From Clostridia bacterium (GTDB lineage Bacteria > Bacillota > Clostridia > Christensenellales > Christensenellaceae), in contig JAFXKX010000009.1 in assembly GCA_017531505.1 (NCBI GenBank), positions 62,001 through 126,000 of the forward strand: a stretch of 64,000 nucleotides of DNA, in the 5' to 3' direction. The translations under genes were made by a program, and so were the position numbers. Below the pieces are notes generated by a model. It made no database searches. It was not told the DNA's origin and saw nothing but the letters and a program-made list of their open reading frames with translations. Every line of letters begins with the position of its first letter. Position 1 is the first letter of the stretch. Shown here piece by piece: positions 1 to 64,000 of this stretch.

Positions 1-63
1 CCCTTCCTCCGCCGTCGGCACAGGCACTTCCCCCGTCCATTGTGTTTCCTCTTTTTGTCTCAT
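1..63 (-). CDS. Start of an unidentified gene, cut by the left edge
   Basis: An ATG at 63 on the minus strand opens a frame that runs off the left edge. GAGG lies 5 nt upstream of it, which is a good ribosome binding site. Only 21 residues are visible; they are acidic and polar, with no signal peptide or motif. The gene follows ftsZ on the same strand, after a hairpin at 86-104. In many Firmicutes spoIIGA or sigE follows ftsZ, but these residues do not resemble the start of either, so no function is given. Confidence 0.55.
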   Translation of the reverse strand, partial: MRQKEETQWTGEVPVPTAEEG

Positions 64-80
64 AGTTTCCTCTGTATAAA

Positions 81-104
81 AAGTAAAGCCGGCATCGCCG
101 GCTT
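81..104 (-). terminator. Hairpin after ftsZ
   Basis: A perfect 8-bp stem (AAGCCGGC at 86-93 with GCCGGCTT at 97-104, 3-nt loop) starts 12 nt after the ftsZ stop codon. On the minus strand it is followed by TACTTTTTA, a short U-tract, so it is probably an intrinsic terminator. It is 23 nt upstream of the next start codon and could be leaky. Confidence 0.6.
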
Positions 105-115
105 ACTGTGTTTGT

Positions 116-1264
116 TTAGTCATCCATCTGGATTCGTTTGGGAGACTTCTTTACGAAGGTCGGGAGTTCAGGCTCTTCCTCTTCGCCATATTCAAATCTC
201 TTGGGGTCGATCATCGGTCTGCCGGGCAGTACATTGCTGCTTGTCGTGCGCTGATTGATCCCGTTGCTTACATCAGCACGGGGATTTTCTCTGCCGCTCT
301 TTGCGGAATCGCCGTCAAAACCGGTAGCAATTACGGTTACACGTACTTCATCCTCCATCTTGCTGTCGATATCTACACCCAGCATGATCTCTGCATCGGG
401 GTTTGCCACATTCTTGAGCACACGGGATGCCTCTTCGATCTCAGGCAATGCGCAGGCAGGGTCTACAATGATATTCAGGATAATACCCTTTGCGCCCTGA
501 ATGGTGGTATCCAGCAAGGGGCTCATGATCGCCTGCTTTACAGCATCAATTACACGGTTTTCACCCTTTGCAACACCGATACCCATGTGCGCGGTACCGC
601 TGTTCTTCATCACTTTCTTGACGTCTGCAAAGTCCAGATTCATCAGAGAAGGCTTTACAATGATTTCGGAAAGGCCCTGAATACCCTGACGCAGCGCGTC
701 GTCTGCCAGTTTGAAAGATTCGGTAAGGGGAGTGTTCTTCCCTGCCATTTCCAGCAGTTTGTCATTGGGTACCTTTACGATACTGTCTACGCTGTTTTTA
801 AGACGCTCATAGCCTTCCTGTGCCGCTCTGCTTCTGGGAGTACCTTCAAACCAGAAGGGAGTGGTGACAAATGCTACGGTCAATGCATCGGTATTTTTTG
901 CAACTTCCGCTACAACAGGAGCCGCACCGGTACCGGTACCGCCGCCCAGACCCGCCGCAATAAATACCAGGTCTGCACCCTTGATAGCCTGTTCCAGTTC
1001 TTCTCTGCTTTCTTCTGCAGCCTTTTCACCGATGACAGGGTCGCCGCCGGAGCCCAGACCTTTGGTCAGTTTTTCGCCGATCTGGATCTTCTGAGGAGTA
1101 TTGCTCAAATACAGTGCCTGCTTGTCCGTATTGACTACGATAAACTCTGCACCCTCCAATCCGTAGGAAACCATTCTGTTTACGGCATTACCGCCACCGC
1201 CACCGACACCGATGACTTTGATCTTTGTGAAGTTAGCGTTTTCTGTATCTAATCCTAAGGGCAT
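116..1264 (-). CDS. ftsZ: Cell division protein FtsZ
   Basis: FtsZ is the tubulin-like GTPase that forms the cytokinetic Z ring at mid-cell. The 382-residue protein has the tubulin signature GGGTGTGA at residues 107-114, the glycine-rich GVGGGGGNAVNR loop near residue 19, and the synergy (T7) loop NLDFAD near 209-214 that completes the GTPase site of the neighbouring subunit. A charged linker follows, and the C-terminal tail holds the LPTFVKKSPKR segment, which probably binds membrane anchors such as FtsA or SepF. The ATG at 1264 was chosen over an earlier start at 1303 because AGGAGGAAGG lies just upstream. No ftsA or ftsQ adjoins it: the next gene upstream is divergent, so ftsZ has left the usual dcw cluster and has its own promoter. 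Confidence 0.98.
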   Translation of the reverse strand: MPLGLDTENANFTKIKVIGVGGGGGNAVNRMVSYGLEGAEFIVVNTDKQALYLSNTPQKIQIGEKLTKGLGSGGDPVIGEKAAEESREELEQAIKGADLVFIAAGLGGGTGTGAAPVVAEVAKNTDALTVAFVTTPFWFEGTPRSRAAQEGYERLKNSVDSIVKVPNDKLLEMAGKNTPLTESFKLADDALRQGIQGLSEIIVKPSLMNLDFADVKKVMKNSGTAHMGIGVAKGENRVIDAVKQAIMSPLLDTTIQGAKGIILNIIVDPACALPEIEEASRVLKNVANPDAEIMLGVDIDSKMEDEVRVTVIATGFDGDSAKSGRENPRADVSNGINQRTTSSNVLPGRPMIDPKRFEYGEEEEPELPTFVKKSPKRIQMDD

Positions 1265-1332
1265 ATAACCTTCCTCCTCAAGTAAATCACATTGTTCATA
1301 CAAACCTATTTATAGGTATACATATATATTTA

Positions 1333-1361
1333 ATAATAACCTTATGCCCTTTTATTGTCAA
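1333..1361 (-). promoter_or_regulatory. Sigma-A promoter of ftsZ
   Basis: On the minus strand, TTGACA (1356-1361) and TATTAT (1333-1338) are separated by exactly 17 bp, which is near consensus. The leader to the ftsZ start codon would be about 60 nt. Confidence 0.8.
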
Positions 1362-1417
1362 TAAGAGAGCCCCTTGCATTCGTAAACTTTTCACATTTTG
1401 TATACACTTCTCACGCA

Positions 1418-1446
1418 TTGTCATCCACTGCTTTTTGCGCTATACT
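1418..1446 (+). promoter_or_regulatory. Sigma-A promoter of the DUF1294 gene
   Basis: TTGTCA (1418-1423) and TATACT (1441-1446) are 17 bp apart on the plus strand. The predicted transcript start near 1452-1454 nearly coincides with the likely start codon at 1455, so the message could be leaderless. Confidence 0.65.
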
Positions 1447-1454
1447 GTTTATGT

Positions 1455-1733
1455 ATGTTAAACCGTTTATTTTTCTTTTACGCAATTGTTATCAACCTGC
1501 TGACATTTCTCGTCTGCGGTGCAGATAAACGCGCTGCCCGCCGCGGCAGTTGGCGCATTCCTGAGCGTTCTCTCTTTCTGCTCAGTATACTTGGCGGCAG
1601 TCCGGGCATGCTGCTCGGTATGCAGATATTCCGTCACAAAACAAGGCATGCAAAATTCGTCTGGGGGATCCCCCTCATCCTTCTCGCTCAGGTTTTACTG
1701 ATTGCAGGCGTTTATTCTCTTTTCTCTCATTAA
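1455..1733 (+). CDS. DUF1294 family small membrane protein
   Basis: This 92-residue protein matches the DUF1294 pattern: a membrane segment, the conserved core GADKRAARRGSWRIPE near residues 22-37, a second hydrophobic stretch with GGSPGMLLGM, the basic FRHKTRHAKF segment, and a final membrane helix. Its function is unknown. A longer reading from a TTG at 1398 exists, but the family begins near the ATG at 1455, which gives the usual length of about 90 residues. No Shine-Dalgarno sequence precedes 1455, which fits a leaderless message from the promoter at 1418-1446. It is followed 18 nt later by the MBL-fold gene, so the three plus-strand genes here may form one transcript. Confidence 0.8.
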   Translation: MLNRLFFFYAIVINLLTFLVCGADKRAARRGSWRIPERSLFLLSILGGSPGMLLGMQIFRHKTRHAKFVWGIPLILLAQVLLIAGVYSLFSH

Positions 1734-1751
1734 TGCAAGGAATCACCATTT

Positions 1752-2792
1752 ATGAAGTTGACCAAAAAACAAAAAAAATCGCTATGTATACTGCTCATTC
1801 TGTTGGTGTTGTTTTTACTGTACCGCTTTGTACTGACCCCAAAAACACAACCTGCAGATAGCGATATCTCTTCCGTTATCTCCTCTTCTGTGCAATCTTC
1901 TTCGGCGGAGTCTGAGGGTTCTGCCACAGGCGGAGACTTGCAGGTGCACTTTTTTGACGTAGATCAGGCAGACAGCATTCTGTTTATCACGCCTGACGGA
2001 TATACCATGCTCATCGACGCCGGTGACAGCGGTACCAAATACGATCTGCTGGACAAACTGCAGACACTGGATATCTCGACGATCGATGTGCTCATTGCCA
2101 CACACCCCCATTCCGACCACATTGGCGGTATGCAGGTGATCGTAGAAAACTTCGAGATCAAAAACTTCTATCTACCCAATGCCGAACACACCAGCAAAAC
2201 CTATCTCAAGCTGTTGGACGCCGTAACAGAGCGTGAAAGCATCGCCGTGCATCAGGCAAAGGACGGCGTCACCTTTGACCTCGGTCAATATGTCTCTTGC
2301 GAGATGCTGGGACCTGTCAAAGATTACGAAGACCTCAACGACAGTTCTGCGGTCGTCCGGGTCACTTATGGGGATATTTCCTTTATGATGACCGGTGACG
2401 CCGAGATCCCTGCCGAAACAGATATGCTCATGGCCAATGATGCCGCCGATTTCAAGAGTACCGTTCTCAAAATGGGACACCACGGTAGCGATACCAGTTC
2501 CGGCAATCCTTTCCTTGATGCGGTCGATCCTCAGTATGCCATTATTTCCTGCGGCATCGATAACGACTACGGACACCCCAATGCCCTGACGCTGGAGCAT
2601 CTGGCAGAGCGCAAGATCCCCACCTATCGTACCGATATGCTGGGTGATATCGTTGTCACCACAGACGGCAAACAGATCACCTTCAATAAACCCGGTCAGA
2701 TCCCCGATGTCGAGACAGAGATCCTCAAATATGTCTATGTCACCGACAACGGCAAAACATATCACCGCGAAAACTGCTCGTCTCTTTCCTAG
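1752..2792 (+). CDS. Membrane-anchored MBL-fold hydrolase related to the ComEC C-terminal domain, tail cut off by frameshifts
   Basis: The 346-residue product begins with a basic stretch and one hydrophobic segment (about residues 10-27), a signal anchor or signal peptide, followed by a serine-rich linker. The metallo-beta-lactamase domain has the metal-binding motif THPHSDHIGG, the aspartate in MTGDAE, GHHGSD and DYGHPN. The family includes ComEC-associated and secreted nucleases, but the substrate here is unknown. The frame stops at TAG 2790-2792. The same frame then carries a second TAG at 2796-2798 and a typical family tail, ending in TPCKRC, up to a TGA at 2862-2864. Two compensating single-base shifts within about 15 nt explain this, so the gene is either C-terminally truncated or carries a sequence error. 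DUF3006 follows directly, as is common for this family. Confidence 0.85.
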   Translation: MKLTKKQKKSLCILLILLVLFLLYRFVLTPKTQPADSDISSVISSSVQSSSAESEGSATGGDLQVHFFDVDQADSILFITPDGYTMLIDAGDSGTKYDLLDKLQTLDISTIDVLIATHPHSDHIGGMQVIVENFEIKNFYLPNAEHTSKTYLKLLDAVTERESIAVHQAKDGVTFDLGQYVSCEMLGPVKDYEDLNDSSAVVRVTYGDISFMMTGDAEIPAETDMLMANDAADFKSTVLKMGHHGSDTSSGNPFLDAVDPQYAIISCGIDNDYGHPNALTLEHLAERKIPTYRTDMLGDIVVTTDGKQITFNKPGQIPDVETEILKYVYVTDNGKTYHRENCSSLS

Positions 2793-2864
2793 AGCTAGAA
2801 CTGCATCTCCATGGAGCAGGCCAAGGAAAATAACTTCACTCCCTGCAAACGTTGTTTTGATTGA
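2793..2864 (+). pseudogene. Detached C-terminal Cys-motif tail of the MBL-fold protein
   Basis: In the frame of the upstream gene, after its TAG, this stretch encodes a second TAG, then ISMEQAKENNFTPCKRCFD and TGA. Together with YHRENC just before the stop it rebuilds the common tail YHxxxC-x22-PCxxC, with the expected 22 residues between the first two cysteines. Reading one frame over between about 2790 and 2803 gives SRARTA, the expected basic and small residues. It therefore looks like one tail interrupted by a paired indel. Confidence 0.6.
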
Positions 2865-2878
2865 TAGGAGAAACATTT

Positions 2879-3106
2879 ATGAAATGTACTGTTGACCGTA
2901 TCACCGGCGAATATGCCATTATACTGTCAGACAACGGTCTGGCATTTACCTTGCCTTTGAGCATTATAAATGCGCTGGAGGCCCACGAAAGTGATATCCT
3001 CCATATAGAAGTGGATCGCAAACAAACCGATGCCGTAAAGCAATCTGCGCGCGCAAAACTCAATGCACTGTTTGCCCGTACGACGGCAACGCAGGATAAC
3101 GAATAA
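2879..3106 (+). CDS. DUF3006 family protein
   Basis: A 75-residue acidic to neutral protein with the family opening KCTVDRITGEYAIILSDNG, a small beta-barrel-like pattern. Proteins of this family are usually encoded next to ComEC-like MBL hydrolases, as here, but their role is unknown. AGGAG lies 8 nt upstream of the ATG at 2879, so this start was preferred to a TTG at 2861. The gene ends just before a bidirectional terminator. Confidence 0.85.
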   Translation: MKCTVDRITGEYAIILSDNGLAFTLPLSIINALEAHESDILHIEVDRKQTDAVKQSARAKLNALFARTTATQDNE

Positions 3107-3116
3107 TTCTCATAAT

Positions 3117-3147
3117 CAAAATGCCGAAGGATCTCCTTCGGCATTTT
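3117..3147. terminator. Bidirectional terminator between convergent genes
   Basis: ATGCCGAAGGA (3121-3131) pairs with TCCTTCGGCAT (3134-3144). The stem is followed by TTTTT on the plus side and by TTTTGATT on the minus side, so it can end both the DUF3006 transcript and the zinc-ribbon transcript. Confidence 0.85.
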
Positions 3148-3348
3148 TCATTCCTGCAATTCTTTGAGCATACGGATCGTACGGTATACTTCTCCGCAGG
3201 CGGGGCACTTCCAGTCACAGTTGCTTTTCTTTGCCTTCTTATGCAAAAATTCCAGCTGTGCCTTCCCGCAGCGCGGGCACTGCACAGGCTGCTCTGTCCA
3301 CAACCGTTTGAGCAACTTTTTCTCTTCTTCTATGCTGTTGGTATACAT
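3148..3348 (-). CDS. Small zinc-ribbon protein
   Basis: This 66-residue protein has two CxxC knuckles (CPRCGK and CPACGE) about 26 residues apart, a zinc ribbon, after a basic and acidic helical N-terminus. No further domain is present, so DNA, RNA or protein binding cannot be told apart. The ATG at 3348 was chosen because AGGAGGG lies 8-9 nt upstream; a longer open frame to 3576 runs over the transporter gene and its terminator and is not credible. It lies downstream of the ABC exporter, separated by a terminator. Confidence 0.7.
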   Translation of the reverse strand: MYTNSIEEEKKLLKRLWTEQPVQCPRCGKAQLEFLHKKAKKSNCDWKCPACGEVYRTIRMLKELQE

Positions 3349-3404
3349 CGGCTTATCCCTCCTGCTCTTATAGCATACCGCAGATCTTCCCGTGTTTGCA
3401 ATAT

Positions 3405-3438
3405 AAAACCCCTTCCGGGCAATGCCGTAAGGGGTTTT
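3405..3438 (-). terminator. Terminator of the ABC exporter operon
   Basis: AAAACCCCTT (3405-3414) pairs with AAGGGGTTTT (3429-3438), with GC-rich pairs in the inner loop. On the minus strand the stem ends in a run of T. It lies 22 nt after the stop codon of the second ABC gene. Confidence 0.8.
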
Positions 3439-3460
3439 GTATTTACTGTAGAGTTTCGTC

Positions 3461-5353
3461 TTATTCCAGTTCCAGAGCACCGGTGTACAGTTGATAGTAC
3501 TTGCCCTTTTCTGCAATAAGAGATTCATGGTCACCACGTTCGATGATACGGCCGTTTTCCAATACCATGATCGCATTGGAGCTGCGTACCGTAGACAAAC
3601 GGTGTGCGATGATAAAGGTGGTTCTGCCTTCCATCAACTGGTCCATACCGGTCTGGATCAACTGTTCGGTACGGGTATCGATCGAAGAGGTTGCTTCGTC
3701 CAGAATCAATACGGGCGGATCTGCAACTGCAGCTCTTGCGATATTGATCAACTGGCGCTGACCCTGGCTCAAGTTACCGCCATTGCCTTCGAGGATGGTA
3801 TCATAGCCTTTGGGCAGTTTGCGGATAAAGGAGTCTGCATTTGCCAGTTTTGCTGCTGCAATACATTCCTCATCGGAAGCATCCAGTTTGCCGTAACGGA
3901 TGTTATCCATAACCGTACCGGTAAACAGGTTGGTATCCTGCAGCACTACGCCGAGAGACCGTCTAAGGTCTGCCTTCTTGATCTTATTGATATTGATACC
4001 GTCATAGCGGATCTTACCATCGGGCACATCGTAGAAGCGGTTGATCAGGTTAGTAATGGTCGTCTTACCAGCACCTGTAGAGCCTACAAATGCGATCTTC
4101 TGACCGGGCTTTGCATACAGACTGATATCGTTCAGTACCGTCTTGTTGGGCACATAGCCAAATACTACGTTTTCAAAACGTACATCGCCCTTGAGTTCTA
4201 CCAGCTTGCTGCTGCCGTCTTCCTGCGGCACTTTCCATGCCCACTTACCGGTACGCTTTTCACTCTCGACCATTTCGCCGTTTTCGTCCTTGTTGGCATA
4301 TACCAGCGTTACATTACCCTCATCCACCTCGGTGGGCGTATCCAGCAGTGCAAATACACGCTCTGCACCTGCCAGCGCGGACATAATGTAGTTAAACTGG
4401 TTGGACAGCTGAGTGATCGGTCTGGAGAAAGTACGGGAGTATTCCAGGAAGGAAGCAATGGTACCAATATCCAGCGCGCCGCTCAGTGCCATGGAAGCGC
4501 CTACCGCAGCAACGATAGCATATGTTACATAAGACAGGTTTGCCGCCATCGGCATCAGCACAACAGAACTGCCCTGAGAAGTCTGACCGGCAATACGCAG
4601 ACGATCGTTGATGTCACGGAAACCTTCCTTGATAATCTCTTCACGGCAGAATACCTTTACAACACGCTGTCCTTCGATCATTTCTTCTGCATAACCGTTA
4701 AGGTCTGCCATCGCGGACTGTACTTCACGGAAGTATCTGTGACCACGTCTGGTTACCATAAAGATACAGAATACGATCACTGCCGTCATGCCGTATACGA
4801 TCATGGTCAGCCAGAAGTTAAGCGAGAACATGATCACAGAGGTGATAATCAGCGACAGGATAGACTGAATAGCCTGCGGCAGCGTCATAGAAAGCATCTG
4901 ACGCAGCATATCCGTATCGTTGGTAAAACGGCTCATGACATCGCCATGAGAATTGGTGTCATAATATTGGATCGGCATCTTCTGCAGATGTGCAAACAGT
5001 TCCATACGCATCTTGCACAGCGTACCGGTAGAAACAGTAACCATGATACGGCTGTAAATAAAGCTGGAAAGTGCGCCCGAGTAGTATACTATCGCCATGA
5101 CAGCGATCATGCCGATAAAATTGCCGAAGTCAGGATTTTCAATGCCAACCAACGGCAGAATATAGTCATTGATCAAAGGCTTCAGGAAATATGCCGAAGC
5201 AACAGAAGCCGCTACACTGACAATGATCAGTCCAAATACCAAAAACATCTGCAGACGGAAGGACATGATGTACTTAAAAATACGCTTGATAGTTCCAAGT
5301 GTATCTTTGGGTTTTGCCGTTCTACGCTGCACATATTTGCGTTTTTCTGCCAT
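3461..5353 (-). CDS. ABC exporter half-transporter, catalytically competent subunit
   Basis: A 630-residue permease-ATPase fusion. Six membrane segments (about residues 25-310) precede a nucleotide-binding domain with Walker A GSTGAGKTT (about 420), signature LSQGQRQ, Walker B LILDEATSSID with the catalytic glutamate, and switch histidine IAHRLS. About 40 extra hydrophilic residues between the two domains (around 340-390) are common in clostridial members. With the upstream gene it should form a heterodimeric multidrug or peptide exporter in the plasma membrane. It starts 1 nt after the upstream stop codon, with AGGAG as ribosome binding site. Substrate unknown. Confidence 0.92.
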   Translation of the reverse strand: MAEKRKYVQRRTAKPKDTLGTIKRIFKYIMSFRLQMFLVFGLIIVSVAASVASAYFLKPLINDYILPLVGIENPDFGNFIGMIAVMAIVYYSGALSSFIYSRIMVTVSTGTLCKMRMELFAHLQKMPIQYYDTNSHGDVMSRFTNDTDMLRQMLSMTLPQAIQSILSLIITSVIMFSLNFWLTMIVYGMTAVIVFCIFMVTRRGHRYFREVQSAMADLNGYAEEMIEGQRVVKVFCREEIIKEGFRDINDRLRIAGQTSQGSSVVLMPMAANLSYVTYAIVAAVGASMALSGALDIGTIASFLEYSRTFSRPITQLSNQFNYIMSALAGAERVFALLDTPTEVDEGNVTLVYANKDENGEMVESEKRTGKWAWKVPQEDGSSKLVELKGDVRFENVVFGYVPNKTVLNDISLYAKPGQKIAFVGSTGAGKTTITNLINRFYDVPDGKIRYDGININKIKKADLRRSLGVVLQDTNLFTGTVMDNIRYGKLDASDEECIAAAKLANADSFIRKLPKGYDTILEGNGGNLSQGQRQLINIARAAVADPPVLILDEATSSIDTRTEQLIQTGMDQLMEGRTTFIIAHRLSTVRSSNAIMVLENGRIIERGDHESLIAEKGKYYQLYTGALELE

Positions 5354-5354
5354 A

Positions 5355-7085
5355 TCACTCCGCTCCTTTCTGCTGAGATTCATACAATTCGCGATAAATG
5401 TCGCACGTTTCCATCAATTCCTGATGGTTGCCTGCATAGCGGATGCAGCCCTGTTCCATAACCAGGATCTTGTCTGCTTCCATAACCGAAGTAACTCGCT
5501 GCGCAATGATGATCGTGGTCATGCCTGCCAGTTCTTCTTTCAGCGCCTTACGGATATTTGCATCGGTTGCGGTATCGACTGCGCTGGTGCTGTCGTCCAG
5601 GATCATGATCTTAGGACGCTTGATCAATGCACGGGCGATACATACACGCTGCTTCTGTCCGCCAGACAGGTTTACGCCGCCCTGCCCCAGGAAAGTCTCA
5701 TATCCTTCGGGGAATGCAGAAATAAAGTCGTGTGCGCTGGCAGCCTTACATGCTGCATATACTTCTTCGTCAGTTGCGTTTTCATTACCCCATTTGAGGT
5801 TCTCCATGATGGTACCTGCAAAGAGCACATTCTTCTGCAATACCATGCCTACAATCTCACGCAGATGGTGAGTCGTGTAGTTGCGTACATCAATGCCGCC
5901 TACTTTTACGCTGCCGCCCTGTACATCATACAATCTGGGGATCAGCTGTACCAATGCGGATTTACCTACACCGGTGCTGCCGATGATACCTACGGTCTCA
6001 CCGGATTTGATTTCCAGATTGATATTTTCCAGCGTCAGGTTTTCCTTATCGCCGATATAGCTGAAATCCACATTTTCAAAGGAAATCGATCCATCTTTTA
6101 CCAGATTTGCCGGATCAGCCATATCTTCGTTGATATCTATCTCTTCGTCTACCACTTCAAAGATACGCTTTGCGGAGGTACCACTCGCAATCAACTGTAC
6201 CGTTGCCATATTCAGCATCAGCAGCTGCATCATGATCTGGTTTACATAACTGATAAACCGTGTGAACTGTCCGGTCGTCAAGGTACCGCCGATGATTTGA
6301 CGGCCGCCGAACCAGGTAACAGCCAACAGACAGGTATAGATAGTGATCTCCATGCCCAATCTGTTGAAAGACAGATACCGCTCTGCCTTCGCCTGTGTAT
6401 CACGGACATCTATAACCGCATCGTTAAACTTTTCGCTCTCATAATCGCCTCGTACAAAAGTTTTTACTACGCGGATACCGATCAGGTTTTCCTGCAGATT
6501 TGCATTTACTTTATCGAACTTGGTCATCATCACCATAAAAATGGGATGTGCATGGGTAAATACCATGTAGAAGGTAAATGCCAGTGCCGGAATAGCCACC
6601 AGAAATACCATTGCCAGAGATGGGCTCATGGAAATTGCCAGTGTCATCGTCAGGATCAGCATGATAGGACCGCGGCTGAAGATACGGACACCCTGAATAA
6701 ATGCCATACGGACTTCCATAACGTCACGGGTCAAACGGGTCAGCAGAGACGGTGTGCTGAATTTATCGATGTTTGCAAAGGAGTAATCCTGAATCTTATC
6801 AAACATCGCAGTACGCATCTCCATGGATAACCCTGCGCTTGCACGGGAAGACAAAATGCCCGAAGTACAACCAAAGGCCAATGCCACCAATGCCAGACCA
6901 ACCATTTTCAGGCCACACTCGATGACATATCCGACGCCTGCGCCGCCCTGAATGCCGTTGTCAATAATATCAGACATCAGCACAGGAATGGTCAGGTCGA
7001 ACACGATCTCAAGTATGACCAGCAAAACTGAAATGATTAACATCTTGCGATATTTGCCAAGCCAGTTCCACATTCTCTTGATCAT
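5355..7085 (-). CDS. ABC exporter half-transporter, subunit with degenerate ATPase site
   Basis: A 576-residue permease-ATPase fusion with six membrane segments in the first 300 residues and Walker A GSTGVGKSA (about 367), signature LSGGQKQR and Walker B MILDDSTSAVD. The catalytic glutamate is replaced by aspartate, and the switch histidine by glutamine (IIAQRV). These are the changes known from the noncanonical site of heterodimeric exporters such as the BmrC/BmrD type, while the partner gene keeps E and H. The start codon overlaps the stop of the upstream MarR gene (ATGA), so the three genes are translationally coupled and probably controlled by that repressor. Confidence 0.92.
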   Translation of the reverse strand: MIKRMWNWLGKYRKMLIISVLLVILEIVFDLTIPVLMSDIIDNGIQGGAGVGYVIECGLKMVGLALVALAFGCTSGILSSRASAGLSMEMRTAMFDKIQDYSFANIDKFSTPSLLTRLTRDVMEVRMAFIQGVRIFSRGPIMLILTMTLAISMSPSLAMVFLVAIPALAFTFYMVFTHAHPIFMVMMTKFDKVNANLQENLIGIRVVKTFVRGDYESEKFNDAVIDVRDTQAKAERYLSFNRLGMEITIYTCLLAVTWFGGRQIIGGTLTTGQFTRFISYVNQIMMQLLMLNMATVQLIASGTSAKRIFEVVDEEIDINEDMADPANLVKDGSISFENVDFSYIGDKENLTLENINLEIKSGETVGIIGSTGVGKSALVQLIPRLYDVQGGSVKVGGIDVRNYTTHHLREIVGMVLQKNVLFAGTIMENLKWGNENATDEEVYAACKAASAHDFISAFPEGYETFLGQGGVNLSGGQKQRVCIARALIKRPKIMILDDSTSAVDTATDANIRKALKEELAGMTTIIIAQRVTSVMEADKILVMEQGCIRYAGNHQELMETCDIYRELYESQQKGAE

Positions 7086-7600
7086 TTGCTATTTTCCTCC
7101 ATCAAATTTTTCTCTTCTTGATTCAACTTATTAATAAAGGCCATACGTGCAAGAGGGTTCAGATTCTTCCCTTCTTCCCCGGCTAAATTGTATACCATAC
7201 GCGCAAGGAGCCCTTTGAGCGCTTCCATATCGTCTTCCGCAAAGCCACGGAACATCATGCCATCCAGTTGCGCAAAGATTTGCCGACACTGCTGGATGAT
7301 CTCACGGCCCTCTTCCGTAACGGTAACGCGGTTCTTACGCAGACTGTTTTCATCCACTTCTTTTTGAATCAGCCCCGCTTTTTGCAGACGCTTTGTAGAA
7401 ATCGCCACCGATGCCGGGCTGATATACAGCGCTTTTGCGATATCTACCTGTGTGCATCCTTCGTTTTGTGCAATGTAATTGAGGATCGGAAACTGTCGGT
7501 CATAGATCCCTTTACCCTGCAATCCTTGCCGGATATTGATCTGACGAAACATATGTGCATTTTCGAACAAATTGATCAATTCCCGAAGATCTTTGTACAT
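7082..7600 (-). CDS. MarR family transcriptional regulator
   Basis: This 172-residue protein has the winged-helix pattern of MarR regulators: CTQVDIAKALYISPASVAIS is the helix-turn-helix, followed by the recognition helix STKRLQKAGLI and a wing with RKNRVTVTEEGRE. It heads the operon of the two ABC genes and overlaps the first by 4 nt, so it is most likely a ligand-sensing repressor of the exporter and of itself. The C-terminal tail beyond residue 145 is longer than in many MarR proteins. The start at 7600 has AGAGGA 6 nt upstream. Confidence 0.92.
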   Translation of the reverse strand: MYKDLRELINLFENAHMFRQINIRQGLQGKGIYDRQFPILNYIAQNEGCTQVDIAKALYISPASVAISTKRLQKAGLIQKEVDENSLRKNRVTVTEEGREIIQQCRQIFAQLDGMMFRGFAEDDMEALKGLLARMVYNLAGEEGKNLNPLARMAFINKLNQEEKNLMEENSK

Positions 7601-7621
7601 GGTTTTTCCTCTTTCAAAAAA

Positions 7622-7647
7622 TTAAGCGCCAAATAGTTAAGCGCTTA
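7622..7647 (-). promoter_or_regulatory. Probable MarR operator
   Basis: TTAAGCGC occurs twice (7622-7629 and 7637-7644), and the second copy extends to the perfect palindrome TAAGCGCTTA (7638-7647). The site begins 4 bp downstream of the -10 box, over the predicted transcript start, where a bound repressor would block initiation. Assignment to the adjacent MarR gene is inference. Confidence 0.6.
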
Positions 7648-7651
7648 TCTT

Positions 7652-7680
7652 ATTATACATTTTCTTCTTTACAGTGTCAA
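7652..7680 (-). promoter_or_regulatory. Consensus sigma-A promoter of the marR-ABC operon
   Basis: TTGACA (7675-7680) and TATAAT (7652-7657) are separated by 17 bp, a perfect consensus on the minus strand. Such a strong promoter makes sense if it is normally held by the repressor. Confidence 0.85.
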
Positions 7681-7716
7681 TAAAACGTTCATTTTTTGTT
7701 CATCGACCATAATAAA

Positions 7717-7742
7717 AACTGCCGCTGCCAAAGCAGCGGCAG
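7717..7742 (-). terminator. Terminator of the amidase gene
   Basis: CTGCCGCTGC (7719-7728) pairs with GCAGCGGCAG (7733-7742), 4-nt loop. On the minus strand the stem is followed by TTTTTATT. It insulates the amidase gene from the marR promoter. Confidence 0.85.
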
Positions 7743-7747
7743 TGGCA

Positions 7748-8347
7748 TCAATAAGGCACTCCGTTGTATCGGTAAATCAACATAGCTTGGTTTTCCGGTG
7801 TATCTTCACGATACGGAATATCAAAATACTGCAGTATTCCTTTGCTTACCGCCTGTCCCAACTCATAAATATTGTCTATGATAAACTGCGCATCCTCAGG
7901 ATTATCATGAAACGCCACTTCCAGCAATGCCGCCGGTGATGTCGTGCGCCTCAGTTCGTACATTCCCTGTCCGTTAAATGTGCTGTAGCCTTCCTTCACT
8001 CCCAGCCCTTCTGTCGGGGTCACTTCCTCTACCCGATCATATATATCCCGTGCCAATGCTTCCGCCGCACCGCCAAACCGATGGGCATAGATTTCCGCAC
8101 CCCGCGCCTGCCCTGCCGATGCATTGGAATGCAGCGCCACATGGATATCCGGGCGCAGCATATTGGACTCTGCCACCACCTCCTGCAGCCGCATTTCCGG
8201 CCGGTTGCGGTAAACACTCACTCCATGCCGCTCCAATTCATACTGTACAATATCTGCGATTTGATTCATCCGCTGCTCTTCTGTGCCATACATACCGTAC
8301 CCTACATTCCATTCCTGTAAAGACGGAGATAAATAAACGCTCGCCAT
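7748..8347 (-). CDS. N-acetylmuramoyl-L-alanine amidase family protein (Amidase_3 type)
   Basis: A 199-residue protein with the Amidase_3 layout: an N-terminal strand VYLSPSLQEWN, GTEEQRMNQIAD with a conserved glutamate, VALHSNAS with the zinc histidine, and LLEVAFHDN with the catalytic glutamate. The first zinc histidine of classical AmiC or CwlB enzymes is absent and LSPSLQ stands in its place; a clostridial subfamily shares this variation. No signal peptide is visible, so it may act inside a spore or after lysis. The ATG at 8347 has GGAGG upstream; an ATG at 8374 has none. The start codon lies in the 3' arm of a 12-bp inverted repeat (8337-8401). Confidence 0.8.
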   Translation of the reverse strand: MASVYLSPSLQEWNVGYGMYGTEEQRMNQIADIVQYELERHGVSVYRNRPEMRLQEVVAESNMLRPDIHVALHSNASAGQARGAEIYAHRFGGAAEALARDIYDRVEEVTPTEGLGVKEGYSTFNGQGMYELRRTTSPAALLEVAFHDNPEDAQFIIDNIYELGQAVSKGILQYFDIPYREDTPENQAMLIYRYNGVPY

Positions 8348-8401
8348 ACTGCCTCCTTTGATGTGTTCATTCACATCTTATGCCGAAGCTATGGCGAGCG
8401 T
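8337..8401 (-). promoter_or_regulatory. Inverted repeat enclosing the ribosome binding site and start of the amidase gene
   Basis: ACGCTCGCCATA (8337-8348) and TATGGCGAGCGT (8390-8401) pair perfectly over 12 bp. In the minus-strand RNA the 5' arm starts 18 nt after the ddl stop codon, the 41-nt loop holds a nested 6-bp hairpin (GATGTG/CACATC) and the Shine-Dalgarno AGGAGG, and the 3' arm contains the AUG of the amidase gene. TTTATTTAT follows. It may act as a ddl terminator, as a translational block, or as both. Confidence 0.55.
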
Positions 8402-8418
8402 GCATTTAATTTTTAGAA

Positions 8419-9591
8419 TCAGCCTTTGGCGCCTGTTTTGAGGCTGCCTTTGCCGACTTTGGAGAGGATCGCAGAGTCAAATGCATAGTTGCTCTTCATT
8501 TTTTCCTCTTTGCGGGCGATAGCGATATCTACCAGACGGTCGATCATCTCACGATAAGGTACTCCTGCCGGCTCAAACAAATAGAATGCGAAGGAGCCGG
8601 GAATGGTATTGATCTCGTTGGCATAAACATTGCCGGTAGCGTTATCGATCATAAAGTCAATACGTACAACGCCTTTCATATCAAAGCCCTTGAAAATCTC
8701 CAATGCATAACCACGGATCTGTTCTGCGGTCTCTTCGGGCAGAGGAGCGGGCAAAATGCGGTCCAAAGACTTCATACCCTTGCTGCCGCCGTTTTCGGGC
8801 AGATACTTGGTTGCAAAGTCCAGAATCTCACCCTTGGAGATAGGCTGTTCCAATACGCCGGCAACAGCATCTGCACCATTGCCCAGTACCGCACAGTTGA
8901 TCTCGGTCAGCTCATCGATCGCATGTTCGATCAGGATACGGCGGTCGTAGCTTGCCGCTACCTCCAGTGCATGCAGCAGTTCTTCCTTGTTATGCGCTTT
9001 GGAAATACCGATGCTGGAGCCCAGGTTTGCAGGTTTTACGATCATCGGATAGCCGATCTTTGCCTCTGCCTTCTCTACAATGCTCTCGGGGTTTTCGTTA
9101 TATTCTTTGCGTTCAAAATATAAGCAGTCCAGACAGGGAATATCCAGCCCTTTGAACGCAGCCTTGCTCAGGATCTTATCCATTGCTGCCGCACAGCCGG
9201 TAACACCGGCGCTGGTGTACGGGATATCTGCCAGTTCCATCAAGCCCTGCAATGTACCGTCTTCACCATGCATACCGTGCATAGCCAATACTGCCACATC
9301 AATACTTGCAACTGCCTTCATACCAAACGCAGTCTTTTTGAGCAATTCCTTACTGCCGGCTTCGGGGCTCAGCATTACACGGTCGATGCCCTTTTTATCC
9401 AGCTGCGGTTTCTGATAAAATACCGCATTTGCCAGTTCTTTGCCGGTATACCACAAGCCATCTCTGGTGATGTAAACAGGGATGATATTGTATTTTGCCT
9501 TATCTGCATTTTCGATCAGCTGCGTACCCGTAATGATGGATACGTCATGTTCTGCAGTTCTTCCGCCAAAAAATACAGCCAGATTGATCAT
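8419..9591 (-). CDS. ddl: D-alanine--D-alanine ligase family protein
   Basis: An ATP-grasp ligase of 390 residues that joins two D-alanines for the peptidoglycan stem peptide in the cytosol. Visible motifs are EHDVSIITG near the N-terminus, AMHGMHGEDGTLQG, the ATP-binding VKPANLGSSIGIS, the omega-loop DFATKYLPENGG, the magnesium-binding RIDFMID and NEINTIPGS. The tyrosine in the TKY part of the omega loop is as in D-Ala-D-Ala enzymes, and nothing suggests a D-lactate ligase. It is 12 nt downstream of murF, which uses its product, so the pair is functionally coupled. GAGGAAT is the ribosome binding site. Confidence 0.92.
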   Translation of the reverse strand: MINLAVFFGGRTAEHDVSIITGTQLIENADKAKYNIIPVYITRDGLWYTGKELANAVFYQKPQLDKKGIDRVMLSPEAGSKELLKKTAFGMKAVASIDVAVLAMHGMHGEDGTLQGLMELADIPYTSAGVTGCAAAMDKILSKAAFKGLDIPCLDCLYFERKEYNENPESIVEKAEAKIGYPMIVKPANLGSSIGISKAHNKEELLHALEVAASYDRRILIEHAIDELTEINCAVLGNGADAVAGVLEQPISKGEILDFATKYLPENGGSKGMKSLDRILPAPLPEETAEQIRGYALEIFKGFDMKGVVRIDFMIDNATGNVYANEINTIPGSFAFYLFEPAGVPYREMIDRLVDIAIARKEEKMKSNYAFDSAILSKVGKGSLKTGAKG

Positions 9592-9603
9592 GTCATATTC
9601 CTC

Positions 9604-11178
9604 TTATTCGTTATAATTATCGGGCAGGTCATTTTCAAAGATCACCACATCGCCCGGTCTTAACAAAACACCCATTTGTGCAGATGCCTCTGCCAATGTT
9701 TTTACCACAAACACCTTGCTCATGTCAAATCCGCTGCGCGCCAGCCCTTCCCAAATGGGACGGGTATGGCGCGGCCCGATCAGATATACATAATCTGCCG
9801 CACGGGCAATATGTTCGCCAAAGATACCGTTTTCTTCCACTTCCTTCTCACCCAGCTCTATCATGCCGGGCGTCACCACAAACTTGCGGCCGGAAAATGC
9901 GGCCAATACTTCCATCGCTGCCTTTGCACCGGCGGGGTTGGAATTGAATGCATCGTCGATGACCGTTACGCCGCCCGCACCGCGGATCAGCTGCAGTCTG
10001 TGTTCTACCGGCTGGATTTTGGCGATACCTGCCGCAACCTGTTCCTCGCTGAGGCCCAGATCCAGCGCAATGGCAGTGCAGCCGAGAATATTGAGCACAT
10101 TGTGCTTACCCAACAACTGCGTAGTCGCATAAAAACTCTTGTCGCCGTATACCACTTTAAAGGTGCTGCCGTTTTCAGATACGGTGATCTCTTCTGCACG
10201 AATATCGCCTTCGCCCTCCAGTGTATATAACTGTTTTGCGCAAGCGGTCTTATCATACATTTCTTTGGTATATGCGCCGTCATTGGGGAAGTACGCATGA
10301 CCATCCGCAGGCAGGCCTTCGATCAGTTCATACTTGGTTGCCGCCACATTTTCTATGCTCTTGAAGCTTTCCAGATGCTGCGGCCCCACAGAAGTCACAA
10401 TGCCGTAAGTGGGGTGTACCAGATCCACCAGTTCTGCAATATCTCCCACATTCTTTGCACCCATTTCCGCAATAAATACTTCATGGGCGTCGGTCATGCT
10501 CTCACGGATCACGCGGGTCAGACCCATAGGAGTATTGAAACTGCTGGGCGGTACCAGTACATTGTATTTTTCAGACAAGATCGTGCCCAGTATAAACTTG
10601 GTACTGGTCTTGCCGTAGCTGCCGGTGATACCGATTTTGATGATGTCTTTGCGTGCCGCCAGTCTGCGCTTTGCATCGTTGAAATACCGGCGCTTTACCA
10701 TAGACTCGATCGGTGCATTGACCGCATTGGCCAACAGAATCCACACGCTGGCTGCTGCAACGGCAATGCCCATAATGGGCGCGCTGCAAAATGCACACAA
10801 TACTGCCAGCCCTGCCAGCAGGATCGCCGCAGTGATCAGCATACGTTTTACACGCCATGTATATTTCAGCGGGACCTTCGCATTCCTGACATGGAACTTT
10901 GCCGGGAACATGACACACCCCCCCGCAAATATTGCCGCAAATACACCGCCTGCAATATAGCCTACCGCCGAGTGCGCCGTGACCAGCAAGGTGCTCATCA
11001 CAATATAGATCACCGCCATCCCGACGGTATAGATCACACGGGATACGCCGAATTCGCCCAGCCATTTGGTATATTCCCTGGGCTTATAGCTCTCCAGCTG
11101 AAACATATGGCAGAAATTGAACAGCGCTATATAGCAAAATACCGCCGCTGCCAAACTCGTACAAAGGGATACGATCAT
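9604..11178 (-). CDS. murF: MurF-type UDP-MurNAc-tripeptide--D-Ala-D-Ala ligase with N-terminal membrane domain
   Basis: MurF adds the D-Ala-D-Ala dipeptide to the UDP-MurNAc-peptide. The C-terminal 340 residues form a Mur ligase: P-loop GITGSYGKTSTK, SSFNTPMGLTR, the AEMGAKNVGDI segment, HRLQLI, and DAFNSNPAGAKAAMEVL. The first 175 residues are different: about five hydrophobic segments (near 1-20, 48-66, 72-92, 113-131, 135-155), so this enzyme should sit on the membrane, unlike the soluble model enzymes. The start overlaps the stop codon of the upstream hydrolase (ATGA). ddl follows within 12 nt. Confidence 0.9.
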   Translation of the reverse strand: MIVSLCTSLAAAVFCYIALFNFCHMFQLESYKPREYTKWLGEFGVSRVIYTVGMAVIYIVMSTLLVTAHSAVGYIAGGVFAAIFAGGCVMFPAKFHVRNAKVPLKYTWRVKRMLITAAILLAGLAVLCAFCSAPIMGIAVAAASVWILLANAVNAPIESMVKRRYFNDAKRRLAARKDIIKIGITGSYGKTSTKFILGTILSEKYNVLVPPSSFNTPMGLTRVIRESMTDAHEVFIAEMGAKNVGDIAELVDLVHPTYGIVTSVGPQHLESFKSIENVAATKYELIEGLPADGHAYFPNDGAYTKEMYDKTACAKQLYTLEGEGDIRAEEITVSENGSTFKVVYGDKSFYATTQLLGKHNVLNILGCTAIALDLGLSEEQVAAGIAKIQPVEHRLQLIRGAGGVTVIDDAFNSNPAGAKAAMEVLAAFSGRKFVVTPGMIELGEKEVEENGIFGEHIARAADYVYLIGPRHTRPIWEGLARSGFDMSKVFVVKTLAEASAQMGVLLRPGDVVIFENDLPDNYNE

Positions 11179-11954
11179 CGCTTATTTACCTCCAGGAATA
11201 CTTTCACGATCGAGATATATCTGGGGAACTGGTCCAGATACGAGAAATGCCCCGCGTTGTCCAGCACTACCAGACCTGCATCCGGGATCTTCTTCTCCAT
11301 GATTTTGCCAAACCGTACAGGGGTATCCGTATCCTGCGCACCGTAGACCAGCAGCGAAGAGGAACGGATATTTTTGAGATACGGCGTCAGATCCTGATTG
11401 ACCACCTTCACAAAGGTCTGCCGCATCACGCCGGATAACTGCTTATAATCCGATGAACCTGCATTTTGTACACGCTTTTGCACATCAATACCCAGTTTTG
11501 ACAAAAACCTTACCATACCCGGGCGCTTTACCAGCTTTTTGCACAGTTTGTAGGTGTATACTTTGCAGTAATATTTGAGCGAACGGCGGGGTTTGATGCC
11601 TGCCGCATCGGTAAATACGATTTTGCCTGCCAGCGCAGGATACGTTGCCGCCAGCAAAATAGAAACTCTGCCGCCAAAAGAATGACAGATGATATCCGTC
11701 CCTTCGATACCCATCTCACGGATAAACTGTGCAGTGAGTTCCATATATTCGGGCACACCCCAGGGTTCTTCCGGTGCAGCGCTGCTGCCAAAACCGGGAA
11801 AATCCAATGCATATACCTTGCGATACTTTCTCATCTCCACGATCACCGGCGCAAAGCTGTCGATCTGCGCGCCCCATCCATGCAGCATGAGCAAAGGCTT
11901 TCCTTCACCCTCGATACGATAATTCAGTTTGATTCCGTGAATCGTAATATCCAT
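11175..11954 (-). CDS. Alpha/beta hydrolase
   Basis: A 259-residue alpha/beta-hydrolase with LHGWGAQ (oxyanion region), the nucleophile elbow CHSFGG, a charge-relay aspartate in GAQDTDTPV, and the C-terminal histidine in NAGHFSY. The basic stretch after PRRSLKYYCK is a lid-like insertion. The substrate cannot be deduced; the position between rimI and murF gives no direct clue. The ATG at 11954 has AGGAG 4 nt upstream and abuts the rimI stop, whereas a start at 11969 would overlap rimI. Confidence 0.88.
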   Translation of the reverse strand: MDITIHGIKLNYRIEGEGKPLLMLHGWGAQIDSFAPVIVEMRKYRKVYALDFPGFGSSAAPEEPWGVPEYMELTAQFIREMGIEGTDIICHSFGGRVSILLAATYPALAGKIVFTDAAGIKPRRSLKYYCKVYTYKLCKKLVKRPGMVRFLSKLGIDVQKRVQNAGSSDYKQLSGVMRQTFVKVVNQDLTPYLKNIRSSSLLVYGAQDTDTPVRFGKIMEKKIPDAGLVVLDNAGHFSYLDQFPRYISIVKVFLEVNKR

Positions 11955-11955
11955 G

Positions 11956-12420
11956 TCACTCCTGTGCACCCGAAAGCTCCCGCTTCCACATGATCAGTGC
12001 ATCTTCCTTATTGTCGTAATATTTTTTACGAATACCTTCTGTAATAAACCCAAACTTTTCATACAGTCGGATCGCCGGTGTATTGGAACTGCGCACTTCC
12101 AGTGTCAGCCCCTCGGCGCCTTCTGCCACTGCACGGGTCTGTATATGCTCCAGCAACTTGCGGGCATACCCTTGCCCGCGGTATTGAGGCGCAATACATA
12201 TTTTGCGTACGTGAGCCTCATCCAGCACCACATTCATACCTGCAAAACCGATCACCTTGCCGTCTGTTTCCATCACAAAATAGTGATTGCCTTCATATAC
12301 GCAGATATCCAGCAACAGCAATTCTGCCGTCCACGGTGATACAAAGCAGGTTTGTTCCAATTCATAAATCGCAGGCATATCATACGTCTCTGCCGTGCGG
12401 ATTTCCCATTGCTTATCCAT
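11956..12420 (-). CDS. rimI: Ribosomal protein S18 alanine N-acetyltransferase RimI
   Basis: A GNAT acetyltransferase of 154 residues. Motif A is VRKICIAPQYRGQGYARKLL, with the acetyl-CoA-binding QYRGQGYA loop, and the later SSNTPAIRLYEKFGF segment is typical of RimI, which acetylates the N-terminus of S18. Close linkage to tsaB and tsaE (2 and about 700 nt away) is the standard Firmicutes arrangement and supports the name. The ribosome binding site is weak and translation is probably coupled to tsaB. Confidence 0.92.
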   Translation of the reverse strand: MDKQWEIRTAETYDMPAIYELEQTCFVSPWTAELLLLDICVYEGNHYFVMETDGKVIGFAGMNVVLDEAHVRKICIAPQYRGQGYARKLLEHIQTRAVAEGAEGLTLEVRSSNTPAIRLYEKFGFITEGIRKKYYDNKEDALIMWKRELSGAQE

Positions 12421-12421
12421 A

Positions 12422-13099
12422 TTATTTCTTCAGATTCCGCTCTGCCTGAGAGGCCATCATATATTCCAGAGCCGCATCGTATGCAGATACCGCCTGCCCT
12501 GCCGCCGCCTTTTCCAGTGCAGCCATCGCCAATACCGAAGCCCGCGGATACCGCAGCGCCGGCGGCGCAATTTTTACATGGGGATACATTTCCTGCAGCC
12601 GTTTACCGTATGCATCTGCACCGTCACCGGTCAGCAAAACGTCGCCTTTCTCCTGCAAATAACCGGATATTTCATCCAATGTATATACGCCTTCGGGCAA
12701 TACCGCTTTTTTTCCGCACCATATGCCCGCATATACACGGTCATGCCGTGCATCGATCATAGCGCAAACAGCAGTACTTTCTGCCCATACATAAGGCAGC
12801 GCCAGTGCTTCCAGCGTACTGACCTGAACGATGGGGCAATCAGCGCTGTGTGCCAAGGCCTTTGCCGTACTCATACCGATACGAAGCCCCGTAAAAGACC
12901 CCGGTCCTACTGTCAACGCAATCAGGTCCAGTTGTGCAGGTTTTATCCCGGCGCGCAAAAAACACCCATCGATAAGGCTCATCAGCGTAGCCGAATGGGT
13001 AAGACCGTTATTGGTATATTGTTCTGTCAATATTTTGGTATCTTTGGCGATTGCCGCAGAACAGGCAACCCCCGAAGTATCTATACAAAGTATATTCAT
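12422..13099 (-). CDS. tsaB: tRNA threonylcarbamoyladenosine biosynthesis protein TsaB
   Basis: TsaB is the non-catalytic scaffold that works with TsaD, TsaE and TsaC to make t6A at position 37 of ANN-decoding tRNAs. The 225-residue protein has the ASKHA-fold start LCIDTSGVACSAAI, the conserved GLTHSATLMSLI, and the signature TVGPGSFTGLRIG. It follows tsaE by 18 nt and precedes rimI. tsaD and tsaC are not in the window. Confidence 0.95.
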   Translation of the reverse strand: MNILCIDTSGVACSAAIAKDTKILTEQYTNNGLTHSATLMSLIDGCFLRAGIKPAQLDLIALTVGPGSFTGLRIGMSTAKALAHSADCPIVQVSTLEALALPYVWAESTAVCAMIDARHDRVYAGIWCGKKAVLPEGVYTLDEISGYLQEKGDVLLTGDGADAYGKRLQEMYPHVKIAPPALRYPRASVLAMAALEKAAAGQAVSAYDAALEYMMASQAERNLKK

Positions 13100-13117
13100 A
13101 TTCCCTGCCCGAATGCA

Positions 13118-13549
13118 TCATGCATTTCTTTGGATCGTTATTTTACGGGTATCACCTTCGCCATAGACAATGTCGATACAGATACAGTTTTGCGGCAACA
13201 CTTCCGGGAACAACTGTGCCCATTCAATCACCACCACCGCATCTTCCCGCAAGTATTCGGAAAAGCCGATCTCATATAATTCTTCCGCTTCTGTCAAACG
13301 ATAAAAGTCAAAGTGATACAGCATTTTTCTGCCGTGGTATTCTCTGACAATATTAAAGGTCGGACTCAATATATGTGCATCGATACCCATCCCCAAAGCA
13401 ATGCCCTTTGTCAGCACAGTTTTGCCTGCACCGAGGTCTCCGTTGAGCGCGATGACTTCCCCGCCCGCAAAGGAGCTTCCCAGTTGTTCGCCAACCTGCC
13501 GGGTCTCTTGTTCATTTGTCGTAATTATCGTTTGTATATCCTTTTCCAA
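13118..13549 (-). CDS. tsaE: tRNA threonylcarbamoyladenosine biosynthesis ATPase TsaE
   Basis: A 143-residue P-loop ATPase with Walker [15 protein letters not shown], the switch-like [10 protein letters not shown], the FDFYRL motif and [11 protein letters not shown]. It supplies ATPase activity to the t6A complex. The start is a TTG at 13549, preceded by a GGGGAAG sequence; no in-frame ATG lies close by. It is the first gene of the tsaE-tsaB-rimI-hydrolase-murF-ddl run and is served by the promoter at 13580-13608. Confidence 0.94.
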
Positions 13550-13579
13550 GCGTCTTCCCCGATCGACATTTTATAGTTT

Positions 13580-13608
13580 ATTGTATAATATTTGCCTGAT
13601 GATTTCAA
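13580..13608 (-). promoter_or_regulatory. Sigma-A promoter of the tsaE operon
   Basis: TTGAAA (13603-13608) and TACAAT (13580-13585), 17 bp apart on the minus strand, about 25 nt upstream of the tsaE start codon. Confidence 0.65.
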
Positions 13609-13628
13609 GTCCGGGCCGTGCTCCATAC

Positions 13629-13657
13629 AAAAAGCAGGGGATTTTTACCCCTGCTTT
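13629..13657 (-). terminator. Terminator of the anti-sigma factor gene
   Basis: AAAGCAGGGG (13631-13640) and CCCCTGCTTT (13648-13657) form a 10-bp stem with a 7-nt loop, which on the minus strand is followed by TTG and then further T. The stem overlaps the stop codon of the gene by 2 nt. Confidence 0.8.
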
Positions 13658-14330
13658 ATTCTGTAATCTCCACTTGTCCGACCGTCCATACCTGTACCGG
13701 CAGCAAAACATCCTGCTGTTCCAGCGCCGACTCCAATATTTCCCGGTACTCTGCAATATTCTTCAGCAAATATCCCTGCTGTGTCTGCACCACGCTCAGT
13801 TTTGCTTCACAGCCCAATTCCAGCTGCAAAGTATCCACGATCGCCTGCACATCCTTGACCTGCAGATACGGTACTTCCCGTGCGCCGCCGGTGGGCTCGC
13901 TATCCGATTCCCCTTCTTCCGTAACGATCTCCGCCTCACAGACAGCATCTTCCATACAAGCCTCTTCTACAGAATAGCCCTTCTCTGATTTAAATTCATA
14001 AGCGGTATCCATTGCTGTTTGCGGGCGCATCATAGGCAGCATCACAACCAGCATCAGACAGGCTGCCGCCGCACATACCGCAGTGATCCATCTGCGCGCG
14101 ACTCTGGGTTTTGCCGATCCTTTCTCAATTTTTTTCATAGCAGGCGTCACAAAATCCGGTGCCTGGGGTCGTGCAGTCTGCAGCAGTTGCTGTAATTGTT
14201 TCCAGTCCTCTGCTTTCTTCCGGCACGCAGCACACTCGTTCAGGTGCTTCTCCACCTGCGCATATTGTTCGCTGTCCAATTCGTGATCAAGGTAAGCACT
14301 CAGCTGTTCCTCAAAATATTTACAATCCAT
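13656..14330 (-). CDS. Orphan anti-sigma factor with zinc-binding N-terminus
   Basis: A 224-residue protein. The N-terminus has the anti-sigma zinc motif [11 protein letters not shown] (HxxxCxxC, about residues 29-36) in a zf-HC2 or ZAS domain that would hold a sigma factor. One membrane helix (about 84-101) follows, then an acidic extracellular part and a C-terminal domain with alternating hydrophobic strands. Such proteins nearly always sit next to their ECF sigma factor, but the neighbours here are murI and tsaE, so the partner must be encoded elsewhere or was lost. Ribosome binding site AGGGTAGG. Confidence 0.8.
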
Positions 14331-14361
14331 ATCCTACCCTTTACGTCTGTTTTCAATAAAT

Positions 14362-14394
14362 AAGACGGAAGCATCGGTCAAAATGTTCCGTCTT
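14362..14394 (-). terminator. Terminator of murI
   Basis: AAGACGGAA (14362-14370) and TTCCGTCTT (14386-14394) pair across a 15-nt loop. On the minus strand the stem is followed by ATTTATT. It lies 14 nt after the murI stop codon. Confidence 0.65.
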
Positions 14395-14407
14395 TTATAA
14401 AATAATT

Positions 14408-15184
14408 TTACATATCCAGTATTTTTTGCATAACTTCCAGATGTGCAGGATCTCCGGATGCGAAAAGTTCCACTTTACCGCCCGGGCCGTCACTGGCTGT
14501 GCCCTCTTTTTCCAGCACATACTGCAGTCGGCGCACCGTACCGTACATACCGTCATAAATATCGCACGCGCCCTTCAGCAGTTCCGCCGCCACACGGCGT
14601 ATGGTATCTACCACAAAGGAATAATGGGTGCATCCGATTACAATACCGCATACTTCCCGTCCTGCATAAGGCGATAATATTTCGCGGATATAGGATTCTA
14701 CCTCTGGGCCGTCAAATTCGCCCTTCTCCAAAAGATCTGCCAATCCGCCGCAGGGAATGTTGATCAGCCGATCCCGGCAGCCGACCCGTTCTACCAACCG
14801 TCCATATCTGGCGCTGGATACTGTGCCCGGCGTTGCCATCATCAAAATATCTCCCGGATTCCCGCTTTCGCTTGCCGGTTTGATGGCCGGTTCCATGCTG
14901 ATGATCGGGATCTGATACTTGTCCCGCATGGCATGGATCGCCGCGCTGGTTGCTGTATTGCAGGCAACAAGGATCGCCTTCGCACCCTTTTCATACAACT
15001 TATCGCAGGCGGCCAGCGTCAGCGTCCGCACCTGCTCCGGCGTCTTTTCGCCATAGGGGACATTGCCGCAGTCTCCGTAAAATATAAAATTCTCATTGGG
15101 AAGCATCTCTCTTGCGTGCCGCAATACCGAAAGACCGCCTACCCCCGAATCAAAAAAGCCGATTGGCTGTTGCTTTCGTTCCAT
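14408..15184 (-). CDS. murI: Glutamate racemase MurI
   Basis: MurI interconverts L- and D-glutamate to supply the D-Glu of peptidoglycan. The 258-residue protein shows FFDSGVGGLSVLR, FYGDCGNVPYG, the first catalytic cysteine in VACNTATSAA, and the second in IGCTHYSF. The ATG at 15184 has AGGAG 8 nt upstream and was preferred to the open frame starting at 15214. It is a single gene between spoIIP and the anti-sigma gene. Confidence 0.96.
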   Translation of the reverse strand: MERKQQPIGFFDSGVGGLSVLRHAREMLPNENFIFYGDCGNVPYGEKTPEQVRTLTLAACDKLYEKGAKAILVACNTATSAAIHAMRDKYQIPIISMEPAIKPASESGNPGDILMMATPGTVSSARYGRLVERVGCRDRLINIPCGGLADLLEKGEFDGPEVESYIREILSPYAGREVCGIVIGCTHYSFVVDTIRRVAAELLKGACDIYDGMYGTVRRLQYVLEKEGTASDGPGGKVELFASGDPAHLEVMQKILDM

Positions 15185-15237
15185 ATGTGCATCTCCTGCT
15201 ATTGTCATGCACATCTATTATACACAGTTTACAGCAG

Positions 15238-16119
15238 TTAATCAACTATGGTCACGACCTCTGCCATCGCCTTTGCCAAATACGCGGTGCTGTTGAGTGC
15301 ATCCTGCAATGTATTGGCATTGTGTCCCACCTCCACCAGCAGGCACATATCCCCGATATGCTGATTGTATCTGCCCTCTTTGATACGGATATCTCTGGAT
15401 AGTTTCGGATGATAAGTATCCAGTTGTGCGCTCAGCGCCTCCGCCAATGCAATATTTGCCTCAAAATCCGGTTTTTCATCGTATTTTGTACCTTTGCCTA
15501 CCACAAACATCATTCTGGCACACCGTTTTCCGTCGATGATCACCACATCGTCCTTGTTTTTCTCTATATCCGCCGCATCCCGATGCACATCGATATATAT
15601 ATCCATATCAGGATATTTCTGCTGATAATACCGCATGGTCTGTTCAGATCTCGTATAGGCCGTTGCCAGTTTGGGCGGTTCATGATCTGTCGTATCGTGG
15701 ATCACACGAAACCCCTGCGCTTCCAGCTGCGCTTTCAACGCTTCCCCAATGCGGATAATATTCTTTTGTGCATTGCGTGTCCGCGAAAAGCCGGATTCTT
15801 CATATACATCTTCCCCTTCCATCCGATATGCCTCGGTCGTATGGGTATGATAGATCAATACGTGTACTTCTCCTTGTACGGCAAATTTCTCTTCGGTTTC
15901 CGGCGCGTTGTCATATGCCGGCGCAAATGCCGTATATGCTGCTTTTGGGGCCGATACTTCGGGTATCAGCCACGCAAACGGCTCCTCTGCATCGGGATAC
16001 AACAAAAACATCGGCACTTCCGCGCCATCCGCCTTACTGCAGATATGTTTCTGCGACAAGCACAGCAGTGTTGCCAGCAAAAATATCAAGGTCCATACCC
16101 GTAATCTTTTCCTGCTCAT
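15238..16119 (-). CDS. spoIIP: Stage II sporulation protein P
   Basis: SpoIIP is a cell wall amidase and endopeptidase that thins septal peptidoglycan for engulfment with SpoIID and SpoIIM. This 293-residue copy has an N-terminal membrane anchor (about residues 8-24), and the catalytic domain contains LIYHTHTTEAY with the zinc histidine, YIDVHRDAAD, the RMMFVVGKGT strand and the glutamate in CLLVEVGHNANT. The start at 16119 is spaced 7 nt from GAGGAGG; the ATG at 16125 is too close. It is 53 nt downstream of gpr, as in other spore formers. Confidence 0.95.
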   Translation of the reverse strand: MSRKRLRVWTLIFLLATLLCLSQKHICSKADGAEVPMFLLYPDAEEPFAWLIPEVSAPKAAYTAFAPAYDNAPETEEKFAVQGEVHVLIYHTHTTEAYRMEGEDVYEESGFSRTRNAQKNIIRIGEALKAQLEAQGFRVIHDTTDHEPPKLATAYTRSEQTMRYYQQKYPDMDIYIDVHRDAADIEKNKDDVVIIDGKRCARMMFVVGKGTKYDEKPDFEANIALAEALSAQLDTYHPKLSRDIRIKEGRYNQHIGDMCLLVEVGHNANTLQDALNSTAYLAKAMAEVVTIVD

Positions 16120-16172
16120 TGCCATCCCTCCTCGCTCTATCCTTATGCGGGACGGGCTGCATACATACCTCT

Positions 16173-17075
16173 TCAGTCAGATAACAGCGCTGCCATTTCT
16201 GCATCAAAGCCGGGATGTACCGCCATATTGACAGCCATCGCCGTTGCCAAAGCCGCCTTTTTAACCAGTATATCAATATGTTTGGGCGTTACGATCATCT
16301 CCGAACCCGGTGTACGGGCTAACAGTTTGTCCAGCGTACCGGCATATTTGCCTAGCGTTCTGTCAAACAATCCGCGGGCGATCACCGATGCATACGTCAC
16401 CGTAGGCACCCCCAGCGCCAGCACCGGCACCTCCAGATACGCCCTGTCTATGGCACACGGTGCATTGCCAAATCCGGATCCGGGGGTTATGCCCACATCA
16501 CTCACCTGCAGCACTGCCCCGATCCGCTCGGTCTGTTCGGATGCCAATGCATCGACCGCCACTACCAGATCCGGCTTCAGCTGACGGCATACCCCGCGTA
16601 CAGTCTCTGCCGTCTGTATGCCGGTCATACCCATCACGCCGGGCACAATGGCGCACAACTGCCGGTATCCCTCCCCCAATATCCCGGGCAATTCCTGCTG
16701 CAGATGCCGCGTAACAAACAACGTATCACATACATGAGGGCCGTAGGCATCCGGCGTGATACTGCGATTTCCTAGTCCCACCGCCAGTACGCAGCCAATG
16801 CCCTCCCAATCCATGATTTCGCACAGCATTTTTGCGCCACAGCGCGCAAACCCGTGCAGTTGTTCTTTGCTCTTATCCTCCATGCCTGTCCATTGCAGCG
16901 AAAAGTACCTGCCCTGCGGCCGATGCAGCCGTTTTGCCGCTTCTTGTGTATGTATGGATATTTTGGTATACTCTATTCCGTCTTCCAACTGCTGCGTCAG
17001 GCACTGCATTCCTTGGTTTGTTTGTGCCATTCCTTCGCTCAGTTCGATTGCCAGGTCTGTTCTGCGAGTTTGCAT
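16173..17075 (-). CDS. gpr: Germination protease GPR
   Basis: GPR degrades the small acid-soluble spore proteins early in germination. The 300-residue sequence starts with RTDLAIELSEG, a propeptide-like region, and carries LAVGLGNRSITPDAYGPHV, GVMGMTGIQTAE, VVAVDALAS and SDVGITPGSGFGN, which are family hallmarks. It is made in the forespore as a zymogen. GGAGAGG precedes the ATG at 17075. A forespore (sigma-G) promoter is expected but was not clear by eye. Confidence 0.96.
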   Translation of the reverse strand: MQTRRTDLAIELSEGMAQTNQGMQCLTQQLEDGIEYTKISIHTQEAAKRLHRPQGRYFSLQWTGMEDKSKEQLHGFARCGAKMLCEIMDWEGIGCVLAVGLGNRSITPDAYGPHVCDTLFVTRHLQQELPGILGEGYRQLCAIVPGVMGMTGIQTAETVRGVCRQLKPDLVVAVDALASEQTERIGAVLQVSDVGITPGSGFGNAPCAIDRAYLEVPVLALGVPTVTYASVIARGLFDRTLGKYAGTLDKLLARTPGSEMIVTPKHIDILVKKAALATAMAVNMAVHPGFDAEMAALLSD

Positions 17076-17135
17076 AAATACCTCTCCTTTTCATAAAGAT
17101 ATGGTTAATCTATGCAAAAATATTGGAAAAATCCC

Positions 17136-17164
17136 TTGCAATCGGCATGACCTTATGGTATTAT
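17136..17164 (+). promoter_or_regulatory. Sigma-A promoter of rpsT
   Basis: TTGCAA (17136-17141) and TATTAT (17159-17164), 17 bp spacer, about 38 nt upstream of the rpsT start codon. Confidence 0.7.
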
Positions 17165-17202
17165 TTCAATGTTAATCAAAATACTGTATAAGAGGTGAAA
17201 GT

Positions 17203-17457
17203 ATGGCTAATATCAAGTCGGCCAAAAAGCGCATTTTAGTTATAGAAAGAAAATCCGCTGAAAACCGGGCTGTAAAATCCGCACTGAAGACTCAGTTGAA
17301 GAAGTTTGACGAAGCAGTTGCTTCCGGTGCAGAAAATCTGACCTGCGTATATAACGACACCGTTAGCGCTGTTGACAAGGCTGCTGCAAAGGGCATCATC
17401 CACGGCAACAAGGCAAACCATGTCAAGGCTAAGCTCGCAAAGAAGCTGGCAAAATAA
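17203..17457 (+). CDS. rpsT: 30S ribosomal protein S20 (bS20)
   Basis: This 84-residue basic protein opens with MANIKSAKKRILVIERK and closes with NHVKAKLAKKLAK, both typical of bS20, which binds 16S rRNA in the small subunit. AGAGGTG precedes the start. It is transcribed alone, divergent from gpr and convergent with holA, as in many Firmicutes. It is one of only five plus-strand genes in the window. Confidence 0.97.
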   Translation: MANIKSAKKRILVIERKSAENRAVKSALKTQLKKFDEAVASGAENLTCVYNDTVSAVDKAAAKGIIHGNKANHVKAKLAKKLAK

Positions 17458-17501
17458 AGTTCCGAATTTTCTATTCGAATAGCGATTTGCAAATCAACAT
17501 C

Positions 17502-17535
17502 AAAAAACTCGTATTTGGCCAATACGAGTTTTTTT
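17502..17535. terminator. Bidirectional terminator between rpsT and holA
   Basis: AAACTCGTATT and AATACGAGTTT pair over 11 bp with a 5-nt loop. A tract of six A on the left and seven T on the right give U-tracts for both strands. Confidence 0.9.
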
Positions 17536-17546
17536 ATTTTTCTTTT

Positions 17547-18533
17547 TTAAAGTTTACCGTACATTTTCAAAAAGGTCAGTTTATACTCCTGCAGTTTCCC
17601 GCCCATCTTCAACTGTTGATCCACTTGTTCTAACTGTTGCAATGCTGTACGGATCTGCGCCAGACTAAAACTGCGGCAATCCCGTGCTGCAAATAACGCC
17701 GGATATGTCTTCATGCCCGTGGTCTCACTGAGTCTGTCCGCGATCTGGCGGTCATTCATTCCCGCGAGGGCACATTGTTTTGCCATATACATAGGCGAAA
17801 ACTTGGATACCAGCAAACCGATAAATCCGATAAGACCGCTGCGATCTCTCTTTACTTTTTCAAAGATCCCGAAAGCCGCCTCGTATTCCCCGGCCATCAT
17901 ATGATTGTGAAACTGAAAAATGTCGTATTCGGTGCTACCTGCCGCTACCGTATGCAGTTGTTCCGCATTTGGTTTTGTGATGCCGGCATATTTTAATTTG
18001 TCCACCTCATTCTTCAGCGCATACATTTCGCTGCCTGCGATCTCTATCAACAATTCCGCGGTCCCTTTTGTCAGAGTTATTCCCGATTTACGGGCATTGC
18101 CTACCAGCCATTTGAGAAGCCCATCCCCTTTTAAGGCATCGCCCTCCGCACTTACCGCATTCTTTTTCATGTCTTTGTAAATGCCCTTGCGCATATCCGG
18201 CTTCTTGCTGTAAGCCAATATCAGTTTTGTCTGCGGCGGCAATACTTCCATCACCTTTTCAAACTGCAATGCTTTTTCGCTGATATCGATGTCTTCCAGC
18301 AGAACAACACGCAGTTCCGCAAAACAGGGAGCTTGTAAACACGCATTTTTGACATCTGCGTAAGTCGTCTTTTCCTTCAGGATCGTCAGGTTCATTTCGG
18401 GAAATTGGATATCCAAAGCAGCAATCAGCGCATCTTTACAGTGATCTACCAGATATTGTTCTTCACCGTACAGAAAAAAACAGTTTTCTGTTTTCAGTTG
18501 TGGCAGCTGATTGATAAATTCCAATGCCTGCAT
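17547..18533 (-). CDS. holA: DNA polymerase III subunit delta
   Basis: The delta subunit opens the sliding clamp in the clamp loader. The 328-residue protein has the delta opening FFLYGEEQYLVDHCKDAL, then VLLEDIDIS, the middle LLKWLVGNARKSG, and the C-terminal collar region. It directly follows comEC on the same strand (3 nt gap), the usual order in Bacillota. GGAGGA is placed 7 nt before the ATG. The frame ends just before the bidirectional terminator shared with rpsT. Confidence 0.93.
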   Translation of the reverse strand: MQALEFINQLPQLKTENCFFLYGEEQYLVDHCKDALIAALDIQFPEMNLTILKEKTTYADVKNACLQAPCFAELRVVLLEDIDISEKALQFEKVMEVLPPQTKLILAYSKKPDMRKGIYKDMKKNAVSAEGDALKGDGLLKWLVGNARKSGITLTKGTAELLIEIAGSEMYALKNEVDKLKYAGITKPNAEQLHTVAAGSTEYDIFQFHNHMMAGEYEAAFGIFEKVKRDRSGLIGFIGLLVSKFSPMYMAKQCALAGMNDRQIADRLSETTGMKTYPALFAARDCRSFSLAQIRTALQQLEQVDQQLKMGGKLQEYKLTFLKMYGKL

Positions 18534-18536
18534 ATG

Positions 18537-20636
18537 TTATCCTCCGTTTTCCGGGATCAGATCGATCTCCAGCATCCCTGTCTGATACAGATTTTCTCCC
18601 GACCCATGCACTGCTCTTTGATCCGCATATACAAAACGCATATACTCCAACTGTGCAGGCAATTCACTGTATCCACCCTTATTATAATAAAGAATCGGGA
18701 TACTTCCAATGTCTTGAGCAATATTTTCATGAAAATCCAATACAAACAGGCAAGCCGGATCCTCTGCCACCGTCAGCAGCAAGGTACTTTCTTCCTGCCC
18801 CTGCCACAAATACATCTGTTCGCTGATCCGTAATGACTCCGGTAATGCTTTGACATCGGTATATCCCCACTTATATTTCAATACCGTCGCTACGGTATCC
18901 GCCGCATATATGCATTGTATGCGCCCCATATCATACAGCCGACACAGCGCTTCACTTCCGCTGCCCACATCTGTCATAATACACACATCGTAATCCATAC
19001 CGCGTTCCAGCGCATATTCCCATGCCGCTTCGCCGCCGCCATCCGAAATCAATATATTTCTGCCGTCCTCGGTAGTGAGTACCGCACAAAGATCCTCCTC
19101 TGCAAAACACCGCAGCGTCATCTTCTTAGGTAGCGCAGGCAGCAGCAACCCCAGCGCAAAGACCACAGCCAGCGCACCTGCAATGACCTTCTTGTATTTT
19201 TGCGACAGAAAGACTTTATCAGAATACAGATACAGGCTGAAATACCAGACCCCTATCAGCAGCGGTGCCATCGCCGGCAGATAAAATCCCCAGTGGTCTA
19301 TGGCCGCACACGCGCTTACAAATTCATCAAAAATATGGATGCACCATGCACCGATCTCTGCCCAGACCGCACCTGTATCAAACAGCAGCGCCAACGCTGT
19401 TACACCCATAAGCAACGGGATCATCAAAGCCGAATACAACACTGCTGCTGTATTGGCCAGCAGTCCGGGCAACCAAATATAATGACTGATCCCAAGCGTG
19501 ATGGGCAATGTCCCCAGCGTTGCAGCTATGCCTGTACAAACCGCCTGCCGCAATATCGACGGGCGCATTTTACAAAGGATCTCTTCCAGCGGGCGTGTCA
19601 GCAATATCATACCCAGCACTGCAGAGAAGGACAATTGCAGACCCAGATCAAATATCTGCGCCGGATTCCCCGCCAGGATTCCCAGATAGGCAGCCGCCAA
19701 TGCCGTCAGCGGGTCATTGCGTTTGCCGAGGTATTTTACCCATACCGCCACTTCATACATCCATAAAGCACGTACCATAGATACTTTCCAGCCGGTCAGT
19801 ATCGTGTAAAACACCATCACCGCCTGTCCTATCCAAAAAGGAATACGTCGATCGATCATTTTACCGCGGAATACCCAATGCAACAGTCCTGCCAAAATGG
19901 CAATATGTGAACCGGATATCGACAAAATATGCGTCAACCCCGTCAGCCGCAGTTGTTCTTTACGCAGGCTGTCTACATCGCTTTCATCACCCAGCAGAAA
20001 TGCCTTTGCCAAATCTCCGTGCTGCGGGAACAATGCGTCGATACGCCGGCCAAGGTTTCGGCTCAATCGGTGAATAGCTGCCAACAAACCGCCTTTTGTG
20101 CCTGTTGCGGCATCTGCCTCACTATAACCGCGATACATCACACCTTGAGACATACAGTATCTGAGATCGTCAAAATCTCCGGGATGCAGCGAAGCCTCCG
20201 GCACCTGAAGCCGCACCATCGCCATAATATATGTATCCTGCTCATATTCTTCAGACGAAGTCAAAAAGATACCTTTGGACAATGCCTCGCCTTCTGCCGT
20301 TGCCTCTGTCAGCAGATAAGTATATCCGTCCTCCGACGGTATCACCTTTTGTACACATCCCGTAATCGTGACTGTTTGAGAGAGATCGATATCGGGATAC
20401 ACAGGGATCACTGTGCCGCCGGCCCAGATACCGGCACACAATGCCGCCGCCATACCGCATATCAGCAGCCGTTTCCCGTCCAAAAACCATATACCGATGC
20501 CCATCAGCAGACCGATCACCAACAGACAGACCAATACCGGTAACCGATATACGATACCCAATAAAATCCCCACCGTATACATCACTGCCGCAAACAGCAA
20601 TATCCGCGGGTGCATCCATACACGCTTTTCTTTCAC
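18537..20636 (-). CDS. comEC: ComEC/Rec2 competence membrane protein with degenerate MBL domain
   Basis: ComEC is the channel for single-stranded DNA uptake. The 699-residue protein begins with two or three membrane helices, an OB-like soluble domain (about residues 90-190), then the multi-helix Competence domain with GLTHILSISGSHIAIL and AFLLGDESD. The C-terminal domain (from about 560) has the outline of an MBL domain, but the metal motif HxHxDH is absent: TDVGSGSE stands there. The GTG at 20636 was chosen because AGGAG lies 7 nt upstream; the frame upstream would overlap plsX. No comEA precedes it. Whether DNA uptake still works cannot be judged. Confidence 0.9.
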   Translation of the reverse strand: MKEKRVWMHPRILLFAAVMYTVGILLGIVYRLPVLVCLLVIGLLMGIGIWFLDGKRLLICGMAAALCAGIWAGGTVIPVYPDIDLSQTVTITGCVQKVIPSEDGYTYLLTEATAEGEALSKGIFLTSSEEYEQDTYIMAMVRLQVPEASLHPGDFDDLRYCMSQGVMYRGYSEADAATGTKGGLLAAIHRLSRNLGRRIDALFPQHGDLAKAFLLGDESDVDSLRKEQLRLTGLTHILSISGSHIAILAGLLHWVFRGKMIDRRIPFWIGQAVMVFYTILTGWKVSMVRALWMYEVAVWVKYLGKRNDPLTALAAAYLGILAGNPAQIFDLGLQLSFSAVLGMILLTRPLEEILCKMRPSILRQAVCTGIAATLGTLPITLGISHYIWLPGLLANTAAVLYSALMIPLLMGVTALALLFDTGAVWAEIGAWCIHIFDEFVSACAAIDHWGFYLPAMAPLLIGVWYFSLYLYSDKVFLSQKYKKVIAGALAVVFALGLLLPALPKKMTLRCFAEEDLCAVLTTEDGRNILISDGGGEAAWEYALERGMDYDVCIMTDVGSGSEALCRLYDMGRIQCIYAADTVATVLKYKWGYTDVKALPESLRISEQMYLWQGQEESTLLLTVAEDPACLFVLDFHENIAQDIGSIPILYYNKGGYSELPAQLEYMRFVYADQRAVHGSGENLYQTGMLEIDLIPENGG

Positions 20637-20663
20637 ACGATCTCTCCTTTCCTTATAATATAA

Positions 20664-20687
20664 ATGCAGCGCCTTAAGGCGCTGCAT
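20664..20687 (-). terminator. Hairpin between plsX and comEC
   Basis: ATGCAGCGCC (20664-20673) and GGCGCTGCAT (20678-20687) form a perfect 10-bp stem with loop TTAA, 13 nt after the plsX stop. Only TTTATATTAT follows, so it may be a weak terminator or an mRNA-stabilising processing hairpin. Confidence 0.55.
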
Positions 20688-20700
20688 TGTGTTTGTGTTC

Positions 20701-21720
20701 TTATTCGGCCTGCACAGTCTTCTCGTTGAGTTTTGCCAGCTCTTCCTGGATCTTTGCCACAACACCCATCTGCGCAAATTCTCTGCCCTGACGGATCGCG
20801 CTGACGATCGCCTTTGCATTGGAACTGCCATGGGATTTGATCAGACCTGCCTTGGTACCCAGCAGCAAAGAACCGCCGTATTCCGTATAGTCCAGTTTCT
20901 TTTTCAGATCTGTAAACGCAGGTTTTGCCAACAATGCGCCGATTTTTGTACGCGTTGTGCTCATCATTGCTTCCTTTATCTCTGCAAACAGGAAAGATGC
21001 GCAACCCTCCATAAACTTCATCAATACATTGCCGGTAAATCCGTCTGCTACGACTACGTCAAAATCACCGCTCAGAATGTCTCTTCCTTCTGCATTGCCT
21101 ACAAAGTTAATATCTGCCTGCTTGAGCAGCTGATATGCCTCTTTGGTCAATGCATTTCCTTTTTCTTCTTCAGCACCGTTGTTGATCAGGCCTACTCTGG
21201 GGTTTTCGATGCCCATGATCAATCGCATATAAATGCTGCCCATGACTGCAAACTGCTGCAAGTATGCAGGCTTACAGTCTACATTGGCGCCGCAGTCGAT
21301 CAGCAATACACCACCGCCAGCCGAGGGGAGGATCGGTGCCAGCGCAGGGCGCAGAACGCCGGGTGCGCGGCGAATGACCAAAGTACCGCCGGCTACTGCC
21401 GCACCGGTGCTGCCTGCCGTGATAAAGATATCTCCTTTGCCTTCTGTAGCCATACGCATACCAACTACCATAGAAGAATCCTTCTTGGTACGCACAGCGG
21501 CTACAGGCGGTTCTGCCATCTCTATCTCTTCCCTTGCATCTACGATTTCTACGCGTTCCTTATCATAATTCTGACCTGCCAGATGTTCGCGGATCACTTC
21601 CTCTTTGCCTACCAGATAGACAAAAATATCCTCATACTCATGCAGCGCTGCCACGGTACCGTCAATAATCGCCTTCGGCGCGTTATCGCCGCCCATGGCA
21701 TCTATAATGATTTTATACAT
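20701..21720 (-). CDS. plsX: Phosphate acyltransferase PlsX
   Basis: PlsX makes acyl-phosphate from acyl-ACP for phospholipid synthesis at the membrane surface. The 339-residue protein has IDAMGGDNAPKAII, ITAGSTGAAVAGG, DCGANVDCKP, INNGAEEEKGN and VADGFTGNVLMK, all hallmarks. The usual partners plsY, fapR, rpmF and fabD are not next to it; a small membrane protein gene lies 12 nt upstream and comEC downstream. Confidence 0.96.
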   Translation of the reverse strand: MYKIIIDAMGGDNAPKAIIDGTVAALHEYEDIFVYLVGKEEVIREHLAGQNYDKERVEIVDAREEIEMAEPPVAAVRTKKDSSMVVGMRMATEGKGDIFITAGSTGAAVAGGTLVIRRAPGVLRPALAPILPSAGGGVLLIDCGANVDCKPAYLQQFAVMGSIYMRLIMGIENPRVGLINNGAEEEKGNALTKEAYQLLKQADINFVGNAEGRDILSGDFDVVVADGFTGNVLMKFMEGCASFLFAEIKEAMMSTTRTKIGALLAKPAFTDLKKKLDYTEYGGSLLLGTKAGLIKSHGSSNAKAIVSAIRQGREFAQMGVVAKIQEELAKLNEKTVQAE

Positions 21721-21732
21721 ATCTGCCTCGCA

Positions 21733-22044
21733 TTACTTCAGGTATTTCCCGAATTTCTTTTTGAAATAAACGACCGTTCCCAATACCAGTGCCAGACAAA
21801 TGCCATACATAATATAGCTCAGTACCATCAGATTTTCGATCGCATACATTTCGATCACGCTGATTGCCGTCATCAGAATACCAACCACAATAGCCAGTAT
21901 GCTGATCGCCTTATTGACTTCGGGCTTGATCTCATCGGGATAATCGTTTTTATACAAACTGCCTTTACGGGTAATACCGGAGATCAAAAAGAAAATACCA
22001 ATACCCAGGTTAAACAATGTAAGCATATTGTCCATATCATTCAT
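21733..22044 (-). CDS. Small membrane protein of unknown function
   Basis: A 103-residue protein with three hydrophobic segments (about residues 8-22, 46-64, 70-92) and a basic C-terminus FKKKFGKYLK. Between the first two segments lies a polar loop with YPDEIKPEVNK. I do not recognise the family. GAGGA lies 7 nt upstream of the ATG at 22044. It has its own strong promoter and is followed by plsX, with which it is probably cotranscribed. Confidence 0.75.
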   Translation of the reverse strand: MNDMDNMLTLFNLGIGIFFLISGITRKGSLYKNDYPDEIKPEVNKAISILAIVVGILMTAISVIEMYAIENLMVLSYIMYGICLALVLGTVVYFKKKFGKYLK

Positions 22045-22092
22045 AATTGCGTCCTCTTCAGCGGATAACCGCTTCTCTTATATGATTTTATA

Positions 22093-22121
22093 ATTATATA
22101 GTTCTGTGTCGAAAAAGTCAA
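22093..22121 (-). promoter_or_regulatory. Sigma-A promoter of the small membrane gene and plsX
   Basis: TTGACT (22116-22121) and TATAAT (22093-22098), 17 bp apart on the minus strand. Confidence 0.8.
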
Positions 22122-22127
22122 CGCGGC

Positions 22128-22820
22128 TCAGCGAATCTCTCGCAGCGAGAATTCCAAATAGTCACATGATGTCAGTATATAGCGGACACCGTCGATCACG
22201 ATATCTTCAAAATCCTCTTTACGGATCTGCCTGCCGTGCAGATGTCCGTACAACACTGTTTTTACACCGTACTCCGCATATAGTCTTGTAAACTCACTGG
22301 CACCTTTATCCTGCGTAAACGGTGGATAATGCATAATCCCGATGCGTTCTCCCTCCAGCTTCTGCGCCGCTTTCAGAGACAGTTCCAGGCGATTGACCTC
22401 GCGGGCATAGATCTTTGCATCCTCCTGCGAAAAATCCTGTTCGCCCTTCTGCTTCCATCCGCGCGCCCCGACAAATACATAATCCCCTAATACAATGGCA
22501 TTATTCTGCAGAAAATGCGTATTGTTATGCAAATAAGCATTTGTCTTTTTGAGAGAAGCGTGCCAGTAGTCATGATTGCCGCGAATCAGGATCTTGGTAC
22601 CCGGCATACCGCATACCGCATCCAGATCCGCCTTGGCATGAGCATAGTCCATCGCCCAGCTGGTATCACCTGCAGAAATGACCACATCATCGTCTGTCAC
22701 TTTTTCCATCCAATCTTTTTGGATGCTCTGCCAATGATCTGTCCAATTTTGTCCGAAAATATCCATGGGCTTATCGCTGTCCAATGAAAGATGCAGGTCG
22801 GATATGGCATATATCTTCAC
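22128..22820 (-). CDS. Calcineurin-like metallophosphoesterase
   Basis: A 230-residue phosphoesterase with the full metal-binding set: ISDLHLS, SAGDTSWAMD, IRGNHDYW, IMHYPPF and YGHLHG. It belongs to a clostridial family often found beside engB or lon; the substrate is not known. The start is a GTG at 22820 that overlaps the engB stop codon (GTGA), with GGAGGAAG upstream inside engB. Readings that begin further upstream lie within engB and add no family-like sequence. Confidence 0.88.
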   Translation of the reverse strand: MKIYAISDLHLSLDSDKPMDIFGQNWTDHWQSIQKDWMEKVTDDDVVISAGDTSWAMDYAHAKADLDAVCGMPGTKILIRGNHDYWHASLKKTNAYLHNNTHFLQNNAIVLGDYVFVGARGWKQKGEQDFSQEDAKIYAREVNRLELSLKAAQKLEGERIGIMHYPPFTQDKGASEFTRLYAEYGVKTVLYGHLHGRQIRKEDFEDIVIDGVRYILTSCDYLEFSLREIR

Positions 22821-23419
22821 GCCTCTTCCTCCTCCGCAAACAGATATCCTTCTATTACTTCCAGCAATTCGTCCTTGCCCAATTTGTCTTCCGAGGAGAT
22901 GTGCAGCACGGTTTCGCAATGATAGTCTTTCAGCAGACGTTTGATACGGTTACATTCATTTTTCCGCTTGGATTTTGCCACCTTGTCCGCCTTTGTCGCC
23001 ACTACAATATACGGTATTCCAAAATAGTTGGCATACTCGATCATCGCGATATCATGCTCTGTCGGTTCTCTGCGGATATCGATCAGGATCAATACCACTT
23101 TCAGCATAGGTGACTGTTCAAAGTAGCCACCCATACGTGCATCCCACTGTCCCAGTTCCTCCTTGGATACATTTGCAAATCCGTATCCCGGCAAGTCCAC
23201 CAGATAAAAATTGCCATTGAGCAGGAAATAATTGACCAGTTTTGTCTTACCCGGCGTTTTGGATACTTTGGCCAGCTTATTCTGGTTTGTCAACATATTG
23301 ATCAGTGAAGATTTTCCCACATTGGATTTACCCACCAATGCCACTTCAGGCAGATCGCTGTTGAATTCCGCATAATCCTTTGTCAAACTCTTGATAAACT
23401 TTGCAGATGTGATGCGCAT
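22817..23419 (-). CDS. ysxC: Ribosome biogenesis GTPase YsxC/EngB
   Basis: EngB is an essential GTPase in assembly of the large ribosomal subunit. The 200-residue protein has G1 GKSNVGKSS, G2 in KTPGKTK, G3 DLPGYG, G4 TKADK and the G5-like HISSEDK. Its start codon shares one base with the lon stop (TAATG), and it overlaps the phosphoesterase gene by 4 nt, so the three are translationally coupled. Confidence 0.95.
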   Translation of the reverse strand: MRITSAKFIKSLTKDYAEFNSDLPEVALVGKSNVGKSSLINMLTNQNKLAKVSKTPGKTKLVNYFLLNGNFYLVDLPGYGFANVSKEELGQWDARMGGYFEQSPMLKVVLILIDIRREPTEHDIAMIEYANYFGIPYIVVATKADKVAKSKRKNECNRIKRLLKDYHCETVLHISSEDKLGKDELLEVIEGYLFAEEEEA

Positions 23420-25731
23420 TACGCTTTCTCCTTCATCAATCCCAGCCGCAGCACCTCTTCAAAATGGGTCACCGGATGGAACTGCAGTTTCTCTCGGATC
23501 TCTTTAGGGATATCCTGAATATCCCTTACATTTTCTTTGGGAATAATGATCTCTCGGATACCCGCACGGTATGCCGCAAAAGCCTTCTCCCGCAAGCCGC
23601 CGATCATCAGTACTCTGCCTACCAATGTGATCTCACCGGTCATTGCAATATCTCTGCGCACTTTACGGCCGGTCAGCGCGCTGCTGACAGCCAGTGCCAT
23701 GGTGATACCCGCAGAAGGACCATCTTTGGGCACCGCGCCCTCGGGCACATGGATGTGGATATCTTTATTCTTATAAAACTCCCCATCGATGCCCAGCGAA
23801 CCGCTGATCGCCCGCACGTGAGAAATCGCCGTCTTGGCACTTTCCTTCATCACATCGCCCAACTGACCTGTCAGTTCGATATTGCCGCTGCCTTCCATAG
23901 CCGATACTTCCACCGGCAATGTGGTGCCGCCCGCATATGTCCATGCCAGACCTACCGCCACGCCTACACAGGGCTTATCCGGCAGCTGTGTTTCCAGATG
24001 TTTCGGCTTACCCAAATACTCTGCCAGATCTTTTTTGCCGATCGCGATGGACTGATTTTGCTCCACATACTTTTTGGCTGCTTTGCGGCAAAGCACACCG
24101 ATCTCCCGCTCCAGCGAACGCACACCGCTTTCCACCGTATACTCGCTGATGATCGCGCGTACTGCTGCAGGCTGTATTTTGAGCATTTCTTTGGTCAGGC
24201 CATTCTTTTCCAACTGTTTGGGAATGAGATGTTTGTTTGCGATCTGCTCTTTCTCATAAGGCGTATAGCTTTCCAGTTCTATGATCTCCAATCGGTCATA
24301 CAATGCCGGCGGGATATCCTCTGCATTGTTTGCTGTTGCAATAAACATGACCTGAGACAGATCAAAATCAATATCCAGATAATGATCCTGGAACGCGGTA
24401 TTGACTGATTCGTCCAGCACTTCCAGCATAGCAGAAGTGGGGTCCCCCTTATAATCGCTGGCCATCTTATCGATCTCATCCAGCAGGAATACCGGATTCA
24501 TCGTTCCTGCACGGCGAATGTTGGAGATGATGCGTCCGGGCACGGCACCGATATACGTTCTGCGATGTCCGCGGATCTCTGCCTCATCACGCACGCCGCC
24601 CAGCGACATTCTGACAAATTTACGACCGATCGCCTCTGCAATACAGCTGGCAATGGATGTTTTGCCTACACCGGGCGGTCCCACAAAGCACAGGATATTG
24701 CCCTGCAGTTTGCCGGTCAGAGAGAACACAGATAAATACTCTAAAATGCGCTCCTTGACCTTATCCATGCCATAGTGTTTCTTATCCAGCGTCTTCTTCG
24801 CCTTTGCGATATCCACCGTATCCTCGGTATAGCGTCCATACGGCAGCGCTGTGATCCATTCAAAATAGTTGAGCAGCACATTATAATCCGGAGACTGCGG
24901 ATTCATACGCTCCATACGCGCCGCTTCCTTATACAGTTTTTCCTTGATATCCTCTTCCACGGGCATAGATGCAATGAACTCCTTAAAGCCCTGCACCTCA
25001 CCCTCTACATCGTCATCGCCCAAAGAGATCTGCATAGATTTGATCTGTTCGCGCAGATACGCCTCTTTCTGCATCTTCTCCATACGTACACGGGTAGACT
25101 TGGTGATCTCACGTTCCAGTTCGCCGATGTTCTTTTCCTGCTCGATCAACTCGATCAGTTTTTTATAGCGCACCTGAATATCCAATGTATCCAACAGATC
25201 CTGCTTGTCCTCGATCTTGTTGACAAATGTCAGCGCAACCGTATCTACCAACTCCTGCTCAGAAGTGATATCCTGCAATGCATATACGGTTTCCATGCTT
25301 ACTTTACCTGTCACCTGCGCATAATCTTCATAGGCATTGAGCAATGCGCGCATATATGCGTGTCCGAATCTGCCATCTACCGGCAATTCTTCACACTCCT
25401 GTACATCTGCATAATAATGTCCATCCACCCAGCAGTCCAGCATACGGGCCCGGCTGATGCCGTTTGCCAATATCCGCAGAGCACCGTCCTGCAGTTTCAA
25501 TACATGCTTGATCTTGCACAGCACACCGGTGGTATATATGTCTTTTTTGGCAGGGCTCTCCATCCGCAGGTTTTTCTGCGTTGCCAGAAAAATATAAGAA
25601 TCCTGCTCTACTGCATGGTTGACCGCATCAACAGAAGTCTGCCGTGCCACTTCAAAATTTATTACTGTATTGGGAAATACAACGATACCGCGCAGCGGTA
25701 CCATAGGCAGGCTGCGATATTCTTTTTGCAT
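23419..25731 (-). CDS. lon: ATP-dependent protease Lon
   Basis: A 770-residue LonA protease for misfolded and regulatory proteins in the cytosol. It has the N-terminal substrate domain (LPMVPLRGIVVFPNTVINFE), a coiled linker, AAA motifs GPPGVGKTS and FLLDEIDKM, and the proteolytic domain with the catalytic serine in PKDGPSAGITMA and the lysine in GLREKAFAAYRAG. The ATG at 25731 is spaced 11 nt from GGAGG; the ATG at 25740 is only 2 nt away and was rejected. Promoter at 25771-25799. Linkage to clpX, engB and tig is a common clostridial order. Confidence 0.95.
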   Translation of the reverse strand: MQKEYRSLPMVPLRGIVVFPNTVINFEVARQTSVDAVNHAVEQDSYIFLATQKNLRMESPAKKDIYTTGVLCKIKHVLKLQDGALRILANGISRARMLDCWVDGHYYADVQECEELPVDGRFGHAYMRALLNAYEDYAQVTGKVSMETVYALQDITSEQELVDTVALTFVNKIEDKQDLLDTLDIQVRYKKLIELIEQEKNIGELEREITKSTRVRMEKMQKEAYLREQIKSMQISLGDDDVEGEVQGFKEFIASMPVEEDIKEKLYKEAARMERMNPQSPDYNVLLNYFEWITALPYGRYTEDTVDIAKAKKTLDKKHYGMDKVKERILEYLSVFSLTGKLQGNILCFVGPPGVGKTSIASCIAEAIGRKFVRMSLGGVRDEAEIRGHRRTYIGAVPGRIISNIRRAGTMNPVFLLDEIDKMASDYKGDPTSAMLEVLDESVNTAFQDHYLDIDFDLSQVMFIATANNAEDIPPALYDRLEIIELESYTPYEKEQIANKHLIPKQLEKNGLTKEMLKIQPAAVRAIISEYTVESGVRSLEREIGVLCRKAAKKYVEQNQSIAIGKKDLAEYLGKPKHLETQLPDKPCVGVAVGLAWTYAGGTTLPVEVSAMEGSGNIELTGQLGDVMKESAKTAISHVRAISGSLGIDGEFYKNKDIHIHVPEGAVPKDGPSAGITMALAVSSALTGRKVRRDIAMTGEITLVGRVLMIGGLREKAFAAYRAGIREIIIPKENVRDIQDIPKEIREKLQFHPVTHFEEVLRLGLMKEKA

Positions 25732-25770
25732 ATCTTTCATTTCCTCCAAATCACTAAATATCCATTTTGT

Positions 25771-25799
25771 ATTATACAACAAAACCCGACTTCGCACAA
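25771..25799 (-). promoter_or_regulatory. Sigma-A promoter of lon
   Basis: TTGTGC (25794-25799) and TATAAT (25771-25776) on the minus strand, 17 bp apart. No HrcA (CIRCE) or CtsR site is visible next to it. Confidence 0.6.
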
Positions 25800-25841
25800 C
25801 CGACACTGCCCGTGCAAATTGCGGAACAATTTGTAAATAAA

Positions 25842-25866
25842 AAAAGCAGCCGTATTGGCTGCTTTT
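25842..25866 (-). terminator. Terminator of clpX
   Basis: AAAAGCAGCC (25842-25851) and GGCTGCTTTT (25857-25866) form a 10-bp stem followed on the minus strand by TTTATTT. It starts 1 nt after the clpX stop. Confidence 0.85.
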
Positions 25867-25867
25867 A

Positions 25868-27130
25868 TCAGTTTGCTTGTAAAGCAGGCTGCGAGTCCGA
25901 AATCAGCTTCAGCTTTTCAGGACGCCGTACTGCTTCTTTGGTAATGATACACTCCCGGATGTCTTTTCTGGAAGGAGCCTCATACATCGCATCGATCATG
26001 ATCGTTTCCAGAATAGAACGCAAACCTCTCGCACCGGTATTTCTCTCCAGTGCCAGAGTCGCTACCTCTTCAATGGCCTCATCCTCAAACTTCAATGTAA
26101 TACCATCCATGTCAAACAGTTTCTTATACTGTTTGACCAAAGAGTTTTTCGGTTCGGTCAGAATGTTCTTAAGCGCATCTTTATCCAGTGCTTCCAAAGT
26201 CACTACCATCGGGACACGGCCGATAAACTCGGGAATCAGGCCGAATTTCAACAGATCCTGAGGCAGCAATTCATTATACAGTTCCCCCAGATTTTTTTCC
26301 TGTTTGGTCTTTACATCGGCACCAAAGCCCATCGTTTTTTTGCCGACGCGCTGCTCGATAATGCTTTCCAGCCCTACGAATGCGCCGCCGCAAATAAACA
26401 GAATATTGGTAGTATCGATCTGCAGCATCTCCTGATGGGGATGCTTTCTGCCTCCCTGCGGCGGTACGCTGGCCACAGTTCCCTCAAGGATCTTGAGCAG
26501 TGCCTGCTGTACACCTTCACCGGATACATCTCTGGTGATGGAAGGATTCTCACTCTTACGGGCGATTTTATCGATCTCGTCGATATACACGATGCCGCGC
26601 TGCGCCTTTGCAATATCGCCGTTTGCTGCCTGAATCAATTTGAGCAGGATATTTTCTACGTCTTCACCTACATAGCCTGCTTCAGTCAGCGTGGTCGCAT
26701 CTGCAATGGCAAAGGGCACTTTCAGGATGCGTGCCAATGTCTGTGCCAGCAGCGTTTTGCCGCATCCGGTAGGGCCCAGCATCAGGATATTGCTCTTGGA
26801 AAGTTCCACGTCATCGTCATTCTTACCGGCAAAGATCCGTTTATAGTGATTATAAACGGATACTGCCAGATACTTTTTTGCCTTCGCCTGCCCGATCACA
26901 TAATCGTCCAATACATCAACGATCTCTGCCGGGGTAGGCAACTCAAAGGCCTCAGGCGCACTTTCTTCGACTGCAAACTCATCAGAAACGATCTCCTGAC
27001 AGAGTTCGATGCATTCATCACAGATGAATACGCCCGGACCGGCGATGATTCTTCTGACCTGATCCTGACTCTTTCCACAGAAAGAGCAGCGGACGGTCAT
27101 ATTGGTATCGTCAGACCTATTGTCGCTCAT
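25868..27130 (-). CDS. clpX: ATP-dependent Clp protease ATP-binding subunit ClpX
   Basis: ClpX unfolds substrates and feeds them into ClpP. The 420-residue protein has the N-terminal zinc-binding domain (CSFCGKSQ and CDECIELC), Walker [11 protein letters not shown], Walker [11 protein letters not shown], a pore loop GYVGEDVEN and the ClpP-binding IGF-like loop (KTMGFGADV). The ATG at 27130 is chosen over a GTG at 27136 because AAAGG is better spaced. clpP lies 12 nt upstream and is probably cotranscribed. Confidence 0.96.
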
Positions 27131-27142
27131 ATGCACCTTTCC

Positions 27143-27727
27143 TTATCTTTTTGCGGGAATCACTTCGTCAATGATTCCGTATTCCAGAGCCTCTGCCGCA
27201 GACATGTAGTAGTCTCTTTCCATATCTGCCTTCAGGCGCTCGATATCCTGACCGGTTCTCTCGGCCATGATATTGGTCAGTTTTTCTTTGATCTTCAGGA
27301 TCTGACGAGCCTGGATCTCAATATCCGTTGCCTGCCCTCTGGCACCGCCAAGAGGCTGGTGGATCATGATCTCACTATTGGGCAGTGCTTTACGCTTGCC
27401 CTTTGCGCCTGCATTGAGCAGGAACGCACCCATAGATGCTGCCATACCGATGCAGATGGTGGATACATCACACTTTACATACTGCATGGTGTCATAGATC
27501 GCCATACCTGCAGTCACAGAACCACCCGGGCTGTTGATATACATATAGATATCTTTATCGGGATCCTCTGCTTCCAGGAAGATCATCTGTGCTACAACCA
27601 GATTTGCCATCATATCATCGATCTCACCGGAGAGGAAGATGATACGGTCTTTGAGCAGTCTGGAGTAAATATCATAGGAGCGCTCGCCCCTGTTTGTTTG
27701 TTCTACTACGATGGGTACATAACTCAT
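27143..27727 (-). CDS. clpP: ATP-dependent Clp protease proteolytic subunit ClpP
   Basis: ClpP is the barrel-shaped serine protease of the Clp complexes. The 194-residue protein contains [16 protein letters not shown], the catalytic serine in [11 protein letters not shown], the histidine in MIHQPLGG, and the closing [15 protein letters not shown] lies 9 nt upstream of the ATG at 27727. It lies between tig and clpX in the common tig-clpP-clpX order. Confidence 0.97.
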
Positions 27728-27780
27728 AACAGTCAACTCCTTTACTTATATTGCCTGTAACAAGCCCTACCCCGCGCAGA

Positions 27781-29103
27781 TTATTCTGCTTTGGTCTCTT
27801 CTTCTGCCTTGGCAGGTGCAACTACTTTAGCAATAGAGACGAGGTAGCGGCCCAGAGCGCTGAATGCTGCTCTGTTTTCAATATATTCCATAGAATCTGC
27901 ATCCAATTCCTTCTTCAGGTCTTCGATGCTCTTCTTCTGTGCTTCAGCAAATTCACCGAATACTTCGTTCAGATCTTCTTCGGTTGCCTTGATTGCTTCT
28001 TTTTCCTTGATGGCATCCAGTACCAACTGGGTCTTTACGCGGCGCTCAGAGCTGTTCTTGAGCATTTCACGCAGGGATGCTTCGGTCTGACCGGTGAACT
28101 GGAAGTACTGTTCCATGGTCATGCCCTGATACATCAGGTTGTAAGCCATTTCGTTCAGTTCCTGATCGATCTGAGTCTCTACCATAGAAGCGGGGATCTC
28201 CACCTTGCATTCGCTGACGATCTTTTCGATAATAGCGCTCTGCAGACGCATGGTGTTCTGCTCTTCGTTTCTCTTCTGGAGTTTTTCCTTCAGATCTGCT
28301 TTGTATTCTTCGAAAGTATCAAATTCAGATACATCCTGTGCAAATTCATCGTTTGCTTCGGGAACGATCTTTTCCTTGATAGCATTTACGGTAACTGCGA
28401 ATACAGCTGCCTTACCTGCCAGGGAAGCCTCATGGTACTCAGCGGGGAAGGTTACTTCGATATCCTTGGTTTCGCCAACATTCATACCTACTACGCCATC
28501 TTCGAAGCCGGGGATAAACATATTGGAACCCAGATCCAGAGACTGTGCTTCTGCGGTGCCGCCGTCAAACTTAACGCCATCAACGGTGCCGGAGTAGTCA
28601 ATGATAACTCTGTCGCCCATAGCAGCTGCGCGTTCTACATCTTCATAACGTGCGTTTGCTTCCAGAGCAGCTTTGACATCGTTTTCTACTGCCTCATCGG
28701 TCAGAGCGATTTCTTCGTATTCAACTTCTACACCTGCTGCATAGTCACACAGTTCTACTTCAGGCTTTACATATACCTGAGCGGTAACAACCATTGCTTC
28801 GCCGGCTTTTGCAGATACGATATCAACGTTTTCGGGACGGGATACTACGAACAGATCCAGTTCCTTTACAGCTGCCATATATGCTTCGGGGAAAGCTTCT
28901 TCAAAAGCCTCTTCAAAGAACAGACCTTCACCATAGTACTTTTCCAATACAGCCTTGGGTGCATGGCCTTTTCTGAAGCCGGGAACCTGCAGTTTGCCCT
29001 TGTTCTTCTGATAAGCCTTATTCTCACATGCGCTGAAAAGTTCTGCAGAGATCTCAAACTCAACCTGAACTTTATTCTTTTCGATTACTTTTACAGTAGC
29101 CAT
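27781..29103 (-). CDS. tig: Trigger factor
   Basis: Trigger factor is the ribosome-bound chaperone and peptidyl-prolyl isomerase. The 440-residue protein has the ribosome-binding signature VPGFRKGHAPKAVLEKYYG near residues 33-50, the FKBP domain with MGDRVIIDYSGTVDG, and the long helical C-terminal arms. The ATG at 29103 has GGGAGGAAA 5 nt upstream. A minus-strand TATAAT at 29189-29194 is a possible -10 box, but no good -35 box was found. clpP follows 53 nt downstream. Confidence 0.95.
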   Translation of the reverse strand: MATVKVIEKNKVQVEFEISAELFSACENKAYQKNKGKLQVPGFRKGHAPKAVLEKYYGEGLFFEEAFEEAFPEAYMAAVKELDLFVVSRPENVDIVSAKAGEAMVVTAQVYVKPEVELCDYAAGVEVEYEEIALTDEAVENDVKAALEANARYEDVERAAAMGDRVIIDYSGTVDGVKFDGGTAEAQSLDLGSNMFIPGFEDGVVGMNVGETKDIEVTFPAEYHEASLAGKAAVFAVTVNAIKEKIVPEANDEFAQDVSEFDTFEEYKADLKEKLQKRNEEQNTMRLQSAIIEKIVSECKVEIPASMVETQIDQELNEMAYNLMYQGMTMEQYFQFTGQTEASLREMLKNSSERRVKTQLVLDAIKEKEAIKATEEDLNEVFGEFAEAQKKSIEDLKKELDADSMEYIENRAAFSALGRYLVSIAKVVAPAKAEEETKAE

Positions 29104-29238
29104 TCTGTTTCCTCCCGCTGCATTTACGCAGCTCCAGTTCATCTTATGATTTTTATTTTTTGACACACAAAAAAATGCCTATAGGCACATTATAGTTTAG
29201 CATAAACCAATTTTGTATGCAATAACTATTTTACGCAT

Positions 29239-29266
29239 AAAAAATCACGGAGATTTCTCTCCGTGA
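29239..29266 (-). terminator. Terminator of rnpB
   Basis: TCACGGAGA (29245-29253) and TCTCCGTGA (29258-29266) form a 9-bp stem with a TTTC loop, followed on the minus strand by TTTTTT (29239-29244). Confidence 0.9.
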
Positions 29267-29269
29267 AAA

Positions 29270-29614
29270 AAAGTAGGATCGAGACGGCTCATACGCCGAG
29301 TTCTGTTTATATGACCATCTGTCTAGGCCTGTTGTTGCCAACAGGCTCGAGCGATTACACGAAGCTTAACGGGCCGCTATTCAATGCTCCTATATCAATC
29401 TTGCACCGGACGGGGTTTACAGGGAACCAAAGTTACCATTGGCTCCGGTGAGCTCTTACCTCGCCTTTCCACCCTTGCAGCTTGCGCTGCGGTATATTTC
29501 TGTTGCACTTTCCTTGAAGTCGCCTTCACCGGGCGTTACCCGGCGTCCTGCCCTGTGGTGCTCGGACGTTCCTCACCTCTTGCGAGCCGCGGTCATTTGT
29601 TCCGCTCGATCCAA
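29270..29614 (-). ncRNA. rnpB: RNase P RNA, bacterial type A
   Basis: This is the catalytic RNA that trims 5' leaders from pre-tRNAs. Read on the minus strand, the conserved elements appear in order: GAGGAACGTCCGAGC with CACAGGGCAG, the CGCCGGGTAACGCCCGG hairpin, GAAAGTGCAACAGAAATA with TACCGC, GGTAAGAGCTCACCG, AGACAGATGGT and ACAGAACTCGGC. The ends pair as stem P1: GGATCGAG (5' end near 29612) with CTCGATCC (29276-29283). The length is about 340 nt; the exact ends are estimates. The 5' end lies fewer than 10 nt after the stop codon of the upstream protein gene, and a terminator closes it. Confidence 0.93.
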
Positions 29615-29620
29615 ACTTTG

Positions 29621-30343
29621 TTACAAAACAATCAGTATTCTGCCGCAGTTTTCACAGGTTACAATACCGTCCCCTTTCAGGATCCTGCCGGAAACGCCTG
29701 CAGGCAGCTGCATATTGCATCCATTGCAGCGGCTGTTTTCCAGTATTGCCACCGGATTGGGGCGGAATCCCTTAATACGGTTATATTCTGCCAGTATTTC
29801 CGGGGAAATATTCTGCGCAGCTTCTTTTACAGCGTTTTCCAACGCCTGTTGTTCACCGCTTCCGCTATCCAATTCCTTCTGATGCTCTACCTTGAGCATA
29901 TCGTATTCTTTCTTTGCGGAAAGCATTTTCTGCAGCAATTCACGTACCGTCTTATCTGCCTGTTCCACTTCATCATGCATACTCTGCAGATCTTCCTTCA
30001 GTTTGCCGGATTTATTGACAACTGCAGTAGCCTGCTTGATCAGTGTCTTTGCCTGTTCCGCATCCAGTTCATCGTCATCACATTCGCTGTAATAGCTGAT
30101 GTCCTTTTCCAGTTCTTCCAGTTCTGCTTCCAATCCTGCATACTGTTTTTCAATGGACTGCATCTCGCCCTGCATCTGCAGTGCGCGTGCCTCCATATTA
30201 TTTACTTTCTTCTGGCTGTTTTTCAGATATCTCTGCAACTTTACCAGACGCTTTCTGGTAGGCGTATCTTTCAGCGCCGCCTTAAACTGATCGAGGGCCA
30301 TATCCTTCTGCTGATATTCCCACAACTGATTCCATTGTTCCAT
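29621..30343 (-). CDS. C4-type zinc ribbon protein with long coiled coil
   Basis: A 240-residue protein. About 175 residues of heptad-rich coiled coil (TRKRLVKLQRYLKNSQKKV through LQKMLSAKKEYDML) are followed by a C-terminal zinc ribbon with SRCNGCNM and VTCENCGR. Proteins of this build are widespread beside nif3 and have been suggested to bind nucleic acids; the function is not established. GGAGG lies upstream of the ATG. It sits between nif3 and rnpB on the same strand. Confidence 0.85.
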   Translation of the reverse strand: MEQWNQLWEYQQKDMALDQFKAALKDTPTRKRLVKLQRYLKNSQKKVNNMEARALQMQGEMQSIEKQYAGLEAELEELEKDISYYSECDDDELDAEQAKTLIKQATAVVNKSGKLKEDLQSMHDEVEQADKTVRELLQKMLSAKKEYDMLKVEHQKELDSGSGEQQALENAVKEAAQNISPEILAEYNRIKGFRPNPVAILENSRCNGCNMQLPAGVSGRILKGDGIVTCENCGRILIVL

Positions 30344-30398
30344 CGGTACCTCCTTATGCCGTAATTACTCGTCTACTCTTGTCAGATACCCAAAGCGC

Positions 30399-31214
30399 TC
30401 ATACCACCTGATAGGGGCGCGCTTCAGCTTCGGAGCGTTTTACCGTCAAATTATATTGTAACTGAAAAAATTCTTTTTGTAAACACGTGGTCAAATAATC
30501 GGAAAACAACACTTCTGTGTCATAATGTCCTGCCTCAAACAGAGCGATCCCCAGATTGCGTGCTTCCTGATACATATTATGCTTCACTTCACCGGTGATC
30601 AATGCATCTGCCCCTGCCCGGACAGTCTCTGCCATAAAGTCTCCTCCGGATCCTCCCACACAAGCCACCTTTACAATGGGCTTTTCTGTACCTACCATAT
30701 TTACCGCAGCAGCACCCAGCTTCTGTTTGATATAGTTTGCCGCTTGTTCTGCAGACATTGTCTGGGGCAGCACCCCCACCGTGCCCGCGATCATAAGCGG
30801 CCTGCTCTGATCATCATATCGTTCCACCGCCAGCGGTACTATCTCACTGCAGCCCAATTTTTGAGCCAATGCAATATTCAGGCCTTGCGGTGCACAGTCA
30901 AAGGAAGTATGTGCGCAATAAATGTTGATCCCTGCACGCACCGCCTCCATCGCCACCCCGCAAACCGGATCATCATACATCCATTTTCCGGGGGCATGGA
31001 ACAATAACGGATGATGGGACAATACCGTATCTGCCCCGATCCTTTTTGCCTCCTCCAGCACAGCATATGTCACATCCAGACAAACCAAAATACTGCGGAT
31101 CTCTTCATGACAACGGATATTCCAGCCGCTGTTATCCCAATCATACGCAGCCTTCAGGGGCGCATAGTTTTCTACTACATCTGCAAATTGTGCTGTGGTC
31201 AATGCCTGTGTCAT
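30399..31214 (-). CDS. Nif3-like dinuclear metal centre protein
   Basis: A 271-residue member of the Nif3/YqfO (GTP cyclohydrolase I type 2-like) family. Metal ligands appear in VLSHHPLLF, CAHTSFDCA and the C-terminal FEAGHYDTE. The short form lacks the PII-like insertion seen in some YqfO proteins. Biochemical role unsettled. The start overlaps the trmK stop codon (ATGA), the conserved Firmicutes trmK-nif3 pair. Confidence 0.9.
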   Translation of the reverse strand: MTQALTTAQFADVVENYAPLKAAYDWDNSGWNIRCHEEIRSILVCLDVTYAVLEEAKRIGADTVLSHHPLLFHAPGKWMYDDPVCGVAMEAVRAGINIYCAHTSFDCAPQGLNIALAQKLGCSEIVPLAVERYDDQSRPLMIAGTVGVLPQTMSAEQAANYIKQKLGAAAVNMVGTEKPIVKVACVGGSGGDFMAETVRAGADALITGEVKHNMYQEARNLGIALFEAGHYDTEVLFSDYLTTCLQKEFFQLQYNLTVKRSEAEARPYQVV

Positions 31215-31891
31215 AATTGCATTCCTTTCTGCCGGGCGGCTTTATACATATCCAGACGCACCTGCAATCTGGGAAGTTCGGGACTATCCTGCGCCTGATC
31301 TACTATAGTCTGAAATTTGTTGATCATATATTCCATGTATTCCAAAAACCGCTCTTTGCTGCGCATCAATTCCGGTTTGCCCGTAAAGCATTCTGCAGAT
31401 GTATATGCCTGCGCCTGTGCAGGAACAATCCGCATAATGGGATAGTATTTTCCATCCTCTTCAACGATATCCTCTTCCTCAATGCACAAGTGCATTTGCG
31501 GCAGACTGCTTCTTACCAGATCCACATTGCTCTGGGGCGAAATGACCAGCCAATCGGCCTTTCTCACAACTTCGGGACGATCCTGTAAAATATGCAGGAT
31601 CATTTGTCCGCCCATGCCCGATATTACGATCCCTTCGGCTTCACCGGGCTGCAGCACCTGTATTCCGTCACCTACACGGCACTCTGTCTTATCTGCCAGA
31701 CCTCGTTCGCTAAATAAAGCCTGTGCTTTTGCTATGGATTTTTCGCTGATATCCGATGCTATGATCCGTTCTGCCAGCCCACGCCACAATAGCGCAGCGC
31801 TGGTCAATCCATGATCTGCGCCGATATCCGCAGCAGTCTTTACCGATTTGCAAAGATCCACGATCCGTTTGATACGGGTGCTTGTCGTCAT
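31211..31891 (-). CDS. trmK: tRNA (adenine(22)-N1)-methyltransferase TrmK
   Basis: TrmK methylates N1 of A22 in tRNAs using S-adenosylmethionine. The 226-residue protein has the SAM-binding TAADIGADHGLTSAALL, ASDISEKSIAKA, the GDGIQVL segment, the family motif ISGMGGQMI and LVISPQSNVDLVR. The ATG at 31891 has AAAGGA 8 nt upstream. An upstream in-frame ATG at 31942 lies inside the rpoD terminator and has no ribosome binding site. Notably, that terminator repeats the start-codon sequence ATGACGAC. Confidence 0.92.
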   Translation of the reverse strand: MTTSTRIKRIVDLCKSVKTAADIGADHGLTSAALLWRGLAERIIASDISEKSIAKAQALFSERGLADKTECRVGDGIQVLQPGEAEGIVISGMGGQMILHILQDRPEVVRKADWLVISPQSNVDLVRSSLPQMHLCIEEEDIVEEDGKYYPIMRIVPAQAQAYTSAECFTGKPELMRSKERFLEYMEYMINKFQTIVDQAQDSPELPRLQVRLDMYKAARQKGMQL

Positions 31892-31917
31892 TGTCTGTAT
31901 CCTTTCTTTCTGAAAAC

Positions 31918-31946
31918 AAAAATGACGATGGTTGGTCGTCATTTTT
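31918..31946 (-). terminator. Terminator of rpoD, arms match the trmK start
   Basis: AAAAATGACGA (31918-31928) and TCGTCATTTTT (31936-31946) form an 11-bp stem with a 7-nt loop, 6 nt after the rpoD stop, ending in TTTTTGTTTTC on the minus strand. The 3' arm UCGUCAUU is also complementary to AAUGACGA at the trmK start codon (31891), so an alternative pairing exists. Confidence 0.8.
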
Positions 31947-31951
31947 GCGGA

Positions 31952-33094
31952 TCATTCAAGATAATCTCTTAACTTTTTACTGCGGCTGGGATGGCGCAGC
32001 TTGCGCAAAGCCTTTGCCTCGATCTGACGGATACGCTCTCTGGTGACCTGGAACTCTTTGCCCACTTCCTCCAGCGTTCTTGCTCTACCGTCATCCAGAC
32101 CGAATCTCAGTTTCAACACTTTCTTTTCACGGTCGGTCAATGTATCCAATACATCCAGCAGCTGCTCTTTGAGCAATGTAAATGCAGCGGCTTCTGCAGG
32201 TGCGGGTGCATCTTCATCCGGGATAAAGTCACCCAGATGACTGTCTTCCTCTTCGCCGATAGGCGTTTCCAAAGATACCGGTTCCTGTGCGATTTTCAAG
32301 ATCTCGCGCACCTTTTCTTCAGGCATGTCCATTTCTTTGGCCAATTCTTCAGGAGACGGATCTCTGCCGTATTGCTGCAGCAGCTGACGGGATACACGGA
32401 TCAATTTATTGATGGTTTCCACCATGTGTACCGGAATACGAATGGTACGTGCCTGATCTGCGATCGCTCTGGTTATTGCCTGACGGATCCACCATGTTGC
32501 ATAGGTAGAGAACTTGTACCCCTTGGTATAGTCAAACTTTTCAACCGCCTTGATCAGACCCAGATTACCTTCCTGAATCAGGTCAAGGAACAACATACCT
32601 CTGCCTACATAGCGTTTTGCAATACTGACAACCAGTCTCAGGTTTGCCTCAGCCAGTTTCTGCTTGGCATACTCGTCGCCCTCGCTCATACGGATCGCCA
32701 AATCGCGCTCTTCATCAGCAGACAACAGCGGCACCTTACCGATCTCCTTGAGATACATACGCACCGGGTCATCGATACTGATCGTATCCGGTACCAGACT
32801 CTCCAGATTGCCTTCCTTGCTGCCTTCGTTTTCTTTCATCAAATCCTTATCGGCTTCCAGATCGGCATCATCTTCGATGATTTCAATATTCAGGCTTTCC
32901 AGCGCATCGTAGAGCTTATCCATCTCTTCTGCCTTGACATTCACGCCTTCCAGCATATCGGCCATCTCTTTACTGGAAATGGACCCTTTTTCTTTGGCAA
33001 AGGCCAACAGTTTACGAACAGCTTCCCGCTTATCGTTGCGTGGCTGCCGTGTCTGTTTTTCACCCTTATCCTGTTTTGTGGTAGCTTTACTCAA
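31952..33094 (-). CDS. rpoD: Primary sigma factor RpoD/SigA
   Basis: This is the vegetative sigma factor that directs RNA polymerase to TTGACA/TATAAT promoters. The 380-residue protein has region 1.2 ([12 protein letters not shown]), region 2 ([20 protein letters not shown]), region 3, and region 4 with the helix-turn-helix [18 protein letters not shown]. Acidic region 1.1 is short, as in Firmicutes. A TTG at 33094 lies 8 nt after AGAAGG and seems the better start; a GTG at 33103 overlaps the dnaG stop but directly abuts that sequence. The order dgt-dnaG-rpoD is the classical macromolecular synthesis operon, without rpsU here. Confidence 0.95.
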
Positions 33095-33099
33095 TCTAT

Positions 33100-34857
33100 T
33101 CACCTTCTAAAAAAATTATCGTTCAACTTGTGCAATGATGCATTCAGCATCGATACTTCCTTCATTGCCGCAGCCCGTTGTGCAGCATCCATATTCTGCA
33201 TGGAGGCGATCAAATTATCTCTTTTTTCTTTCAACCGACCGATCTCGATCCGCTTGATCAATGTCTCGGCATAATCATCTGCCGCAGTTCCTTCGGGAAT
33301 ATCCTGATGCAGTTTTTCGGCCAATTGTCCACTCTCCACAGAAAACACGGATAATAATTCGGCACAAGTAGGCAAAATTCCTTTTTTTATTTCCTCAAAA
33401 ATGTGAAAAATTATTTTTTTATGCAGTTCCTCACGGAATATGTCGGTATACCGCTCGGAATTATTCTGCAGCAAGTCCGGGCGCTCCATGATCAAGGCGA
33501 TGAGTTTTTCCTCGTCTGTACTTTCTTTTGCGAACGGCACTTTCTCTTCTGCGGGCAGATCGCTCTTCTTTTCGGTCCGTTCCTTGCCCATTTGCTTATA
33601 CAGACTGTTTTCACTAAGGCCTGTATCCATCGCCAGATGGCGTACATACCGTTCCTTTTCCAGTTCGTTTTCCAATTTGCTAATGATCTCTACGGCGCGC
33701 GTTGCATATTCCACTACCTGATCCGCTTCATCCAGATCAAAGTCTCGCTTCAATGCCCGGAGTTTGAATTCCGTACCGCTCAGCGACTCTTTTGCAAGCT
33801 TGACAAACATATCTTTGCCATATTTCTTCGCCACATCATCGGGATCCAATCCATCCGGCATCACCATCACCGAGATTTTTATACCGTCTGCCTGCAGCAT
33901 ATCGATGGCACGCAGTGAGGCATTGATACCGGCATTATCGCCGTCATAACACAGATACACCCGATTGGTATATTTCTTGATCAGACGGATCTGTTCTTTA
34001 GTCAACGCCGTACCCAAGGAAGCCACTGCATTGTCAATACCCACCGCACGCAATCCTACTACATCCATATACCCTTCTGTCAGTATGATGTTTTTGAGAT
34101 TGTGCTTTTTCCGTACCTGATTCAACGCATATAAATGATACCGTTTATTGAACAGATACGTTTCTCCGCTGTTCAGATACTTGGGTTCGCCTTGATCCAT
34201 AACACGGCCGCCAAAACCAATGACATCTCCAAAGGCATTCTGAATCGGGAACATAACGCGATTTCTGAAAAAGTCATAGTTTTTACCGTCCCGGGAGCGA
34301 ACCACACCCGCATCCATCATTTCACGCAGCGAATATCCCTTTGCCGATAAAAACCGATAAGCGTCATCGTAGGCATCTTTTGCATAGCCGATTCCATAGG
34401 TCCGGATCACATTTGCGATCTTGCGTTTGTGCAAATACTCTACCGCAGCCTTACCGCCCGGCCCCTTCAGATTATCGTGATAATGCAGTGCCAGTTCTTT
34501 CATCATGCCCTGCAAGCGCTTTGTATATTCGCGTTTCTTCTGATAGGCCTCGTTATCCTGCACTTCGGGCATTTCCATCCCTACACGCTCCGCAAGAAAT
34601 TCGATGGCTTCCATGTAGGACATCTTTTCCTGCTCCATGATAAAGTTGACTACACCGCCACCTTTTTTACAGGAAAAACAATAGAACATCTGCTTTTCGG
34701 GAGTAACACAAAAGGACGGATTTTTTTCCGCATGCCAGGGGCAAGCCGCCCATAACCGTGTACCCTTCTTTTCCAGATGCACATATTCGCCGATCACATC
34801 GACAATATCATTTTTGTCCAACAGCTGCGAGAGCCATTCATCATTGAATCTAGCCAA
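33100..34857 (-). CDS. dnaG: DNA primase DnaG
   Basis: DnaG makes RNA primers at the replication fork. The 585-residue protein has the CHC2 zinc finger ([11 protein letters not shown] with YCFSC), the TOPRIM core with [10 protein letters not shown] and [10 protein letters not shown], and a C-terminal helicase-binding domain. It begins with a TTG at 34857, with AGGAG 6-7 nt upstream and no better ATG near. It lies 9 nt downstream of dgt and overlaps the rpoD start region. Confidence 0.95.
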
Positions 34858-34866
34858 AACCTACTC

Positions 34867-35883
34867 CTATAATAATGCCCAGCCATGGGGCACAAAAAAC
34901 TCCTGAAACTTCATGACGGCAAACTTATCCGTCATGCCTGCGATATAGTCTGCGATACATACCATCAGACCATCCCGCTCTATATGGATCCGTTCATCTT
35001 CCGGCAGCGCTTCCGGATGCTTCATATAATATTCCATCAGCAGGAAGATGACATCCTTGACTTTCTTTTCTTCTTCTTTGGCGGGGCTGCCCACATACAC
35101 TTCCTGAAACATATATTCACGCAGCCGATCGGTCGCCCATGCAACATCCTTGCTCATACACAGTTTGGGTTTGCCGAAACTCTGCTCCACAATATCGGTG
35201 ATCATAGTATTCAGCCGTTCGCTGTGCCCTCTACCCAGAATGTCCATACACTCCTTTGGCAAATCATCAATGGTGATGATCCCGGCTCGCAATGCGTCGT
35301 CAATATCATGATTGAGATACGCAATGCGGTCTGCAAAATTGACAGCCATACCTTCCAGCGTTTCAGGTGTTCTGCTCTTTTTATGATTGAGGATACCGTC
35401 CCGTACTTCATAAGTCAGATTAAGACCCTTCCCGTTTTCCAAGGTATCCACAATACGCAGACTTTGCTCATTATGCCAAAATTCCAGATCGATATTATTT
35501 TCCCGATAAAACTGTGTGATCGCCACCTCACCGGCATGTCCGAAGGGAGTATGCCCCAAATCATGTCCCAAAGCCGCCGCTTCGGTCAGATCTTCATTCA
35601 GCGCAAGGCACCGCGCAATGGTGCGGGAGATTTGTGCGACTTCCAGCGTATGTGTGAGCCGCGTACGATAGTGGCTGCCTTCGGGGTTGATAAATACCTG
35701 TGTCTTATCCTTTAACCGACGGAATGCTTTGCAATGGATGATGCGGTCACGATCGCGCATATACTCGGTACGCATATCGCTCTCTTCAATAGGCGTACGG
35801 CGACCTTTGCTGTTTTCGCACAGCATCGCATAGGGGGAAAGTGTTTCCCGTTCTCTTTTGTAGAAAACCTCTCTCAGCAGCAT
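34867..35883 (-). CDS. dgt: Deoxyguanosinetriphosphate triphosphohydrolase-like protein
   Basis: An HD-domain phosphohydrolase of 338 residues that probably cleaves dNTPs to nucleoside and tripolyphosphate. It shows HCKAFRRLKDKTQVF, SHYRTRLTHTLEVAQ, the HD motif ALGHDLGHTPFGHAGE, and the later NFADRIAYLNHDIDDA. Gram-positive genomes usually carry it upstream of dnaG, as here. The ATG at 35883 has GGAGG 5 nt upstream; an earlier ATG at 35895 contains that ribosome binding site. Confidence 0.92.
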   Translation of the reverse strand: MLLREVFYKRERETLSPYAMLCENSKGRRTPIEESDMRTEYMRDRDRIIHCKAFRRLKDKTQVFINPEGSHYRTRLTHTLEVAQISRTIARCLALNEDLTEAAALGHDLGHTPFGHAGEVAITQFYRENNIDLEFWHNEQSLRIVDTLENGKGLNLTYEVRDGILNHKKSRTPETLEGMAVNFADRIAYLNHDIDDALRAGIITIDDLPKECMDILGRGHSERLNTMITDIVEQSFGKPKLCMSKDVAWATDRLREYMFQEVYVGSPAKEEEKKVKDVIFLLMEYYMKHPEALPEDERIHIERDGLMVCIADYIAGMTDKFAVMKFQEFFVPHGWALL

Positions 35884-35946
35884 AGCATCCTCCATTTCTC
35901 CATATTAAGTATTTGACATTTTCGCCAAAATCCCTTTTTTTCATAG

Positions 35947-35975
35947 AAAAAACCGATGCGATGCCGCATCGGTTT
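35947..35975 (-). terminator. Terminator of rny
   Basis: AAACCGATGCG (35950-35960) and CGCATCGGTTT (35965-35975) form an 11-bp stem with a 4-nt loop, followed by TTTTTT-rich sequence on the minus strand, 8 nt after the rny stop. Confidence 0.88.
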
Positions 35976-35983
35976 TGTTCTTC

Positions 35984-37522
35984 TTATTTTGCGTAGTCTA
36001 CGACACGCGTTTCTCTGATTACGTTTACCTTGATCTGGCCGGGGTAATCAAGATCCTTTTCGATCTTCTTCACGATGTCTCTTGCCAGCAATGCGGTACC
36101 GACCTCGTCCACATCATCGGGTTTTACGATGATACGTACTTCTCTGCCGGCCTGGATTGCGTAAGACTTTTCAACACCCTTGAAGGAGTTCGCTATTTCT
36201 TCCAAAGATTCCAGACGTTTTACATAGTTATCAAGAGATTCCCTTCTTGCGCCGGGCCGCGCTGCAGATACAGCATCTGCTGCCTGCACCAATACTGCCT
36301 CGATGGTCTGCGCTTCCACATCACCATGGTGTGCTGCGATCGCATTGACAACATCCGGGTTTTCCTTATATTTGGTAGCGAGTTCTGCGCCCAACTGTGT
36401 ATGGGAGCCTTCCATCTCATGGTCGACTGCCTTACCGATGTCATGCAGCAGACCTGCGCGCTTTGCCAAACGGGCATTTGCGCCGATCTCGTCTGCCATG
36501 ATGCTTGCCAGATGTGCGACTTCCAGAGAATGCTTCAGCACATTCTGACCGTAACTGGTACGGTAACGCAATCTGCCCAGCAGCTTGACCAGTTCGGGGT
36601 GCAGAGAATGGATACCTACATCAAATACCGCAGCCTCACCGGCTTCACGGATCTGTGCATCCACTTCCTTCTTCGCCTTATTGACCATTTCTTCAATTCT
36701 TGCCGGATGGATTCTGCCGTCAATGATCAGCTTTTCCAATGCAATGCGGGCGATTTCCCTGCGAACAGGGTCAAAGCCGGACAAAATGACTGCTTCCGGT
36801 GTATCGTCGATGATCAGATCGATTCCTGTAGCGGTCTCGAGTGTACGAATATTTCTGCCCTCACGACCGATAATTCTACCCTTCATTTCATCGTTGGGCA
36901 ATGCCACAACAGAAATTGTGGATTCTGCAACATGATCTGCTGCGCAGCGCTGGATTGCCAGCGAGAGGATCTCGCGTGCTTTCTTTTCTGCTTCGTCTTT
37001 TGCTGCAGTTTCAATATCACGGAGCATTACTGCCATATCACGGCGTGCTTCCTGCTCCACTTTCTCCAGCAGCAGTTCTTTCGCCTGCTCTGTAGACATC
37101 TCGGCGATCTTCTCCAATTCCTGCAATTCCTGAGCCTGCAGGCGCTTGATCTCCTCTTTGGTAGCGGCGATCTCTTTGAGTCGAGCATCGAGTTTTTCAT
37201 TTTTCTTATCGGCAAGCTCGTTTTTCTTATCAAGTGCTTCCTCTCTTGCAAGAAGCCGCTTTTCCATCTTAGCCTGCTCGTTTCGTCTGTCTTTGGATTC
37301 TTTATCAAACTCTGTTCTGAGTCTGTGGACCTCTTCTTTTGCTTCCAATACCGTTTCCTTACGGATCGCTTCTGCCTTCTTCTGTGCATCTTCGATCAAT
37401 TTTACAACGGTCTCTTCGGCCCGGCCTATCTTCTTTTCTGCGATGTTCTTTCTGTAAGCATAGCCGATTGCCACACCTATCAGGATACCAACAACGCCTC
37501 CGAGGATAGCCCATATTACCAT
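35984..37522 (-). CDS. rny: Ribonuclease Y
   Basis: RNase Y is the membrane-anchored endoribonuclease that starts mRNA decay in Firmicutes. The 512-residue product has an N-terminal membrane helix (about residues 4-22), a long charged coiled coil to about 180, the KH domain with [15 protein letters not shown], and the HD domain with [17 protein letters not shown]. The ATG at 37522 is 14 nt from GGGAGG, which is long; a GTG at 37537 would add five residues but overlaps the ribosome binding site. A strong promoter lies at 37619-37647. Confidence 0.95.
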
Positions 37523-37618
37523 GTTAGTCTTTGGCACCTCCCTTTCTTCGCCAATACTTGTTTATATCACACTTCCAAATCTGAATGTTCAGTTAATTTG
37601 TTAATGCTTTATTTATAT

Positions 37619-37647
37619 ATTTTAGTACAATCCGACTATGTTGTCAA
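37619..37647 (-). promoter_or_regulatory. Sigma-A promoter of rny
   Basis: TTGACA (37642-37647) and TAAAAT (37619-37624), 17 bp apart on the minus strand, directly after the stop codon of the upstream flavoprotein gene. Confidence 0.8.
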
Positions 37648-37648
37648 T

Positions 37649-38875
37649 TCACAACTGTGCTGCGCTGCGCCCCGCCAGATAGCCCGTAGAGAACGCGATC
37701 TGCAGGTTGTAACCGCCCGTATACGCGTCTACATCCAACATTTCGCCCGCAAAATACAAGCCTTCCACCTGTTTGCTTGCCATCCTGGAAGCGTTGATCT
37801 GACGCAGCGATACCCCGCCGCGCGTCACAATGGCTTCGTTGATACTGCGCGTATCGCAAATAGGGATCTCAAAGCATTTCAACACCTGCACCAAGCGTTT
37901 CCGCTCCTCTTTCGTCACAAAGTTGACTGCCTTTTTCTCGTTGAGTTTTGCACGGTCGCAGATCTCTTCACACAAAGCCTTGGGCACCAGGCGGAACAGC
38001 ACATTCTTCAGCTGCGCATTCTGCATCTCGGAAAAATCGCGTAATATTCTCGCATCCAGTTTTGCCTCATCCAGCCCCGGCTTAAAGTCGATCACGATTT
38101 TTGTCTCTGTAAATGTATAATCCGTAATATGTGCACTGGCCGACAAAATCAGCGGACCGGACACCCCAAAATGGGTAAACAACATTTCTCCCAGATCTTC
38201 GAATTTCTTTTTCCCTTTTTCCCACAAAGTCACCTTTACATTTTTCAGGGAAAGGCCCATCAGGCTGCGGCATACTTCAGGGTACCGTGCCACCAGCGGA
38301 ATCAGAGACGGATGCAATTCCGTTGTCTCGTGTCCCAGTTTTTTTGCAATGGCATACCCTTCGCCGTCACTGCCCGTTGCCGGATAAGACATCCCGCCGC
38401 AGGCCAGTATCACTCTGTCAAATTCTATGATCTTTCCATCCGCCTTTATGCCGGTTACCTTTCCGTCCTCCGTCAGTATCTGCCGTACATGGGTATTGAG
38501 ACGCACCTGTACACCCGCATCCCGCAGCATATTCTGCAGCGTACGAATCACATCGCTGGATTTATCAGACGCCGGAAAGACTCTGCCGCCGCGCTCTACC
38601 TTCGTTTCCAATCCATATTGCTGCAGCAATTCCAATAACTGTTCGTTGGAAAATGCACGAAATGCACTGAAGAGGAACTTTGCGTTGCCCGGGATATTGG
38701 CAAAAAAGTCCTCCTGCGGGCGGGCATTGGTGATATTGCATCTGCCCTTACCGGTAATAAACAGTTTTTTACCCAGCTTTTCGTTTTTTTCAAACAGCGT
38801 TACCTGCCCATTGCCCGCAGCAGCATAAGCCGCCATCATGCCGGCAGGGCCGCCTCCGATTACCGCGATCCGCAT
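37649..38875 (-). CDS. NAD(P)/FAD-dependent oxidoreductase, HI0933/YhiN family
   Basis: A 408-residue flavoprotein with the dinucleotide-binding start IAVIGGGPAGMMAAYAA, the family motif KLFITGKGRCNITN, a second FAD motif GEMLDVDAYTGGYNLQIAF near the C-terminus, and RVILACGGMSYPATGS. The family is widespread, and its substrate is not known. It follows the RpiR gene by 3 nt, which suggests cotranscription and perhaps coregulation. Confidence 0.9.
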   Translation of the reverse strand: MRIAVIGGGPAGMMAAYAAAGNGQVTLFEKNEKLGKKLFITGKGRCNITNARPQEDFFANIPGNAKFLFSAFRAFSNEQLLELLQQYGLETKVERGGRVFPASDKSSDVIRTLQNMLRDAGVQVRLNTHVRQILTEDGKVTGIKADGKIIEFDRVILACGGMSYPATGSDGEGYAIAKKLGHETTELHPSLIPLVARYPEVCRSLMGLSLKNVKVTLWEKGKKKFEDLGEMLFTHFGVSGPLILSASAHITDYTFTETKIVIDFKPGLDEAKLDARILRDFSEMQNAQLKNVLFRLVPKALCEEICDRAKLNEKKAVNFVTKEERKRLVQVLKCFEIPICDTRSINEAIVTRGGVSLRQINASRMASKQVEGLYFAGEMLDVDAYTGGYNLQIAFSTGYLAGRSAAQL

Positions 38876-38878
38876 AGA

Positions 38879-39769
38879 TCAGATTTCCTCTCCTTCGTCT
38901 TCAATAGGCGTATAGTCGTGTACAGCGTAAATGTTCTTTTCTCTCCAGATATTTTCCATAATGCTGTAATGTTCGATCAATGTATCCTTTTTGCGCAGGC
39001 CCGCCAAAATAATAATGCTGTTGATGATACTCAGCGGTGCCACAAAAGAATCCACAAAAGAATTGATATTGTTCTTTGTCAAAATGCAGTGGTCAGACAA
39101 ATTATACAGCGGAGACAATACGTTGTCTGTCAGCGTAATGATCTTTGCCTTGCGTTCCTTCGCAAAACGTACCCCTTCGACCGTCTGGGAAGAATATCTG
39201 GGGAACGCCAGACCGATGACTACATCCCCTTCCCCTACGTGTACCAGCTGCGAGTAAATATCTGCCGTACCAATGGTCACCTGATGCAGGTTATCAAAAA
39301 TATATCCCAGATAATACACGATAAACTGTACCAGCGGTGCGCAGCTGCGGAATCCCAATACGAAAATCTTTTTGGCATGGATCAACGCATCCACTACCTT
39401 CTCCAGTACTTCCACATCCAGCATCTCTACCGTATTTCTGAGGTTTTTGCTCTCCATCTTATAGACTGCACGCACCAGTTCTTCGGTAGACAATCCTTCC
39501 ATCAGATTGAGTTTCTGCACGTTAGTCAGTTTATTTTTGATGATCTCCTGCAGGTGTTTCTGCAGTTTGGGATATCCTTTATATCCCAAAGCATACGCAA
39601 ACCGCACAACAGTGGATTCGCTGACGCCTACTGTATTACCCAAAACGCCCGCCGTCATGAAGGCTGCTTTATCGTAATTTTCAAGAATATAGGCTGCAAT
39701 TGCCCTTTGGCCCTTGCTGTAAGAACTGTATTCTTCCCTGATTCTCTCCAATAAATTAGACTTTTCCAT
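38879..39769 (-). CDS. RpiR/MurR family transcriptional regulator
   Basis: A 296-residue regulator with an N-terminal helix-turn-helix (VLGNTVGVSESTVVRFAYAL, about residues 42-61) and a SIS sugar-phosphate isomerase domain (IFVLGFRSCAPLV; VIGLAFPRYSSQTVEG). Such proteins respond to phosphosugars or amino sugars. No sugar catabolic gene is adjacent; the flavoprotein gene follows within 3 nt. The C-terminus is unusually long and acidic. A TATAAT with an extended -10 TG at 39838-39846 overlaps the surE terminator and might be its promoter. Confidence 0.88.
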   Translation of the reverse strand: MEKSNLLERIREEYSSYSKGQRAIAAYILENYDKAAFMTAGVLGNTVGVSESTVVRFAYALGYKGYPKLQKHLQEIIKNKLTNVQKLNLMEGLSTEELVRAVYKMESKNLRNTVEMLDVEVLEKVVDALIHAKKIFVLGFRSCAPLVQFIVYYLGYIFDNLHQVTIGTADIYSQLVHVGEGDVVIGLAFPRYSSQTVEGVRFAKERKAKIITLTDNVLSPLYNLSDHCILTKNNINSFVDSFVAPLSIINSIIILAGLRKKDTLIEHYSIMENIWREKNIYAVHDYTPIEDEGEEI

Positions 39770-39806
39770 AGTTTTTTATTCCCTTTGGCAGATGATCGGC
39801 TTCAAC

Positions 39807-39840
39807 AAAAAATGAAGCGAAGAAATTTCTCCGCTTCATT
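39807..39840 (-). terminator. Terminator of surE
   Basis: AATGAAGCG (39811-39819) and CGCTTCATT (39832-39840) pair, with an inner AGAAA/TTTCT stem. On the minus strand the stem is followed by TTTTTG. It lies between surE and the RpiR gene. Confidence 0.85.
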
Positions 39841-39868
39841 ATATCACATTCTTTTATCGGAATCTATC

Positions 39869-40645
39869 TTAGATTTCCATATCGTTCAAGAACATCAGAC
39901 CTTCCAGCGCGCTTTCATCGGTGAATTCAGAAAGCAGGGGCGTGATAGAGATGTTTTCCTGACGGATCTCATAAGCATCATCGCCGGGGCCGTCTTCTGC
40001 CTTGTAATCGCTCGCCACACGATAAGATACTGTGTTCTCATCGATCTCTTCCACTACATTGTAACCGCCAAACCAGTTGGTCTTGCTCATGCGGGTAACC
40101 ACAACTTTCTTGGGGGTAACTTCGTTCAGGTTGGGGAAGTTAACGTTGAGGATCGTGCGGATGGGGAACTTGAACTTATCTGCCATCTCTGCCAGTCTGC
40201 GTGCAAACTGAGCTGCATAAACAAAGCCTTCGGGCTCATTTGTGAAACATACATGGCTGAATGCCAGTGCGCGTACGCCGTGCAGAGTTGCCTGCGTAGC
40301 AGCATTGGTCGTGCCGGACCACAGAATGTTAACACCCATATTGGGGCCTCTGTTAATGCCGGACAAAACGATATCGGGCATATTATCTTTCAGAATGACC
40401 TTCAGCGCAATTCTGGTACAGTCCGCAGGGCTGCCATCCACATGCCATGCAGGTACATCTTCATAGCCGGGAATGGTGGTCTTGGTAACCGTGATCGGCA
40501 CACGGAAATTCAATGTATGAGAGTTACCGCTGCACTCGTGCTTGGGTGCTACTACATAGATTTCATGTTTGCCATACAGTTCTTTTACAAGTGCGATCAA
40601 ACCAACACCGGTAATGCTATCGTCGTTTACGAGCAATATTTTCAT
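39869..40645 (-). CDS. surE: 5'/3'-nucleotidase SurE
   Basis: SurE is a metal-dependent survival-protein nucleotidase. The 258-residue protein has LLVNDDSITGVG with the metal-binding aspartates, APKHECSGNSH, the serine and asparagine site SGINRGPNMG, and LWSGTTNAATQA. GGAGGAAAAC lies upstream of the ATG. It is the last gene of the strand run that begins with the carboxyltransferase operon, 47 nt after it. Confidence 0.94.
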   Translation of the reverse strand: MKILLVNDDSITGVGLIALVKELYGKHEIYVVAPKHECSGNSHTLNFRVPITVTKTTIPGYEDVPAWHVDGSPADCTRIALKVILKDNMPDIVLSGINRGPNMGVNILWSGTTNAATQATLHGVRALAFSHVCFTNEPEGFVYAAQFARRLAEMADKFKFPIRTILNVNFPNLNEVTPKKVVVTRMSKTNWFGGYNVVEEIDENTVSYRVASDYKAEDGPGDDAYEIRQENISITPLLSEFTDESALEGLMFLNDMEI

Positions 40646-40692
40646 GTTTTCCTCCTATCACTTTTTCACTTCAAAGTCTCTTTTTATTGTTA

Positions 40693-42090
40693 TCACACCG
40701 GATGAATGCGGTTTTCGCTATCCAACTTGGTGGGATCCACTTGGTACAGTGCTGCCCTTCTGTATTCAAAATACTTGGGAGCCACCTGCGGGAACATTGC
40801 ATAAGAAAGGATATCCTCTTCCTGTTCGATAACATCCTTCAACTGTTCACGGTACTGTTCCAGTTCGGGAGCCAGATCATCTGCGGGACGGTGCGTGATC
40901 ACGGGAGCATCACCGATGCACTTCTTGCGCACTTCCTCGTTGACTTCACCGGGCAATCTGCCGTATTCACCGCGCAGCAGACCCTTGGATTCTTTGGATA
41001 CCAGCTTATAGCGTTCGCCGCCCAGCACGTTCATAACTGCCTGCGTACCAACGATCTGGCTGGTGGGGGTTACCAAAGGCGGATACCCAAAGTCTTTTCT
41101 TACACGCGGTACTTCTTCCAGTACTTCCAGCAGTTTATCTTCTGCGTTTGCGTTTTTCAACTGGCTGATCAGGTTAGAGAGCATGCCGCCCGGCACCTGA
41201 TAAAGCAGCGTATTGACATCTACGCCCAAAACCTTGGTAGAGATCAAACCGTCCGCACGCATACGCTCTACTGCGGGTTTGATCAGTTTTGCGGCCTCGG
41301 TCAGATCCTCCAGTTTCAGACCGGTATCGTATTCAGTGCCCATCAATGTAGCAACCAATGCCTCGGTACAGGGCTGTGCCGTACCGTTTGCCATGGGAGA
41401 CAACGCACAGTCTACAATATCCGCACCTGCTTCGATCGCCTTCAAGTAGACCATATCACCGGTACCGGTGGTATTGTGGGTATGGATGTGCACAGGAATG
41501 CTGACCTTTTCCTTGACCATTTTTACCAGTTTATATGCATCATAGGGCAGCAACAGGTTTGCCATGTCTTTGATACAGATAGAATCTGCACCCATTTCCT
41601 GCATCTCATATGCCAGGTCTGCAAAATACTCCATGCTGTGTACAGGGCTTACAGTATAGCAGATAGCTGCTTCTGCCCAACCGCCGTATTTCTTAGTGGC
41701 TTCCATTGCCGTCTTGATGTTTCTCGTATCATTGAGTGCGTCAAAAATACGAATGACGTCCATACCGTTTTCGATGGCTTTCTTTACAAAGAAATCTACC
41801 ACGTCATCGGCATAGTGCTTATAGCCCAACAGATTCTGACCGCGCAGCAACATCTGTGTTTTTGTGTTGGGCATTGCTTTTTTCAGTGTACGCAGACGTT
41901 CCCACGGATCTTCATTGAGGAAACGCATGCAGGTATCAAATGTCGCACCGCCCCAGCATTCCAAAGACCAATATCCGGCCTTGTCCAACACCGCTGCTGC
42001 ATCGAGCATTTCCTCGGTACGCATACGGGTTGCTGCCTGAGACTGATGGGCATCTCTTAAAATCGTATCTGTGATTCCTACTTTACCCAT
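40693..42090 (-). CDS. Oxaloacetate decarboxylase alpha / transcarboxylase 5S-type subunit
   Basis: A 465-residue carboxyltransferase of the pyruvate/oxaloacetate type. The TIM barrel starts with ITDTILRDAHQSQAATRMR, binds metal through the aspartate there and HIHTHNTTG, and has the carbamylated-lysine region SICIKDMANLLLP. The second half (PGGMLSNLISQL) is the conserved carboxylase domain. The enzyme ends without an attached biotin domain; a separate biotin carrier lies 36 nt upstream. It should move CO2 between biotin and pyruvate or oxaloacetate. GGAGG is 8 nt before the ATG. Confidence 0.92.
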   Translation of the reverse strand: MGKVGITDTILRDAHQSQAATRMRTEEMLDAAAVLDKAGYWSLECWGGATFDTCMRFLNEDPWERLRTLKKAMPNTKTQMLLRGQNLLGYKHYADDVVDFFVKKAIENGMDVIRIFDALNDTRNIKTAMEATKKYGGWAEAAICYTVSPVHSMEYFADLAYEMQEMGADSICIKDMANLLLPYDAYKLVKMVKEKVSIPVHIHTHNTTGTGDMVYLKAIEAGADIVDCALSPMANGTAQPCTEALVATLMGTEYDTGLKLEDLTEAAKLIKPAVERMRADGLISTKVLGVDVNTLLYQVPGGMLSNLISQLKNANAEDKLLEVLEEVPRVRKDFGYPPLVTPTSQIVGTQAVMNVLGGERYKLVSKESKGLLRGEYGRLPGEVNEEVRKKCIGDAPVITHRPADDLAPELEQYREQLKDVIEQEEDILSYAMFPQVAPKYFEYRRAALYQVDPTKLDSENRIHPV

Positions 42091-42126
42091 AGATCAAACC
42101 TCCTGATTCATGGATGACTGATATGA

Positions 42127-42522
42127 TCAGCCGATTACGCCCAGTACATCGCCGGAGTTTACGACGGTGCCCTTGGAAGTATTTACAGAAACTACGGTAC
42201 CGGCGCAAGGAGCCATCAGTTCGTTTTCCATCTTCATTGCTTCAAGAACGAACATAACATCGCCTTCGTTTACTTTATCGCCTACGTTTACCTTCACTTC
42301 CAGAATGGTGCCGGGCATGGGAGCTTCTACCTTGGTGCCGTCAGCCACTGCTGCGGAAGGTGCTGCAGGTGCTGCTGCGGGTTGCTCTGCGGGAGCCACG
42401 GGAGCTGCAGGTGCTGCAGGTGCGGGTACGGGTGCTGCTGCGGGTGCGCTTGCGCCTGCTGCTACTTCTTCTACTGCTACGTCATAAGACTTGCCGTTTA
42501 CATTTATAATGAATCTACGCAT
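42127..42522 (-). CDS. Biotin carboxyl carrier protein (transcarboxylase 1.3S / decarboxylase gamma type)
   Basis: A 131-residue carrier. An N-terminal strand region (RRFIINVNGKSYDVAVEEV) leads to an alanine and proline rich flexible linker of about 45 residues, then the biotinyl domain with the EAMKMEN lysine for biotin attachment and the strand repeat around it. It shuttles CO2 between the two carboxyltransferases of the operon. The ATG at 42522 has GGAGG 5 nt upstream; the upstream extension overlaps the next gene and is not used. Confidence 0.93.
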   Translation of the reverse strand: MRRFIINVNGKSYDVAVEEVAAGASAPAAAPVPAPAAPAAPVAPAEQPAAAPAAPSAAVADGTKVEAPMPGTILEVKVNVGDKVNEGDVMFVLEAMKMENELMAPCAGTVVSVNTSKGTVVNSGDVLGVIG

Positions 42523-42538
42523 ATTATCCTCCAAAAAA

Positions 42539-42910
42539 TCAGATGTAACGATTGATCTGTGCTGCTCTGCCTGCTTTCGACCATGCAGATCTGCCGGCAT
42601 ACACACGTGTATTTGCGGTTGCTTTGCCGCTCTTGATTTCCTGATACGAAGTAACTTTTACGTCCTTAGCATCTTTACCCATCATAGCTGCGACTGCTGC
42701 TGTAATGACAGCGATGAGTTCTTCCTCTTCCTGTGCTGCTGCAGATGCCTGCTGTTTTGCTGCAGGTGCTGCTGCGGGTGCCTGCGCTGCTTCCCTAGGC
42801 ATCTGATTGCCCAGTTTGCGCAGGATCGCGATACACAAGAGTATGAGTAACCCATTGGCCGCCAGCAAAACCAGCTGCGCCGCACTGAATTCAATTCCAA
42901 ACAGTATCAT
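42539..42910 (-). CDS. OadG/MmdD-like small membrane subunit
   Basis: A 123-residue protein with one N-terminal membrane helix (about residues 8-28), an alanine-rich linker with APAAAPAAK, then ELIAVITAAVAAMMG, the C-terminal pattern of sodium-pump decarboxylase gamma or delta subunits, and an SAWSKAGRAAQIN tail. In known pumps this subunit tethers the soluble parts to the beta subunit. Here no beta subunit is present. GGAGG lies 6 nt before the ATG at 42910. Confidence 0.85.
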   Translation of the reverse strand: MILFGIEFSAAQLVLLAANGLLILLCIAILRKLGNQMPREAAQAPAAAPAAKQQASAAAQEEEELIAVITAAVAAMMGKDAKDVKVTSYQEIKSGKATANTRVYAGRSAWSKAGRAAQINRYI

Positions 42911-42921
42911 ATGCATCCTCC

Positions 42922-44331
42922 TTACAACGGCATGATGCCATGCTTCTTGCTGAGTCTGCTTTCTCTCTTATTGGTAGCCATCGACAGTGCCTGTACCAAT
43001 GCAGCGCGGATATCTGCCGGAGCAATGATATCGTCCACGATCCCCTGCTTTGCAGCACTGATGGGGCTCAGGAATGCCTCTGCATATTCCCCTGCCTTTG
43101 CCTTGGTATCGTACAGAATGATGCTGCCTGCTTCGGCTTCTACACAGCCGATCTGCGCACCTTCCAGTGCATATACCAGATCTGCTCCGTTGCCCTTGTT
43201 GGACATTGCGCTATAACCTTCACCGATGGCTTTGCCTGCCAGTACGCTGATCATGGGGCAGCCTGCCTCACCGTATGCGTACGCCAGTTTTGCAACAGCG
43301 CGCATATTTTTGTGGCATTTTGCAACTTCCACACCTTTGTTATCTACAAAAGTGATCACGGGCATATCATATGCATCCAAGATCTGTACAAATCTCGCAG
43401 CCTTTTCACAAGCCGCATTGGTCAGATATGCATCTCCTGCATTGGCAACTACGCCTGCGATCAGGCCGCCGAAAGAAGCAAACCCCGTCACGATCTCGCT
43501 GCCATAACCCTTCTGTACCTCAAAGAATACACCGCCGTCTGCAGCTTCCGCCACATACGCAGGGAGATTTTGGGGAGAAGTCGCCACTTTGCGCTCTACC
43601 GCATCTTCATTTTCCAGATACGGTGCATCCTCCAGATTATTGGAAGGCAGGCACAACAGCAGACGTTTCAACGTCTCATATGCTTCTGCTTCGTTTTCAC
43701 ACAAAAACTGTGCATTGCCGCAGGCATACTGTGCTTCCGCACCATTGATTTTTTGCTCATCCGGCTGCATACCAAACGTTGCCGCCGTAACAGTAGCACT
43801 CTTCAGACCTACATTGGAAACGCCCTTTACGGCAATGGTAAAATCTGAAAGAGGTGCAAAAAAAGCAGCCGAACCCAACATACCGCCGTCTGCAACAGAA
43901 ACAGTCGGTACCACGCCGGATAACTCTGCCATCTTCTTCATTACAATTGTATATGCGTGCATTGCTGCAGCACCTTCCTGCACCTTTGCACCATTGGAAT
44001 CCCACAAAAATATCATCGGATAGCCGGATTTTGCAGCCATATCCATCACTTTCACGATCTTGCCTGCATGTCCCATACCGAATGCACCGCCCAGTGCTTC
44101 ACAATCCTGTGCCACGATGCAAACAGCCTGTCCATCTACGGTACCCCAACCGGCTACAACGCCCTCACCGGGTACACAGACATCAGGATATCCCAATACA
44201 GCATTGGACTTCTGCAGATATTTGTCTACTTCCGCAAAAGAACCCGCATCAAGAATCTGCTCAATCCGTGCTCTGGCAGTGAACTTATTCGACTGGCCTT
44301 GCTGCAAGGCAGTTCGAGTATTCTCACTCAT
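42922..44331 (-). CDS. Acyl-CoA carboxyltransferase (MmdA / transcarboxylase 12S type)
   Basis: A 469-residue crotonase-fold carboxyltransferase. Both acyl-CoA-binding halves are seen: ALGGAFGMGHAGKIVKVMDMA with MIFLWDSNGAKVQEG in the first, and DMPVITFVDNKGVEV with ISVLAGKAIGEGYSAM in the second. It should accept the carboxyl group between biotin and an acyl-CoA, probably methylmalonyl-CoA or propionyl-CoA; the exact acyl-CoA cannot be read from the sequence. It is shorter than many MmdA (about 510). It is the first gene of the operon, with AGGAGG at the start and a promoter near 44414. Confidence 0.9.
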   Translation of the reverse strand: MSENTRTALQQGQSNKFTARARIEQILDAGSFAEVDKYLQKSNAVLGYPDVCVPGEGVVAGWGTVDGQAVCIVAQDCEALGGAFGMGHAGKIVKVMDMAAKSGYPMIFLWDSNGAKVQEGAAAMHAYTIVMKKMAELSGVVPTVSVADGGMLGSAAFFAPLSDFTIAVKGVSNVGLKSATVTAATFGMQPDEQKINGAEAQYACGNAQFLCENEAEAYETLKRLLLCLPSNNLEDAPYLENEDAVERKVATSPQNLPAYVAEAADGGVFFEVQKGYGSEIVTGFASFGGLIAGVVANAGDAYLTNAACEKAARFVQILDAYDMPVITFVDNKGVEVAKCHKNMRAVAKLAYAYGEAGCPMISVLAGKAIGEGYSAMSNKGNGADLVYALEGAQIGCVEAEAGSIILYDTKAKAGEYAEAFLSPISAAKQGIVDDIIAPADIRAALVQALSMATNKRESRLSKKHGIMPL

Positions 44332-44413
44332 CTATTTCTCCTCCTAATCTACTCAATCCTATCAGAACGATTCTTCAAAGTTCTAAAACTTCTCCATTCT
44401 GCTTTATACTGCT

Positions 44414-44422
44414 ATTATAGCA
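44414..44422 (-). promoter_or_regulatory. Extended -10 promoter of the carboxyltransferase operon
   Basis: TGCTATAAT on the minus strand is an extended -10 box. The -35 region (TAGATT, 17 bp upstream) is poor. The leader to the start codon would be about 75 nt. Confidence 0.55.
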
Positions 44423-44505
44423 CACTACTTTGAAAAAATCTATTTTTACAAAATAAATATTCCGTTTTCTTTTAAGTTTTCCTTACGCCGGTCGATTTAT
44501 GCAAA

Positions 44506-44534
44506 AATAAAACCGGACAGTCATACTGTCCGGT
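44506..44534 (-). terminator. Terminator of rluB
   Basis: ACCGGACAGT (44512-44521) and ACTGTCCGGT (44525-44534) form a 10-bp stem with a 3-nt loop, followed on the minus strand by TTTATTTTT. It lies 8 nt after the rluB stop. Confidence 0.9.
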
Positions 44535-44542
44535 CAGCAGTC

Positions 44543-45253
44543 TTATTTGATGCTCTTCAGGTATGCGACTTCTTCATTGGTCAACATACGATATTTTCCC
44601 TTTTTCAGCGGCCCCAGATTGATATCACCTACGCTGATACGCTTCAGGAATACTACGTTCTTGCCAACAGTTTCAAACATACGGCGTACCTGACGATTGC
44701 GTCCTTCATGAATAATGATGGTCAATTCGGTACGTTCAGGTGTCGCATTCATTACCTTGATGCGCGCAGGTGCGGTCTTGCCGCCCTCGATCACAACACC
44801 GCGCTCCAACTGGGTGATCTCATCCTGAGAAACATAGCTGTCTACTACTACATAATAGCGCTTTGTTACTTCGTGACTGGGGTGCATCAGTTTATTTGCC
44901 AGTTCTCCGTCATTGGTAAGCAGCAGCAGACCTTCTGTTGTAAAGTCCAACCGACCGATCGGATAAATACGCTGATCGATGCCCTTTACATAATCAAGAA
45001 CCGTTCTTCTGCCCTTGTCATCGTGGCATGTAGATACACAGCCTACCGGTTTATTGAGCATGATGTAGATCTTCTCGTCGGGGATGCGGATCTTTCTGCC
45101 GGATACATAAATCTCATCGATTTCCGGATTTACATTGGTTGCAGGATCATATACAAATCTGCCATTGACTCTGACAACACCTTTTTTGATCAATTCTTCT
45201 GATTTTCTTCTGGAAGCGACTCCCGCCGCCGCCATAAACTTCGCAATACGCAT
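44543..45253 (-). CDS. rluB: 23S rRNA pseudouridine synthase, RluB/RsuA family
   Basis: A 236-residue enzyme. The N-terminal S4 RNA-binding domain (RIAKFMAAAGVASRRKSEELI) is followed by the catalytic domain with the aspartate in YPIGRLDFTTEGLLLLTNDG, and IIHEGRNRQVRRMFE. It isomerises uridines in 23S rRNA, probably near 2605. The position near scpA, scpB and dacF is the common Firmicutes context of rluB and supports that name over rsuA or rluF. Confidence 0.93.
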   Translation of the reverse strand: MRIAKFMAAAGVASRRKSEELIKKGVVRVNGRFVYDPATNVNPEIDEIYVSGRKIRIPDEKIYIMLNKPVGCVSTCHDDKGRRTVLDYVKGIDQRIYPIGRLDFTTEGLLLLTNDGELANKLMHPSHEVTKRYYVVVDSYVSQDEITQLERGVVIEGGKTAPARIKVMNATPERTELTIIIHEGRNRQVRRMFETVGKNVVFLKRISVGDINLGPLKKGKYRMLTNEEVAYLKSIK

Positions 45254-45263
45254 GCATTACCTC

Positions 45264-45298
45264 CATCGGATGGATGCCTGTCGCATCATCCGATCCAT
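45264..45298 (-). promoter_or_regulatory. Intercistronic hairpin over the dacF stop codon
   Basis: ATCGGATG and CATCCGAT halves pair imperfectly around a 7-nt loop. The stem spans the dacF stop codon and ends next to the GGAGG of rluB. No U-tract follows, so it is not a normal terminator; it may affect translation of rluB. Confidence 0.35.
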
Positions 45299-46425
45299 TT
45301 TTCCATAATTTTTTCAAAGTGATATCCGTAAGTGTTTTTCAAAACATCCGCTGTCGCTATGATCTCTGCCGTGGCGATAGGTTCTCCATTCAGGCAAAAA
45401 TCCACACTGCCCACCACCATTCCCCGGTGAACAGGTGCCTGCACTTGCGATACGATATGCACCTTTTTCTCTATAATTTTATACTCTTCTGCCTGCAAAG
45501 GCAAGGATATCCCGCAATTTATTGCAATTTCCACTCCTTTTTCGATCCCTTCCTGCACAGGCAGCAGTCCCATAGACTTTCCTTCTTCACACAATTCATA
45601 TAAATCATATTCCGAAAAACCGTAGTCCAGTAAATCATAACAATCTTCAAACATATTGCTGTCGTTGAGCACCACCGCGATCATCTGCATACCTTCCCTG
45701 CTTGCCCCTGCGGTCAGACATTTTCCTGCCGCTTTGGTATATCCTGTTTTGACCCCGTTGCCGCCCTCATATTGATACAGTATTTTATTTTTACTACGCA
45801 AATACCGGGCAGGAGAATCATCGTCCTGTGCCAGATCCCGGGATGCTGTCCCCACAATATTACGGAACACTTCATTTTGCATTGCATAGGCAGATATTCT
45901 TGCCAGATCGCAGGCCGTTGTGTAATGACCTTCTGCAGGCAGGCCGTTCGGGGTTACAAAATGCGTATTGAATGCACCGATCTCCGCCGCCTTTTGATTC
46001 ATCATATCCGCAAAGTTTTCTACACTGCCGGCAATGTGTATCGCAATGGCCACCGCCGCATCATTACCGGATGCCAGCATCAAACCGTACAGCAGATCCT
46101 CCATCGTCATGGTTTCTCCGTACTTCAGATAGATGGATGAGCCTTCGATCCCTACCGCCTCGTCCGGCACTTGTACGATCTCATCCAGTTTTCCGTTCTC
46201 AATGGCTACAATACAAGTCATCACCTTCGTCGTACTGGCCATAGGTAGTTTTTCATCTCCCCGTTCAGACAACAGCATTCTGCCGCTGTCCGCCTCCATC
46301 AATGCATAGGCCTGCGCGCCAATGGTCGGCAGTGCACAGGCATTGCCGACCATAACACACAGAAACCACACAATACTAACACTGCATACCATCGCTCTGC
46401 GCAGCCATTTTTTCTTTCCGTTCAC
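45286..46425 (-). CDS. dacF: D-alanyl-D-alanine carboxypeptidase (DacF-like PBP)
   Basis: A 379-residue low-molecular-weight penicillin-binding protein that trims the last D-alanine of peptidoglycan. It has a signal peptide (about residues 1-31), the active-site motif STTK (about 63-66), the SGN triad in LASGNDAAVA, KTGYTKAAG, and the C-terminal beta domain (about 280-370) ending in a helix that may contact the membrane. In spore formers DacF acts in the cortex. The GTG start at 46425 has GGAGG upstream and overlaps ytfJ by 50 nt, a large overlap; the basic start is needed for the signal peptide. Confidence 0.92.
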   Translation of the reverse strand: MNGKKKWLRRAMVCSVSIVWFLCVMVGNACALPTIGAQAYALMEADSGRMLLSERGDEKLPMASTTKVMTCIVAIENGKLDEIVQVPDEAVGIEGSSIYLKYGETMTMEDLLYGLMLASGNDAAVAIAIHIAGSVENFADMMNQKAAEIGAFNTHFVTPNGLPAEGHYTTACDLARISAYAMQNEVFRNIVGTASRDLAQDDDSPARYLRSKNKILYQYEGGNGVKTGYTKAAGKCLTAGASREGMQMIAVVLNDSNMFEDCYDLLDYGFSEYDLYELCEEGKSMGLLPVQEGIEKGVEIAINCGISLPLQAEEYKIIEKKVHIVSQVQAPVHRGMVVGSVDFCLNGEPIATAEIIATADVLKNTYGYHFEKIMEKWIG

Positions 46426-46816
46426 CCTTCGTCTCCTCCTCTTTTTTGCACAACGCCTTGCGCAGCAGTTTCATCAGTTCCGGCAACTGCTCCAACAGTT
46501 TGTCTGTCACAGTGCGGTTATTTACTGTCATCAACCGCAAATCATCATTGCCGGATACCATAAATGCCACCGGTGCAATGCTGACCCCTACGCTGCTTCC
46601 CCCTGCAAATGGATATTCCGTTGTTTGTTTGTCCTGCTGCCGATACTTGTCAGAAAACTCGCTACCGCCGCTTGCAAACCCAAAGCTCAGTTTTGAGATG
46701 GGTACGATGGTCTGTCCTTCAGGCGTAACAAAAGGTTTCCCCACAATAGTGTTCACATCTGCCATGTTCTGCAGTTCAGACATAGTGATATTCAGGATGT
46801 TCTCAATCGGATGCAT
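46376..46816 (-). CDS. ytfJ: GerW family sporulation protein YtfJ
   Basis: A 146-residue protein with the family pattern NITMSELQNMADVNTIVGKP, VTPEGQTIVPISKLSFGFASGG, and SSVGVSIAPVAFMV. YtfJ/GerW proteins are made in sporulation, and the family is linked to germination efficiency. The C-terminus is basic and acidic (KKEEETKGERKEK). GAGGAG lies 5 nt upstream. It overlaps the DUF2953 gene by 14 nt and dacF by 50 nt, the known DUF2953-ytfJ neighbourhood. Confidence 0.93.
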   Translation of the reverse strand: MHPIENILNITMSELQNMADVNTIVGKPFVTPEGQTIVPISKLSFGFASGGSEFSDKYRQQDKQTTEYPFAGGSSVGVSIAPVAFMVSGNDDLRLMTVNNRTVTDKLLEQLPELMKLLRKALCKKEEETKGERKEKMAAQSDGMQC

Positions 46817-47336
46817 ATTCTCTCCTCTTTTCTTTTAGAATGATACTTATAATCTTTGTCATTCGCACCCGAAATATACCATGAATTTCTGTCCGGATAC
46901 CGACCGTGTCATAATCGGGGCACAATCGGATATCACTGTTATGTACTGCATACTTCCGTATAAACAGATCGATCGCCTGTTGTCCCACACCGCAAAGCAG
47001 TGCCGTCTGCGCCGCATCTCCGGTCCCCAGATACAGCCGCGCTTCCAGCCGCAATACACAATCCGATAATTGCCTCCATAATCCCCGGCGTCGATTGCGA
47101 TTGTATCTGCCCGGGAAAAGCCACGTCAGCTTTCCTCTTTCAATTCTTATGACACGCGGCAAAAACCCATGACTGAAAAATACACAATATAAAAACCGAT
47201 ATACCGGGATACCCCAAAACCGTATGACCAAACCGATCGCCTCATGCCGATACAGCGTATGTACCTCTGCCCGTACATAGCTCATCAATATCGCCGTAAA
47301 AAAAAGAAGTACCAATCCCAATAAAAAAATACCCAT
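46803..47336 (-). CDS. DUF2953 membrane protein
   Basis: A 177-residue protein of the DUF2953 family, usually paired with ytfJ in sporulating Firmicutes. One N-terminal membrane helix (about residues 2-18) is followed by strand-rich sequence with basic patches (RYNRNRRRGLWRQL) and the conserved NSDIRLCPDYDT near the C-terminus. Function unknown. The ATG at 47336 has AGAGG 5 nt upstream and lies inside the 3' arm of a 14-bp inverted repeat (47324-47369). Confidence 0.85.
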   Translation of the reverse strand: MGIFLLGLVLLFFTAILMSYVRAEVHTLYRHEAIGLVIRFWGIPVYRFLYCVFFSHGFLPRVIRIERGKLTWLFPGRYNRNRRRGLWRQLSDCVLRLEARLYLGTGDAAQTALLCGVGQQAIDLFIRKYAVHNSDIRLCPDYDTVGIRTEIHGIFRVRMTKIISIILKEKRREYASD

Positions 47337-47369
47337 AATCACCTCTTCACTGTGCTATGGGTATTTTTT
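47324..47369 (-). promoter_or_regulatory. 14-bp stem that contains the DUF2953 start codon
   Basis: AAAAAATACCCATA (47324-47337) and TATGGGTATTTTTT (47356-47369) pair without mismatch. In the minus-strand RNA the stem starts 16 nt after the scpB stop; the 18-nt loop shows the Shine-Dalgarno sequence, and the 3' arm contains the AUG of DUF2953 followed by a U-run. It can end scpB transcription and can also hide the start codon. Confidence 0.65.
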
Positions 47370-47384
47370 CCTATGTTATAAAAT

Positions 47385-47951
47385 TTATGCCTGTTCTTCT
47401 TCCGACCATGTATCCTGCTCTCCAAACAGCGGCAGTTCCTCACCCTCACCGGGTAGTGCCGGCAGTTCTTCGATCGAAGCGACATCAAAATAGCGCAGAA
47501 ATGCTTGCGTAGTGGCATACAATTTCGGCCGTCCCAGTGCATCTTTTCTGCCCGCCACATAGATCAGGTCTTTTTCCAGCAATGCATTGATCGTATAGCT
47601 GCTGTTGACACCACGGATCTTTTCCACCTCATCTTTGGTAACAGGCTGCCGGTAAGCAATGATAGACAACGTCTCCATTGTAGCCCGCGACAATTCCGCT
47701 TCATTCTTTTCACCCAGCATTTCCACAATCAAGTCTGCGTATTCGGGACGTGTACACAACTGTACGCTATCCTCAAACCGGCGGATCATCAGCCCTGCGG
47801 TTTGTTCCCGTGCCTTCATTTCCTCTTCCAGCAGCTGCTGCAGTACATACTTATCCATATCCAACGCCATTGCCAGATCTTTGATAGCGACTGCTTCACC
47901 GGCCGTAAACAAAATATTTTCGATGATCCCTATGATTTTCACTTTATCCAT
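47385..47951 (-). CDS. scpB: Segregation and condensation protein B
   Basis: ScpB is the winged-helix kleisin partner in the SMC-ScpAB complex. The 188-residue protein has the double winged-helix pattern with IENILFTAGEAVAIKDLA, TMETLSIIAYRQPVTKDEVEKIRGVNS and LIYVAGRKDALGRPKLYATT. The start ATG at 47951 overlaps the scpA end by 8 nt. scpA and scpB are a fixed pair in Firmicutes. Confidence 0.95.
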   Translation of the reverse strand: MDKVKIIGIIENILFTAGEAVAIKDLAMALDMDKYVLQQLLEEEMKAREQTAGLMIRRFEDSVQLCTRPEYADLIVEMLGEKNEAELSRATMETLSIIAYRQPVTKDEVEKIRGVNSSYTINALLEKDLIYVAGRKDALGRPKLYATTQAFLRYFDVASIEELPALPGEGEELPLFGEQDTWSEEEQA

Positions 47952-48690
47952 TGGTATTTTCCGATTCCTTCTGTTTGCGATATATTCCAATATTTCCAAA
48001 CATATCTTTCTGTTTTACCGTGATTTTTCCCTGCCCGATCAATTCCAGCAGTGCATAAAATGTTACTGCCACTTCCATTCTGGTAGGTGACGGCGAAAAC
48101 AGATCAAAGAAGTTTAATTCCTTCCCACTGTTGACACGCATCAGAATCAGGTTCATTTTTGCGTGCATACTGACATAATCGGGGTTGACCACAACTTCGG
48201 GTCGATCCTGCTCCTGCTTGTCTACCTTTTCCATCAGCAGCCGATATGCCTCTGTCAGCGCCTGCACACTGGCATTGAGGATCACAGGTGCCCGCGTATC
48301 TATCAGTTCTTCGGGCAATTTGTAAAAGAACGTTCTTCCCTGTTCTTCCATTTGCCGCATTTGCTCTGCCGCTTCTTTATATTTTTTGTATTCATCCAGG
48401 CGCTGTATCAGTTTATCTTCTTCGGATAACCCGTCTTCTTCCTCCACCTTCGCTTTGGGCAGCAGTGCACGGGACTTGATATACAATAAAGTGGCAGCCA
48501 TCTCCAAAAATTCGCTGGCACTATCCAGATCTGTCAGATCGCTTTGACGCACATAGGATAAATACTGCTCTGTGATCTCAGATACAAAAATATCTTTGAT
48601 CTCTATCTTTGCCCTACTGATCAAATGCAGCAGCAGGTCCAGCGGACCATCAAAGTTGGATAATTTCAATTGATATTTTTCTGTTCCCAT
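47944..48690 (-). CDS. scpA: Segregation and condensation protein A
   Basis: ScpA is the kleisin that closes the SMC ring for chromosome condensation. The 248-residue protein opens with YQLKLSNFDGPLDLLLHLI, has the helical LEMAATLLYIKSRALLP, and ends with the C-terminal winged helix (RMEVAVTFYALLELIGQG). The start codon shares a base with the stop of the site-2 protease (TGATG). Confidence 0.95.
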   Translation of the reverse strand: MGTEKYQLKLSNFDGPLDLLLHLISRAKIEIKDIFVSEITEQYLSYVRQSDLTDLDSASEFLEMAATLLYIKSRALLPKAKVEEEDGLSEEDKLIQRLDEYKKYKEAAEQMRQMEEQGRTFFYKLPEELIDTRAPVILNASVQALTEAYRLLMEKVDKQEQDRPEVVVNPDYVSMHAKMNLILMRVNSGKELNFFDLFSPSPTRMEVAVTFYALLELIGQGKITVKQKDMFGNIGIYRKQKESENTNG

Positions 48691-49340
48691 CAGATAAACA
48701 ACCCATAAAAACCGCGGAACAAATCATACAGACCTGTTGCCGCCCAGCCCAGTACCACATCCAGCGCGCCGCTGAATACCAGCAAAATCAACAGAAAATA
48801 CCCGTATTTCTGCAAAAAGTCTACTACTGCATAGTTTTTTCTGACAAACAAACTGGTCACCACATGGAATCCGTCCAAGGGAGGCACCGGCAAAACATTG
48901 AACAATGCAAAATTGAGATTCATGCTGATCAGATACATCACAGTCAGTGCAATCCACTGATTTGGCATCGGTACCAGCATAGCCACACCGGTAAATACAA
49001 AAGCCAGCAGCAAATTCATTACCGGACCAGCCAAAGAGATCAGAATATCATCTCTGCGATAATGTTTCAGATTTCTGGAGTTGACCACTACCGGTTTTGC
49101 CCATCCAAAACCAAACAGCAAAAACACCACCGCTCCCATCCAATCCATATGCCGAAAAGGATCGATAGACATTCTGCCCATATTTTTTGCAGTCGGGTCG
49201 CCCAATTTATACGCCACAAAGGCATGTGCCCACTCATGAAACGAAATAGCCACACACATCGCCAAAAAAGAAATCAATATATATAACAATGCCTGCATCG
49301 GATTCTGACTGAACATCAGCATCACTGTAGAAATTCCCAT
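48690..49340 (-). CDS. Site-2 protease family membrane metalloprotease
   Basis: A 216-residue membrane protease with HEWAHAFVAYKLGD as the zinc site, LAGPVMNLLLAF, and the third ligand in NVLPVPPLDGFHV. It has about six membrane segments. Short homologues next to scpA are common in Firmicutes; the substrate is not known. AAAGGA lies 11 nt upstream of the ATG at 49340; an ATG at 49352 abuts it. Confidence 0.88.
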   Translation of the reverse strand: MGISTVMLMFSQNPMQALLYILISFLAMCVAISFHEWAHAFVAYKLGDPTAKNMGRMSIDPFRHMDWMGAVVFLLFGFGWAKPVVVNSRNLKHYRRDDILISLAGPVMNLLLAFVFTGVAMLVPMPNQWIALTVMYLISMNLNFALFNVLPVPPLDGFHVVTSLFVRKNYAVVDFLQKYGYFLLILLVFSGALDVVLGWAATGLYDLFRGFYGLFI

Positions 49341-49438
49341 AGTTTGTTTCATCCTTTCATAAAATTCTCACACTTCCGGGACAGTATTATCAGTATAATA
49401 CACCGATCGTGTTCTGCATATAAACTTTTTATGAAATC

Positions 49439-50875
49439 TTACCGTTTGACGAGCCCCGGATTGGGCAGCAGTGGAGAAACCAGACTCAGATTACTCCCCT
49501 CAAACTTCAGGATTGCTTCTCCTTCCACCAGAAACTGCACCCTGCTGATCGCATCGGAAGTACACAACGTATTGACGATCGAATAGATCACCATCACTTG
49601 ACCCTGTGTATCCAGACGCTCCATACTTTTTGAAAAATCCTCTGTAAAATCGAGGATCGCGCAATCCCCGCTGATCTTCAGAGAAAGCAGATCTTCGTTG
49701 GTCAGACCACCCGGAAATACAGATACCACCGTATCCGGATCTTCTTCCTGCGTACCTTTGCCGATCAGCATAATGTACGAACGCAGTTCCAGCGCCTCAT
49801 CGGAATGTACCAGTCTCTGCACTTCCTGAACACTGTTCATATCTTCACTGGGCAAATAAATGCTGATTTCGTCACCCAGATATCGCTGCGCCGCCTGCAC
49901 ATCCATCAGCACCAGTGAATCATTCCAGTAACAGTACAGATACTGCAGTTCCGGCAGTACACTTTGCAGTGTATAGAAAACGCATGCCATCCGGACGTCC
50001 ATATCTTTTATCATACTGCAGGAAAACAATTTTTCCGCATGGCGTATTGTCAGCACACCGTTTTCATAACTCAGGTAATTATTCAATTCCTCTACCGTAT
50101 AGAAAGAGAGCATCTGCGTAAACACCGTTTCCCTTAACGGTGCCTGATACCCCTGCCGATAACGTGGACCTTTGGATAATTCCCAAAGTACCTGCCGAAT
50201 CATTTCCAGCGGTTCTTTTACATTGACATTCACGCTGAAAATTTCCGGCAATATCAGTTCTTCTCTGTAATGAGGAAAATACATCGCCCCATTCACCATG
50301 TAATGCTGACTTTCTTCCAGAGACATGATCGTATCATATTGCTGTTGATACGCGTCTTCCAGTATTCCTTCCTGTTTGCCGTAAAGTCCGGTCGGCAAAC
50401 CTGCAAGCGTAATGATCCGGCCGTTGAGTTTTACCTCTACGTATTCCACATCACAGTTATCGATCAATGCATTGGCAGTTAAGGATGCCAGATAGTACTG
50501 TTGTTTTTCCGTCAGGTAAGATCCTGCTTCCAGTTGTACATAAGCCACCGAATCGCTGATCGTCACCGATTTTACTTCGATTTTTGAACCGATATGCCCC
50601 AGTCCGATCTCAGACGGCGACGCAAGCAGCGCCTCCAGTATCTCTTCCGGGCTGTTGGTCCAGTCTACAATATACAATGTATCGGTATAGCCGGTAATCT
50701 GTCCGGTAGATTCGCTGATCCGGTACAAAGATGCATAATATTCCAGATACCCTTTATACTCCGGTTGTTGGGGAGTCAACGGTGTTTCCATCGTGCCCGA
50801 CTCTTTGAGAATTGAGCAGCTGCTCAGCCCTATGACACAAGCCAAAAGCAGCGCCAGTATTCTGTACTTTCTCAT
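49439..50875 (-). CDS. Lipoprotein with two GerMN domains
   Basis: A 478-residue secreted protein. A signal peptide ends in the lipobox IGLSSC (about residues 15-20), so it is anchored to the outer face of the membrane. Two GerMN-like repeats are seen: one around 60-170, with VKSVTISDSVAYVQLE and VEYVEVKLNG, and one near 370-470, with ISGDCAILDFTEDF and VIYSIVNTL. GerMN occurs in sporulation protein GerM and in actinobacterial LpqB. The upstream gene encodes another GerMN lipoprotein 12 nt away, and both follow a kinase. Confidence 0.85.
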   Translation of the reverse strand: MRKYRILALLLACVIGLSSCSILKESGTMETPLTPQQPEYKGYLEYYASLYRISESTGQITGYTDTLYIVDWTNSPEEILEALLASPSEIGLGHIGSKIEVKSVTISDSVAYVQLEAGSYLTEKQQYYLASLTANALIDNCDVEYVEVKLNGRIITLAGLPTGLYGKQEGILEDAYQQQYDTIMSLEESQHYMVNGAMYFPHYREELILPEIFSVNVNVKEPLEMIRQVLWELSKGPRYRQGYQAPLRETVFTQMLSFYTVEELNNYLSYENGVLTIRHAEKLFSCSMIKDMDVRMACVFYTLQSVLPELQYLYCYWNDSLVLMDVQAAQRYLGDEISIYLPSEDMNSVQEVQRLVHSDEALELRSYIMLIGKGTQEEDPDTVVSVFPGGLTNEDLLSLKISGDCAILDFTEDFSKSMERLDTQGQVMVIYSIVNTLCTSDAISRVQFLVEGEAILKFEGSNLSLVSPLLPNPGLVKR

Positions 50876-50887
50876 ATCGTCTCCCTA

Positions 50888-51844
50888 TTAAAACAGACTT
50901 TTCAGCATAGAATAATGGATCTTCCAAACACCGTTTTCACGGATCAGTTTGACAGGTATATCTTCATACTGTTTTCTGCCGGTCGCGCCTATGCTTACCG
51001 TGTAATCCATCATCAGCAATGCCGTATTTGTCTCTGTAGGCTCTACAAATTCTGTGACCCGATAATCTTCTAACGTGAGATCCAATGACTTCATCCATAC
51101 CGAGAAGTTATTTTCCGAAGGGCGCACTTCGCCATCTGCATCGTTGTATGCTACATACCAATATACACCCGTATAATCCGCAACCATTATCTGAGAGAAA
51201 ATATCCTGCAATGTATTTTGTGCCGACAAAACATATTTACCCTCACGGCCAAGGGGCTCCAATACACCGCTGCCGTTCATACCGACTTCATACAGAGATA
51301 AACGTCTGCCGGTACGGCTGTTCTCTTCCTCGACCAATATCTGTACCTTCTTGCATGCAGAAGCTTCTACAAGGCTGTTAACGATAGAATATACCGCCAG
51401 TTTCTTTACATGATCCAGATTTTCGACACTGATGTCTGTATCCGCAATGAAACTCCAATCCAAAAATTCTTCGCTCAATATTACGGATATAAACTCTTCC
51501 GTTTCCTCGATCTTGATCACTTTTGTTTTGGGATTTACCAGACTTTTGAAGGTGGCGCCGCTGCTTTGGGGGCCGGCGATCAGATAATCCAGCACGCTGT
51601 TTTCGACCCGGCTGCTGACAGGCACTTCTACGGTGACCTCTTCACTCAGCAGCATCGTATAATCTTCGTTTGCAAAATATAACTTTACCGTTTTGACGCC
51701 CGTATTGGAAGAACCGACCGTGGGATCCAGTTGTATTTCGCTGAATACAGGACCCGAAACAGTCTCTTCATTGCGGGAGCAAGCTGTACTGCCGCATATA
51801 ATACATAACAGTGCCAAAACGATGGCGATCCATTTACTTTTCAT
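50888..51844 (-). CDS. GerMN-domain lipoprotein
   Basis: A 318-residue protein with a signal peptide and lipobox (GSTAC, about residues 18-22). The GerMN domain is near 50-165: VKLYFANEDYTML, SRVENSVLDYLIAGP, FISVILSEEFLDW and LAVYSIVNSLVEA. The C-terminal 100 residues look like a small alpha/beta domain with WYVAYNDADGE. The ATG at 51844 lies in the last codons of the histidine kinase gene, 10 nt after GGAG, so translation is coupled to the kinase. Confidence 0.85.
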   Translation of the reverse strand: MKSKWIAIVLALLCIICGSTACSRNEETVSGPVFSEIQLDPTVGSSNTGVKTVKLYFANEDYTMLLSEEVTVEVPVSSRVENSVLDYLIAGPQSSGATFKSLVNPKTKVIKIEETEEFISVILSEEFLDWSFIADTDISVENLDHVKKLAVYSIVNSLVEASACKKVQILVEEENSRTGRRLSLYEVGMNGSGVLEPLGREGKYVLSAQNTLQDIFSQIMVADYTGVYWYVAYNDADGEVRPSENNFSVWMKSLDLTLEDYRVTEFVEPTETNTALLMMDYTVSIGATGRKQYEDIPVKLIRENGVWKIHYSMLKSLF

Positions 51845-53297
51845 ATTTGCTGCGCTCCTTATCCGCATTTACAGGAATACTGAGGATAAACGTGGAGCCC
51901 TTCCCTTCTTCGCTTTCTACCGCTATATGTCCGTTATGCAGCAGGGCAACCGTCTGGACGATATGCAGACCCAATCCTGTACCACCTGTTTCTCGGGTAC
52001 GGGATTTGGAAACACGGTAAAATCTCTCGAAGATTTTTTCCTGCTCCTTTTTGGCAATGCCTTCACCGGTATCTTTGACACGAACCACCGCCATGCTGCC
52101 CTCCCGCAAAATGGTGATGTCTACTCTGCCGCCTTCACCGGTATATTTGATCGCATTCTCCACCAGATTGGAGATAGCATGCCGCAAATGCACACCCAAG
52201 CAATCGATGGTCCCTTCAAATTGGATATGCTGATAAACAGAGATCCACTTTTGCTCTGCGATCGGCTGCAGTTTTTTGACCACGCCGTCCACCATAGATG
52301 CCAGCGAAGCCTTTTCCATATACATACGGCTTTCGTCAATATTCTGCAGCCGGGTCATCAGCAGCAAGTCATTGATCATCGCCGTCATGCGATCGATCTC
52401 CTGATCAATATCACCCAAAAACTCTTTATAGACATTCTCGTCCATACCATCCTCATAGAGAATGGACTCGGTCAGAATCTTCATAGAGGTCAGAGGCGTC
52501 TTCAATTCATGCGATGCATTGGCAATAAACTCGCTGCGCGAACGGTCTACGTCTTCCAATCGCTGTGCCATGACATTAAATGCCTCAGCCAAGGTAGCCA
52601 GTTCATCTCTGCCTTCTACTTTCATACGTCTGCTGAAGTCACCCTGTGCAATGGCTTCTGTGCCGGCCTTAAGAGACCCCAATGCTTTCAACAGATAGTC
52701 GATGAGCAGCGAAAGCAATACCAGCAGCACCAACATGACCAAAAAATAGATCACATAATAACTCCACTGAATATCATGCACCATTTGCATAATATCCTGC
52801 ACGCTTTGTACCAGCACTACCGCACCCAGCGCCTCAGTATCCTGCGAAATCGCCGATACACAGTTGAGGCACCAAATATCTTCTTCTCCGGTATTCACTT
52901 TATGAAAACCGTAAGCAAAATCTTTGCCCTGCGTCAATACTTCCTGCACTTCGCTGTGGGTCAGACGCATACCGTTGAGCAGGGAAAAACTATCGACCTG
53001 CACAATTCCGGCCTTATCCACCATCAGGATGCGTCCGTTCATATCCATGCCGGCTTCTACCGCTGCTTTATACAACGCCTCTCCATTGTTTTTGGAAAAA
53101 TCATAAGCGACTGCCAGTGAAAAGTCGTTTGCCTGCTGAGCGAAATCCGAGATTCGCATATTCAGCATATTATTTTCCAAAATCCGCGATGTCCCAAAGG
53201 TCGCCAATGCGAACGCTGCGATCAGAATGATAATGAAAATAAAGAACCTCCAACGAATGGAGGTTGCTTTTTTATTTATCGGAAAAATAGTATCCAA
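51834..53297 (-). CDS. Sensor histidine kinase
   Basis: A 487-residue membrane kinase. Membrane helix one (about 16-36), an extracellular sensor of about 140 residues, helix two (about 183-205), a HAMP segment, the HisKA box NASHELKTPLTSMK with the phosphorylated histidine, and the ATPase with NLVENAIKYT, KDTGEGIAK and GTGLGLHIVQ. It pairs with the upstream OmpR-type regulator, whose gene it overlaps by 26 nt. The start is uncertain: a TTG at 53297 abuts a GGGGAG, and a hairpin with GGAGG in its 3' arm lies 30 nt further in. Confidence 0.93.
   Translation of the reverse strand: MDTIFPINKKATSIRWRFFIFIIILIAAFALATFGTSRILENNMLNMRISDFAQQANDFSLAVAYDFSKNNGEALYKAAVEAGMDMNGRILMVDKAGIVQVDSFSLLNGMRLTHSEVQEVLTQGKDFAYGFHKVNTGEEDIWCLNCVSAISQDTEALGAVVLVQSVQDIMQMVHDIQWSYYVIYFLVMLVLLVLLSLLIDYLLKALGSLKAGTEAIAQGDFSRRMKVEGRDELATLAEAFNVMAQRLEDVDRSRSEFIANASHELKTPLTSMKILTESILYEDGMDENVYKEFLGDIDQEIDRMTAMINDLLLMTRLQNIDESRMYMEKASLASMVDGVVKKLQPIAEQKWISVYQHIQFEGTIDCLGVHLRHAISNLVENAIKYTGEGGRVDITILREGSMAVVRVKDTGEGIAKKEQEKIFERFYRVSKSRTRETGGTGLGLHIVQTVALLHNGHIAVESEEGKGSTFILSIPVNADKERSKYEK
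53245..53265. promoter_or_regulatory. Hairpin just after the response regulator stop codon
   Basis: AACCTCCA (53245-53252) and TGGAGGTT (53258-53265), 5-nt loop. On the minus strand it lies 6 nt after the regulator stop and inside the start of the kinase frame, followed by CTTTATTTTC. On the plus strand it is followed by GCTTTTTTATTT, although no plus-strand gene is nearby. Confidence 0.5.
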
Positions 53298-53961
53298 CTC
53301 CCCATTTTGTCAAAATATACACTGGCTCTGCGGGGTTCTTTTCAATTTTTTCTCTCAAACGGCGGATATGCACATCTACGGTCCGCAGATCACCCTTTTG
53401 TCGCCAGATGAGTTCAAGCAAGCTTTCCCGATCATAGACATGCCCACGATTCATCGCAAAGAGATGCAGCAATTCAAATTCTTTTGCGGTTAGATTCACT
53501 TCTCTGTCTCCGATACTGACATTACGATTGATCAGATCCAGTGTGATATCCTTTACCTCTATCTTGCTTGTATCTTTCTTGTTGTTTTCTGCGTTTTCCG
53601 CACGGCGAAGGATGTTTTTGATGCGCGCCTTCAACTCCAACATATTAAAGGGTTTTGTCAGATAGTCGTCTGCACCGTACTCCAGGCCCATGATCTTATC
53701 CATATCATCGCCTTTGGCCGTCAGCATGATGATCGGTACATCCGAAGTACTGCGGATACGCTGGCATACTTCCATTCCACCCAAACGGGGCAACATCAGA
53801 TCCAGCAATACCAAATCATATTCTCCCATTTCAAATGTATCTACCGCCGCCTGTCCGTCATAGGCCACGTCGGTGATATAGCCTTCCTGTTTTTCCAGGC
53901 TGAAGCGTAGACCTTTTACTACACTCGGCTCATCATCTACGATCAAAATTCTCTTTGCCAT
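53272..53961 (-). CDS. OmpR/PhoB family response regulator
   Basis: A 229-residue regulator. The receiver domain has the acidic pair VDDEPS, the phosphorylated aspartate in LLDLMLPRLGG, the threonine in IMLTAKGDD and the lysine in YLTKPFNMLEL. The C-terminal winged helix (NLTAKEFELLHLF, GDLRTVDVHIRRLREKIE, ILTKWGVGYYF) is of the OmpR/PhoB type. It leads the operon with the kinase and the two GerMN lipoproteins. Confidence 0.95.
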   Translation of the reverse strand: MAKRILIVDDEPSVVKGLRFSLEKQEGYITDVAYDGQAAVDTFEMGEYDLVLLDLMLPRLGGMEVCQRIRSTSDVPIIMLTAKGDDMDKIMGLEYGADDYLTKPFNMLELKARIKNILRRAENAENNKKDTSKIEVKDITLDLINRNVSIGDREVNLTAKEFELLHLFAMNRGHVYDRESLLELIWRQKGDLRTVDVHIRRLREKIEKNPAEPVYILTKWGVGYYFSDK

Positions 53962-53985
53962 ACTGTAATCCTGTCCATTCTGTCG

Positions 53986-54798
53986 TTATTTGTTCCAAGG
54001 ATAATCATCAGGGTCGTCTGCCGTACGCATACCGCACTCCAGGCTGCGCATAAAATCCATATCCTGCTCTGACAGTTCAAAATCAAACAAATCGATGTTT
54101 TCCTGCATACGGGCCTTTTTGGTAGACTTCGGCACGATACTCAGGCCCTCCTGCAGCAGATACCGCAGGCATATTTGTGCAGTGGTCTTCCCGTACTTCT
54201 CTCCGACTTTTGCAATATCCGGATTCTGCAGCATATTACCGGTGCGCATCAACGGTCTCCATGCCTGTACCACGATCCCCTGCTCACGGCAGAAATCAAT
54301 GGTTTCCCGATCCATAAAGTATGTATGTGCCTCGATCTGATTGATCATCGGCTTGATCATTGCCTCTTTCAGAAGTTTTTCCAAATGGTGCTTCTTGAAA
54401 TTCGATACCCCGATGGCCTTGACGCGGCCTGCACGGTACAACGACTCCAGCGCCTTCCAGCGATTGAGAAATTCGTCACACGGCCAATGCAGCATATACA
54501 CATCTACGCGCCCCAACTGCTGTTCGCTCTGTTCAAACTCCTCCAATACACCTTTATAACCTTTTGCATCGTTCCAGACCTTACTGGTGATCAGTACCTG
54601 ATCCCGTACGCCCAGTACTTCAAAAGCGTCTTTCAATTCCGCCTCATTCTTATAGTATGAAGCAGAGTCAAACATACGATACCCGCAATCATACGCATCA
54701 CGGATAACGCGCTCCACGCTGTCATTATCATGAATGCGATACGTCCCAAAAACCACTTGGGGGACCTGTAATCCGTTATGTAATGTGCTGTACTGCAT
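53986..54798 (-). CDS. Aldo/keto reductase
   Basis: A 270-residue NAD(P)H-dependent oxidoreductase of the AKR superfamily. The catalytic tetrad is visible: aspartate and tyrosine in MFDSASYYKNE, lysine in LITSKVWND and histidine in YMLHWPCD. The cofactor segments GVSNFKKHHLEKLL and SIVPKSTKKARMQENI follow. Similar to plant-type AKR5 enzymes of bacteria; the carbonyl substrate is unknown. The gene precedes the regulator by 24 nt, on the same strand. Confidence 0.93.
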   Translation of the reverse strand: MQYSTLHNGLQVPQVVFGTYRIHDNDSVERVIRDAYDCGYRMFDSASYYKNEAELKDAFEVLGVRDQVLITSKVWNDAKGYKGVLEEFEQSEQQLGRVDVYMLHWPCDEFLNRWKALESLYRAGRVKAIGVSNFKKHHLEKLLKEAMIKPMINQIEAHTYFMDRETIDFCREQGIVVQAWRPLMRTGNMLQNPDIAKVGEKYGKTTAQICLRYLLQEGLSIVPKSTKKARMQENIDLFDFELSEQDMDFMRSLECGMRTADDPDDYPWNK

Positions 54799-54801
54799 GA
54801 C

Positions 54802-56106
54802 TTATCCTTTCTGTTCGGAGCGTTTCTTTACTTCACAAACAATTGCTGCCACAGATGCAACATCTTCCCATTCACACCATACCTTGAGGATACACTCTTC
54901 GGCATAATTGATGGAGGTAAACAATCCAAACCGGCTGCGTTTCTTTGCAGACAGGTCAATGATCTTCTTCATGACTTCCGCCTCTTTTTCGGTGCAGGCG
55001 ATCTCCATATTCACACGGTCTGCACCAAAAGAGCCCCTCAGATAGGAACTCTGCAGTTCCTGCGGGATCTCTGCTTTTACCGGCTCCGCCAAAGTTTCTT
55101 CTGCCGGATCAGCATCTTCTGCGATCTCTTCAAAATCCGCTTCTTCCTGCGGCAATTCTTCTGCCGGCTCCTCTGCAGGTGTTTCTGCCTGATTTTCTTC
55201 TTCCGCTGCGGCGATCTCTTCCGGACAGGTTTCTTCCGTTTCTGCTTCTGTTTCTGTCTCCGTTGCCGTTTCGGTTTCAGCCATCTGCAGTTCTTCTGCT
55301 TCCACCCCCGCAAAAGCCTCTTCTATGATCTGCTCTTCTTCGCTCAGCAGAACTTCTTCCTCCGCTTCAATATCGGTTTCTTCCGGAAGGATTTCCTCTT
55401 CTACCGTTTCTTCGATTTTTTCTTCCTGCGGACACACGCTCACAGCCGGTATCGCCTTGGACGCCTTCTGTTTGGGCGCTTCATAAAATTCTTCTTCCGC
55501 TTCCTCTGCCTCTGCCGCATCTTCTTCGGATTCCAGCATATCTTTTGCTTCATCCAATGCGGCATAGACTTTATTTTCATGATACTGACCAATGACATTG
55601 CCTGTCAGCAATACGATAATCGCCAACAGCAGCAGGCACAGCGCCATACTGAGCAAAATGCCGTATTTGCCTTCCATGATGGAAACAATGCGTCCCAATC
55701 CACCGACAGAATATGCCGCTTCGCCGCGCACCAGATCCATGGAAATATCCATATCTCCCAGTTGTTCTCCCAAATATACGGAGAGCATACCGTCATCTTT
55801 TACTTCCAATACATTTGCCAGATATAATTTGCTTGCAGTCTGTGCCTCGGCATGATAAAAGACGATCACATCCCCTGCTGCCAGTGTATTTTCCGATGCT
55901 TTTTTTGCCAGCACCACCGCGTTTTTATCAACGCCTTCGTAAATACCGTTGGACGAGCAGATGCCTGTCCCAAGGAAATAAGGCAATTCTCCCTCCCCTG
56001 CATCGCTGACCGCTATCACCACGGAAACAATTGCCATCATAAGCAACAGCACGCAAATAACGATCCCTATGATGCCGGGCGCCAGGCTTCTTTTCTTTCT
56101 TTCCAT
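54802..56106 (-). CDS. Signal-peptidase-like membrane protein with long acidic region, probably non-catalytic
   Basis: A 434-residue protein of unusual build. Membrane helix one (about 11-33), an extracellular region of about 110 residues whose order of strands (NAVVLAKK, TLAAGDVIVFY, YLANVLEV, LVRGEAAYSVGGLGRIV) recalls type I signal peptidases of the SipW kind, then membrane helix two (about 150-172). The catalytic pattern is absent: no SMEP and no THR before the valine. A region of about 150 residues rich in glutamate, with a TETETATETETEAETEE stretch, follows, and a compact C-terminal domain (about 360-434) ends the protein. I do not recognise the full-length family. AAGGAG lies upstream of the ATG. 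Confidence 0.7.
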   Translation of the reverse strand: MERKKRSLAPGIIGIVICVLLLMMAIVSVVIAVSDAGEGELPYFLGTGICSSNGIYEGVDKNAVVLAKKASENTLAAGDVIVFYHAEAQTASKLYLANVLEVKDDGMLSVYLGEQLGDMDISMDLVRGEAAYSVGGLGRIVSIMEGKYGILLSMALCLLLLAIIVLLTGNVIGQYHENKVYAALDEAKDMLESEEDAAEAEEAEEEFYEAPKQKASKAIPAVSVCPQEEKIEETVEEEILPEETDIEAEEEVLLSEEEQIIEEAFAGVEAEELQMAETETATETETEAETEETCPEEIAAAEEENQAETPAEEPAEELPQEEADFEEIAEDADPAEETLAEPVKAEIPQELQSSYLRGSFGADRVNMEIACTEKEAEVMKKIIDLSAKKRSRFGLFTSINYAEECILKVWCEWEDVASVAAIVCEVKKRSEQKG

Positions 56107-56268
56107 CTTCCTTGCTCCTTTATCTTATGCCGTATCTTTCCCGCTTACACCGCAGGATACACTTAAATTTATTATATTACACTTTCCGGCGAAAATCCAC
56201 CCTAAAGTATTTTTTCCTCCTTACAAGCACATCGCGGTTTCTTTTTTTGCCGTACCGTATCTTGCTTC

Positions 56269-56296
56269 TTGACAATCCCGTGGAATCCTATAAAAT
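56269..56296 (+). promoter_or_regulatory. Sigma-A promoter of ldh
   Basis: TTGACA (56269-56274) and TAAAAT (56291-56296), 16 bp apart, on the plus strand. A second TATAAT at 56301-56306 has no partner. The leader is about 94 nt. Confidence 0.6.
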
Positions 56297-56396
56297 AATA
56301 TATAATGGCTTGAAGTTTGTGATATAAAGCCTGATGGTTTTTATTTATTTTTGTTGTAACTAACTTACAGAGCTTATGGCTCAGAAGGGAAAACAA

Positions 56397-57350
56397 ATGT
56401 CTCAGATCAAAAAAGATAAAGTTGTTGTTATCGGTTCCGGCAACGTTGGTGAATCCGTTGCTTTTTCTCTCGCAGTAGGCGGCAAAGCTTCTGAAGTTGT
56501 CATCGTAGACATCGCAGAAGATCGTGCTCTGGGCAGCGTTCTGGATATCAATCACGGTCTGCCTTTCTACAGACAGCTGTCCGTACGTAAAGCCGGTTAC
56601 GAAGAGTGTGCTGATGCAGGTATCATCGTCGTTTCCGCAGGCGTAGCAAGAAAGCCCGGTCAGACCCGTCTGGATCTGGCAAAGGTCAATGTATCCATCG
56701 CAAAGAGCATCGCTCATAACATCATGGAATATGCGAAGGATCCTATCATTATCGTTATCTCCAACCCCGCTGACGTACTGACCTACGTAATCCAGAAAGA
56801 AACCGGCTTGCCCGCACACCGTGTCATCGGTACCGGCACCCTGCTGGATACCGCAAGATTCCGCTATGTACTGGCTGAAAAATGCAACGTAGCTATGACC
56901 GACGTAAATTCTTACGTACTGGGCGAACACGGCGACTCTCAGGTTCCCGTATGGAGCTCCGCTACCATCGCAGGTATCCCGCTGGCAGACTACTGCGCAC
57001 AGAAGGGTATCGATCTGGAACCCACCAAGGCAGAAATGACCGACGCTGTTAAGTTTGCAGGTGCTAAGGTCATCTCCCTCAAGGGCGCTACCTACCTCGG
57101 CGTTGCACTCAACACCGCTCAACTGATCAACACCATCCTGGGCAACGAAAATGCAATCCTGCCCGTATGCCATGTTGTAACCGAAGAGATCTTTGGTGAA
57201 TCCGACATCGCGATCAGCATGCCCTGCATCATCGATAACAACGGTATCAAAGATATGCTCAAGGTAAGCGTCTCCGCTGAAGAAGAAGAGCTGCTGCACA
57301 AGTCCGCAGGTATCCTCAAAGACTTCATCGGTCAGGCTATCAGCGAATAA
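56397..57350 (+). CDS. ldh: L-lactate dehydrogenase
   Basis: A 317-residue NAD-dependent dehydrogenase that reduces pyruvate to lactate, regenerating NAD in fermentation. It has the Rossmann motif VIGSGNVGESVAF, VSAGVARKPGQTRLDL with the substrate arginine, ISNPADVLTY, TLLDTARFRY and the catalytic histidine in LGEHGDSQVPVWS. The glutamine in the GQTR segment marks lactate rather than malate specificity. The ATG at 56397 has AAGGG 7 nt upstream; an earlier ATG at 56376 has none. It is transcribed alone, ends in a bidirectional terminator, and has strongly biased codons, as expected for high expression. Confidence 0.96.
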   Translation: MSQIKKDKVVVIGSGNVGESVAFSLAVGGKASEVVIVDIAEDRALGSVLDINHGLPFYRQLSVRKAGYEECADAGIIVVSAGVARKPGQTRLDLAKVNVSIAKSIAHNIMEYAKDPIIIVISNPADVLTYVIQKETGLPAHRVIGTGTLLDTARFRYVLAEKCNVAMTDVNSYVLGEHGDSQVPVWSSATIAGIPLADYCAQKGIDLEPTKAEMTDAVKFAGAKVISLKGATYLGVALNTAQLINTILGNENAILPVCHVVTEEIFGESDIAISMPCIIDNNGIKDMLKVSVSAEEEELLHKSAGILKDFIGQAISE

Positions 57351-57364
57351 GTAATCATTACAAT

Positions 57365-57397
57365 AAAAAACTCTCCACAATTGTGGAGAGTTTTTTT
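57365..57397. terminator. Bidirectional terminator between ldh and the peptidase gene
   Basis: CTCTCCACAA and TTGTGGAGAG (57371-57390) form a perfect palindrome, flanked by AAAAAA on the left and TTTTTTT on the right. It ends ldh on the plus strand and the glycyl radical enzyme run on the minus strand. Confidence 0.92.
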
Positions 57398-57401
57398 ATG
57401 T

Positions 57402-57956
57402 TTAAATAATACAACACTTTTCCTTTTCAATCACCAACGCCTGAGTATTTCCCAAATAAATCGTTTCTTTCCGGTGTATATCCGTCATCCCTATGGGTTC
57501 ACATATTTCCTCACTGCAATGCACTTTCATTGTAGTTTTCAATAATCCCAAATTTCCTTCCAGGTTATCTGCAAAAATCAATGACCCTGCACTTACTCCA
57601 ACCACTGTTCCTTTTTCTTCATCAATATATTGGAGCAATTGCTTTGAAAAACCATTTTCATTCATTCGTTTCAACAGATATTTTGTATCTCCTCCACAAA
57701 GGTAAACCACACCATATTTGTTTAACTCGCTTTGAGAAATACTTTCATGCAAATCGTATACTGTAATGTTCTCTTTCAAAATTCCGACTTTGAGCAAATC
57801 CTTCATACATTTGGGCAAGACCTCAATTGCATCTGCATTGATCGCTGCCACCGGTATAAATAATGCTTTTACTCGTGCAGCATCTCCTAAAAATTCTCTG
57901 AAACGGTTTTCGATCGCAGCTGTTTCTAATCCACAAGAGGTTAATAAAACTTTCAT
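57402..57956 (-). CDS. Peptidase S51 (dipeptidase E-like) family protein
   Basis: A 184-residue protein of the class I glutamine amidotransferase-like fold. VVYLCGGDTKYLLKRM and the nucleophile elbow TVVGVSAGSLIFADN are typical of S51 peptidases (GxSAG). It is shorter than PepE (about 230) and ends in a free CCII; a catalytic histidine is probably the one in VHCSEE or DIHRKE. The gene is visibly poorer in G+C (about 32-35 percent in counted lines) than its surroundings, and could have been acquired. It is the last gene of the minus run. Confidence 0.8.
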   Translation of the reverse strand: MKVLLTSCGLETAAIENRFREFLGDAARVKALFIPVAAINADAIEVLPKCMKDLLKVGILKENITVYDLHESISQSELNKYGVVYLCGGDTKYLLKRMNENGFSKQLLQYIDEEKGTVVGVSAGSLIFADNLEGNLGLLKTTMKVHCSEEICEPIGMTDIHRKETIYLGNTQALVIEKEKCCII

Positions 57957-57979
57957 TTCTTGGAGTTCCTTTACTAAAT

Positions 57980-58258
57980 CTATTCTTCCTTATGATTGAC
58001 TGCTTTATCTATTTCTCGGATCGCTTCGTTCCACAGATCAACATTTTCGCTGTGTGGTTCTCTTTTGACAAGATCGTAGCATTCCCGTCTTACATCTGCA
58101 AAGAACGCCACATAATCTTCAAATACATCTGCAGAAATGTATATTTGTCCGCTTTGTTTTTGCAAAAGTTTATAACTTTCTAACTGCACAAAGGGAAAGT
58201 ATGCTGCATTCTCTTTCAGATGTTCATGCATTTGCATTTTTGTCATATTATAACCCAT
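57980..58258 (-). CDS. Uncharacterised 92-residue protein
   Basis: A hydrophilic, helical, mildly acidic protein with no signal peptide or known motif: FPFVQLESYKLLQKQSG then DVFEDYVAFFADVRRECYDL and a charged end NHKEE. The ATG at 58258 has GGAG 7 nt upstream. G+C is low (about 38 percent in a counted line). It lies between the glycosidase-like gene and the S51 peptidase; no function can be given. Confidence 0.65.
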   Translation of the reverse strand: MGYNMTKMQMHEHLKENAAYFPFVQLESYKLLQKQSGQIYISADVFEDYVAFFADVRRECYDLVKREPHSENVDLWNEAIREIDKAVNHKEE

Positions 58259-58300
58259 TGTTTATCTCCGGTATCCTCTAACAGATTTGCTATGGGCTTC

Positions 58301-61021
58301 TCAGTTGCACATATACAGATCTATCACATGCTTGCCTGCAGTACTATAGGGCAAGTGTCCGTCAAAAGCCTTACCGTCCAACTGCAGTTCTGCCTGCGTA
58401 CCCCAGCCATGTACACGGATATCCAGTTCCATATCGCGGCACTTCAGGCCGCAAAGCTGCATATCTGCCAGTTTTTCGGGGATCGCCGGTGCAAAATGCA
58501 GGCCTTCGCCATCCCAGGATAAGCCGATGCAGGCATTGATAAAGAACCCGACAAAAGAAGAAGCGTGCCATACCATGCCCGGCCAACGCCATGCCTTACC
58601 GGTATCATTATCGATCACTTCATGGAACGTCTTATTCATAATGCAATTTCGCACCTGCTGGAAGATAAATTCTTCTACCAGATCCAATCTGCCGGCCTGA
58701 CCTGCCGCAACTGCCATACCCAGCGTCCAGGATACCCAGCAGCAACCCCAGAAGTGATTCTTTTCCTTACGGAAAGGATACCATGTCAGACCAAAATAAG
58801 ACATTCTCTTTTGGATCTCGTCCAGCAGACGCTCTCTCTGTTCCGGCAGCGCGATATCAAAACGCGGCCAGATCGCCAGTTCCATACCGGTGGCTTCCCA
58901 CAATCCTTCACGGAATGCCTGACTGCCGACAGGACCGGTGGTGTAATACCCCTTTTCTTCATTCCAGTACAATGTTTTTACCTGCGCGAGGATTTCCTTG
59001 CCGCGCGCTTCCCACAGCATCTGCTTTTCCGGATACATCGCAGTTTCTTTGCAAATATTGGCCGCCGCCAGATACATATATCCGTAAAACACTTCGGTAC
59101 CCATGCAATAGCCTTCTGCCTCGGTATCCGGGAATGCATCCTGTGCAGGGCAGTTATTGGCGATCACCAATTTCTTATCTGCATCATAATGGGCATCCGC
59201 CTTCTGCGCCAGACGTACGATATCCGGCAGCACTTCATACAGCAGTGTCTTATCCCCCTGGAGCAGATAATAATCCCAGATCGCCACAGCCGGCATAGCC
59301 GCACCATCGTCACCGTTATCAAAACCCGCCTTTGTGATATAGATCAGCGTCCGCCGCATGACCTCGGGCGACAACAAATTCTGTGTACGCAAGGCAGCCT
59401 GCGCCGCATCACGCATCCATACACCAAAGCCTTCCCCTTTTCCATGGAACAGACCTGCATTGAGCAAGCCTTTCTGCCCCGGCAGATTATACTCGGGCAA
59501 GGCATTCTTATACATGACATCGGTTGCGATATTATACGCCGCCTCTACAACAGGATATTTGCAATACAGGCGGGGATAGTTCAGTTTTGCTTCACCGGTC
59601 TTCCATATCTCCTGACGATCCATGACACGGGTCATGTCTCCCCACGGAGTCTGCCGCCATTCAAATTCTTCCGTCACACGTACAGGAGAGATCACGGTAT
59701 CTCCATCCGGCGTCCATGCACAGGGCGGCCCATAAATATCATCCTCAACCCCGTTGGCAAATACCGTATAATCCGGCGTCCGGAACAATACTTCTCCCCG
59801 TTCCAAAGATTCCGTCAGTTTACGGCTTTCTGCATCCCAGCGGGCATTTCTGAGACCGTAAATGTACAGCGAAATGATGTTTGCGGTATCTCCATCACAA
59901 TTGATTGCAAAATAAGGTTCCCTTACCTGTACCTGATCAAAGGAGTCGTTATCGATATTGTCTACCTGTGCACTGCGTTCTTCTTCCACATTGCCGATCC
60001 CCTGCGGCATATTGATCAGCATCGCCTGACCGGATTGCGTAAACAACATCTGCGCACAGCGGTCATAGTACCATCGTAATTGCAGCTTGCCGTTTTCGGC
60101 AGGTACGCGTATTGCATATTCGCCACAGCGCAAACTGCTGGTCAATGCTTCCCAATGCCAGATCTTGCCGCAGAAATCAAACGAGATATGGCGTTCTTTG
60201 CCGACAAACATCTCCAATACCACTTCTGCACCTTGCGCTCTTACATCATCGCAAGTACCGTCTTTCGGCAAAATCACAATATTTGGCCAGTTGCTGGGCG
60301 CAGTACGGAACCGCATCTCAAATTCAAACCGCTCGGTAATGGGCTTGCAATACCACGTCCGCTGCCATACCCGCAGTTTCTCCAAAGCCGCCAACGGTCG
60401 CACGCCCTGCGCATCTGCGCAAACCGGGATGCTCAGTACATTGCCAATCGGCAAAGGGGAATCCTTCAGCGGTGCGGATAACGCCCACTGCACACCCTCT
60501 GTGCCAAATACCGCCTCAACATCACCGCTCCAGTGATGCTCATTGTCTGTTACAAGCGCAGGACAATCCTCTGCTGCGATCTGCCCGGTCGACCAGTGCA
60601 GCAGATCTTTGCTGCTGACCTCATAGGTCTGCTGCAGAGAGGTGCCAAAAGGAACAGCTGTATACTGCAGCGTCCATTTACCGTTCCGGCATCCCAGACC
60701 TGTCACCTTTGCAATGGTACCGTCTGCCGGTGCAAAGAACAAATGCGGGCGCAGATCCTCTTCATACGTCCATGCCGGCAAAGTGTCTTTGGTATATACC
60801 GCCTGCAGCCAACCGGATTGTGCTGTAATCGTCAGCTGTTTTCCCCATACTTCCTGCGGCAGCGAAACAGCGGTCCATACATCCGCTCTTTCTCGTGCCA
60901 ATCGGGCATCAAACTGCATTAATACCCCCTCTTCGGCAGCAATACAAACCGTCTGCGGGTCTGCATCCCGCTGGATGGGCAAATATACTCTCTTCTTTGC
61001 TTGCACGGTAACTTGTAACAT
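58301..61021 (-). CDS. Cytosolic glycosidase-like protein with (alpha/alpha)6 barrel
   Basis: A 906-residue protein without signal peptide. The first about 440 residues are strand-rich, with segments such as FEFEMRFRTAPSNWP and VFANGVEDDIYGPPCAW that fit beta-sandwich domains. The C-terminal half (about 480-840) has the repeated helical pattern of six-hairpin glycosidases: EGFGVWMRDAAQAALRTQN, GDDGAAMPAVAIWDYYLLQG, AEGYCMGTEVFYGYMYLA, EEKGYYTTGP and HFWGCCWVSWTLGMAVA, with several acidic residues suited to acid-base catalysis. A small strand domain ends the protein. The family within this clan (GH63/GH78-like) cannot be assigned. It follows the activase gene by 15 nt; GAGGAG is 5 nt before the ATG. 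It may release or process the substrate of the glycyl radical enzyme. Confidence 0.75.
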   Translation of the reverse strand: MLQVTVQAKKRVYLPIQRDADPQTVCIAAEEGVLMQFDARLARERADVWTAVSLPQEVWGKQLTITAQSGWLQAVYTKDTLPAWTYEEDLRPHLFFAPADGTIAKVTGLGCRNGKWTLQYTAVPFGTSLQQTYEVSSKDLLHWSTGQIAAEDCPALVTDNEHHWSGDVEAVFGTEGVQWALSAPLKDSPLPIGNVLSIPVCADAQGVRPLAALEKLRVWQRTWYCKPITERFEFEMRFRTAPSNWPNIVILPKDGTCDDVRAQGAEVVLEMFVGKERHISFDFCGKIWHWEALTSSLRCGEYAIRVPAENGKLQLRWYYDRCAQMLFTQSGQAMLINMPQGIGNVEEERSAQVDNIDNDSFDQVQVREPYFAINCDGDTANIISLYIYGLRNARWDAESRKLTESLERGEVLFRTPDYTVFANGVEDDIYGPPCAWTPDGDTVISPVRVTEEFEWRQTPWGDMTRVMDRQEIWKTGEAKLNYPRLYCKYPVVEAAYNIATDVMYKNALPEYNLPGQKGLLNAGLFHGKGEGFGVWMRDAAQAALRTQNLLSPEVMRRTLIYITKAGFDNGDDGAAMPAVAIWDYYLLQGDKTLLYEVLPDIVRLAQKADAHYDADKKLVIANNCPAQDAFPDTEAEGYCMGTEVFYGYMYLAAANICKETAMYPEKQMLWEARGKEILAQVKTLYWNEEKGYYTTGPVGSQAFREGLWEATGMELAIWPRFDIALPEQRERLLDEIQKRMSYFGLTWYPFRKEKNHFWGCCWVSWTLGMAVAAGQAGRLDLVEEFIFQQVRNCIMNKTFHEVIDNDTGKAWRWPGMVWHASSFVGFFINACIGLSWDGEGLHFAPAIPEKLADMQLCGLKCRDMELDIRVHGWGTQAELQLDGKAFDGHLPYSTAGKHVIDLYMCN

Positions 61022-61036
61022 TTGGGCTCCTCTCTT

Positions 61037-61939
61037 TTAATCGATCAGCACACTTTCACACACCGACTGAAATTGCTTTGAAAAAGACTGCATCTGTGCA
61101 TCCGTCGGAACTGCAAACCGCTGCATCTCCTTTGCAAACCGCCGACCTTTCTCAATGCCAAAATCATGGTATGTCAGCAAATTGATCTGCTTTATCGATG
61201 CACGGACAGGCAGCAGCAGTTTTACAATATTCGCCATTTCCTCCTCGGTATCGTTGACGCCTCCGATCACCGGGATACGAATATAAAGCGGTTTATATTC
61301 TGCCAGACGATACAGATTTTGCAGGATCCTGTCATTGCCAGCCCCTGTATACTTTTTGTGCTTTTGGCAATCTGCCATTTTCACATCTACCAAAAACAGT
61401 TCTGCATACGGCAATGCCTTTTCTACAGAATCCCACGGTACATTCAGCGCCGTATCAATGGCAGTCGGGATCCCCTCTGCCTGCAATTGCTTTGCCGCTT
61501 CCGCAACAAAATCCGCCTGCAACAGCGGTTCTCCTCCCGAGAAAGTCACACCGCCTCCCGAAGTTTGATACAAGGTCTTATCCCGCAGCACTTCCTCCAG
61601 CACTTGTTCTGCGCTTTTGATATATCCGCATTGTTCCATCGCGCCGGCATAACAAACCTGTGCGCATTCGGTACAGTGCATACATTGATCGGCGCAAAAC
61701 AAATGCAGGCCTTCGGGTCCTGCCAGCTGAGCACCGTTGCTGCACACCTGTATACAGGCGCCGCAGCCGATACACTTTTTTTCATCATACAGCATCTGTA
61801 TTCTGTTGTCTATAGATTCCGGATTATGGCACCAGGCACAGCGCAGGCTACACCCTTTGAGAAACACCGTAGTGCGGATCCCCGGCCCATCATGCAAAGA
61901 AAAATGCTGTATATTATAAATCAAAGCTTCCATACTCAT
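61037..61939 (-). CDS. Glycyl radical enzyme activating protein (radical SAM)
   Basis: A 300-residue activase that uses S-adenosylmethionine and a [4Fe-4S] cluster to place a glycyl radical on its partner. It has the opening HDGPGIRTTVFLKGC, the radical SAM cluster motif CSLRCAWC, two extra ferredoxin-like clusters (CIGCGACIQVC and CMHCTECAQVC), SGGGVTFSGGEPLLQ and LFLVDVKMAD. The ferredoxin insertion separates it from the short PflA type. The start overlaps the stop codon of the glycyl radical enzyme gene (ATGA). Confidence 0.95.
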   Translation of the reverse strand: MSMEALIYNIQHFSLHDGPGIRTTVFLKGCSLRCAWCHNPESIDNRIQMLYDEKKCIGCGACIQVCSNGAQLAGPEGLHLFCADQCMHCTECAQVCYAGAMEQCGYIKSAEQVLEEVLRDKTLYQTSGGGVTFSGGEPLLQADFVAEAAKQLQAEGIPTAIDTALNVPWDSVEKALPYAELFLVDVKMADCQKHKKYTGAGNDRILQNLYRLAEYKPLYIRIPVIGGVNDTEEEMANIVKLLLPVRASIKQINLLTYHDFGIEKGRRFAKEMQRFAVPTDAQMQSFSKQFQSVCESVLID

Positions 61940-64000
61940 CGCTGTGTGCGCGCAATAATTTCATCCTGCTTTTCTTTATCCAGAGAATGAAACAGTGCGC
62001 TGTATCCGCAGACACGTACTACAATATTCCGATGATTATCCGGGTCTTCCTGCGCCTTTCGCAGCTGTGCCCGGTCAATGACATTGAAATCCATAATACT
62101 GCCGCCATTCTGCACAAATCCGCGGATCACGCTGACAAATAGATCTCTTCCCAGTTGACCCTTTGTCACCGGCAGATCCATGTATAACACTCCGCCGCCC
62201 GGATAATCGGTATAATCCACAACATTTTGGGCGTATAAAAGCGTTGCCGCATCGATCCCCCCGGCGTGTTCGCTGGGATTGCCGCCTCGTGACAGATACT
62301 CTCCACGCTTGCGTCCGTTTGCAGATGCATTGCTGTTTCTGAACCATTCGAACGAATAGAATGTAAACAGTGAAGATTCAAAATAGCCGCCGCGTGTATT
62401 TGGGTATCCGTTGATGTGTCTTGCGATATCTGCCATACACTGCTGTGTAAATTCCCTGATTTCCGGATCCGGATGTCCCATCTTGGCAATACGGTTGCGC
62501 AGATATTGACGCAGCGGCTCATATCCCTCAAAATCGCAAGCCAATGCCGTTCTTAATTCCTGCATCGTAACAATCTTCAGATCGTATACCGCTTTCTTGA
62601 TCGCAAACAAAGAATCTATCACTGTCCCAAGGCCAGTCATACCAAAACTATCCGAGTTATATCTTGCGCCGCCTTCTGTTACATCCAGTTCGTTTTGAAT
62701 ACAGTCCGCCATTACCGCCGAATACAGCGGACAGGGATTTGTCTCCGGCCATTGCAAAGCCAGCTGATTGTACTTATGGACAAAGTTCTGTATCTGCACT
62801 CCGAAGTTATACATTGCCCGACGATAGAACACCTCAAAACTTTCTGCTCTGTATGCAGGCATAAAATGCACCATATCCCCGGCTGCGGCAAATATCTGTT
62901 CCCACTTTTCCGGGAACAACGATACATCCATCATATGCGCCATATTCAAATACACATATGCACGGCTGTTCAGTTCACAGGACAATGTCGGCTCCTGGCA
63001 GCCACCGGCCAGATACAATCTGGCGTCCGCTTCCCTCTTGCCGGCTTTGATCTGCGACGCAATGATCGCCTTGTCATTAAATACCGACAATACATTGGTA
63101 CCGCTTTTTGCCAGATCCGCCAACTTTTCCAGATATTCCGACGGATGATCATCGCGTATACGGGCCTGCAGTTTCGGGTTTGCGAACCGGTGCTTCTCCA
63201 TACTGATGATCAGCATTTCCGTCACGGTATTGTAAACAGATTTCCCTTCTGCATCACATCCGCCAATGATCACCGTGGCATTGGTTCCGCCGGGCAGTTC
63301 CCGGTTCAGATCCCAGCGAGCATCTGTAATCGCCATAAAGCAATCTATCAATGCCTGCGCCTGCTCTCTGTCCAAACGGCCCGCCGCTATATCCTTTTGA
63401 TAATACGGCCACAAAATACGGTCAAGATGCCCATATACCGCAAACCCGATACCCTCCAGTGCATTGTGCATCTCTCTTATAAAGCATACGGTACACAGCG
63501 CCTCGTAAAAAGTTTGCGCCGGCTGCCGGGGGATCCGCCGTGCAGTTGCTGCGATCTGCTCCAGATGGTATCGTTCCTGCGGATCTTCTGTTACCTTCAA
63601 TAAGCGCTCTGCTTCGTCTGCAAACCGTTCTGCGATCTGCATAACGCTATCCAATCCGCAGATCATGCTCTCGTAAAAGGCAATGCGGCCCTGTTCTTTG
63701 CGCTCCTGTACCTCCGCCAGTTTGGATAGCGCCTGTGCTTTCAGTCCTTCCAAACCAAACTCCAATACCCGCTCCACATCTGCATAGTGATGTGCAAAAT
63801 CCGCAAACATAACGCCGCCGATCATCAAAGCCTTATCGTAATTTGCCAGCCATGTCTCGTTGTAATCATGCAGCAGTTGCTTGTTCTGTGCCATCAACCA
63901 GGTTGCCAGACCCGGCTCGGGCGGCCAGGTGGAGGTGATGCTGTTGCGATCCCGCCCTGTATCCAGTTCCATATAAAACGGACACGCCGGCATCAATCTG
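61936..64000 (-). CDS. Glycyl radical enzyme, dehydratase/lyase type, N-terminus cut by the right edge
   Basis: The frame stays open to the right edge; 688 residues are visible of an expected 780-850. The radical loop is VRVCGYSALF, with the glycine codon at 62005-62007. The active-site loop is GGCQEP, with the cysteine codon at 62998-63000 and a glutamate two residues later. The CxE pair is typical of glycerol, propanediol and hydroxyproline dehydratases, choline lyase and isethionate lyase; pyruvate formate-lyase has two adjacent cysteines instead. Some segments are atypical, for example EYLSRGGNPSEHAGGIDAAT before the radical domain, so the substrate is unknown. The activase gene overlaps its end. 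Confidence 0.93.
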   Translation of the reverse strand, partial: RLMPACPFYMELDTGRDRNSITSTWPPEPGLATWLMAQNKQLLHDYNETWLANYDKALMIGGVMFADFAHHYADVERVLEFGLEGLKAQALSKLAEVQERKEQGRIAFYESMICGLDSVMQIAERFADEAERLLKVTEDPQERYHLEQIAATARRIPRQPAQTFYEALCTVCFIREMHNALEGIGFAVYGHLDRILWPYYQKDIAAGRLDREQAQALIDCFMAITDARWDLNRELPGGTNATVIIGGCDAEGKSVYNTVTEMLIISMEKHRFANPKLQARIRDDHPSEYLEKLADLAKSGTNVLSVFNDKAIIASQIKAGKREADARLYLAGGCQEPTLSCELNSRAYVYLNMAHMMDVSLFPEKWEQIFAAAGDMVHFMPAYRAESFEVFYRRAMYNFGVQIQNFVHKYNQLALQWPETNPCPLYSAVMADCIQNELDVTEGGARYNSDSFGMTGLGTVIDSLFAIKKAVYDLKIVTMQELRTALACDFEGYEPLRQYLRNRIAKMGHPDPEIREFTQQCMADIARHINGYPNTRGGYFESSLFTFYSFEWFRNSNASANGRKRGEYLSRGGNPSEHAGGIDAATLLYAQNVVDYTDYPGGGVLYMDLPVTKGQLGRDLFVSVIRGFVQNGGSIMDFNVIDRAQLRKAQEDPDNHRNIVVRVCGYSALFHSLDKEKQDEIIARTQR

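Follow-up and report, generated by a model that had tools for sequence, protein, structure and literature searches.

In IS10/Tn10, only transcripts that come in from outside have the ribosome-binding site of the transposase gene hidden; that system belongs to a mobile element, unlike the one described here. For gene e (lysozyme) and I-TevI of phage T4, long RNAs initiated upstream are described as hiding the Shine-Dalgarno sequence (SD) and/or the AUG, while late promoters located just upstream of the ribosome-binding site generate RNAs that lack the 5′ part (sections of PMC3014915 and PMC2988022). In Bacillus subtilis, a passage of PMC5942855 proposes that a large hairpin counters read-through from spoIIGA-sigE into sigG (spoIIIG), and that this hairpin cannot form in RNA made from the gene's own promoter. 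Sigma-K-dependent amidases are known from B. subtilis (CwlC and CwlH) and C. difficile (CD1898 and CD2184); according to parts of PMC3789822 and PMC517825, the former two lyse the mother cell and the latter two possibly do. The late timing of CwlC and CwlH is ascribed, in the portion of PMC517825 that treats it, to GerE and not to an RNA lock.

Inspection of a 64,000-nt stretch of Clostridia bacterium DNA (the window; its genome is termed G000) showed an inverted repeat that encloses the start codon of an amidase gene located behind ddl. It had been noticed in a sequence-only reading, and the geometry given there was confirmed: the 12-bp arms are perfectly complementary and separated by a 41-nt loop, the 3′ arm includes the AUG and the first codons, the loop contains a nested hairpin and AGGAGG, and the 5′ arm starts at base 18 after the ddl stop codon (8421-8419), with 17 bases intervening (Table 1). 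The stem is followed directly by TTTATTTATC, and the 5′ half of the nested hairpin overlaps a candidate -10 element. The upstream gene matched the ddl model NF002528 with 304.4 bits (cut-off 262), as well as PF07478 and PF01820. The amidase passed PF01520 with 72.1 bits (gathering cut-off 27), the domain match beginning at residue 20; no signal peptide was evident by eye. Its three best matches among solved structures were Cwp6 (5j72), CwlV (1jwq) and LytH (7tj4). Its identification as the germination amidase CwlD was rejected, the TIGR02883 score (33.3 bits) lying below the curated cut-off of 221.55. The gene beyond the amidase, which we take to be MarR-like, is preceded by a perfect sigma-70 promoter (TTGACA-N17-TATAAT; 7652-7680, minus strand), and a terminator-like stem (7718-7743) is present after the amidase, just before that promoter.

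Table 1. Features of the ddl-amidase region and of the element at 47.3 kb, in window coordinates
Feature	Position	Strand	Basis and remarks
ddl, D-alanine--D-alanine ligase, upstream gene	8419-9591	minus	NCBIfam NF002528, Pfam
Candidate sigma-K-type -35, GCACG	8399-8403	minus	4/5 of consensus KCACM; matched by eye
5′ arm, ACGCTCGCCATA	8390-8401	minus	Sequence, fold; pairs as 8401-8390 with 8348-8337; outer end overlaps candidate -35
Candidate sigma-K-type -10, GCATAAGATG	8374-8383	minus	Consensus GCATANNNTA, last base off; 15-nt spacer
Nested 6-bp hairpin, GATGTG/CACATC	8360-8377	minus	Fold, sequence; 8377-8372 with 8365-8360, in loop
Predicted transcription start, -20 from ATG	8367	minus	Placed 6 nt past the -10; in loop
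Shine-Dalgarno AGGAGG of the amidase gene	8352-8357	minus	In loop; partly paired in read-through RNA (fold)
3′ arm, TATGGCGAGCGT	8337-8348	minus	Sequence, fold; contains ATG (8347-8345) and codons 2-4
TTATTTATC	8336-8328	minus	Directly after 3′ arm
Amidase_3 N-acetylmuramoyl-L-alanine amidase, 199 aa	7748-8347	minus	Pfam PF01520
47.3-kb element before ytfI (DUF2953-like)	47323-47371	minus	Start-enclosing hairpin, same architecture as at amidase

The inverted repeat is real and goes beyond chance. Folding, suggested in the sequence-only reading as a check, gave a stable hairpin in which part of the SD was paired as well: the 101-nt RNA around the amidase start folded at -37.1 kcal/mol, versus -19.9 ± 3.2 for shuffles (z -5.4), and none of 200 dinucleotide shuffles was as stable. 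The 5′ flank was compared with the start region in 1089 called genes (751 in genome G005, 202 in G000 and 136 in G001), expectations being obtained from 40 shuffles per gene. Perfect arms of at least 12 bp were found once in G000 (0.08 expected), at the amidase gene, three times in G005 (0.08 expected) and never in G001 (0.05 expected). Opening positions -15 to +5 of the amidase start in the read-through RNA cost 20.3 kcal/mol, versus 8.5 ± 2.5 when the 5′ flank was shuffled 1000 times (p 0.001). For an RNA beginning at -20 the cost was 3.8 kcal/mol (RNA to +40) or 6.5 kcal/mol (RNA to +25), values that hold if the predicted transcription start is correct. By computation, SD and/or start codon are thus paired in RNA initiated upstream, and the start region of the native RNA is accessible, given that predicted start.

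A candidate promoter, GCACG-N15-GCATAAGATG, lies across the 5′ arm and the loop. It is sigma-K-like, with one base off in each element when scored against the B. subtilis consensus (KCACM / GCATANNNTA, as listed in a part of PMC3416734), and its start site was placed from the sequence. A sigma-K spacer of 14-16 is given in a section of PMC517825, and a section of PMC3789822 describes AC at -35 for C. difficile sigma-K promoters, with a -10 that closely resembles that of sigma-E. The candidate was spotted by inspection first and tested afterwards. The -10 word CATANNNT was present at -45 to -30 in all five distinct amidase leaders (window, G002, G003, G005 and Anaerofustis; the G006 leader is the same as that of G005), at -35 to -41 from the ATG, as against 25 of the 1089 scanned genes, two of which are the window and G005 amidases themselves. 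When AC was also sought 15-17 nt upstream, the figures were five of five (N17 in the window, G002 and G005, N16 in Anaerofustis, N15 in G003) and 7 of 1089, again including those two amidases. Since the leaders share ancestry, this shows conservation, not five independent events. Upstream of genes, the loose pattern AC-N16/17-CATANNNT occurred 5 times in G005 (751 genes), 4 times in G000 (202) and 4 times in G001 (136), compared with 4, 3 and 1 on the reverse strand; for the strict motif these counts were 4, 1 and 1, compared with 1, 0 and 1. The window promoter fits the loose pattern only, which is hardly commoner than the reverse-strand control, so the case for it rests on its place in the orthologs, with their shared ancestry. 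Separately, two similar ABC-ATPase-like gene starts (G005:486611-487381 and G000 C7:14213-14977) both carry a strict AC-N16/17-CATATTATA at -50.

These observations make it probable, in our view, that the hairpin locks the gene of a sporulation-associated cell-wall amidase against read-through; perhaps it is also the terminator of ddl. During growth, polymerase running past ddl would generate RNA with both arms, in which the 12-bp stem and its extension would fold, burying the SD and the AUG, and no amidase would be made; transcription may also end at the stem and the U-rich stretch. Once sporulation is under way, a sigma factor of the mother cell, most likely of the sigma-K type, with sigma-E possible, would start at the internal promoter, which has its -35 at the 5′ arm's outer end and its -10 in the loop. 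The resulting RNA, starting near 8367, would be without the 5′ arm and one half of the nested hairpin, and is predicted from sequence and folding to leave the SD and the AUG open. As this RNA would lack the 5′ arm, the hairpin would act on read-through RNA only. The net effect would be an amidase translated from its own promoter only, when spores form. The sequence-only reading had counted a separate promoter within the loop against its own proposal. A sigma-K-like candidate does appear in the 5′ arm and loop, and we read it the other way, as an element that would complete the mechanism.

A link between the amidase and sporulation is suggested by its co-occurrence with spore genes. Close orthologs (75–82% protein identity) were found in G002, G003, G005 and G006, so that five of the seven genus genomes, G000 included, have the gene; G001 and G004 gave no match. 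Neither of these two gave a match to any of five spore markers (SpoIVA, the DUF2953-like protein, SpoIVB, YmxH and YaaL). In G001, as judged by eye, ddl precedes a gene related to the MarR-like one on the far side of the amidase gene in the window. G000, which is 80% complete, carries the DUF2953-like gene and YmxH and gave no match to SpoIVA, SpoIVB or YaaL. Its best match to the sigma-K model (249.6 bits, cut-off 298.65) is probably sigma-E, and it has an adjacent pair of sigma genes resembling sigE and sigG (named by resemblance). The window enzyme may be of the CwlC/CwlH/CD1898/CD2184 type: all are N-acetylmuramoyl-L-alanine amidases, a likeness drawn from their description.

The same lock might instead work with a promoter of another class (sigma-E or sigma-A), the amidase being a general or early-sporulation hydrolase rather than a late mother-cell lysis enzyme. 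This variant of the best explanation, counted apart from it, seems to us rather unlikely. It is true that the AC at -35 is just two bases, and that divIC shows the architecture with a sigma-A-like TTGACA...TAATAT (by eye); however, the AC lies 15-17 nt upstream in all five leaders, and the scan listed no sigma-70-type promoter in the ddl-amidase gap.

The hairpin could also be the intrinsic terminator of ddl, its 3′ arm having come to lie over the amidase start as the gap shrank, with the hiding of the start a side effect. We hold this to be unlikely as the explanation, although it is compatible with the lock. An intrinsic terminator is a compact GC-rich stem-loop followed by a U run; here a 12-bp stem is followed by TTTATTTATC, and AT-rich flanks pair below the stem, but the loop is 41 nt long. 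Such a loop, together with an interrupted T tract, makes a poor intrinsic terminator. Ordinary terminator-like stems stand between ddl and the amidase gene in G003 and G005, and a scan permitting loops of 3-8 nt listed none in the window's gap, a difference in favour of a terminator role for the hairpin; the scan did not list the amidase-start stem either, and this stem extends into the coding sequence, which a terminator does not need. Since ordinary terminators stand in their gaps, G003 and G005 may need no lock. In G002, another gene is located between ddl and the amidase gene; the scan lists no co-directional terminator there, although folding of the sequence behind ddl gave a long stem, rich in AT, with a T run.

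The sequence-only reading had proposed a search for conserved pairing in relatives, and the hairpin turned out not to be clearly kept. Its sequence was absent from the orthologs and from Anaerofustis. By opening energy none of the four amidase starts was significantly locked (G002 p 0.13, G003 0.61, G005 0.19, Anaerofustis 0.42), and by a cruder duplex test one was (G005 p 0.011; G002 0.13, G003 0.83, Anaerofustis 0.20). A conserved structured RNA at the amidase gene was rejected on the loss of sequence and pairing in the orthologs, the G005 duplex value being the exception. The seven genus genomes and four loci in genome_contigs included no strain of the same species for comparison. The earlier suggestion of translational control and/or partial termination is partly supported: the structure fits it (sequestered start codon, TTTATTTATC after the stem), while two of the checks named with it turned out otherwise, the hairpin being absent from orthologs and a promoter candidate being present inside it. 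That absence would also be expected of a neutral accident, e.g. a template-switch copy of the gene start that selection has not maintained. We regard such an origin as distinctly unlikely, given that arms of at least 12 bp were expected 0.08 times in 202 genes and that unrelated genes carry the same architecture, in some cases conserved. A repeat or mobile element was rejected as well: a 141-bp query found itself in G000, and its matches in three other genus genomes were confined to the beginning of the coding sequence. A cis-regulatory role in growing cells, with the hairpin serving as thermosensor, riboswitch or ribosome-coupled switch in a ddl-amidase message, would suit the sequestered SD and AUG and the nested hairpin, but is highly improbable: Rfam gave no match at the hairpin at gathering score (RNase P was the only match in the window), the amidase gene has no conserved structure, an opening cost of about 20 kcal/mol would be very stable for a thermosensor, and a ribosome at the ddl stop would probably end short of the 5′ arm, 17 nt further on. 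The RNase P RNA is of bacterial class A (29276-29608, minus strand).

The amidase element had been likened to another one at 47.3 kb in the window; the likeness held for the architecture and not for the sequence. The gene at this second element, with a DUF2953-like product (21.9 bits, cut-off 22), is presumably ytfI, and its neighbour presumably gerW; we assume both to have a role in B. subtilis sporulation. The gene upstream is scpB (TIGR00281 in G005; by synteny in the window). Folds showed a start-enclosing hairpin at ytfI in the window, G002, G003, G005 and G006, the proteins being 30–40% identical. By opening energy the lock gave p 0.005 each for the window, G002 and G003, and a non-significant 0.15 for G005. 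A sigma-F-type GCATA (47386-47390)-N14-GGAAAAAATA (47362-47371) overlaps the 5′ arm in the window. In the window, G002 and G003 the -10 overlapped by the arm fits GGNAANAMTR and has G(T/C)ATA 14 nt upstream; the G005 word deviates from the sigma-F type (consensus from a part of PMC3416734). The 47.3-kb element is probably a better example of this class of lock than that at the amidase gene.

Among co-directional genes of G005 with gaps of 30-150 nt, arms of at least 10 bp were found at 4 of 179 (0.28 expected), as against 2 of the 572 other genes (0.78 expected). The four are spoIVB, ymxH, sigK and ytfI, with gaps of 60-77 nt. The genes upstream in the G005 cases are, by names we assume, recN and pyk, and the gene before yaaL is recR. 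Opening energy was adopted as the test because fixed duplex windows cut off short-loop hairpins; the fixed-window duplex test gave p 0.92 (G003) and 0.43 (G005) for ytfI, and 0.14 for spoIVB of G023. By opening energy, spoIVB was locked (p at most 0.03) in G005, G003, G008, G023 and G024, and not in G022 (p 0.12), G025 (0.28) or G019 (0.93). For ymxH a lock was found in G005 and G002 (p 0.015), values for G000 (0.065), G003 (0.83) and G018 (0.82) being not significant. The yaaL start was locked in G005 and not significantly so in G003 (p 0.07) or G002 (0.87), and sigK and divIC were locked in G005 (p 0.01). This set leaves out the G006 copies of G005 genes, spoIVB of G002 (contig edge) and G018 (start not found), ymxH of G008, G019, G022, G024 and G025, yaaL of G018, and a ytfI-like match in G022. 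Seven of 20 ortholog cases outside the discovery genomes reached p < 0.05 (Fisher p 5e-7), and the seven amidase and ytfI cases taken alone gave a Fisher p of 0.0015, carried by ytfI; since the test sets were picked after the folds had been seen and consist of cases with common ancestry, the Fisher value should be taken only as a guide. A lock at sigG, expected from the B. subtilis proposal, was not supported in G000 (p 0.59) or G005 (p 0.21), unlike what is proposed for B. subtilis.

The gaps concerned differ in detail. In the spoIVB gap of G005 (G005:382800-382900; L109:2800-2900), a 15-bp perfect arm pairs with the spoIVB start, and arm and loop contain a sigma-G-like promoter (GCATA-N18-GATACTA), also present in G003 with altered arms. 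The ymxH gap (G005:245440-245505; L102:5440-5505) has a terminator-like stem, the 3′ arm of which consists of the SD and a T-rich spacer ahead of a TTG start, and a strict sigma-K-type motif. At sigK (G005:492450-492512; L114:12450-12512), a terminator-like stem precedes the start, with the SD in the 3′ arm. At G005:775790-775900 (L128:15790-15900), an ORF of 128 aa that neighbours spoIVA and matched no family has its start paired by 12-bp arms. A mirror case is the vegetative gene divIC (G005:183730-183810; L099:3730-3810), which has an 11-bp start lock and lies 384 nt behind the spore gene yabP. The 128-aa ORF and the unannotated gene at G005:727512, which has an arm of 9, are hits that fall outside the pattern.

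Across the 179 co-directional G005 genes, nine reached p 0.01 by opening energy (~1.8 expected) and 19 reached 0.05 (~9 expected), unannotated genes ranking high as well. The architecture is not limited to spore genes, as divIC and the unannotated gene at G005:755948 (arm 9, fourth of the 179) show the lock. As a base rate, 4 of 30 G005 genes picked at random from the 519 co-directional ones with a gap below 250 nt had a sporulation name in NCBIfam: sigG, sigE and spoIIIAC over a cut-off, and pdaB below its own. The lock hit ytfI was also drawn, without an NCBIfam match. It is slightly less likely than not, in our view, that this lineage has a general composite element which insulates spore genes from growth read-through and which evolved or was rebuilt several times over at genes unrelated to each other (amidase, ytfI, spoIVB, ymxH, sigK and yaaL); the suggestion is drawn from G005, the one genome scanned well (800 kb), and the orthologs of its hits. 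A gap of ~60-77 bp would then act as lock or terminator for the upstream gene and provide a sporulation gene with a promoter (5′ arm and loop) and a ribosome-binding site (3′ arm).

Compared with the systems described above, T4 gene e comes close in that it and the amidase gene both encode lytic cell-wall enzymes with a hairpin at the ribosome-binding site. Gene e and I-TevI are phage genes timed by late promoters, with experimental support (100-fold for gene e), whereas the amidase gene is bacterial and its case is built on sequence and folding. Unlike those of T4, the amidase stem has a U-rich stretch behind it, at which transcription could also end. With B. subtilis sigG it shares the position of a sporulation gene behind another gene; here, however, the gene is a different one, the upstream gene is vegetative, and the candidate promoter is of the sigma-K type. 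No published report of such locks at spoIVB, ytfI, ymxH, sigK or the amidase gene was found in a literature search covering few subscription papers. The device itself is thus known from T4 gene e and, as a proposal, from B. subtilis sigG, and the amidase gene is probably a further case. What may be new is that it is used repeatedly, in fusion with a terminator-like stem, where vegetative genes border on sporulation genes. Spore genes often lie directly behind growth genes, and a lytic enzyme that leaked through would do harm; a passage of PMC517825 stresses that the mother cell must not lyse early. A lock with the promoter inside it would silence such a gene without a dedicated repressor and, should it be found at many clostridial spore genes, would amount to a general principle of insulation.
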